30,882 bases of DNA from the IMG/VR virus record IMGVR_UViG_3300025816_000050, positions 1 to 30,882 of that record; one strand, written 5' to 3'. Positions 1 to 30,882 of this stretch are shown piece by piece. The stretch is from a virus. The notes beneath the pieces are model-generated. The model was not told the DNA's origin, made no database searches, and saw nothing but the letters and a program-made list of their open reading frames with translations. How positions within the stretch are numbered: the first letter of the stretch is position 1; each line of letters starts with the position of its first letter. The position numbers were made by a program, and so were the translations under genes.

Positions 1-627
1 AGTAGTTACAGCTTGAGTTAAAGCTGTGCCCCACTTTTCACCTTTTGATCCTGCTTCCGCTAGTTTTAAACCAGCCATCATAATAGCAAAATCTTTATCA
101 GGTAACGGTATTAAACTTTTATAGTCAACACCTGAATATTCAGCTAACGCTTTTTTATAAACATCTACTACGCTTTCATCTGTCTCGCCAGATAATGCTT
201 TTTGATTCGCTAGAAGTATGTCTACTTGACTAGGATCTTCAAGCATTACTTCTGCGTTAGCTATGTTTAAATTTTGTTTTGTAGTTAAATCTTCTGTCGT
301 TATATCCATATTAGGATTAGCCATAGCTTCAGGGTCAAAACCTAGTTCTTCTGTTAAGTAGTCTGCTATATCCGTACCCACGTTTGGCACTACATCCGCT
401 ACGTCAGGCTGTAAACTACCTTGAAGGGAGTTTATACCTTGTGGGCTAGAAATAGGCATACTTGGTCTTGATATGTTTAATTGTGCGTTTACTAAATTAT
501 TGACGGTTTCTCTAGGTAGACCTGTTTGTTGAATTATGTTTTCTATAGGTACGTTACGAGCTACTAATTGATTAGCCAAATCCATACTCATTTGTTGAGA
601 TTCGAACTGTCTAGGATTCATGACCAT
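1..627 (-). CDS. partial virion protein, 3' end cut by the window edge
   Basis: An open frame runs from ATG at 627 to the left edge without a stop, giving about 209 residues of the N-terminal part. It begins MVMNPRQFESQQMSMDLANQ and is rich in Asp, Glu, Asn and Gln, with no signal peptide or clear motif. A second ATG at 621 is an alternative start. The start codon shares one base with the TAA stop of the upstream gene, so translation is probably coupled. It is the last gene of the ejection-type virion block and may be a large internal or DNA-ejection protein; this is inferred from position only. Confidence 0.7.
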   Translation of the reverse strand, partial: MVMNPRQFESQQMSMDLANQLVARNVPIENIIQQTGLPRETVNNLVNAQLNISRPSMPISSPQGINSLQGSLQPDVADVVPNVGTDIADYLTEELGFDPEAMANPNMDITTEDLTTKQNLNIANAEVMLEDPSQVDILLANQKALSGETDESVVDVYKKALAEYSGVDYKSLIPLPDKDFAIMMAGLKLAEAGSKGEKWGTALTQAVTT

Positions 628-1832
628 TATGTAAGTGCACCGTATGCAGCAATCGCAGTACCTAGTCCTTGCATTAAGCTGTTACTAGGTGCACTAGTGC
701 TTGATTGTGTTAAGGTTTGACCACCAAGAGCAGGAGCGAATCCTGCTGCTAATTGACCTACTTGACCAAAGGTTTGCATCGGTAAGTTATATTGACCCAC
801 AAAGTTTTGATAATCTAAATCTAGACCTGCTTGTTGTAGCCCTCTTTGTTGACCACCTATACCCATCAATCTATTAATATCAGTACCAACTAAACCACTT
901 ACACCTTGACCTAGACCTGCTATTTGCTGACCTACGTTAGAACCAAATTGACCAGTTTGTAACCCTGTGGTTGCTATATCTCTACCTACGCCACCCAATA
1001 TATTACTGAGCCCTGTACCTAAACTACCTAGACCACCAGCCACGTTGCCTTGTTGACCTGCTAAGTTACCGTAAAGTTGTGCTGTTTGTAATTGTCTACG
1101 TTGTGCTTCTTCAAATGCTTGTTGTGCTTGTTGTTGAGCTTGGCTAAACCCTGCTCTTCTTATTCCACTAACAGCCTCTGTTGCACCACGCCCATATTGT
1201 CTTGCTATTTCTTCTTGGTTAAGTCTACCACGAGAGCCACCAAATGCACCACTAGCCACTTGTCGTGCTCTTTCACCTACATCAGCTTGACCGTATTGCC
1301 TATTAATGTCTTCTAGTGTTTGTGCGACCACTTGCTCTTCAAATGGATTATAGTAGCCTTGTGTAGAACTAGGATCAAATTGACCTAGACCACCGAGACC
1401 TATGCCTTGTGCAGTAGTAAACTGACCAGGAAGCCCTCTTAGTATTCCTGCTGCTTCTCTAACAGCCCCAGCACCTTCTCTACCAGCTTGTTGTAAATAA
1501 TCGGTAGCTAAACCTGTAGAGCCTAAAACGTTTGATAAACCTTGTTCAGCGAGTTGTTCGCCTCTTTGTATATAAGGCATATAACTACCAGCACTTTCAC
1601 CTGCTAGTCTAAAGGCTTGTTGTTCCGCAGGACTAAACCCAGCTATACGCTCACCTTGATAAGTGTAAGGTGTGGCACCTTCAACGCCCATACCAGTAAG
1701 TCTATTTACTAATTCTTGATTGAGTAGAGGCATGATTCCAGGAATATTTGCTCCTGGTACACCAGCAAAAAATTGTTGTAAAAATGCTGGTGGTAAACTT
1801 TCTACTCTTGCAAATTGTTGTGTTTCTGCCAT
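627..1832 (-). CDS. Gln/Gly-rich internal virion (DNA-ejection-type) protein
   Basis: This 401-residue protein is rich in Gln, Gly and Ala. An alpha-helical central part (about residues 165-260) includes NPFEEQVVAQTLEDINRQYG and a Gln/Glu-rich coiled-coil-like stretch, followed by Gly-rich repeats with many GLG and QxG motifs. Such composition is typical of proteins stored in the capsid and ejected with DNA by short-tailed phages, but there is no catalytic signature. The start overlaps the upstream stop by one base (TAATG). The ejection role is inferred from composition and from its place downstream of the lysis and tail genes. Confidence 0.7.
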   Translation of the reverse strand: MAETQQFARVESLPPAFLQQFFAGVPGANIPGIMPLLNQELVNRLTGMGVEGATPYTYQGERIAGFSPAEQQAFRLAGESAGSYMPYIQRGEQLAEQGLSNVLGSTGLATDYLQQAGREGAGAVREAAGILRGLPGQFTTAQGIGLGGLGQFDPSSTQGYYNPFEEQVVAQTLEDINRQYGQADVGERARQVASGAFGGSRGRLNQEEIARQYGRGATEAVSGIRRAGFSQAQQQAQQAFEEAQRRQLQTAQLYGNLAGQQGNVAGGLGSLGTGLSNILGGVGRDIATTGLQTGQFGSNVGQQIAGLGQGVSGLVGTDINRLMGIGGQQRGLQQAGLDLDYQNFVGQYNLPMQTFGQVGQLAAGFAPALGGQTLTQSSTSAPSNSLMQGLGTAIAAYGALT

Positions 1833-2794
1833 TATGCCCTACCTAATCCCATTCGTTGTGCTTTGTTTTCGTTATTATCCATCATGGCGTATAGCATCGC
1901 TATACCTTGATCATGGTCACCATTTCCTATTCCTTTTACAGCTTGTTTAGTCATCACAAACTCACCGTCGGCAAGTAATGCTGGTATAGTATCTTCATCC
2001 CCTGACCCCATAGGATCATTAGTACCACCTCCTGTAAAACGTAAATCTACCTCAGGCAATTCCCCACCGTCGGCGAGTCTTGCTATACCGCCAGTTTTGG
2101 CAGTCATAATTGGCGATTGACTAAACTCAGGAAAAGCTAAATCACCATAACTTTCTTCTTGTTGTTTTCTTAATAGTTCCATATAAGCCATACTTACAGG
2201 ATCCATAGCTACGCTAGAACCTTGAACTCCTGGCACACTAGGTAAACCTCTCATGTTGCCTGTTCCGTATACATCGCTAACGGTAGCTGGTCTTAAACCT
2301 TGTGTTAAATATTGACCGCCCATTGCTGCTGGCATTGTGTTATTAGGTTGTTCCATAGGATCAAAAGCTCCTAGTGCATTTAAACCTTGTCCAGCCAGCA
2401 GTGCTTTTTGACCTAAAGGTAGTCCTTTTAGTGCTGTGCCCATTGCTGCGGTGTTTGTGCCTCTGAGAGCACCACCTATACCTTCTAAAAAACTTCCAGC
2501 AGTTTTACCATATCCAGCTGCTCCTGGTGCTAAATTACCTGATTTTAGTAAAAAATCTTTACCAAAAGGATTTAAAGAACTAAACCCACCTGTATCTTTT
2601 ACTCCAAACCCCCCAGCTACTTGTCCAGCTGTGTATACTTTACCAGCACTTAAAACTGATTTTTTTAAACTTCTGCCTTCTCCTAGTGAACCAATTCCTT
2701 GACCAACTGCTGCACCAGCCCAACCACCAACGGCGAACCCCACTACTGTAGCAATATCTCTAAGATTTTTTTTGAAAAACTTTTTTATACCCAT
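1832..2794 (-). CDS. internal virion protein with ADGGEL / DGEFVMTKQAV motifs
   Basis: This 320-residue protein has a basic N-terminus (MGIKKFFKKN) followed by a Gly/Ala-rich, weakly hydrophobic stretch (residues about 14-36) that could insert in a membrane. The C-terminal third carries ARLADGGEL and DTIPALLADGEFVMTKQAVKG, a pattern I recognise from many marine podophage virion proteins encoded beside ejection proteins. It overlaps the holin-like gene by one base. Likely an ejection or internal virion protein; the biochemical function is unknown. Confidence 0.7.
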   Translation of the reverse strand: MGIKKFFKKNLRDIATVVGFAVGGWAGAAVGQGIGSLGEGRSLKKSVLSAGKVYTAGQVAGGFGVKDTGGFSSLNPFGKDFLLKSGNLAPGAAGYGKTAGSFLEGIGGALRGTNTAAMGTALKGLPLGQKALLAGQGLNALGAFDPMEQPNNTMPAAMGGQYLTQGLRPATVSDVYGTGNMRGLPSVPGVQGSSVAMDPVSMAYMELLRKQQEESYGDLAFPEFSQSPIMTAKTGGIARLADGGELPEVDLRFTGGGTNDPMGSGDEDTIPALLADGEFVMTKQAVKGIGNGDHDQGIAMLYAMMDNNENKAQRMGLGRA

Positions 2795-3183
2795 CAGTTA
2801 CCTTTCGTTACTTTTTTCATTTTCTCAAATGTACGTAAGCCACCTAAACCGAGCATGCCCATTAGGATGGTGCTGAGTTGAGCAAATTCAAACTCAGGTA
2901 AAGTAATAGTATACCCTGAAAGTGTGAGGATAGTAGCCAAAAGAGGACTGAAAATAAAGTGATAACCGAGTGCAACCGCACATATCCAACCTACCATCGG
3001 TCGCCAACCAGCAACAAATATGCTAGGATGTTGTGCTTCTGCTTTGTTTAACTCTATTTGTGCTAAATTAGCATTATGTAGAGACATTTCCATTTCGTGT
3101 TTAAGCGTAGCTTGTAAATCTTTGTCTACTATAAATTTATCTACTACGCCACTAACTGCGTCTATTAGTTTATTTTGTATCAT
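2794..3183 (-). CDS. holin of the three-transmembrane type
   Basis: This 129-residue protein resembles the Holin_3TMs family (PF11351). It has an amphipathic helical N-terminus (1-50), the characteristic SIFVAGWRPMVGWICAVALG at 54-73 leading into a first membrane span, a second hydrophobic stretch at about 78-95, and a C-terminal span containing MGMLGLGGLRTFEKMKK at 108-124. Holins form lesions in the inner membrane that release endolysin and time lysis. The M15 lysin lies 3 kb upstream in the same operon. The start overlaps the preceding small gene by 14 bases. Confidence 0.8.
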   Translation of the reverse strand: MIQNKLIDAVSGVVDKFIVDKDLQATLKHEMEMSLHNANLAQIELNKAEAQHPSIFVAGWRPMVGWICAVALGYHFIFSPLLATILTLSGYTITLPEFEFAQLSTILMGMLGLGGLRTFEKMKKVTKGN

Positions 3184-3322
3184 TTTGTTTTTTCTTTATG
3201 TCTCTTTCTTGCATTAATATTTTTAATTCATGCCAGCGATAAAATCTTTTATTAACGTCATCCCAAAACCATCCTTTGTAATCGTATACTTCACTCATTG
3301 GATCTTTATTTTCTACCGACAT
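3170..3322 (-). CDS. small hypothetical protein (50 aa)
   Basis: A 50-residue frame from ATG 3322, MSVENKDPMSEVYDYKGWFW..., charged, with several Trp and Tyr and a Lys-rich end (KKKQNDTK). It starts inside the end of the upstream membrane-protein gene and ends inside the start of the holin gene, so the three are translationally interlocked. This filling of a gap in the operon is the main support. No homology or function is recognised. Confidence 0.65.
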   Translation of the reverse strand: MSVENKDPMSEVYDYKGWFWDDVNKRFYRWHELKILMQERDIKKKQNDTK

Positions 3323-3563
3323 ATAAACCAAACCATGCAGCACCTGCACCTACTATAACAGATACAAATGCACTTTGTGCGTTAGTGGGATCAGGTAGCG
3401 TCATGAACCATTCTATAGTTCTATAAAAAGCATACCCATATAAAGTGATAAGTAACCTAGGAAAGACTCTCCATTTATCAAATCCTTCTGCTAAATTATA
3501 CCAAGTCTTACCATCATTAAGCGTTATTTTTTGAGCTTTTTTCATTTGCTCGTCTATAGTCAT
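3306..3563 (-). CDS. small two-span membrane protein, possible lysis accessory
   Basis: This 85-residue protein has a charged N-terminus (1-28), a probable membrane stretch at about 33-57 (FPRLLITLYGYAFYRTIEWF) and a second at 64-83 (SAFVSVIVGAGAAWFGLYVG). It lies directly before the holin and a 50-residue gene. Small membrane proteins next to holins often act as antiholins, spanins or alternative holins. Which applies here cannot be told from the sequence. Confidence 0.65.
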   Translation of the reverse strand: MTIDEQMKKAQKITLNDGKTWYNLAEGFDKWRVFPRLLITLYGYAFYRTIEWFMTLPDPTNAQSAFVSVIVGAGAAWFGLYVGRK

Positions 3564-3574
3564 AAAAGAAAAAT

Positions 3575-4036
3575 TTAATTGTTTAAATTATTGTATATTA
3601 ATTTTATTAATTTGATAAATTTTTCTTGTGGTAGGTCATGTTTTAAAAAATTAATAACTTTACCAACAAGCTGGATGTTGTCAATACTATAGCCGTCATC
3701 AGGGTTAATACGGTCAATAGATATATTAAAATCTGATTCTTCATCTGTACCTCTTTTAAACGTAAGTTCTTTTCCTGTCAGAGCACATTTACCCTCTTGT
3801 TTTGCGTATAATATAAATAATTCTTGAGGCGATACATCCCAAGTAATGCCCTGTTTTTTACGCACATATCTTAATTGGACGTATAAGTGTTGTATATAGG
3901 TTAAGGGAGTACTATTAATTTTTTCATATCGTCTTTCTAATTTACACTCGTTACACTGGTTGCTATTTTTACTTTGATCAAAGTTATTAGCAGGCTTACT
4001 AATCCCGCAGTAATGACATTTACGGGGTCGTGACAC
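3575..4036 (-). CDS. free-standing HNH homing-type endonuclease
   Basis: This 153-residue protein starts with a zinc-ribbon-like knuckle (C7/C10 and C28/C31). Its C-terminal HNH-type core contains GKCALTG at 82-88 and SIDRINPDDGYSIDNIQLV at 106-124, with D108 and N120 in the usual catalytic and structural places. HNH enzymes make nicks or double-strand cuts and often spread as homing genes between virion genes. The start is GTG at 4036, overlapping the upstream structural gene by 17 bases; no in-frame ATG follows. It interrupts an otherwise structural and lysis block, which supports insertion. Confidence 0.85.
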   Translation of the reverse strand: MSRPRKCHYCGISKPANNFDQSKNSNQCNECKLERRYEKINSTPLTYIQHLYVQLRYVRKKQGITWDVSPQELFILYAKQEGKCALTGKELTFKRGTDEESDFNISIDRINPDDGYSIDNIQLVGKVINFLKHDLPQEKFIKLIKLIYNNLNN

Positions 4037-4340
4037 TGACTGTACCTAGTGCTCCTGTTAAGCCAAAACCTAAATCGTTATTAACGTAAAACTGAGAACT
4101 AAATAAATCTCTCCATCTGTTACCATCCCAACATTGAAGTGTGTCTGTATTAGTATTAAAAATTATTGAACCTGGATTATAAAAACCTATACCACGTTCA
4201 GCAGTGTTTATTTGACTAGTGTTTGAGGGATCAAACTGACCTAAGTTTATTTCTAAAACACGTACTAATCTATTAAAAGTGTCTGACGTTACCTGTGGCT
4301 CCATGCTTATAGGTAGTCTAGTAGGTAGTAGTTTAGCCAC
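4020..4340 (-). CDS. small virion-associated protein, unknown role
   Basis: This 106-residue protein begins MAKLLPTRLPISMEPQVTSD, then has an Asn-rich middle and the segment RGIGFYNPGSIIFNTNTDTLQCWDGNRW. That last motif resembles the head-binding or fibre modules of phage tail proteins, where a short beta segment ends in WDGNRW. The gene shares its first base with the stop of the large tail protein. A tail or fibre-attachment protein is plausible; no firm family is assigned. Confidence 0.6.
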   Translation of the reverse strand: MAKLLPTRLPISMEPQVTSDTFNRLVRVLEINLGQFDPSNTSQINTAERGIGFYNPGSIIFNTNTDTLQCWDGNRWRDLFSSQFYVNNDLGFGLTGALGTVSVTTP

Positions 4341-6214
4341 TATCTTCTTCCGTCTGGCTGTATATCAATCCTAGTAGCTCCTAAACGCCAACCCACATCA
4401 CTATTACCAGTATTAGTAGCATCATCGTCAGACTCTAAACGTAAAGCTATTTGTCTTGCTCTGGCTCTTACATCTGCTTTAGTGGTTGTACTCTGTATAG
4501 CACTTGTGCTAGCAGTAGTTAAAGTATCGCCAGGATAATTACGTGTTTTTAAAACGACGTTTACTTTTCCTGCGTCACTATTACTTAAGAATTTAATATC
4601 AGGGATAATTCTACGCACAAACCCAAAACTTTCACCGTCGCCTATGTCAAAGTCACTGCTTTCTATAAACACATTAGTCATAGGGCTACCGTCGTTATCA
4701 TAACCAAACTCATGCTCGTACAGGTATTGACCTTCCGTAGCTCTAGGATAATTAACTATGCCTTTATCTAACCATGCGGTTCTTGTAAGTTCTCCTATTG
4801 ACCATACATTTTCAGCGTAGTTGTAGACTACATATTTGTCTATGTTTAAATTACTGCCAGAAGGATAATACCAACCTACTTCATTAAATTCACTATTACT
4901 AAACGCAAATATCTTAAACGCTTGACCTGCATTTAAATTATCAAAAACGTAACTTAACACAGAACAAGGAACTTTTTGTACTGATCCGTTATACACGTAA
5001 AAACTATCATAACCCATCCAATACACCCCAGCAGGAGTAGCAACAGCACCTTTAGGACTTATAAGCCCTGTACTGTCATTTATTAAGTTAAGCCCGAAAG
5101 TATATGGTGGTCCAATAAACTGCATACTATATAAAGCTATATCTGTCCATATCAATATTTCTTGACGTGCTTTTACAGCACCAACTATAATACTACCTTC
5201 AGAAAGTCTAAGACTACCAGCAGTGTTGGTATTTAAGGGCTCAAACTCTAAGGAATTTTCTTGGTCACTAAAAGCTATAAACATAGGATCAATGCTCCCT
5301 GTCCTAGCAGTACCAGCAGTGTTTAAAGGGTCGGCACCAAGTATAACTAAATGTCTATCTGTTTCGCTGACTATACTTTGTAGCCCAACTGTGGGTACAA
5401 GATTAGCACCAGTTATTCCGCTTAGTTCAGTAGCCCTAGTGCCTACGCCATTAGTGGCATCCCAATAATAAATACCTCCGCCACGTGGGTTAATAACTAA
5501 ATCTTCACCAAAATTATCATGAGCCCAAAGCCTTAATTGATTAGCGGAAGATATTGCAGTTGAGGACCCCCATGTACCTGCAGACCATAGTCCTACCCCC
5601 CAACCAGTAGAGCTAACGTACTCATCAAGACCTGTGTTAATTTGATATGCACCTACGGTATTACTGCCACCGTTACCGCTGTCAGAAGCGTTAGCAGTTA
5701 CTGTCGACCCACTAGTGTCTTTAGCTTCCAAGGTATAACTATTAGCATTAACTATGGTAGCTATTTGGTACTCTTGGTTTAAAACTGTCGCTGTTATATT
5801 ACCGCCCAAACTAACAGCACCGCTAAAAGTAACAAAATCATTCTGCACTGCACCGTGGGCAGTGTCTGCTACGGTAAGAGTCGCATCACCGTTAGAAGCG
5901 GAAAAAGTAACGTCACCAGCGTTTGTAGTAGCACGGATTGGTGTAATGTCATTGAAAGAGTCTCCTTCTTCAATATAGTATTTTAAATTAGTACCTAACC
6001 CTAAAAGTTTAGTACCAGCTAACAGAATCCATGCGTGTAGAGCACGACAGGTTCCTAAAAATGTATTAAGGGAATCTTTACGCCAGCCACCAATTTTTTG
6101 TGGTCTACCAGCTTTAAATCTAACCAAGTTAGAATTGAACCAACCACCCTCATTATCGTAGTCGGTGCCTTCTCTAAAAATTCCAGGTTTAAATATGAAT
6201 TTGTTTAGTGCCAT
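4340..6214 (-). CDS. large tail/neck structural protein (tail-nozzle-like)
   Basis: This 624-residue protein starts ALNKFIFKPGIFREGTDYDN and continues GGWFNSNLVRFKAGRPQKIGGW, a recognisable beginning of a podophage tail protein family found beside M15 lysins in marine phages. Residues about 95-185 are Thr/Ser/Asn-rich and resemble an immunoglobulin-like insertion. The remainder has beta-propeller-like segments such as GVYWMGYDSFYVYNGSVQKV. It is probably part of the tail tube or nozzle or a packaged-DNA stabilising plug. The exact role is inferred from context. Confidence 0.6.
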   Translation of the reverse strand: MALNKFIFKPGIFREGTDYDNEGGWFNSNLVRFKAGRPQKIGGWRKDSLNTFLGTCRALHAWILLAGTKLLGLGTNLKYYIEEGDSFNDITPIRATTNAGDVTFSASNGDATLTVADTAHGAVQNDFVTFSGAVSLGGNITATVLNQEYQIATIVNANSYTLEAKDTSGSTVTANASDSGNGGSNTVGAYQINTGLDEYVSSTGWGVGLWSAGTWGSSTAISSANQLRLWAHDNFGEDLVINPRGGGIYYWDATNGVGTRATELSGITGANLVPTVGLQSIVSETDRHLVILGADPLNTAGTARTGSIDPMFIAFSDQENSLEFEPLNTNTAGSLRLSEGSIIVGAVKARQEILIWTDIALYSMQFIGPPYTFGLNLINDSTGLISPKGAVATPAGVYWMGYDSFYVYNGSVQKVPCSVLSYVFDNLNAGQAFKIFAFSNSEFNEVGWYYPSGSNLNIDKYVVYNYAENVWSIGELTRTAWLDKGIVNYPRATEGQYLYEHEFGYDNDGSPMTNVFIESSDFDIGDGESFGFVRRIIPDIKFLSNSDAGKVNVVLKTRNYPGDTLTTASTSAIQSTTTKADVRARARQIALRLESDDDATNTGNSDVGWRLGATRIDIQPDGRR

Positions 6215-6234
6215 AACACTAATATTTTATAGTA

Positions 6235-6702
6235 TTATTCAAGTCTTTTATATTGTTTCCCATCAAAGATCAATGCACGTTTACGATTATTGCCTTCAAC
6301 ATAAGATACATGTACCCACCCACTAGACGGGATTCCTTCTTTATAAAATTCTAAGAGCACGGTGTCGTACTCACAGTTATCTTTGATCCATATCCCAAGG
6401 TCGTAATTGGATATGCCTGGGAGTTCAATATCTGCTGCCTGCCCACTGACATGTTGACTTGTGTCGGACGATTTAAGTCGCCTATTAAGGTCAAGGCAAC
6501 GATAACCAGAGTTAGGTGAAAAAGGTATGCCATAGTGATTACGTACTGGCTCAAGGACATGTTCGCAAAGTAACTGTAAATTTTTATAAACACTCTTTTC
6601 CTTAACTGTGTTATCGATGTTGTGCCGTTCTGCCATTTGCGAACGCTCAAATTCTCTTAATTTAAAATGAGGTGAAAGTTTTTCACCTGAATCATAAGGC
6701 AT
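6235..6702 (-). CDS. M15 family peptidase (endolysin)
   Basis: This 155-residue zinc peptidase starts with LSPHFKLREFERSQMA at 9-24, typical of peptidase M15A-like phage lysins. The fold signature is SGYRCLDLNRRL at 65-76, the metal ligands are H84 and D91 in SQHVSGQAADIE, and H131 follows W129 in SGWVHVSY. The family cleaves peptide bonds in cell-wall peptides (D-Ala-D-Ala carboxypeptidase or L-Ala-D-Glu type). It lacks a signal peptide, so it would need a holin for access to the wall; several holin-like membrane genes lie around it. Confidence 0.88.
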   Translation of the reverse strand: MPYDSGEKLSPHFKLREFERSQMAERHNIDNTVKEKSVYKNLQLLCEHVLEPVRNHYGIPFSPNSGYRCLDLNRRLKSSDTSQHVSGQAADIELPGISNYDLGIWIKDNCEYDTVLLEFYKEGIPSSGWVHVSYVEGNNRKRALIFDGKQYKRLE

Positions 6703-6704
6703 AA

Positions 6705-6929
6705 CTAAATTATAGAAATAACAGTTACTGCTAAAGTAATTAAAGCAGTAGCTAAAAAACCAACAAGCCCAACTATAAAATTTTTTAATGTGGTAGTAAT
6801 TTCGTTGACACTTTCTTCTAAAGTGTCAAAACGATTGAAAGCAGTTTTCCATCTTTCTGCACATTGTACCTCGTGTTTGGCTAGGTCATTCGCTACGTCG
6901 ACAGTTGTTTTTCTTGGTTTACTAGCCAT
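6705..6929 (-). CDS. XhlA-like small membrane protein (holin/lysis accessory)
   Basis: This 74-residue protein has a soluble coiled-coil-like N-terminal part containing HEVQCAERWKTAFNRFDTLEESV (residues 19-41) and one C-terminal membrane span at about 50-73. This layout and the ERWK motif resemble the hemolysin XhlA family, which works with holins in some phages. It sits two bases upstream of the M15 lysin gene, supporting a lysis role. The family match is from memory, not a search. Confidence 0.7.
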   Translation of the reverse strand: MASKPRKTTVDVANDLAKHEVQCAERWKTAFNRFDTLEESVNEITTTLKNFIVGLVGFLATALITLAVTVISII

Positions 6930-6960
6930 AAACTAATCATATAATAAGATCTAAGAAAAG

Positions 6961-7242
6961 TTAATCCTTACGGACATCTTTTTTACCATCAGCTCTTGCT
7001 ATACGATTTACGTCAGGTGGTAGTTTTAATGCTGCTCTTACCATAGTGTCTATACGTATCATATCGTTGTCCATTTGCCGTATACGGTCAATTAGAGCTA
7101 CAATCATACTGTGTTGTGTATCGAGTTTTTTGTGTATATCAGCTATAAGAGATTTAAAAAGCGTCCAAACTAAATAACCTAAACCAACTGCTCCTGCTGC
7201 TGGTATTCCTATAGTTTCAATAGCTTGGATAACTTCATTCAA
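6961..7242 (-). CDS. single-span membrane protein, holin-like
   Basis: This 93-residue protein has a membrane span at about 13-32 (IPAAGAVGLGYLVWTLFKSL), then a charged helical region DRIRQMDNDMIRIDTMVRAA and an Arg/Lys/Asp-rich end. The start is TTG at 7242, because an in-frame stop lies just upstream and no ATG is in frame. The TTG overlaps the TGA of the preceding 36-residue gene (TTGA), so translation is probably coupled. It resembles small holin-like proteins of marine phages; function is unproven. Confidence 0.65.
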   Translation of the reverse strand: MNEVIQAIETIGIPAAGAVGLGYLVWTLFKSLIADIHKKLDTQHSMIVALIDRIRQMDNDMIRIDTMVRAALKLPPDVNRIARADGKKDVRKD

Positions 7243-7349
7243 TTTTTAGATATAAATGAAATTAATTTATTCCAAAGTTCAGGCTTGAATTTTTTTACAG
7301 ACCAAACTAAAACTACTACTATTATTGTTAAGGGTATTAATATATCCAT
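7239..7349 (-). CDS. 36-residue membrane peptide
   Basis: ATG at 7349 opens a 36-residue frame that begins with a hydrophobic stretch (residues 2-18, ILIPLTIIVVVLVWSV) followed by a Lys-rich tail ending KLISFISKN. GAGG lies about 9 bases before the start, a reasonable ribosome binding site. The stop overlaps the TTG start of the next membrane gene. The pair could be a holin/antiholin or a two-component lysis set, but the peptide is too short to assign. Confidence 0.5.
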   Translation of the reverse strand: MDILIPLTIIVVVLVWSVKKFKPELWNKLISFISKN

Positions 7350-7382
7350 ATTGTATTACCTCAGTTTTTTTAAAATTATATA

Positions 7383-7925
7383 CTAGTTTCTCTTAGCATG
7401 AACGATTCTTTGCTCGTAATTTTCAAAATGTTTTGGGTCTTTAAAATGTATATCACAAGCAATAGACAGCCTTGGTTGGTCGTTTGTGTTTTCTTTTACA
7501 CCATGCCAAAGGTGACAATCAATTAAATGTAGCTCGCCAATATTGTTAGGTACATGGCCATTATCATCATAAAAAGTAAAACAATCATCGGGACCTGATA
7601 TAAAAATATTACAAGCATAAAAAATATTTTCAGGATGGCCATGATTGTGCATGGGTATTCCTTCGTCTTTATTAAGAATATTAACCCAGCATTGAATCCA
7701 AAACTCATCTTCGTCTTGCATAATCGGTAAAGCAAAAAATTTTTTTGTTATATCAATTTCAGGTATGTAGTTTAAAAAATTATAGTAGGAATACCTTGCG
7801 GTTGTTCCTGTATACATATCTGTAGTAAGTGGCAAGGCAAGTATTTCTTGTTCTTTTTCTAATAAAACTTTTTCGACTAACTTACATTCTTCTATTGATA
7901 AGAAGTTTGGAATTTTTATGTGCAT
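7383..7925 (-). CDS. 2-oxoglutarate/Fe(II) oxygenase-like protein, HxH variant
   Basis: This 180-residue protein has the double-stranded beta-helix pattern of 2OG/Fe(II) oxygenases. IPMHNHGHPEN at 90-100 offers H93, H95 and H97 as metal ligands. The distal ligand would be H141 in CHLWHGV, and R152 in PRLSIACD would bind the 2OG carboxylate. It resembles the putative 2OG-FeII oxygenase family PF13759, in which HxH replaces the usual HxD. Such enzymes hydroxylate small molecules, proteins or nucleic acids; the substrate is unknown. It is the last of four related genes in tandem and overlaps the one before it by 10 bases. Confidence 0.75.
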   Translation of the reverse strand: MHIKIPNFLSIEECKLVEKVLLEKEQEILALPLTTDMYTGTTARYSYYNFLNYIPEIDITKKFFALPIMQDEDEFWIQCWVNILNKDEGIPMHNHGHPENIFYACNIFISGPDDCFTFYDDNGHVPNNIGELHLIDCHLWHGVKENTNDQPRLSIACDIHFKDPKHFENYEQRIVHAKRN

Positions 7926-8419
7926 CTATTTATTACGCTAGATAAAGCTAAAACAATTCTATCTTTAGGTGTTATACCGTCTTCAGGGTGATGATATAAA
8001 CCTGAGTGCCAAAGATACCATCTATTTATCTCAGGTTCTATTTTAAAATCTGCAAAGCTAGTGCCTAGTTTCGTTGGTGTGATATACATTAAGGCAGAAA
8101 GTTGCAAACCTTTTTCTTTTTTAAAAGCATGGTTATGTACCACACTTTGTAATTGCGAGCCTTTAGATGCGTAATAACCCCATACATTCTTTTTGGTAAA
8201 CTCAAACTTATCAGTACCTAAGTAAGTTTTAAAAAGGTTGTTAATAGAGTTATCAATAACTGTAAAAGCTTGATCTATTTTTAAGTCGCTTTGTATTTTT
8301 GGATGTACGCACACCTCCATATCGCAACATTTTGTTTCTTTAGTGTAGTTAATTAAGTCTTGTTGAAACTGTTTATTGTTGACTTTGGATATGTAAGGAC
8401 AGTCAAAGACTTCAACCAT
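7916..8419 (-). CDS. 2-oxoglutarate/Fe(II) oxygenase-like protein
   Basis: This 167-residue protein carries SVVHNHAFKKEKGLQLSALMYI (from residue 92), giving an H95-x-H97 pair followed by a core strand. The distal motif is LWHSGLYHHPEDG with H143/H144, and R154 lies in DRIVLALSSVI. This fits a PF13759-like jelly-roll oxygenase with HxH in place of HxD. It shares one base with the upstream oxygenase gene and overlaps the next by 10 bases. The N-terminal half is Cys-rich (C7, C31, C32, C37). Catalytic activity is inferred; a missing Asp ligand could also mean a different metal use. Confidence 0.7.
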   Translation of the reverse strand: MVEVFDCPYISKVNNKQFQQDLINYTKETKCCDMEVCVHPKIQSDLKIDQAFTVIDNSINNLFKTYLGTDKFEFTKKNVWGYYASKGSQLQSVVHNHAFKKEKGLQLSALMYITPTKLGTSFADFKIEPEINRWYLWHSGLYHHPEDGITPKDRIVLALSSVINRCT

Positions 8420-9042
8420 TATTTTTGTAATGAATAATGTCCAGGCAATCCTATCATAGGTCTACCGTCAAATTTATTAAACTTAGCGTCTTTACCACTA
8501 GCATCATTATAGTGTAAAAATACTTGCGCACAGTTTTCGCCCTCAAAAGGTTCTCTCCAATGTTCTAAATCACAACCACGATACATAAGCATATCGCCTT
8601 TTCCTAAGTTAACCTCTACGCCTTTTTTACCTTCTTCGCCTGATGGTTCTAAAAATATAGACCACTCATCTCCACCTAATAACATAGTAGTGGATATTTC
8701 GCATGAGTATCTATCTTTATGTCTTTTTAACTCATCTCCTTTTTTATAGATTCTTGCATATGAATAAGTTTCAGTAAGCTTCATATCTGTTTCTTTTTCC
8801 ATTACAGGTTTAACTTTTTGCAATAAAGTGTCCATAACTATATCGCCATAATGTGAATAAGTTTCAGGTATTTGAACATCATTCCAAACACCAAAATAAT
8901 CAGCAAACTGTGAAATATATCTATCATCAAACAAATGTCTTGCTACTGCTCTTTTGTTTAAAAAGTATTGATAACAAAAATCTGCTAGTTCTGTTGATAT
9001 AGCGTTTTTAATTACTAGGTATTTATTTTTCTTAAAGCTCAT
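8419..9042 (-). CDS. prolyl-4-hydroxylase-like 2OG/Fe(II) oxygenase
   Basis: This 207-residue enzyme has the classical metal site: H108-x-D110 in ELKRHKDRYSC and H161 in CDLEHWREPF. LGKGDMLMYRGC (146-157) matches the usual strand before the distal His. The arginine that binds 2OG is less clear; R163 is a candidate and Q173 sits near the usual position. It resembles prolyl 4-hydroxylase-type phage oxygenases that hydroxylate peptides. The start overlaps the upstream oxygenase by four bases (ATGA). Confidence 0.85.
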   Translation of the reverse strand: MSFKKNKYLVIKNAISTELADFCYQYFLNKRAVARHLFDDRYISQFADYFGVWNDVQIPETYSHYGDIVMDTLLQKVKPVMEKETDMKLTETYSYARIYKKGDELKRHKDRYSCEISTTMLLGGDEWSIFLEPSGEEGKKGVEVNLGKGDMLMYRGCDLEHWREPFEGENCAQVFLHYNDASGKDAKFNKFDGRPMIGLPGHYSLQK

Positions 9043-9665
9043 TTAAATGGATATCCTAAATTCCAACACACTAAGGAGTGTCGTATTCCTTTGGTTACAG
9101 GTTTAACTCTATGCCAAACAAAAGAAGGAAAAACAATCACACTTCCTTTTGGTCTAATTTCTTCACAAATTCTAGGTTGTGATGCTTCATCTTGATTTCT
9201 AAAATCAAATTCTAAATCACCACCTTCATACTCATCAGGGTTTGTAAGCGATACAGTCATGCTAAGTTTTCTTAGTTTACCATGCACATTTCTATTTTCG
9301 GGTTGGTCATATGGTTCTGTATATGAATCACAATGCCAGTCATAAAACTGACCTTTTTTATATTCGGTGAATTGACATGACTCTGAAAAATCCCATTCAA
9401 AATTCCACTCAGCACTTGCGTTTGCTGCATGCACATAAGGTTGTATTTCGTTGTATATCCATCTATCGTTCATCCAAACAATGTCAGACTTGCGTTTCTT
9501 TTGAATGTTTTTAAGTTCTAGTTTGGTAAGGTTTTTGTTGTCTTTGCCAGCGTTACCTGTAAGAGCCATTTCTTTATTTTGTTCTTTACCATAACGAACA
9601 ATATCGTCACATATTCTTTCAGGAATAACTGATTGAAAGTACCAGTAATACCATTTAAGATTCAA
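9039..9665 (-). CDS. PKHD-type 2OG/Fe(II) hydroxylase
   Basis: This 208-residue enzyme resembles the PKHD/PiuC type of 2OG/Fe(II) oxygenases. YKKGQFYDWHCDSY at 102-115 gives H111-x-D113. VIVFPSFVWHRVKPVTKGIRHSLVCW contains the distal H185 and the 2OG-binding R195. YEGGDLEF at 146-153 is the usual beta turn of the family. It overlaps the sulfotransferase by 11 bases and the next oxygenase by four. The most complete active site of the four paralogues, so probably active; substrate unknown. Confidence 0.88.
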   Translation of the reverse strand: MNLKWYYWYFQSVIPERICDDIVRYGKEQNKEMALTGNAGKDNKNLTKLELKNIQKKRKSDIVWMNDRWIYNEIQPYVHAANASAEWNFEWDFSESCQFTEYKKGQFYDWHCDSYTEPYDQPENRNVHGKLRKLSMTVSLTNPDEYEGGDLEFDFRNQDEASQPRICEEIRPKGSVIVFPSFVWHRVKPVTKGIRHSLVCWNLGYPFK

Positions 9666-10446
9666 AATAACCTCTCTGTATTAAAAATTCATTTACCCAT
9701 TTTTCTAAAGACATGTTTTTATACTTAGTTATAATTGATTCGCTTAAATACATATTTAAATCATAGTTATTTTTTTCTACTTTATCTTCTTTAACATCAT
9801 GATACATTCCATCTAAAACACTATCATCATATTTAATATTGTTTATAGAAAATTGTTCTAAATCAACATACCTATGTTTGTAGGTTGGAATATTTAAAAA
9901 TTTGTAAATGCGTTTTATATATTTTTTAGGATTTATTGTTAAGTCTTCATAATTAATTTTTATATGATCGTTATCATTTTTAATAATGTTATGTATAGCA
10001 TAAGAATTAACAGCAGTCATGCCTTCAGTCATTTCATAAAAACAAGAATCTTCTAAATCTTTTTTATTCCAATTTTTTACTCTAGCAAGAGAGCCTAATA
10101 TTTCTATAAAAGGTCTTTCTAAAATAATAAATTTTGGATTTGGAGCAATATATTTTTTTATAAGTTCTATATTCTTAGGTGTCCCCCAAGGACTTCTATC
10201 AATAATATGATCACTTTTATAATCTTTAAAATATAGTTCTAAACTACCTTCTATTAAATTATTTAATGATTGATAGTCAGGGAAGTTTTTAAAATTTGTT
10301 GTTTCTTTAAGTTGTTCAAGATTATATAAAATGTCTGCTGTAATAGAATTAGCAGTAACACTTATGTTTGGGTTTTGGTTTAATATGGATGCAAGCAAAG
10401 TATTTCCACATCTAGGCAAACCGCATAAAAAGTAAATATTTTTCAT
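9655..10446 (-). CDS. sulfotransferase-family protein
   Basis: This 263-residue protein matches the PAPS-dependent sulfotransferase fold. The 5'-phosphosulfate loop is CGLPRCGNTLLASIL (8-22), DRSPWGTPKNIE (83-94) follows, and the 3'-phosphate site is ERPFIEILGSLARVKNW (110-126). It would move a sulfate group from PAPS to a hydroxyl or amine on sugar, protein or lipid. The gene is more AT-rich than its neighbours, which suggests recent gain. It starts the modification cassette, 56 bases after the glycine-rich adhesin genes, and overlaps the hydroxylase that follows. Substrate is unknown; the virion or host surface is likely. Confidence 0.8.
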   Translation of the reverse strand: MKNIYFLCGLPRCGNTLLASILNQNPNISVTANSITADILYNLEQLKETTNFKNFPDYQSLNNLIEGSLELYFKDYKSDHIIDRSPWGTPKNIELIKKYIAPNPKFIILERPFIEILGSLARVKNWNKKDLEDSCFYEMTEGMTAVNSYAIHNIIKNDNDHIKINYEDLTINPKKYIKRIYKFLNIPTYKHRYVDLEQFSINNIKYDDSVLDGMYHDVKEDKVEKNNYDLNMYLSESIITKYKNMSLEKWVNEFLIQRGYFES

Positions 10447-10502
10447 CTTCTCTCTCTTGGAAGATAGTATAAGTTAGATGTGTTTTAAAAGATAGGTTAT
10501 TG

Positions 10503-11495
10503 TTATCCGTTCCAGTTACCAGCTTTAATTTCTGTAAAAACTGTTCTTAAATCCCAACAATTTGATGTGTCTGTAGCAATTTGTGCTTCTTTAACAATAA
10601 CTACACCTGAACCACCTGTACCACCTGCTCCGCTAGGAGTACCAGTGCCAGGATGTTGTCCACCGCCTCCACCACCGCCTAAATTAGCAGTTCCGTTTCC
10701 GCCTCCTGATGACGGACCGCCTCCAGCTCCGCCTCCGCCTGAGCCTCCTGCTCCTCCTGCTCCAAGGTAGTAACCCCCTGCTCCACCACCACCTGCGTAA
10801 GTGACTGGTGATCCAGTAATTGAATTTGCCGCTCCTGCTCCACCTGCCGCTGCTCCGCCTGGATTTACATCAGGGACTGGTGTTGGACCTGGGTACCAAG
10901 TAGCACTAGTACCAACAGCACCTGCTCCTCCGCCTCCGCCTGATGTGGCTTGTCCAGCATAACCTGGAAAAGGACTGTTGGATGAACCTCCAGCATTTCC
11001 TTGACCTGAAGCAGCACTTCCTCCTGAAGATGGAAATACAGGTGGTCCATAACCAGGGACAGCAACACCTGCTCCACCGCCTGATCCTCCTGGTCCACCA
11101 TCTTGTCCATAGTTGCCAGGCGAACCGCCTGTATTACCAAAACCACCACCTTCTGAAGTAATGGAAGATGGCGTACCTAAAACTGAGTTTGAGCCTTTAC
11201 TACCAACACCAGGGACAGTTGGACCACCAGGAGCAGAACCTCCTGCACCCCCTGCACCAACTGTTACAGGATATGGAGAGCCACCTGAAACTGGATTGCC
11301 TGAAGCTGTCAGTAACCCGCCTGCACCTCCGCCTGCTCCATAATAATAAGAACCACCACCTCCGCCACCTGCTACAACTAAATGTTCAACAGAAGTTGTT
11401 AAAGGTTGAGTGGTGAGCGTTCCACTTGAATTAAAAGTGGTTATTTGTTCAGATTGTAGTTTAGGATTTAAGACTGCTCCAATTAATCTAGGCAT
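10503..11495 (-). CDS. glycine-rich appendage / receptor-binding protein 2
   Basis: This 330-residue protein begins with ITTFNSSGTLTTQPLTTSVE and then VEHLVVAGGGGGG, the hallmark of the glycine-rich domain used in phage tail fibres and adhesins (PF21722-like). Most of residues 45-285 is Gly, Ala, Ser and Pro in polyglycine-II-like blocks. A conserved C-terminus, GSGVVIVKEAQI...CWDLRTVFTEIKAGNW, closes it. It is a tandem paralogue of the gene upstream, one base away. It probably binds host receptors. Pro and Ser/Thr residues could be targets of the neighbouring hydroxylases and sulfotransferase (inference). Confidence 0.8.
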   Translation of the reverse strand: MPRLIGAVLNPKLQSEQITTFNSSGTLTTQPLTTSVEHLVVAGGGGGGSYYYGAGGGAGGLLTASGNPVSGGSPYPVTVGAGGAGGSAPGGPTVPGVGSKGSNSVLGTPSSITSEGGGFGNTGGSPGNYGQDGGPGGSGGGAGVAVPGYGPPVFPSSGGSAASGQGNAGGSSNSPFPGYAGQATSGGGGGAGAVGTSATWYPGPTPVPDVNPGGAAAGGAGAANSITGSPVTYAGGGGAGGYYLGAGGAGGSGGGGAGGGPSSGGGNGTANLGGGGGGGQHPGTGTPSGAGGTGGSGVVIVKEAQIATDTSNCWDLRTVFTEIKAGNWNG

Positions 11496-11496
11496 G

Positions 11497-12444
11497 TTAA
11501 GTTGTCCAAGTTCCTGCTTTTACATTATCGTAAAGAGCGTTCATATCCCATACTCCTGAACATTTAAATCCTGCGTTGGGTTCTTTAATTATGACTACAC
11601 CTGATCCTCCTGGACCTGCTGGTACAGGACTAAAGGGTGGATTACCAATATCAGTTCCACCACCACCACCGCCTGTGTTTGCAGTTCCGCCTGGATTTGG
11701 TGAGTCTACAGGGTTAGAGCCATTAGCTCCGCCACCTAGACCGCCAATACCTTGAATACCATTGTTTGTAAATCTTCCACAGCCACCGCCCCCTCCTGCT
11801 CGGTAAACAGGTGAGCCAGTAATTGAAGAAGCTACTCCATCTCCGCCATCCCAACCTCTTTGTTGAGGTGCAGGTGTAGGTGGTCCAAAACCTGCTTGAG
11901 CTGCTCCACCTCCGCCACCGCCTCCGCCATTTAGCGTGGCATTACCACCTGGATAGCCTTGACCTGATGTTCCTGAGCCACCTCCGTTTGAATAAGAAGA
12001 ACCACCGCCTGAACCACCATTTCTTGAGTTTTGTGGATTAGGTACAAAAGCTGCACCCCCACCACCAGTAGAAACTATACCATTAAAACTTGAGTTTGAT
12101 CCTTGTAAAGCAGGAGTTGCTCCTGAAAGTTGTGCACCTAATCCACCTGCACCAATTACAACTGGATAAACAGTAGCTGCTGAAACTGGACTTAAAGATT
12201 CAGCAGAGGCTCCGCCACCTGATGCTTCACCAGGGACTGATGAACGATATCCACCTGCACCTCCGCCACCTGATCCTGCTCCTGCACGATCTCCACCACC
12301 ACCTCCTGCAACAATCACATATTGAACTGATGTTGTATAAGGTGCTGTAGTTAAATTACCACTAGCATTAAAAGTTGTAATAACTTCAGGTTGATCGGTT
12401 GGGGGGTTATCTACACCTATTACTCCGCCATTAGAACTAGCCAT
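11497..12444 (-). CDS. glycine-rich appendage / receptor-binding protein 1
   Basis: This 315-residue protein shares the layout of its downstream paralogue: VITTFNASGNLTTAPYTTSV, then VQYVIVAGGGGG, a long Gly/Pro/Ser-rich middle, and a C-terminus GSGVVIIKEPN...VWDMNALYDNVKAGTW. The short end module with a Trp after KAG is shared by both copies and may be a chaperone or attachment site. The gene starts two bases after the stop of the preceding gene. A tail-tip adhesin role is inferred from family resemblance. Confidence 0.8.
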   Translation of the reverse strand: MASSNGGVIGVDNPPTDQPEVITTFNASGNLTTAPYTTSVQYVIVAGGGGGDRAGAGSGGGGAGGYRSSVPGEASGGGASAESLSPVSAATVYPVVIGAGGLGAQLSGATPALQGSNSSFNGIVSTGGGGAAFVPNPQNSRNGGSGGGSSYSNGGGSGTSGQGYPGGNATLNGGGGGGGGAAQAGFGPPTPAPQQRGWDGGDGVASSITGSPVYRAGGGGGCGRFTNNGIQGIGGLGGGANGSNPVDSPNPGGTANTGGGGGGTDIGNPPFSPVPAGPGGSGVVIIKEPNAGFKCSGVWDMNALYDNVKAGTWTT

Positions 12445-12446
12445 GG

Positions 12447-12902
12447 TTAGACCTCATTCCAAGCTCTACTAGAAGCATCCCATTCGTAATTGGTTTTAAC
12501 GATTGGATCACCAGTATAAGTTTCTCCTAGCCATTTTTGATTATCTTCATCCCAAAGTATAAGAACTCCATTAGAGTCTATTTCTGTAACTGTTGGAAAT
12601 GGAACTGGTGCTTGCCAGTCGTCATTGTCATCTAATGCCCAAGACGGAAAAGGTTGAGGATGTAAAAATTTATCTTTAGTAGCATCATAGGTCATGCCTA
12701 TGCCTGCATATTGTTTTCTAAAATTGTTGTTGTATGAAGTTTGTTTCCATTCGTTACCACCGTTTTGATGTGGTACTATCGAAGCTACAAAGTTTTCTGC
12801 TTGAGCAGATTGATCTCCGCCATTGGCGTTTACATCTTCATTAGATATTACTATTACTTGTAATACTTCGTTGCTGTTATTAAGTTCTGCAAAATGAGCC
12901 AT
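12447..12902 (-). CDS. conserved marine-phage appendage protein
   Basis: This 151-residue protein starts MAHFAELNNSNEVLQVIVIS and contains WKQTSYNNNFRKQYAGIGMTYD and FLHPQPFPSWALDDNDDWQAPVPFP. I recognise this pattern as a widespread small protein of marine phages and cyanophages, encoded next to tail fibre genes. Molecular function is unknown. It lies in the appendage block just before the two glycine-rich proteins. Confidence 0.75.
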   Translation of the reverse strand: MAHFAELNNSNEVLQVIVISNEDVNANGGDQSAQAENFVASIVPHQNGGNEWKQTSYNNNFRKQYAGIGMTYDATKDKFLHPQPFPSWALDDNDDWQAPVPFPTVTEIDSNGVLILWDEDNQKWLGETYTGDPIVKTNYEWDASSRAWNEV

Positions 12903-12913
12903 ATTTGTACTCC

Positions 12914-13279
12914 TTATGCGTCATCTAGTTCTTCGTAGTTAATGGTGTAAGTTAAGTCTGAGTTAGCACTTGCACCACCCTCTAAGATGTCTCCTTCTTC
13001 AAGATAGATACCTGAATTTTTATCTATCAATACTAAGGTAGCATCCGCAGGAACAGAAATAGTTGAAGCGAATAAAACTACTGAACCACCACTTTTAATA
13101 ATTCCCATTGTTACACCTGCGGCATTTGTACCGTCAATATTTGCAACAATAATACTATTAATTTTTATTAGTTTGTTACTTGCACAAGTTAATAAGTCGG
13201 TTGTTACTGTAGTTGTTAAAGCTCCGTTTATACTGTTAGCGTATATCGAAGTTACATTTACTAAATTTGGATTTGCCAT
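12914..13279 (-). CDS. small virion protein (121 aa)
   Basis: This 121-residue protein is Thr/Asn/Ile-rich and beta-rich: MANPNLVNVTSIYANSINGA at the start, a middle with FASTISVPADATLVLIDKNSGI and an acidic end YEELDDA. It resembles small structural proteins near the tail fibres of marine phages. No catalytic motif is visible. AGGAC lies about six bases before the ATG and the gene is part of the appendage block. Confidence 0.65.
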   Translation of the reverse strand: MANPNLVNVTSIYANSINGALTTTVTTDLLTCASNKLIKINSIIVANIDGTNAAGVTMGIIKSGGSVVLFASTISVPADATLVLIDKNSGIYLEEGDILEGGASANSDLTYTINYEELDDA

Positions 13280-13294
13280 AATGTTGTCCTAATT

Positions 13295-13801
13295 TTATCC
13301 GAAAACCAAAGCCATTGCTATAGCTTTTCCTGTTGTTGCTACACCTGAACCACCTATACTAAGTGAAGATGCAACATTTAAATCTGTTAAGGCGTCTACC
13401 ATAGCACCACCTGAACCTGCTCCGTCAGAGTAAATTACAGATGTCATTCCAGTTGGAATGGTAACTGTAGCTCCTGAACCTTGTTTAATAATTATGCTTT
13501 GAGAACCGCTAGTAGCATTTTCTATAATCCATACTTTTGAAACCGTATTAGGTCCAATCGTAATTGTACAAGTTGAATCTAGGGTTCCAGTATATTTTAA
13601 AAATAAAGCTCGACCAGCATCTGCTGAGCCGTCTGCTATTGTTGTTGTATGAGTGTCTGCGTTGGTTGTTATGGCTTCTGTTCCATAGCCAAAAGCATCG
13701 CCAATAAGTTCTAAATTGGTGTTGGTACTTGTTCCCCAAGTTCCACTCTCGTCCCCTGTGGCGATTTCTTTTAATCTTAAATCGTTAACGTAAGTTGCCA
13801 T
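13295..13801 (-). CDS. tail-fibre-like protein
   Basis: This 168-residue protein begins ATYVNDLRLKEIATGDESGTWGTSTNTNLELIG, an N-terminal module common in tail fibres of marine phages. It continues with Ser/Thr/Gly-rich beta strands (SQSIIIKQGSGATVTIP) and ends ALVFG. The N-terminal part probably attaches the protein to the tail. Located between a repeat protein and other small appendage proteins. An AT-rich 51-base gap separates it from the upstream gene and could hold a promoter, though none is convincing. Confidence 0.7.
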   Translation of the reverse strand: MATYVNDLRLKEIATGDESGTWGTSTNTNLELIGDAFGYGTEAITTNADTHTTTIADGSADAGRALFLKYTGTLDSTCTITIGPNTVSKVWIIENATSGSQSIIIKQGSGATVTIPTGMTSVIYSDGAGSGGAMVDALTDLNVASSLSIGGSGVATTGKAIAMALVFG

Positions 13802-13852
13802 AATTTGTTCCTATATTGTATATAATAAATCAAAAAGAATAAAGTTTATACC

Positions 13853-14494
13853 CTATGCTGCAATATCTCTCCAATTAGGTGTTTGACTGTCTATAACTGG
13901 TGACCACACATTAAGTGTGCTAACAGCACCTGTTGCTGACACTCCTGTGATTGAAACTGTTGCTTCTGCGTCTATTGATACAGATCCAACTGATCCTATT
14001 GCGGCTGGTGCAAACACGATAATTTTATTAGATGATCGTGTTGTAACTGCTCCTACGGCACTTGTTGCCGCTAAACCTGATGTAATAATAACAGTAGCTT
14101 CTGCATCAATTAATACTGAAACATTTCCTAAAGTAGCAGTGATTCCGCTTAAAGAAACTTTTGCATCTCCTTCTGGAGTAACTGTACCTAAAGCAGAAGT
14201 TCCAACTTGACTGGCTGGGGTTATGTTGGCTTTACCAGTTACACTAGCTAAAGTTCCTAATGCTGAAGTGCTTGCTAGTCCTGATGGGGTAGCATTTGCG
14301 TCAGCGTTGATTGATACTGAAACCGATCCAAGTGAAGCTGTTACACCAGCAACAGTTGCTATTGCTTGAGCGTTTACTCCTACACCACTTACTGCTCCAG
14401 TTGCAGCTAATCCAGTAAGAGTGACTGGTACGGATCCTTGACCCCACTCGAGTTGACCCCAAGTGCCTCGACCCCAACCGTTAAGAAAAGCCAT
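13853..14494 (-). CDS. repetitive virion protein with GWGRGTWG start
   Basis: This 213-residue protein opens with FLNGWGRGTWGQLEWGQGSV, a motif seen at the start of many marine phage virion proteins. Residues about 25-195 hold repeating units of the form G(L/V)xATxAxGxVSVxxxAxAxxx, in which ATGAVS, STSALG, TSALGTV and ATSAVG recur. It is nearly free of charged and aromatic residues in this part. The repeats look like a beta-helix or extended fibre. The gene is six bases from its neighbour and probably encodes an appendage or capsid fibre. Confidence 0.7.
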   Translation of the reverse strand: MAFLNGWGRGTWGQLEWGQGSVPVTLTGLAATGAVSGVGVNAQAIATVAGVTASLGSVSVSINADANATPSGLASTSALGTLASVTGKANITPASQVGTSALGTVTPEGDAKVSLSGITATLGNVSVLIDAEATVIITSGLAATSAVGAVTTRSSNKIIVFAPAAIGSVGSVSIDAEATVSITGVSATGAVSTLNVWSPVIDSQTPNWRDIAA

Positions 14495-14500
14495 TTAAGG

Positions 14501-14929
14501 CTAGGCGATTCTTATAATCGCTGTTCCAGATGCTGCTGCTGGAAATACTATAGTGAAGTCTCCAGTAGTGGATGTTTTATCACCACCAAAGTCAATAGTA
14601 GCTACAGATCTATCAGCGTTAGTATCGTTGTAGATCATACATCCTCTAGCAGTAATAGTAGCTGTACCAAATGTTAAATCAGCAAAGTCGGTGAAACCTG
14701 TGGTTCCTGAACTTGTTGGATTAATATTGGTTAAAGCTGACCCACCTGAAGTATAGTTAGTACCACTAGCTTGATTAGTTGTAGTAAAAGCAGTTGTGGT
14801 AGCTCCCATAGTAGCTGATGAAGTATACAAAGCTAATTTAAAAGAATTACCGCCAGACGCTAAAAAGTTATGTTTAGCTTCTAATAGCTCTTTCTTAAAA
14901 CTAGTCGTAAGTGTTGATGTAATTGCCAT
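14501..14929 (-). CDS. conserved small virion protein (142 aa)
   Basis: This 142-residue protein starts MAITSTLTTSFKKELLEAKHNF and includes FKLALYTSSATMGATTTAF and GTNYTSGGSAL, ending FTIVFPAAASGTAIIRIA. The pattern is familiar from marine phage structural clusters. It is Thr/Ser/Ala-rich with beta strands and no catalytic site. It overlaps no gene but follows the 96-residue gene by one base. A tail or fibre component is likely. Confidence 0.7.
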   Translation of the reverse strand: MAITSTLTTSFKKELLEAKHNFLASGGNSFKLALYTSSATMGATTTAFTTTNQASGTNYTSGGSALTNINPTSSGTTGFTDFADLTFGTATITARGCMIYNDTNADRSVATIDFGGDKTSTTGDFTIVFPAAASGTAIIRIA

Positions 14930-14930
14930 G

Positions 14931-15221
14931 TTAAAGTTCCTTTAATATTTTAGCTAGGTCTTCGTGACCTTGTTCTTTCAATAGATTACGCATCGTGCAT
15001 CGTTCACTATTGATCGCCTGCTTTATATAATAAACGATTACGTTGTAAATAGCTAGTTTATACGCTTCAGCTTGTTGTCTTATATGAGGTGCAGCAGTAT
15101 CACTAATACCACATATTCTATCAGTCAGTTTTTCAGCCCAAAACTCAGGCGGATGACCTCTATTTTGCTGTGTTTCTACTATAATAGAACCAATATCTCC
15201 TAACGTTGTGTTATCTATCAT
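14931..15221 (-). CDS. conserved phage protein (96 aa), unknown function
   Basis: This 96-residue, alpha-helical protein contains HPPEFWAEKLTDRICGISDTAAPHIRQQA and later YIKQAINSERCTMRNLLKEQGHEDLAKIL. The combination of HPPEFWAEK and IRQQAEAYK is a conserved signature of short proteins in marine and other phages. It starts one base after the Rossmann-like protein. No enzymatic motif is visible. It may be an assembly or regulatory factor. Confidence 0.65.
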   Translation of the reverse strand: MIDNTTLGDIGSIIVETQQNRGHPPEFWAEKLTDRICGISDTAAPHIRQQAEAYKLAIYNVIVYYIKQAINSERCTMRNLLKEQGHEDLAKILKEL

Positions 15222-15222
15222 T

Positions 15223-15957
15223 TTAGTACCTTTTAGCCTCTGGTGGACTATCCATCACAGTTCTTACTTCTGTGATATTTTTTAATTGTTCTTCGTGTAA
15301 AAGTTTATTGTAGACAGAAAGTTTAATTTGTCTATAATTTTTTTCATCATCAACTACTAGTATATCTGGATCATCAAGTCTATGGTAGCCATAGACTCTT
15401 TTTTCTATAGGACAATCTGTGTCAAGTAACCCTGACCTAGCTGCAACGTTTACAATCATGCCTCGTTCTATACATTTAGATAACCAGAACTCACAACATG
15501 CTTTACCTGCTTCTGCAAAATGTAGATTACCTCTATAACTAAAATCTATACCAAATAAATTTATACTACCAACTTTATTGTAAAGAGCAAAAGCAAAAGC
15601 AAAAGGCACAGTATTATTTAAGTAAGCACAATCTGCATCCTGTGTAACTTCCTCTAAAGGATAAAGGACTGCAGAAGGGCACCTCTCATCTAGTTCACAA
15701 GTGTATATAGGTATATCAGCTACAGGCAACCAACGTCTCATAACATCTGTCTGACTTCCTGCGTCATCAGTATCCATAAACCTACTAACTGGATCAAGCA
15801 TAAATACTCTATCGCATTTAGTAATAGCCCCCATACAATTTATTCCCCAAACTTCGTCATAGGTTTTTGAATGTACTAAACTAAGGTGAAAGTCTAATTG
15901 ACTCTCGCCCATAGCAACTATGGCAATATTCTTGCCTTCGAGTTCTTTTATTCTCAT
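15223..15957 (-). CDS. Rossmann-like protein, MptE/DUF115-like
   Basis: This 244-residue protein looks like a nucleotide- or sugar-binding Rossmann domain. Strand-like segments IAIVAMGESQLDFHLS, VWGINCMGAITKCDRVFMLDP and SINLFGIDFSYRGN recall MptE-like or motility-associated glycosyltransferase-type domains, in which GIN..G...D..F..D is common. Residues 90-115 are Cys/Asp-rich. Embedded among neck genes, overlapping the adaptor gene by four bases. Substrate unknown; the assignment is from pattern memory only. Confidence 0.5.
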   Translation of the reverse strand: MRIKELEGKNIAIVAMGESQLDFHLSLVHSKTYDEVWGINCMGAITKCDRVFMLDPVSRFMDTDDAGSQTDVMRRWLPVADIPIYTCELDERCPSAVLYPLEEVTQDADCAYLNNTVPFAFAFALYNKVGSINLFGIDFSYRGNLHFAEAGKACCEFWLSKCIERGMIVNVAARSGLLDTDCPIEKRVYGYHRLDDPDILVVDDEKNYRQIKLSVYNKLLHEEQLKNITEVRTVMDSPPEAKRY

Positions 15958-16604
15958 GCTTGTGGTTGTCTCCGTATCTCGTCGTACCTGTATTGGTCTC
16001 TAGTTGATTTAGCTTCACCAAGATTTTTTAATCCTAATAAAGCCTCCTGAAACTTAGATTCGTATGCTGGTATTGCTTCATAATTTTTGAGATACGTGCA
16101 TGCTTCAACTAAACTACCATATAACATGGCATTAGGAGCATTTTTAGACAGCCATGTTGTTTCACTACCTGAAGTGGTAGTAAGTGATGCTGGTCTATAA
16201 TAGTAGTGCAGTTCAACCTCGTAGGCTGAATCTGGGGTGGGTGCGACTATAAAAGTATTGTCGTCAAATTCTGCATAATATTTTGGTAGTCCTGTTGTGG
16301 ACGCATTAGGAGTAAAATCCCTAATGAAAGAAACTTGTTTTAATAGTAAGTAACTATAATTACTGCTACTGTCTATTACAGCTAAACTAAAAGGTGCTAA
16401 ATAGTCAGTAGGGCATTCTAAGTATGGTCCTGAAGCTGTTAAGTCACCAACTTGATTTTTTCTAAAATCGTCTAATTGTACATTTTTAAATATACGTTCT
16501 TCTGTTGTTGAGATAAACGTGGGTAGGTTAGTAACAAAACTAGACTCTGTGCTTTCCAGGTAGTCTTGTATAGCTGTTTTTAAAGTTGTGTACGTAAAAC
16601 TCAT
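15954..16604 (-). CDS. head-tail adaptor protein
   Basis: This 216-residue protein begins SFTYTTLKTAIQDYLESTESSF and contains STTEERIFKNVQLDDFRKNQVG, a pattern of the podophage adaptor (SU10-type) family. A middle part FDDNTFIVAPTPDSAYEVELHYYYRPASL forms a beta sheet, and the C-terminal part is helical (YESKFQEALLGLKNLGEA). It likely forms part of the ring below the portal. Translation is coupled to both neighbours by four-base overlaps. Confidence 0.75.
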   Translation of the reverse strand: MSFTYTTLKTAIQDYLESTESSFVTNLPTFISTTEERIFKNVQLDDFRKNQVGDLTASGPYLECPTDYLAPFSLAVIDSSSNYSYLLLKQVSFIRDFTPNASTTGLPKYYAEFDDNTFIVAPTPDSAYEVELHYYYRPASLTTTSGSETTWLSKNAPNAMLYGSLVEACTYLKNYEAIPAYESKFQEALLGLKNLGEAKSTRDQYRYDEIRRQPQA

Positions 16605-16960
16605 ACTGATACCGTTAATTCACCCACACTACCTGTTAGTGCAGACATATTATACATAGAACCTATTGTATCACTATTTTGTGCCCACATGATAGGAGAA
16701 CTTACACCATTACTGTCCTTAGGATTAGAAACTATAACATAACCTTGCCCTGCTGTTGGGGCGGATATAGTAGGTCTTGGTTGATATAAAGCTTCTGGGT
16801 CTGCGATATTGTGTGGCGGATCTAATTGAGGGGATTTAGGCTCATAACATTCGCCACAAACTTTAAAGCCAGTCCACTCTTTTCTTAAATCAAGATAAGG
16901 TATATCAAAACCACATCGGTCGCATATCGCTCGTGCGTACTTACCTTGAGCATAAGCCAT
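16601..16960 (-). CDS. zinc-ribbon virion protein
   Basis: This 119-residue protein has two CxxC knuckles near its N-terminus, CDRCG (residues 13-17) and CGECY (35-39), making a probable zinc ribbon. A Pro-rich linker with DPPHNIADPEALYQPRPT follows, then a beta-rich tail with GYVIVSNPKDSNGVSSPIMW. This small zinc protein occurs between two adaptor genes in related phages and may be structural. Overlaps both neighbours (one and four bases). Confidence 0.65.
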   Translation of the reverse strand: MAYAQGKYARAICDRCGFDIPYLDLRKEWTGFKVCGECYEPKSPQLDPPHNIADPEALYQPRPTISAPTAGQGYVIVSNPKDSNGVSSPIMWAQNSDTIGSMYNMSALTGSVGELTVSV

Positions 16961-17631
16961 TAATAAAATCTCCTAGCTGGAGTCAACATTAATGATGCTC
17001 TATTTCTATCCTCGTCTGCTGCTAGTTTAAAATCTTGTTCGTATTGTTGTTTTAGTAGCCCTGCTTTTTGAGGATTCTTTTTTAAAGCTATATAGTAGGC
17101 TAACCCACTAACCATACAAGGCATAAACCTTGAAGGTACTTCAGGATTTTCTGCTGATGTACTTACATCGTCAATCCTTTGTATTCTGTAAGAAATTAAT
17201 TGATAGTTATTAGTGTCTGGTGTTGGCCAGAGGTTTACTACAGGAGTAATTTGTCTATCAACAAAATACTGTGTAGGTCTTGCTTGAGTAGTTTTAGTAG
17301 GAATATTTAAAAATTCTTGCCTACCTATTCTATCTATTTCTATATCTAGAACTGGGCTTTTGCTAGTGTCTCTGATAACAGCTGACAATATATCAATATC
17401 GTATCCGTTTAAATTATAACTGGCTGTGCCTTTAGTTAAATCTAGAGTTTCTTGCTCTATAGTCCACAGATTAACGCCTCTATTAGCCCAATCTGCAAAC
17501 ATTATATTCATAGAACGTCTAGCAGTTCTAGCATCGTACCCTGTACGTTGTTCTAGTCCTGCTAGTTCGTAAGCCTCTTCTATAGTTTCAGCTATATCTA
17601 AGGCAAAAGTTTTAGTGCCTGAAAAAGCCAT
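16960..17631 (-). CDS. head-tail connector/adaptor protein
   Basis: This 223-residue protein begins FSGTKTFALDIAETIEEAYELAG and contains EQRTGYDARTARRSMNIMFADWANRGVNLW, then YQLISYRIQRIDDVSTS and a helical end PQKAGLLKQQYEQDFKLAADEDR. I recognise it as a P22 gp4-like or SU10-like connector of marine podophages, placed next to another adaptor gene. It should attach the portal ring to the tail. Confidence 0.75.
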   Translation of the reverse strand: MAFSGTKTFALDIAETIEEAYELAGLEQRTGYDARTARRSMNIMFADWANRGVNLWTIEQETLDLTKGTASYNLNGYDIDILSAVIRDTSKSPVLDIEIDRIGRQEFLNIPTKTTQARPTQYFVDRQITPVVNLWPTPDTNNYQLISYRIQRIDDVSTSAENPEVPSRFMPCMVSGLAYYIALKKNPQKAGLLKQQYEQDFKLAADEDRNRASLMLTPARRFY

Positions 17632-17635
17632 TTAT

Positions 17636-18040
17636 TTAAAACTCTTTAAATAGAGTAATTACTATAACGTACGAGTCACCGCTTCCAGCACCTGTCGTTG
17701 TTAGTAGTATATCTCCTGTTTTACCACTGCCTGAAGTGTTCCTGATACCACCGAACTCTGTAAAATCTTCGTCAGTTGTATAGTCTGAGTTTAAATCCCA
17801 ACAGATAGTATTAGTAGTAGCATCCCACAAAAGTTTGACACTCATACCAAAAGTTGAATAAACAATTTTAGCTAACCTTACACCAGTACATGCTTTACCA
17901 TCACTAGTTCTAGTTGCTAAACCACTTACATCAACCTTATTTACTGCTGCCTCGCCTGTACCATCGGATGTGTTGGTCAGCTGAATAACAGCTGACCTAT
18001 CACTATCTGACAGAGTTGTTGAAGTTACTGCGTCTGCCAT
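17636..18040 (-). CDS. small head protein (134 aa)
   Basis: This 134-residue protein is Thr/Ser/Asp-rich and beta-rich, with LSDSDRSAVIQLTNTSDGTG, LLWDATTNTICWDLNSDY and an end DSYVIVITLFKEF. It is a conserved small structural protein of marine phages that sits between the decoration-type gene and the connector. Function unknown; a head decoration or neck component is likely. Confidence 0.65.
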   Translation of the reverse strand: MADAVTSTTLSDSDRSAVIQLTNTSDGTGEAAVNKVDVSGLATRTSDGKACTGVRLAKIVYSTFGMSVKLLWDATTNTICWDLNSDYTTDEDFTEFGGIRNTSGSGKTGDILLTTTGAGSGDSYVIVITLFKEF

Positions 18041-18050
18041 ATATTACTCC

Positions 18051-18671
18051 TTAAGAAGCTACGTCGTAGCCGATTATCTCAATCATAAAACGACCAGCAG
18101 TATAAGCAGCATCGCCTGTACCTTGACTTACTAAATATAAGTATTGATCAGCAGTAATGTCTCCACCAGCAACCATAGTGCCTGCAGATGCAGCACCAGC
18201 GTTAATGATTTGAGTTTCAGTTAAATCACCGATAGCTGTATCGTTTACACCTGTGCCTTCAGTAGCTGAGTACAGATCAATGTCTGTGCTTCCGCCAGCA
18301 GGAGTTTCTACACATGTCATAGTTACACCAAAAACAACACCTTGGTTGGCTGTTGTAACCTGTGCTATATAAGCAACACCTGAGCCATCTTTACCGATAA
18401 TATCGCCTGCAGTTCCACCGTCTTTTAACCCAGTTAAGTCAATCATGATAGTAGATTTTACTATGTTAACGTTAGTGTCAACATCACTGTGTAGTCTGTC
18501 TACCTGAGTGATGTAAACTGCTGCTGTGCCTTCAATACCAGCACTTGCAACAGCTTCATTTGCTATTTTATCGCCACTAGTAACAGTAACTGTACCAGTG
18601 GTTGAGTTTTCTGAGATAGTTTGAAAACCGTTTTTGGAGCGGACTGGTCCGCTAAAAGTTGAATTTGCCAT
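18051..18671 (-). CDS. head fibre/decoration-type protein
   Basis: This 206-residue protein starts MANSTFSGPVRSKNGFQTI, a start shared by many marine phage head proteins, followed by a beta-rich body and a conserved C-terminus ADQYLYLVSQGTGDAAYTAGRFMIEIIGYD. A strong ribosome binding site AGGAGG lies six bases before the ATG. It is the first gene after the terminator behind the major capsid gene, so it may have its own promoter in the 106 bases between. Likely a capsid decoration protein. Confidence 0.7.
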   Translation of the reverse strand: MANSTFSGPVRSKNGFQTISENSTTGTVTVTSGDKIANEAVASAGIEGTAAVYITQVDRLHSDVDTNVNIVKSTIMIDLTGLKDGGTAGDIIGKDGSGVAYIAQVTTANQGVVFGVTMTCVETPAGGSTDIDLYSATEGTGVNDTAIGDLTETQIINAGAASAGTMVAGGDITADQYLYLVSQGTGDAAYTAGRFMIEIIGYDVAS

Positions 18672-18776
18672 AATTTCCTCCTACGGAAATAAGTTTCACC
18701 ATCTTGGCTTGTCTGCTAGGTCAGTTGGTAAAACAAGTTAAAAAGTCCTAGAATTGAATGATATAACGTATCCTAG

Positions 18777-18804
18777 AAAAAAGAAAGGGAGCCGAAGCTC
18801 CCTT
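18777..18804 (-). terminator. intrinsic terminator with UUCG loop after the capsid gene
   Basis: On the minus strand the RNA folds AAGGGAGC-UUCG-GCUCCCUU followed by UCUUUUUU. The C(UUCG)G tetraloop is exceptionally stable and the U tract follows directly. It lies 32 bases after the capsid stop and should cap or attenuate the transcript after the most abundant gene. Confidence 0.9.
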
Positions 18805-18835
18805 AAATGACGTAAAAACGTCTACCCCGAAAGGA

Positions 18836-19744
18836 TTAAGCTCCTGGTGAACCGTACATTCCACGCCAGTCACTAAAGCCGAAAGAATATCTTTCTCTTG
18901 CTTTGTATCTTACGTTTCCTGTTTCGAAGTCACCTTCCATGCCAGTTGACATAGGTGATCTTACGAAGTGCTTCATACCATTAGGAGCATCAGTCTTGAT
19001 GAAGAAAGCATCAGTATCTGTTAGATAATGGTTAACAACGTAACCTTCTGGGAACATTCCCATGTTTTTCATTGCGTTGATGTCATTATCAGAAGTTGAT
19101 ACTCTTCCTGGAGTTTGAAGGATTCTCTCAGCTACAAATTGCAGTTGAGGAGGAACGATTAATTTTCTTGCTTGAACATTAATTTTAATTCCTCTCTCGT
19201 CTTTAAACTGAGAAATATCGATCAAAGCATTCTCCAATGAAGTTTCATTCAAGTCTGCAGCAGTTGAAGGTTCATTTGACTGATCGCCAGCTGTTAAAGT
19301 TGGGTGATCTGTAGTCATTAAAGGTTTGCCGTCGCCTCCTGGGAAGGAAGTTGAGAAACCATTGTTAAGAACATTCGCAGCTTTTACCTGCTTGGTGTTA
19401 GCCATTGAACGTGCTAAAGCCCTTGTATATCTAGAAGATAGGCTATCGTAGAGGTTATCTTCGATTGCTTCTTCTGTCAATGAGAAGGCTAAAGCGACAG
19501 TTTCATGGGTGTAACGAGATGTGAAAGTTTCTTGAGCTGTATCATAACTAACTGAAGCACCTTCCCCTTTTACAGGAGCTTGTGCAAAGCCAGCTAACAT
19601 TACTTCCTCTTCGAAAGCTCTGTCAGAATTCTCAGTATCAAAAATTTCCGCATGTTCGTTCTCATAACGATCGTACTCTAAACCAAAAAGTGCGTTCAAT
19701 CCTGGTTCGAGTTCTTTTACTAGTTGAGCTCTATTAATTGCCAT
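18836..19744 (-). CDS. major capsid protein
   Basis: This 302-residue protein fits an HK97-fold capsid protein. It begins AINRAQLVKELEPGLNALFGLEYDRYENEH and has ALARSMANTKQVKAANVLNNGF, KIIVPPQ-like KLIVPPQLQFVAERILQ and SYGFSDWRGMYGSPG-like end GFSDWRGMYGSPGA. The position after scaffold and decoration genes and before a terminator is typical. AAGGTGAT precedes the start, in a leader (AAAGGTGATATAAATGGC) identical to that of the decoration gene upstream, so both may be tuned for high expression. Confidence 0.88.
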   Translation of the reverse strand: MAINRAQLVKELEPGLNALFGLEYDRYENEHAEIFDTENSDRAFEEEVMLAGFAQAPVKGEGASVSYDTAQETFTSRYTHETVALAFSLTEEAIEDNLYDSLSSRYTRALARSMANTKQVKAANVLNNGFSTSFPGGDGKPLMTTDHPTLTAGDQSNEPSTAADLNETSLENALIDISQFKDERGIKINVQARKLIVPPQLQFVAERILQTPGRVSTSDNDINAMKNMGMFPEGYVVNHYLTDTDAFFIKTDAPNGMKHFVRSPMSTGMEGDFETGNVRYKARERYSFGFSDWRGMYGSPGA

Positions 19745-19756
19745 TTATATCACCTT

Positions 19757-20296
19757 TTAGTCGTTGCCGAATACAGAAGCTGGGAATATGAATAAACCTC
19801 TAGCATATTGCCCAATTGAGTTGTCTGGTCTATCGACGAAGCCAACCTGTTTAGCAATACCACTAGCAGTAGTAGTAGTCACACCTTCTTTAGAACGGTT
19901 GTTGTTAGTATCACCTGCAGTTGTAGAGATAGTATGTACTTTACCGACGTCTGCTTGAGTAGGAGTACCTGTGTACTGTGCCTCATAGACTATATCGGGA
20001 TCAGCATATACATATGCTTTAGCATCTGCAGAACCTAGTGTTGCGGTACCATCTGGCCATTTTCTGGACCAAACTGGAGTACCATCTGTTGCTGTGTATT
20101 GTACACCGTAAAACACACCTAGAGGAGCGTCGGTTGCACCACCTTGAAGAACGTAACCACTTGTCAATTTCACGACATCACCTGAAAAAATATCACCTGA
20201 TGCCCCACTTGCGATTGCGAACTCTGAAGGTCTAATAGTGCCACCACTCATATGGTATGCTGGTGTAAATCCGTTAGGATCATTTACATTAGCCAT
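19757..20296 (-). CDS. capsid decoration/stabilising protein
   Basis: This 179-residue protein starts ANVNDPNGFTPAYHMSGGTIRPSEFAIASG and continues with a beta-rich fold including GDVVKLTSGYVLQGG and APLGVFYGVQYT. The ANVNDPNGF and GDxVK motifs belong to a capsid-cement-like protein that lies directly before the major capsid gene in many marine phages. Its leader matches that of the capsid gene. It probably binds the outer capsid and stabilises it. Confidence 0.75.
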   Translation of the reverse strand: MANVNDPNGFTPAYHMSGGTIRPSEFAIASGASGDIFSGDVVKLTSGYVLQGGATDAPLGVFYGVQYTATDGTPVWSRKWPDGTATLGSADAKAYVYADPDIVYEAQYTGTPTQADVGKVHTISTTAGDTNNNRSKEGVTTTTASGIAKQVGFVDRPDNSIGQYARGLFIFPASVFGND

Positions 20297-20345
20297 TTAT
20301 ATCACCTTTATTGTTAATATAAGTTCAAAATATAGTTCTAAAGTA

Positions 20346-20831
20346 CTAGCCTTTAGAACCTCCGCTTCCAAAAGTAATCTTAGATGACCTAGACGGATTG
20401 TCTATAGGCATAATAGGATTACTCTCTCGCATAAGATTATTGTCCACTGCATCCATCTGATCGTTAGCAAGTCTGGCGTAATATCGCCTTCTTTCTTCGA
20501 TCGTCTCGATTGGCATCTTAGCGAGGATTAAGCCACCAACTCCTATGACTCCAGCGTGTTTACCTTCATCAAGGGATGGTGCTTCAAAATCAGGATGGTC
20601 TTTAGCCATTACTGGCTCCCAACCTTCACGAATACGTTTAGACATATTCGCTTGATCTTGTTGCCCAACCATTGACTCACGTATCCATCTGTATACATAG
20701 CCCTCTGGTGGATTGGGTGCGTCTAATAAAGACGGTGGACTCCATGGTTTTCGTCGTGAAGTTTTTTCTCGACTTTCTGCAGATCTGGAGGTTCGATCTG
20801 TGTTAGTAGTTTCGTTATTTTTATCTACCAT
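20346..20831 (-). CDS. conserved head-module protein (161 aa)
   Basis: This 161-residue protein has a Ser/Arg/Thr-rich, disordered start (SRSAESREKTSRRKPWSPPSL), then PNPPEGYVYRWIRESMVGQQDQANMSKRIREGWEPVMAKDHPDF, a signature of a conserved small gene beside scaffold genes in marine podophages. The C-terminus is Gly/Ser-rich. It has no known function and may be a minor head protein or scaffold partner. It overlaps no neighbour; four bases separate it from the scaffold gene. Confidence 0.65.
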   Translation of the reverse strand: MVDKNNETTNTDRTSRSAESREKTSRRKPWSPPSLLDAPNPPEGYVYRWIRESMVGQQDQANMSKRIREGWEPVMAKDHPDFEAPSLDEGKHAGVIGVGGLILAKMPIETIEERRRYYARLANDQMDAVDNNLMRESNPIMPIDNPSRSSKITFGSGGSKG

Positions 20832-20834
20832 TTT

Positions 20835-21737
20835 CTACTCCTTAACATGCTTAGCATATTCTTCTAGTGGCACACCTAATCTTTTTGCTATTGCTACTTG
20901 ACTCGGTGTGAGTTGTACTTTTCTACGTGAACGTGTTCTTGCTGTTGTAGACCCTCTACTTGAACCAGCTACTACCTCGTTCACAGTGTTCTGTTGAGTT
21001 TTTCCTAATTTATGAGGAAAAGCCTCAGCCATTCTTTTATCCACTTCTGCGTAATAGCTATCAGAAGTTGGATCGTAACCCTCTTGTTCTACTAGTTGCC
21101 TATGAAAAGCAAAAGCACTAGTAGTCATAGCTACGTCAGAGCCGAACCATTCGTTCTGTTTAGCCCATTCCTGAGCTTTAGGATCTGCTTCTACTTGAGC
21201 TTGTTGTTGAGGTTGACTTCTAGATTGTATTTCTTTTTCAACATCAACAACAGGTTCTTGTACCTCTTCAGTATTTTTTGCTTTGACTCGATTAAGGCTT
21301 TCCTCTTCTACTGCTAATTTAGCAACATCTTTTTGAGCTTCGAGCATTGCGTCTGTATCGCCCATCTCGTATGCCTTTTTATATCGGTCTTGAGCAGACT
21401 GAAGTTCAGACCCAACTCTACCTTTATACTCATCATATAAGTTCTGATCAGTTTTTGAAAGTTTATTTTTTGTCTGATTAAGTTCACCCTGAACAGACTT
21501 AGCATAATCTATTGCTGCCTGTTCACGTCTTTCAGCTTCTCGAATCTTATAAGTCAGTTTAGCGATACGTTTTTTAACGCCTTCGCTGTAATCTTCTATT
21601 TCATCAGATTCTTTTTTAGCTTCTTGTTGAGGTTCCTCTTCTTGAAGTTCCTCATCCTCATCATCTTCTGACTCAGGGAGTTCAACTTCCGTTAACTCTT
21701 CCTGTTCAGCTTCTTGTTGCAAGGCTTCATCTGCCAT
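20835..21737 (-). CDS. scaffolding protein (predicted)
   Basis: This 300-residue protein is highly charged and helical. Residues 1-55 are Glu/Gln/Asp-rich, followed by a coiled-coil-like part (YSEGVKKRIAKLTYKIREAERR) and a C-terminal basic tail (TTARTRSRRKVQLTPSQVAIAKRLGVPLEEYAKHVKE). The last 30 residues could form a helix-turn-helix that binds capsid protein. Charge pattern, length and its place before the decoration and capsid genes are typical of scaffolding proteins. Confidence 0.78.
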   Translation of the reverse strand: MADEALQQEAEQEELTEVELPESEDDEDEELQEEEPQQEAKKESDEIEDYSEGVKKRIAKLTYKIREAERREQAAIDYAKSVQGELNQTKNKLSKTDQNLYDEYKGRVGSELQSAQDRYKKAYEMGDTDAMLEAQKDVAKLAVEEESLNRVKAKNTEEVQEPVVDVEKEIQSRSQPQQQAQVEADPKAQEWAKQNEWFGSDVAMTTSAFAFHRQLVEQEGYDPTSDSYYAEVDKRMAEAFPHKLGKTQQNTVNEVVAGSSRGSTTARTRSRRKVQLTPSQVAIAKRLGVPLEEYAKHVKE

Positions 21738-21766
21738 GTTTTGCTCCTGTTGTTGCGTGATTCATA

Positions 21767-22237
21767 TTAGCCTGAAACTATATCCTCAGGATCGTTTATA
21801 ACTGCTAATACATCATCATCGTTTAATAATCGCAAGTCGCCACCCTCAATTTTGATTCGTGCTCCTGCGTACCTGCCGAATATCACCCAGTCACCTTCTT
21901 GACACCATGCACCTCCAGGATATCTATCCTTATCAGCGTATGCGTCTGGACCAAGCGATACTACGTATCCTACATTAGTGGCTATACGTTCTTTTTCTAA
22001 TGTTTCATTAGCTAAGTATAGACCACCTTTAGTTTTTTGCTTTCTGCTGAAAGGTAAAACCATTAGTCTGTAGCCTGTGGGGGTAGGGAGTTCTTCTTTT
22101 AAATTAGAATCTTTTTCAACATTATCAGGAGTAAATTTTAAATCTTCCTTAGGTTCAACTTCTTCTTCTTTAAAACGGTCAACCGAATTTGGTATCGGTT
22201 CGCCACCTTTGCCGAATGCGGCAACTTCTTTAGTCAT
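21767..22237 (-). CDS. GroES-like co-chaperonin
   Basis: This 156-residue protein has an acidic Pro-containing extension (1-50) not found in bacterial GroES, then a GroES-type beta barrel (52-150). Key parts are GYRLMVLPFSRKQKTKGGLYLANE with the mobile-loop region at 64-78, VGYVVSLGPDAY (89-100) and GDWVIFGRYAGARIKIEGG (115-133). Phage GroES homologues pair with host GroEL to fold capsid proteins. It lies directly before the scaffold gene. No GroEL gene is in the window. Confidence 0.9.
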   Translation of the reverse strand: MTKEVAAFGKGGEPIPNSVDRFKEEEVEPKEDLKFTPDNVEKDSNLKEELPTPTGYRLMVLPFSRKQKTKGGLYLANETLEKERIATNVGYVVSLGPDAYADKDRYPGGAWCQEGDWVIFGRYAGARIKIEGGDLRLLNDDDVLAVINDPEDIVSG

Positions 22238-22406
22238 CTTCTATATCCTTATGCAGGTCTCTAATTAAGAGTTCCGTAAACGACAGACCTGATATTTCGC
22301 CTACGATTTTTTGATAACTTTCAAAATCTTGCACTCCACCATTAGCGAGTGTTTCTGTTAACTGCTCTTTTCTTTCTGCAATTAACTTCTTTAACTTATC
22401 GAACAT
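22230..22406 (-). CDS. small conserved protein (58 aa)
   Basis: ATG at 22406 opens a 58-residue frame MFDKLKKLIAERKEQLTETL... with LANGGVQDFESYQKIVGEISGLSFTELLIRDL. I recognise this pattern as a conserved small protein found before GroES or head genes in marine phages. It overlaps the GroES start by eight bases. It is helical and charged; function unknown. Confidence 0.7.
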   Translation of the reverse strand: MFDKLKKLIAERKEQLTETLANGGVQDFESYQKIVGEISGLSFTELLIRDLHKDIEDD

Positions 22407-22411
22407 CTATA

Positions 22412-22684
22412 CTATTTCTTCTTCTTAGATTTTCTTCTAGATTTAGCACCAGAACACTTCCATCTTTTTCTTGATAAGTTATTAGGAGTGTTAGGATCAT
22501 TTTGTTTTTTCTTAGATAACCTCTTTTTTATACCTAAACTTCTTGCACAATACGAGTCGCCTTTAGATGTTCCTGGTCTGACTCTTCTTTTACCGTCTTT
22601 GGCTTTACCTGCTTGACCATAACTAACCTTTTTACCAGACTTAGTTACTTTTACTTTAGCCTTGCCTCTTCTTGGTGTTGCCAT
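22412..22684 (-). CDS. very basic small protein (90 aa)
   Basis: This 90-residue protein is about one third Lys and Arg. The conserved middle, GTSKGDSYCARSLGIKKRLSK then NDPNTPNNLSRKRWKCSGAK, is a recognisable marker of small marine phage proteins with two Cys that could bind metal. Very basic proteins like this may bind nucleic acid or be part of the virion core. Five bases separate it from the next gene. Confidence 0.65.
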   Translation of the reverse strand: MATPRRGKAKVKVTKSGKKVSYGQAGKAKDGKRRVRPGTSKGDSYCARSLGIKKRLSKKKQNDPNTPNNLSRKRWKCSGAKSRRKSKKKK

Positions 22685-22702
22685 TGTGATCAGTATACCT
22701 AA

Positions 22703-23032
22703 TTATGCTAATTTAGTAACCTTAGTTTTGTTAGCCACACCATTACCTTTACACATAACAGTATTAGAGCCACCACCTTTTTTCATCATTTTAAAATCTA
22801 CGCCAGATAATTTACCGTCTTTGTTTTTATCTAGTTTAGTTTGACCACCGTGTAGTTCACCACCGTGTGCTTTAGCAGTTCTTGCTGCTGCCTTAAAATC
22901 TGATGCTGAAGGTGCACCTTTAGCTCCTGGCTTACGCATTTTTCTGCCTTCTTTACGTTTTTGGTTTATGTTATAATATAAACCTCTTTTAGCAGTTCTG
23001 CCGTCTTTAGTCTTATGCGTTTTTACACCCAT
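22703..23032 (-). CDS. basic protein with an EF-hand-like calcium loop
   Basis: This 109-residue basic protein contains LDKNKDGKLSGVDF at residues 67-80, a canonical EF-hand or dockerin-like loop with D68, N70, D72, K74 (backbone), S76 and D79 as calcium ligands. The rest is Gly/Lys-rich (GGELHGGQT, MMKKGGGSN). TAATG joins it to the preceding small gene. Calcium may stabilise a virion protein in seawater (inference). Known family members occur in marine phages; role unknown. Confidence 0.65.
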   Translation of the reverse strand: MGVKTHKTKDGRTAKRGLYYNINQKRKEGRKMRKPGAKGAPSASDFKAAARTAKAHGGELHGGQTKLDKNKDGKLSGVDFKMMKKGGGSNTVMCKGNGVANKTKVTKLA

Positions 23033-23202
23033 TACAGTTTACCGCTCCAACTTGCGTTGTGCTTTGTGCCTTGTGTAGCTTTACCTGTTCCTTGAGTTTT
23101 AACTTTACCCTGACCAAATACTTTTTTGAATAAAACATCTTTTACTCGTACTGGTTTTGATAAGTCAATTTTATTAGGACCTTTTACATTTACTTTTTTC
23201 AT
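23032..23202 (-). CDS. small basic protein (56 aa)
   Basis: ATG at 23202 starts a 56-residue frame MKKVNVKGPNKIDLSKPVRV..., Lys/Gly/Thr-rich, ending QGTKHNASWSGKL. The TAA stop shares one base with the ATG of the EF-hand gene (TAATG), and GAGGAAGT precedes the start by four to five bases. It is one of several tiny basic genes between portal and GroES. No family identified. Confidence 0.65.
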   Translation of the reverse strand: MKKVNVKGPNKIDLSKPVRVKDVLFKKVFGQGKVKTQGTGKATQGTKHNASWSGKL

Positions 23203-23204
23203 GG

Positions 23205-23375
23205 TTACTTCCTCTTTTTAGCTTTTCCGCCTTTTTCTAACTTGACTTTTCCCATTGCACCACCGCCACGTTTTTTAGCTCTGCCCTTAACTGACTCAGC
23301 GTCAATACGTCTACGGTTGGCATTACCAGCTACAAATGATGAACTAGCTTTACCTCTATTTTTTGCTCTTGGCAT
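23205..23375 (-). CDS. small basic protein (56 aa)
   Basis: ATG at 23375 starts a 56-residue frame MPRAKNRGKASSSFVAGN... that is very rich in Lys, Arg, Gly and Ala and ends KGGKAKKRK. It follows the portal stop by one base, and GGAAG lies seven bases before the start, inside the portal gene. Composition suggests nucleic acid binding or virion packing; no motif beyond this. Confidence 0.65.
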   Translation of the reverse strand: MPRAKNRGKASSSFVAGNANRRRIDAESVKGRAKKRGGGAMGKVKLEKGGKAKKRK

Positions 23376-23376
23376 T

Positions 23377-25773
23377 TTATCTTCCTCTATTTTGGTTATC
23401 TGAGTTTCTTACATCTTTAAGTATCTCAGAGTATGATTTACGGATGCTCTCTTTTTCTTTCATAAGAGCTTCCTCCCTGTCTTGAGCTATTTTCATTTCT
23501 GCTATAGCTTCCGTTGATTCTATTTTAGCTAAATCTACTTGAGATTTTAAGGCATCAGACTGTGCTTTTTGCGCAATTTCCTCACGTTTTAATTCCACTA
23601 TAGGATTCATTTGTGCGTTTTCTTGTGCTTGAGCCATAGCCTGAGCTTGACCAGTTACCACTTGGGTAGCTTGAGCTGCAAGTAGAGCTAATTCATTCAT
23701 CACTTCTGGCGGTATTTCATTGCCAAGTTCTGGTAGCTGTTGCCCTAATACTTGTTCTATTTGTTGTTTATATAACATGGCTTGGTGCTCTTGTATGTTT
23801 GCACTAATAGCCATCTGTGCTGTTTGATTTTGAGCTACCATAGGATTCTGTAAGAAAGAACTATGCGCAGCAATATAGGCATCATGGTTCTGGAACTCAA
23901 ACGCTTTAATAGGTTGTCCTGTCATGGATGCTTGTTGTTCACTTATCGGGTCACGAGGCGGTATTTCTTGAACAGGCGGTAGTATACCGTCTATATCTTT
24001 TACCTCTAGTGCCTCGTACATACGTTTATAGGCTTCTCGTAAATCATGTATTTGCGGTGCTGCCTGTGCCATTTGTAATTCTTGTTGAGCTAACATTACC
24101 CTTTGAGCCATACTAAATATGTTAGGATCGCTTACTGGTATAATATCAACTTTAGCATCAAAGTCTTGAGCTTTAATTTCTCTACTAGCTCCTGGAACAT
24201 CATAAGGATAAACAGGGGGTAGGCTACGAGAAAAAATACCAGCTAATAGCCTAAACTCTTTCTTTTGAGCAAAGTGTAAACGCTTATGAATAGCCGACAT
24301 AACCTTAGTACCACGTTCTAACATAGCTACAGTAGTGCCTACAGGTAGTTGTTGACTACCTATATCGCCCACTTGCATGTCTGCTATGCTAGCAAAACGT
24401 CTACCTGAGTCAATTATGACTCCTAATAGCTGAGTTAATACGCTACTAGGCTCTTTATAGGGTAAAGGCATCAGTGCATCACGGATTGTGCCTCCTGGAA
24501 CGTCTACATCCCTAAATTCACCAGGACGTAACGGTTCGTCTTCACCTTGTACCCTCATACCACGTGCTTTAAAGCCAGCAGGTAGGTTACTTAGCGTTCC
24601 AGCGTCAATTAACTGACGTAAAATTGATGTAGCTGACTTAGTAAGCCCACCAATCATGTGAATTAGCCCAAAACCGTAAAATCCAAGCCCTGGAAGGAAC
24701 TTATAGTGTACAAAGTACTCTTTTTTACGGAATAATTCGTCTTCTTGCTCCCAATTACGTCGGATTGAGAGTATTTCATCGCTATCTTCTAAAATAGTAA
24801 CGATATAAGGTACGGCAAAACCGTAATTATCTATGTCTGGAAGCTCTAAATTGACGTGTAACTCTAAAACTGAGTACTCATTATAGTCAGTTAGAGGTGG
24901 CTCTATGCCTTGAAGCTCATCAATCTTTTCTTTTGCTTCGTTATATTCTAAATCTACCCCTGCTTCACCTATTTGTACGTCTCGGTACGTACCATTCATT
25001 TGTAATTTTTTTAAATCGTTACCTGTCATACTGATAACATGAGTAAAACGTGGGCTGGTTTCTAAATCTGTAGTTTCGTAGGCTACTACTAAGTCTTCAG
25101 CTTTAACTAATCTACTGGTAGCCCTACCTAATAGGTTATCGTAATAAACTTTTTTGAATGCACTACCAGCCAATGGTAAATAAAACAATAAACTATCCAT
25201 TTCTGGGTCATACTCTTGCATGACTTCAGTAATTTGATAATTCATAAATTCTTTTACACGTTGACTTTGACTCATTGCCTCTGGACTTTCGTTGCCCATG
25301 ACACGTGTTTTTACTGGACCACCACTTGGTAATAATTCTTTATAGGCTTGAGCTTGAAATTGTGTTACTGCTTCACTGAGTAAAGGGTGATGTACACCTG
25401 TAGCTCCAGGAAAAGGTTCTTCTCTTTCTTCAGTTTGTATACCTAGTAATTCTAAACCTTTAGTAAATACATCAAGCCAATCTTTACGTGATTCTTTATC
25501 TTGTTCAAAAGCATCAACTAGTTCACTAGCTAACGTTTGTAAAGAAGATGAATCTAAAACTTCTGCTAGATTCACTTGGTGTTCGGTAGCTATTATTTCT
25601 TCCTCTTCAAAAAGAGGAATTAAATTACCGTCCTGACCTACTTCAAAAGCGTTAGTCATTTCACCCTGAATATTCATTTCTTCAGGAAGCTCAATTTCTA
25701 GCGTTTCTTGTACTGGACTTAATAGTTCTTCAGGTAAGCCACCTTCTTGGAGATTTTGTCTTTCTATTGCCAT
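23377..25773 (-). CDS. portal protein
   Basis: This 798-residue protein matches the long P22-like portal of marine podophages. Recognisable parts are REEPFPGATGVHHPLLSEAVTQFQAQAYKELLP (about 117-149), the aromatic- and acid-rich wing (TDYNEYSVLELHVNLELPDID), and the helical crown (NPIVELKREEIAQKAQSDALKSQVDLAKIE) near the C-terminus. The portal is the ring at one capsid vertex through which DNA enters and leaves. It is coupled to TerL, whose stop lies three bases upstream of its start. Confidence 0.88.
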   Translation of the reverse strand: MAIERQNLQEGGLPEELLSPVQETLEIELPEEMNIQGEMTNAFEVGQDGNLIPLFEEEEIIATEHQVNLAEVLDSSSLQTLASELVDAFEQDKESRKDWLDVFTKGLELLGIQTEEREEPFPGATGVHHPLLSEAVTQFQAQAYKELLPSGGPVKTRVMGNESPEAMSQSQRVKEFMNYQITEVMQEYDPEMDSLLFYLPLAGSAFKKVYYDNLLGRATSRLVKAEDLVVAYETTDLETSPRFTHVISMTGNDLKKLQMNGTYRDVQIGEAGVDLEYNEAKEKIDELQGIEPPLTDYNEYSVLELHVNLELPDIDNYGFAVPYIVTILEDSDEILSIRRNWEQEDELFRKKEYFVHYKFLPGLGFYGFGLIHMIGGLTKSATSILRQLIDAGTLSNLPAGFKARGMRVQGEDEPLRPGEFRDVDVPGGTIRDALMPLPYKEPSSVLTQLLGVIIDSGRRFASIADMQVGDIGSQQLPVGTTVAMLERGTKVMSAIHKRLHFAQKKEFRLLAGIFSRSLPPVYPYDVPGASREIKAQDFDAKVDIIPVSDPNIFSMAQRVMLAQQELQMAQAAPQIHDLREAYKRMYEALEVKDIDGILPPVQEIPPRDPISEQQASMTGQPIKAFEFQNHDAYIAAHSSFLQNPMVAQNQTAQMAISANIQEHQAMLYKQQIEQVLGQQLPELGNEIPPEVMNELALLAAQATQVVTGQAQAMAQAQENAQMNPIVELKREEIAQKAQSDALKSQVDLAKIESTEAIAEMKIAQDREEALMKEKESIRKSYSEILKDVRNSDNQNRGR

Positions 25774-25776
25774 GGG

Positions 25777-27294
25777 TTAATAATAACTTATTTTTCGTTT
25801 AGGATATAGCTCTTCGTCTTCATAGTCACTGGGTAGTTTTACAAATCCACCTTGCCTAAAACGTAATAGTGCTTGAGTGGTTGAGTCTACTAAGTCATCA
25901 TGATCACCAGCAGGAAACATCGCACATTCTTCTATAACGTCGTGTGCCCATTTAGTATCAGGTGCCCAAACCATACCTGACTCAAATAAAGGTGCACTTG
26001 CGTTTACTCTAGCTACTTTATCATTGCCTTTGCTTGGAGTAAAGTTTTGTACAGGTATACCTATATTTCGTAATTCTTGTGTTAGGGGCATACCACTTGC
26101 TTTACCTTCTATAATAGTTACGTCAGGTTGCCATTCGTGATATTGTTCTAAGGCTATAGCTTTTAGTTCAGGAAAACTGTACCTACCTTTTATAGCGTCT
26201 AATAAAATAATGTGTGGAGCTGTACCGTCATAGTAATTTTCACCTAGACTACCTTCTGGGTAAAATACTCCCCAAGTAGTAATAGCTGAATAGTCTGCCA
26301 TTTCACGTTTTAAAAATGCAGTATCGTAACTTTGTATTAAATATTCGCAACGTGGTGGTTTTTCATTAGTCCACTCTTGCCACCACTCACGTTTTATTAA
26401 GGCACCTTCTTCTGAACTAGGGTTCTGCATGTATTGAGCGTGCCATTTAGGACCACCCCTTAACGTAGCTTGTACACTTTCTAGTTCTTCTTTTGACCAA
26501 TACTCTGGCCATAGTGGGTCACCACTAGGCAATATAGCAGGAAGCTCAATAAGTTCCCATTGATCTGCTTTAGGATCACGAGCCATATCTTTTAAAAGTC
26601 TACCTGTTAAATCGTTAACGTTCCAACGTGTCATAACTATAACAATGGCACCTCCTGGCTGTAACCTTTGCCTTGGACCAGAAGTATACCACTCATACGT
26701 ATCTTCCATAGACTTAGGGTTTAATGCGTCTTGTTCTGAGTGAGGGTCATCAATAATAAATAAGTCCGCACCACGTCCCGCTAACGCACCACCTACACCA
26801 GCAGCATAGTACTCGCCCTTTCGTTTTGGGTCACGTTTATCTTGAGTTTCCCATTTACCTGCTGCTTTTGAATCTGGGTTAATGAGTACGTCAGGGAATA
26901 TTTTTTGAAAGTCTTCCGTTAACATTAAGTCCCTAATTTTTCTACCAAACTTAACTGCTAGGTCTGCGGTGTGAGTGGCTTGTAGTATTTTTAAACTTGG
27001 GTTACGCCCTACTAAATAAGCAGGAAAATAATGTGAAGCAAATTCACTCTTCGTGTGCCGTGGTGGCATATTAATAATAAGCCTTTTAATTTTACCTCTT
27101 GCTATACGGTCAAAAGCATCTGCCATTTTAGCATGGTGTGCACCAGCTATAAACTGTGGCCACTGACTTTTAACAAAAGTTATAAATTCATTTTGACAAG
27201 TTTCAACACGTTCTATTTCTGCTAACCTTTCAGTTAGTTCTAAATGTTCTTTGAGGACATCCTCAGGAAGTTGATCTAATAATTCTTTTTTCAA
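25777..27294 (-). CDS. terL: large terminase subunit (TerL)
   Basis: This 505-residue ATPase/nuclease packages DNA. The Walker A-like loop is NMPPRHTKSEF (75-85), Walker B LFIIDDPH (178-185), and motif III VMTRWN (220-225). The C-terminal RNase H-like nuclease shows D324 in SYDTAF, E396 in IIEGKASG and D466/D467/D470 in GDHDDLVDS. The start is TTG at 27294, two bases after the upstream stop; no ATG lies near. Translation is probably coupled. Length and motif spacing are typical of the Terminase_6 type. Confidence 0.93.
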   Translation of the reverse strand: MKKELLDQLPEDVLKEHLELTERLAEIERVETCQNEFITFVKSQWPQFIAGAHHAKMADAFDRIARGKIKRLIINMPPRHTKSEFASHYFPAYLVGRNPSLKILQATHTADLAVKFGRKIRDLMLTEDFQKIFPDVLINPDSKAAGKWETQDKRDPKRKGEYYAAGVGGALAGRGADLFIIDDPHSEQDALNPKSMEDTYEWYTSGPRQRLQPGGAIVIVMTRWNVNDLTGRLLKDMARDPKADQWELIELPAILPSGDPLWPEYWSKEELESVQATLRGGPKWHAQYMQNPSSEEGALIKREWWQEWTNEKPPRCEYLIQSYDTAFLKREMADYSAITTWGVFYPEGSLGENYYDGTAPHIILLDAIKGRYSFPELKAIALEQYHEWQPDVTIIEGKASGMPLTQELRNIGIPVQNFTPSKGNDKVARVNASAPLFESGMVWAPDTKWAHDVIEECAMFPAGDHDDLVDSTTQALLRFRQGGFVKLPSDYEDEELYPKRKISYY

Positions 27295-27296
27295 TA

Positions 27297-27983
27297 TTAA
27301 AGTAGGGTGGCTAAACCGCCTGTCTTCATGCCTTTTAATTTTTGTAAGTGTTCAACTAATCCTTGAGCATATTCAAGGTTTTTATTTAATAGAGTGCCTG
27401 CTTGTTTGCTAGCATTAGGATTACTTAAAACATCTGCTGAATAAGTTTTTGATAATAGTTCAATATTTTCTTTTACACTAGGAAGTATACTGTCAATAGC
27501 TTCGTCACGTTCTTTAGAAGATAGTTTTTGTATAGCTTGAGCTACATTTCTATAATCCTCTAATATAGCACGACTCGTTATATTTTTAGGTAGTAAGTTG
27601 AAAATACCTTTAAACTTTGACGGTCCCATAAAGTTCATTGCTGCACCACGTAAGTTTTTTTCAAAATTATACAAAGGGCTTAGTTCTAATGGACTGACAG
27701 GAGAAGCGGTCATCGTATCAAGAATAGCTTGTTTATCTGCGTCTGACATTGCTCTTTGTTCTACAGATGTTTCAGGCGAAGATAATTCTTTATATCGATT
27801 TAAATCCATATCGGATATTGCTCTTAAATCCATTGAATCTGGTTTTGCTAGTGTAATAGCTTGATCATACAAAGAGTCCCCAGAGTTGTTTTGTAAAAAC
27901 TGTGCCATATCTTTATTAGACAGGGCTCTTTGTGTTTTAGTGCCATCAGGCAAAGTAATTGTGTATGTTTTTAAATCAGCCAT
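27297..27983 (-). CDS. protein next to TerL; small-terminase candidate
   Basis: This 228-residue protein has no motif I recognise. Residues 1-90 hold three short near-repeats, RALSNKDMAQFL, RAISDMDLNRYKEL and RAMSDADKQAIL, spaced by 23-35 residues. The C-terminal half is helical (NVAQAIQKLSSKERDEAIDS) and ends GMKTGGLATLL. Being directly before TerL, it could be the small terminase subunit, but no DNA-binding fold was seen. It overlaps the nuclease gene by eight bases. Confidence 0.6.
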   Translation of the reverse strand: MADLKTYTITLPDGTKTQRALSNKDMAQFLQNNSGDSLYDQAITLAKPDSMDLRAISDMDLNRYKELSSPETSVEQRAMSDADKQAILDTMTASPVSPLELSPLYNFEKNLRGAAMNFMGPSKFKGIFNLLPKNITSRAILEDYRNVAQAIQKLSSKERDEAIDSILPSVKENIELLSKTYSADVLSNPNASKQAGTLLNKNLEYAQGLVEHLQKLKGMKTGGLATLL

Positions 27984-28317
27984 GTTCTTTGTGTAAGTTT
28001 ATAAAGTATTCTGCGTCAACTAAAGCTAACGGTTTACTTTTGTTTCTTTTTATTATAACTAGACTTTCTACGTTTGGGCTAGTATTACTTGAACATTGCT
28101 CGTAGGCTTTCCACACATTGACGGCTTCTTGATTTTTACACTCCACACTATAAGGAAATAGTTTTTTAGTTTGTACGCCCATAATGAGGTCTTCACCACT
28201 ACTGCCCATGGGTCGTGATTCAATATCTTCTGGGTCCACGGACAATAGTTCTATGAGCTTGTCCCTTACCCACTGTTGTAAGCGACGACCTTTAGCTTTA
28301 GCTGAACTAGTTTTCAA
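27976..28317 (-). CDS. PD-(D/E)XK nuclease, Holliday-junction-resolvase-like
   Basis: This 113-residue protein contains KGRRLQQWVRDKLIELL near the start, D43 in SSGEDLIMG and E59-C-K61 in YSVECKNQEAVNVWKAYEQ, the pattern of a PD-(D/E)XK nuclease. The small size is typical of phage resolvases that trim branched DNA before packaging. Position just before the terminase genes fits. The start is TTG at 28317, overlapping the stop of the upstream membrane-protein gene by 11 bases. Confidence 0.8.
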   Translation of the reverse strand: MKTSSAKAKGRRLQQWVRDKLIELLSVDPEDIESRPMGSSGEDLIMGVQTKKLFPYSVECKNQEAVNVWKAYEQCSSNTSPNVESLVIIKRNKSKPLALVDAEYFINLHKEHG

Positions 28318-28666
28318 AATGCTTAGAAGCTCTTAAGCAAACCGTGGCTAATAGTCCGCTGCCTATGGCAGTGGCTAGGGCTTCACCTATAACACCGCCA
28401 AAGTGACTAGGATGAATTAATAAATCGCCCACAAAAGTTGCCACTCCTATAGAAACACCATGAAACCATAAAGCATCTTTATAACGTTTTAGCACAGTAT
28501 AGCCAATAAGGACCGCTCCTGCACCAGCAATAATTCCTGTTTGATTAGCTTTAATCCAATGACTAAAAGTTAAAGCAGTTAAATTACCCTGTACCATCAA
28601 AGGAAAACAAACGTAACAAGCCTGTTGCCATTTGATAAAAAAGTCTTTTGCTATTTGTTTAATCAT
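28307..28666 (-). CDS. three-span membrane protein (119 aa)
   Basis: This 119-residue protein has a basic amphipathic start and three likely membrane spans at about 43-59 (GIIAGAGAVLIGYTVL), 66-84 and 91-111. The first 40 residues include HWIKANQTGI. It is coupled to the small gene upstream (four-base ATGA overlap) and to the nuclease downstream. It may be a pore or envelope protein; no family assigned. Confidence 0.6.
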   Translation of the reverse strand: MIKQIAKDFFIKWQQACYVCFPLMVQGNLTALTFSHWIKANQTGIIAGAGAVLIGYTVLKRYKDALWFHGVSIGVATFVGDLLIHPSHFGGVIGEALATAIGSGLLATVCLRASKHFEN

Positions 28667-28797
28667 TTACCTTGCCCTCGATACTTTTTACGTCGTTGAT
28701 TTTTATTCGTGCCTGCTCCGTGGCTCATGCGTGAGTTACCTATAGACGTCTTCTTTTTGACATGCTCTATTCTTTCTTTTGACCACTGTTTAGGCAT
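28663..28797 (-). CDS. conserved small basic phage protein (44 aa)
   Basis: ATG at 28797 opens a 44-residue frame MPKQWSKERIEHVKKKTSIG... ending KNQRRKKYRGQGK. KKTSIGNSRMS and the KKYRGQGK end form a recognisable conserved tiny phage protein. It overlaps its upstream gene by eight bases and the downstream gene by four. Highly basic; role unknown. Confidence 0.75.
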   Translation of the reverse strand: MPKQWSKERIEHVKKKTSIGNSRMSHGAGTNKNQRRKKYRGQGK

Positions 28798-29134
28798 TAC
28801 GGTTTAGTTTAAACTCTTTACGAGCATTAGCCAAGTGTTCTCTATTTTGCATAATTAGCACAGGGACCACGGTCGAGTTTCCACCTTCATCGGGATGTGA
28901 CCAAAACCACTCTGCTTCAGGGTACTCATCTGCTAGTTCGTGTGCCGTGGACTCTAGGACTTTGCGACACACCGTGCTATGAACTTTGAATAAAATAGCA
29001 GGATACTTGTCTAGTTCGGTATATAGCTCACGGACTAAAGGCTCTGAATAATGTAGTATGGGTATTTCTCCGTTGTCAAAGTGCTTTAGACTAAAAGGGC
29101 AAACCTCAGTTATTGATTTCAAATAGTCTCTCAT
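28790..29134 (-). CDS. hypothetical protein (114 aa), first gene of the late operon
   Basis: This 114-residue protein has EIPILHYSEPLVRELYTELDKYPAILFKVHSTVCRKVLESTAHELADEYPEAEWFWSHPDEGGN: mixed helices with many acids and aromatic residues, no known motif. It is the most upstream gene of the minus-strand operon, so a promoter is expected within 29140-29260, but none is convincing. Its function cannot be told. Confidence 0.6.
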   Translation of the reverse strand: MRDYLKSITEVCPFSLKHFDNGEIPILHYSEPLVRELYTELDKYPAILFKVHSTVCRKVLESTAHELADEYPEAEWFWSHPDEGGNSTVVPVLIMQNREHLANARKEFKLNRNA

Positions 29135-29297
29135 AGCTAAAAAATTTTGCAGTAAAAATTTTTAGTAGGAGTCCCTTTCCGCGTCATACTCAGTATTTTA
29201 TAGTGACTGACCTAAAAGTAAAGTTTATAGTAAACGGCTCTTCTGATTATTGACGCAGGCGTTACGCTATGCATAGTTGCTATAAAGGGGGGTGGGG

Positions 29298-29367
29298 GGT
29301 GGCACAGCGGACTACTGGAGGACTGTTGATTTGTAGCAGCTGTTACGTCCGTTATAGCTGTGCCACC
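29298..29367. repeat. 70-bp inverted-repeat structure with nested stem
   Basis: Arms GGTGGCACAGC (29298-29308) and GCTGTGCCACC (29357-29367) are perfect complements over 11 bp. Just inside, CGGAC (29308-29312) pairs with GTCCG (29347-29351), leaving a TTATA bulge. The 34-base loop contains an imperfect palindrome GTAGCAGCTGTTAC. It follows directly on the G-rich tract. It could form a cruciform or a structured RNA; strand and function are unknown. Confidence 0.75.
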
Positions 29368-29388
29368 TGTCTTGTCTGCGTTTGCATC

Positions 29389-29445
29389 TCCCGCGATAGC
29401 GGGATCTGTGTCCCGCGAAGCGGGACGATCTGTCGCGGACGCGAC
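29389..29445. repeat. three GC-rich hairpins with GATA, GAA and GGAC loops
   Basis: Three hairpins lie in a row: TCCCGC-GATA-GCGGGA (29389-29404), GTCCCGC-GAA-GCGGGAC (29410-29426) and GTCGC-GGAC-GCGAC (29432-29445). ATCTG spacers separate them. The second contains GCGAAGC, known from literature as an extraordinarily stable DNA mini-hairpin. The design recurs 700 bases to the right. Confidence 0.8.
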
Positions 29446-29451
29446 GCGATC

Positions 29452-29536
29452 AACCGCTCGGGTTACGGGCGTAGTAAGTACTTACTAACCTAAAGTAAGT
29501 ACTTACTTACGTATAAAAGTCGTAACCGCTCGGGTT
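29452..29536. repeat. two direct copies of a 13-bp repeat flanking the twin palindromes
   Basis: AACCGCTCGGGTT occurs at 29452-29464 and again at 29524-29536, start to start 72 bp. The copies bracket the two 16-bp palindromes. They are the only strong direct repeats seen here and might be binding sites or the edge of an inserted segment. Confidence 0.7.
29472..29508. promoter_or_regulatory. twin 16-bp palindromes 21 bp apart (operator-like)
   Basis: TAGTAAGTACTTACTA (29472-29487) and AAGTAAGTACTTACTT (29493-29508) are both perfect palindromes sharing the 12-bp core GTAAGTACTTAC. Their centres are 21 bp apart, two helical turns, so dimers would bind on the same face. An imperfect 22-bp dyad with 8-bp arms (29547-29568, TAAAATAA...TTATTTTA) follows with a related GTAC centre. 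They lie upstream of the plus-strand gene and probably bind a regulator. Confidence 0.6.
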
Positions 29537-29599
29537 TAAAAGGCGTTAAAATAAGTACGTTTATTTTAGTATATAACGGTTATAAGCCTATATATTTAG

Positions 29600-29605
29600 T
29601 ATAAT
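29600..29605 (+). promoter_or_regulatory. candidate -10 element for the plus-strand small gene
   Basis: TATAAT at 29600-29605 is a perfect -10 hexamer, 68 bases before the ATG. No TTGACA-like -35 lies 16-18 bases upstream, as expected where CA and TG are absent from the DNA. It would start a leader that includes two TTTTTTAACTA repeats and ends with the AAAAGG ribosome binding site (29659-29664), eight bases before the ATG. Low confidence without experiment. Confidence 0.4.
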
Positions 29606-29672
29606 TACCTTAGTTATTAAATAAAGGGCGTTTTTTAACTACTTTTTTAACTAGCCCTAAAAGGTAAATAAT

Positions 29673-29981
29673 ATGACTAAAACTAATACTAAAAAAGCTA
29701 CTACTAGCGTTACTACTAACGTTACTAACGTTATTACTAAAGATAATATAGGTACTATTAACCCTATATTAACTTTTAATAATAAAGGGCGTTTAGCTAC
29801 CGCTAATAGTAATAGGGCTAGTAGCGTAAACGGTAAAACGTTTAAAGACGCGTTAGCTATTTATACTAACGCTAAAGCGTTAAACCCTAATAACCCTAAG
29901 TTAAAACCGTTAAGGGCTTTAACTTACGATATATTTAAAGTTAAAAGTTTAAGCGTACCTAAAGGCTATACGCTAGGCTAA
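29673..29981 (+). CDS. small protein of the island (102 aa), paralogue of the 74-aa gene
   Basis: This 102-residue protein begins MTKTNTKKATTS and is rich in Thr, Asn, Lys, Ala and Leu; it has no His, Gln, Cys, Trp or Glu and no Met except the first. It aligns with the minus-strand protein at 30298-30522: both begin with TNTKKAT and share LTF, NKxR, an RA-VxG-T core, ALxYD and KSL. The DNA lacks CA and TG almost entirely. AAAAGG precedes the start and a strong terminator follows. The conserved C-terminal half could be a small helical DNA-binding domain; no function is known. Confidence 0.8.
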   Translation: MTKTNTKKATTSVTTNVTNVITKDNIGTINPILTFNNKGRLATANSNRASSVNGKTFKDALAIYTNAKALNPNNPKLKPLRALTYDIFKVKSLSVPKGYTLG

Positions 29982-29992
29982 TAACCTAACCT

Positions 29993-30021
29993 AAAGGGCT
30001 AGTTTAACTAGCCCTTTTTTT
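29993..30021 (+). terminator. intrinsic terminator of the plus-strand small gene
   Basis: AAAGGGCTAG (29993-30002) pairs with CTAGCCCTTT (30008-30017) over ten bases with a TTTAA loop; seven Ts end at 30021. It starts 12 bases after the stop codon. Part of the 3' arm (TTTAACTAGCCCT) recurs in the leader before the gene at about 29646-29658. Confidence 0.88.
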
Positions 30022-30060
30022 ACGCCTAAAATAAATTTAAAGATTTTAATCATATATACA

Positions 30061-30256
30061 GGGATCGTGATCCTAGGGCGACTGACCTGCTTCCTGGAAT
30101 CTGGGCTTCCTGGGATCTGTGAGGTGTGTCCGTCGCCGAAGGCGACGGATCCTGGATCTTGGTGCGTCGCCGTCAGGCGACGCTCCTGGTTCCTGGGATC
30201 TGGTTCCTGTCTTCTGTTGTCGTCGCCGAAGGCGACGATCCCGATCGCGATCTAAT
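30061..30256. repeat. hairpin and GATC-rich repeat region between the two small genes
   Basis: Three hairpins: TCCGTCGCC-GAA-GGCGACGGA (30129-30149), GCGTCGCC-GTCA-GGCGACGC (30164-30183) and TCGTCGCC-GAA-GGCGACGA (30220-30238). Between them are degenerate TCCTGG(G)ATCTGG units. About nine GATC sites lie in roughly 190 bases. Open frames here have no codon bias and are judged spurious. Confidence 0.8.
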
Positions 30257-30264
30257 GGTCAGGG

Positions 30265-30292
30265 ATAAAAAGAGGGGAGCCGAAGCTCCCCT
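30265..30292 (-). terminator. intrinsic terminator with UUCG loop of the 74-aa gene
   Basis: On the minus strand the RNA folds AGGGGAGC-UUCG-GCUCCCCU followed by CUUUUU. It lies six bases after the stop. The core GGGAGC-UUCG-GCUCCC is identical to the terminator behind the capsid gene. GGTCAGGG (30257-30264) can also pair with CCCTGACC (30289-30296), giving an alternative, mutually exclusive fold. Confidence 0.88.
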
Positions 30293-30297
30293 GACCG

Positions 30298-30522
30298 TCA
30301 GCCTAGCTTTAAGGACTTGATTTTATTCAAGTCGTATTTTAAAGCTCGCTCCTTTAAGCCGAGCGTCTTATAGTGCTCTATAGCCTGTTCGTAGGTCATA
30401 CCTTGAACGGCTTTAGCTCGTTTGACGTTGTGCTCGGCGCGAGCTTTATTAGGGACGAAGGTCAACGTTTGAGCGTTGACTTTAGGAGCTACGGATTTAG
30501 TAGCCTTTTTAGTATTAGTCAT
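30298..30522 (-). CDS. small protein of the island (74 aa), paralogue of the 102-aa gene
   Basis: This 74-residue protein MTNTKKATKSVAPK... has LTFVPNKARAEHNVKRAKAVQGMTYEQAIEHYKTLGLKERALKYDLNKIKSLKLG as its conserved part. It aligns with the plus-strand 102-residue protein but contains His, Gln, Glu and Met that the other lacks. A strong ribosome binding site GGAGG lies five bases before the ATG, a good promoter lies 30 bases farther and a UUCG terminator follows, so this is a complete single-gene unit. Basic and helical; DNA binding is possible, not shown. Confidence 0.8.
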   Translation of the reverse strand: MTNTKKATKSVAPKVNAQTLTFVPNKARAEHNVKRAKAVQGMTYEQAIEHYKTLGLKERALKYDLNKIKSLKLG

Positions 30523-30551
30523 ATAAACCTCCTTTTTAACTAACTGACTAT

Positions 30552-30580
30552 AGTATAAGCTTGATCGTATATAAAGTAAA
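30552..30580 (-). promoter_or_regulatory. sigma70-like promoter of the 74-aa gene
   Basis: On the minus strand TTTACT (30580-30575) and TATACT (30557-30552) are separated by exactly 17 bases, matching four and five of six consensus bases. The start of transcription would fall near 30545, about 24 bases before the start codon, and the GGAGG ribosome binding site follows. Confidence 0.65.
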
Positions 30581-30882
30581 TAGCTCGTATAAAAAAGATT
30601 AAATTAATTTGGGATCCTGGGATCATGATCCTACCCCCTTTATACCCGTGATCTGAACCCTGGACCACGGACCGTTGTGCGTGTCATTACGATCGTGGAG
30701 CGTGGTTTGGCAGGGTTCCTGGATCTAGGACCGTGGACTGTAGCTTTTTGTCCCCCCTCCGTCTCCCGAGGGGATCATAGTTGGTGCTATATAGGGGAAC
30801 AGTGGATTCCTGATGATATCAAAAATAAGCATTGCACGTTATTATTGGCTGTTAAGAGCCAATAGGTCGGTAATAGGTTAGG
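30581..30882. other. non-coding right end with palindromes and GATC sites
   Basis: About 300 bases without a convincing gene. It contains the perfect palindrome GGATCATGATCC near 30621, several GACC(G/A)TGG-like units, six or seven GATC sites in about 180 bases, a hairpin CCCCTC/GAGGGG (30754-30773), and TATTGGCT-GTTAAG-AGCCAATA (30843-30864). The window ends in a TAGG-rich stretch. No U tract follows the last hairpin, so it is not a clear terminator. Confidence 0.6.

Follow-up and report, generated by a model that had tools for sequence, protein, structure and literature searches.

A gene unit cleared of TS dinucleotides in HTVC023P-type marine phages, probably exempt from the phages' own predicted thymidine modification

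In a stretch of 30,882 nucleotides from an uncultured virus (IMG/VR record IMGVR_UViG_3300025816_000050, positions 1 to 30,882; referred to as the window), a single small gene is almost devoid of the dinucleotide TS, i.e., of T followed by C or G, on both strands, together with its putative operator, promoter, leader, and terminator. We consider it likely that this island is a transcription unit which was selected free of the phage's own TS modification, with transcription as the most likely purpose. According to the mechanism we propose, selection would strip TS from this one unit, which would stay unmodified while the remaining genome gets modified. A bulky modified T would hinder bacterial RNA polymerase; the TS-free gene, hereafter copy 1, would be open to transcription by the host polymerase without further help, be it from completely modified virion DNA or at a late stage of infection, and an ordinary paralogue would be read less well from modified DNA.

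Counting the dinucleotides between positions 29453 and 30050 returned no CA (35 expected), one TG (29), three TC (31), and five GA (33), which sums to 9 compared to 128.5 expected (log10 binomial p of about -48), and CG, GC, AC, and GT each lie above their expectation. This one TG belongs to the start codon at 29673. An earlier note on this DNA had described the same pattern from the letters alone, i.e., absent CA, a single TG in the ATG at 29673, TC and GA reduced to about eight, and common CG, GC, AC, and GT, and the recount agrees in all these points. The sliding-window ratios which it had proposed confine the depletion to the neighborhood of the island: of all 598-nt stretches across the window, the one starting at 29461 shows an observed/expected ratio (O/E) of 0.08, and none with a start outside 28700-30300 falls below 0.77. 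The parts of the unit and the neighboring features are listed in the following:

29459..30042, no strand assigned: TS-free island in its best-fitting bounds (584 nt, 7 TG/TC/CA/GA sites), with homologous islands in relatives
29473..29486, no strand assigned: operator-like palindrome AGTAAGTACTTACT, copy 1 of 2, conserved in several clades ahead of both paralogues
29494..29507, no strand assigned: operator-like palindrome AGTAAGTACTTACT, copy 2 of 2, on the same basis
29600..29605, plus strand: TATAAT, candidate -10 element without TS, assigned by its match to the consensus
29659..29664, plus strand: candidate ribosome-binding site AAAAGG, assigned from the sequence
29673..29981, plus strand: copy-1 open reading frame, 102 amino acids, 5 TS observed, 5 being the minimum possible for the protein
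29993..30021, plus strand: intrinsic terminator AAAGGGCTAGTTTAACTAGCCCTTTTTTT, with the island ending 21 nt further
30298..30522, minus strand: copy-2 paralogue, 74 amino acids, 37 TS with a minimum of 15 and 41.7±4.0 in random versions, hence ordinary
25777..27294, minus strand: terminase large subunit (TerL), context marker for HTVC023P-type relatives

As the source is a metagenome contig from an uncultured virus, an artefact or a chance composition has to be weighed, but its probability is negligible given the p-value above and the occurrence of islands in about 20 contigs of diverged sequence from different metagenomes. An assembly error, which the earlier note had named as a way in which its observation could fail, is ruled out because seven independent IMG/VR loci follow the same rule, each over 587-633 nt, including locus L007, in which it is obeyed although the leader is largely unalignable.

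Since CA and GA are TG and TC, respectively, read on the opposite strand, the four depleted dinucleotides constitute one missing motif, TS, that is lacking on both strands. Across the 2,960 nt of noncoding DNA in 12 islands, all four are found at 0.01-0.08 of expectation (observed/expected: CA 2/143, GA 5/156, TC 11/135, TG 3/147), and the remaining dinucleotides are all enriched except AT. The depletion is strand-symmetric and extends over leader, gene, and terminator, just as the earlier note had put it, and this points to double-stranded DNA as the level at which the rule acts, not to RNA or codons. The bounds are equally informative: the island starts 5-24 nt 5' of AGTAAGTACTTACT in 10 of the 12 islands (the palindrome falls just beyond the island in G010, and none was found in G008), and it ends 6-21 nt past the terminator T-run wherever such a run was found. 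As these limits track operator and terminator, the island can be regarded as a transcription unit; the palindrome itself is a putative operator, a function suggested by its conservation 5' of both paralogues in several clades. The island is flanked in the window (29270-29458 and 30043-30300) by GC-rich intergenic DNA that contains numerous small hairpins as well as repeats with GATC, and the relatives are similar in this respect.

Sequence comparisons indicate that the island is kept by purifying selection on the dinucleotide and not by inheritance or deamination, because the low TS number persists through many substitutions, most of which are transversions. While random synonymous versions of the window's copy 1 contain 47.6±5.0 TS, the natural gene contains exactly the synonymous minimum of 5, and in G001-G006 the TS number likewise equals the minimum. 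In other lineages, observed and minimal numbers are 6/5, 7/5, 11/8, and 19/11, the latter in the loosest copy 1 (G008/G009), compared to 38-50 in random synonymous genes. Relatives separated by 70-97 substitutions still have 6-8 TS, whereas a random placement of the changes would give 40-51. Between the window and locus L003, the island differs by 16 transitions and 54 transversions, with A/T exchanges as the commonest, and the flanks show the reverse, with transitions outnumbering transversions about 2:1. This bears directly on a mutational origin, i.e., a deamination of cytosine after T or before A as in fungal RIP, which would end in exactly this rule and would fit the TA/AT ratio of 118/40 in the island. 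It is nevertheless highly improbable: transversions prevail within the island and not outside, an excess of C-to-T changes was not observed, the limits run sharply from operator to terminator, the protein is preserved intact, nearby paralogues in the same genomes are ordinary, and the process would have hit essentially one unit per genome. Thus, of the two processes suggested in the earlier note, selection against a recognized site is strengthened, as the site can now be named as TS and is matched by enzymes, and C-to-T change is weakened by the dominance of transversions.

The 102-residue protein has no usable match in Pfam, PHROGs, PDB folds, viral folds, annotated phages, or bacterial genomes, and in our searches its family was found only in marine phage contigs. 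A small beta-alpha-alpha-alpha-beta domain is predicted for it (pLDDT 85.6), and our guess is that it may be an early DNA-binding regulator. Many genomes encode two adjacent paralogues and often a third one located elsewhere; copy 1 is the TS-free paralogue, and copies 2 and 3 are ordinary, with copy 2 only a few hundred bases away. Copy 2 is encoded on the strand opposite to copy 1 in the clade of the window (30298-30522) and in tandem in other clades (L033, 6001-6234). The comparison of homologues proposed in the earlier note revealed an island at copy 1 in about 20 related contigs, about 420-630 nt long and weaker in one group (L106, L108-L112). G032 shows the same TS-free/ordinary arrangement in a tandem pair of paralogues that belong to a more distant type, G031 carries an island on a distant family member, and the island of G034 is limited to the promoter. 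No island was detected in the one-copy contigs G011, G013, and G015, which are short. In the phylogenetic tree, copy-1 genes fall into 3-4 groups, and a single clade is not rejected, with a p-AU of 0.08 from few alignment columns, so that copy-1 genes may have arisen once or repeatedly; a second tree run for the origin of copy 1 inadvertently took in one row of the third paralogue.

In the phages M6, ViI, and phiW-14, hypermodified T sits at TG/TC as judged by restriction analysis (PMC6449724), and purified 5-hmdU DNA kinase has the same TS context (PMC7653180). The relatives of the window are HTVC023P-type phages, with 65-67% DNA identity to HTVC023P/HTVC027P/psg01 over terminase and portal, and for some HTVC023P-type pelagiphage clades thymidine hypermodification genes are described in an earlier report (PMC9599517). 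A HMUDK_hel gene, a TAGT glycosyltransferase, and a ThyA-like enzyme were found close together in all eight long family contigs tested (in the relative G002: PF18723, E 3.6e-46; PF20691, 4.7e-20; PF00303, 3.4e-22), the latter being a candidate dUMP hydroxymethylase (PF00303, 8/8). HMUDK_hel (aG/PT-PPlase1, PF18723) is present in nine family contigs. None of the three enzymes was found in either HTVC023P or psg01, which lack both the gene family and the island. As the 31 kb of the window do not include the genome half with the cassette, its tie to the cassette runs through close relatives, and the gene pair TS and aG/PT-PPlase1 known from clades V, VIII, and IX (PMC9599517) was found in its island-bearing close relatives G002 and G005. 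These phages share both phage type and predicted hypermodification genes with those clades; in the accessible part of that report, the enzymes are described without mention of TS-poor promoters, of a gene free of TS, or of paralogues one of which is recoded.

Hence, the phages appear to modify their own thymidines at T before C or G, with the TS specificity carried over by homology of one component. They resemble the M6/ViI-type systems in having a ThyA-like enzyme and HMUDK_hel, and the dinucleotide avoided here is the one modified there. They differ in that a TAGT glycosyltransferase lies beside HMUDK_hel and in that the P-loop 5-hmdU DNA kinase PF18748, which was detected in M6 as control, was found in none of eight family contigs. 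The missing PF18748 implies a chemistry different from that of M6, and we did not assign the phages to the M6/ViI type; as a guess based on the TAGT enzyme, the final base might be a glycosylated 5-hmdU. A UDP-glucose/GDP-mannose dehydrogenase-like gene in G002 (L038, 18023-18859) might provide the sugar for this enzyme.

The rule can equally be stated as a ban on A 3' of C or G, and avoidance of sites is a familiar force, so that another agent reading the same dinucleotide, e.g., a host nuclease or a Mom-like adenine modification at S-A, could be responsible. We regard this as quite improbable, since such an agent would be expected to act genome-wide and not on a single unit, and since T-modification genes occur in every adequate family contig. 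An island is furthermore not a general property of T-modified phages: none was found in M6 and Sonora, cultured phages with modification genes that were searched whole or nearly so, in the more distant SBSphiC and Ab19 (first 50 kb), or in the HMUDK contigs G033 and G035. There is accordingly no general need for an island, and the solution is lineage-specific. It also counts against an exemption from the phages' own modification that most of the remaining genes need to be transcribed although they carry no island.

Transcription is favored as the purpose of the exemption because the island is a transcription unit, because a modified template cuts the output of RNA polymerase, and because TS-poor promoter-like windows recur. 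Treatment of a template with 5-HMUDK (phosphorylated 5-hmdU) reduced the output of E. coli RNA polymerase to 37% of the natural and 10% of the 5-hmdU template (PMC6457204). This in vitro transcription switching resembles the situation proposed here in that modified T lowers the activity of bacterial RNA polymerase, but the template was artificial and no natural gene escaping modification is known from that work. Within the phage genomes, the TS-poorest 100-bp windows in many HMUDK loci recur at two distances from the enzyme gene, one about 5.4-5.8 kb upstream of it and the other 8.1-8.9 kb downstream; they lie beside gene starts and in intergenic DNA and look like promoter regions. HTVC023P, psg01, and M6 contain no 100-bp window with an O/E of 0.3 or less. 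The A/T-run bias of promoters was considered as a cause of these secondary windows and rejected, as it is not seen in HTVC023P and psg01, an imperfect control given that the intergenic layout there differs (70 bp compared to about 400-540). In G002 (35710-36214), a divergent intergenic region that spans about 500 bp in HMUDK phages and about 70 bp in HTVC023P/psg01 contains a TS-poor stretch.

The main alternative to transcription is packaging or replication: the island might be unmodified for a reason at the DNA level, e.g., as a packaging start, a replication origin, or a nuclease site beside the terminase gene. It does lie near TerL in these genomes, the G002 and G007 contigs end within it, and G017 has a scaffold gap at its place. 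Still, we judge this unlikely: the bounds track operator and terminator, the open reading frame is conserved and coding, further TS-poor stretches exist elsewhere at probable promoters, and the contig breaks may stem from paralogues and strain mixing. The breaks themselves are located at G002 1 and 62172 and at G007 16023-16100, G002 bearing two different copies, one at each contig end, and in G017 a run of N (10198-10207) stands where copy 1 would be expected.

Hypermodification of phage DNA is usually seen as an armor against restriction enzymes. The recoding of one unit down to the lowest number of modification sites theoretically possible implies that this armor comes at a cost within the cell, and that the phage spares particular DNA from being modified. 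Selection against a short recognized DNA site is shared with restriction-site avoidance in phage genomes; here, however, what is avoided is a site of only 2 bp, the predicted target of modification by the phage itself, and it was cleared from one unit instead of the genome. In a literature search of limited reach, we came across no account of a TS-free, modification-exempt gene, in line with the earlier note, which knew of no described example. A cleared dinucleotide can serve as a readout of modification context from sequence alone, and it predicts a modified base in uncultured phages. The natural pair of an exempt and a non-exempt gene moreover makes the transcription of hypermodified phage genomes by the host polymerase directly testable. 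We give an even chance to the more specific idea of a bootstrap gene, i.e., a regulator gene kept free of the phage's own modification site from operator to terminator, which the unaided host RNA polymerase would transcribe from fully modified DNA and whose ordinary paralogue would respond to the modification state. If true, phage DNA modification would act as a switch of gene expression that is encoded in the choice of codons.

A minor observation concerns the last TS site of the unit. In a single contig (G042, 24949-25227, minus strand, locus L213), neither ATG, GTG, nor TTG occurs close to the beginning of the copy-1 frame, and an ATT codon 3' of AAAAAGGGG is a candidate TG-free start, as though the last TS site had been lost as well.
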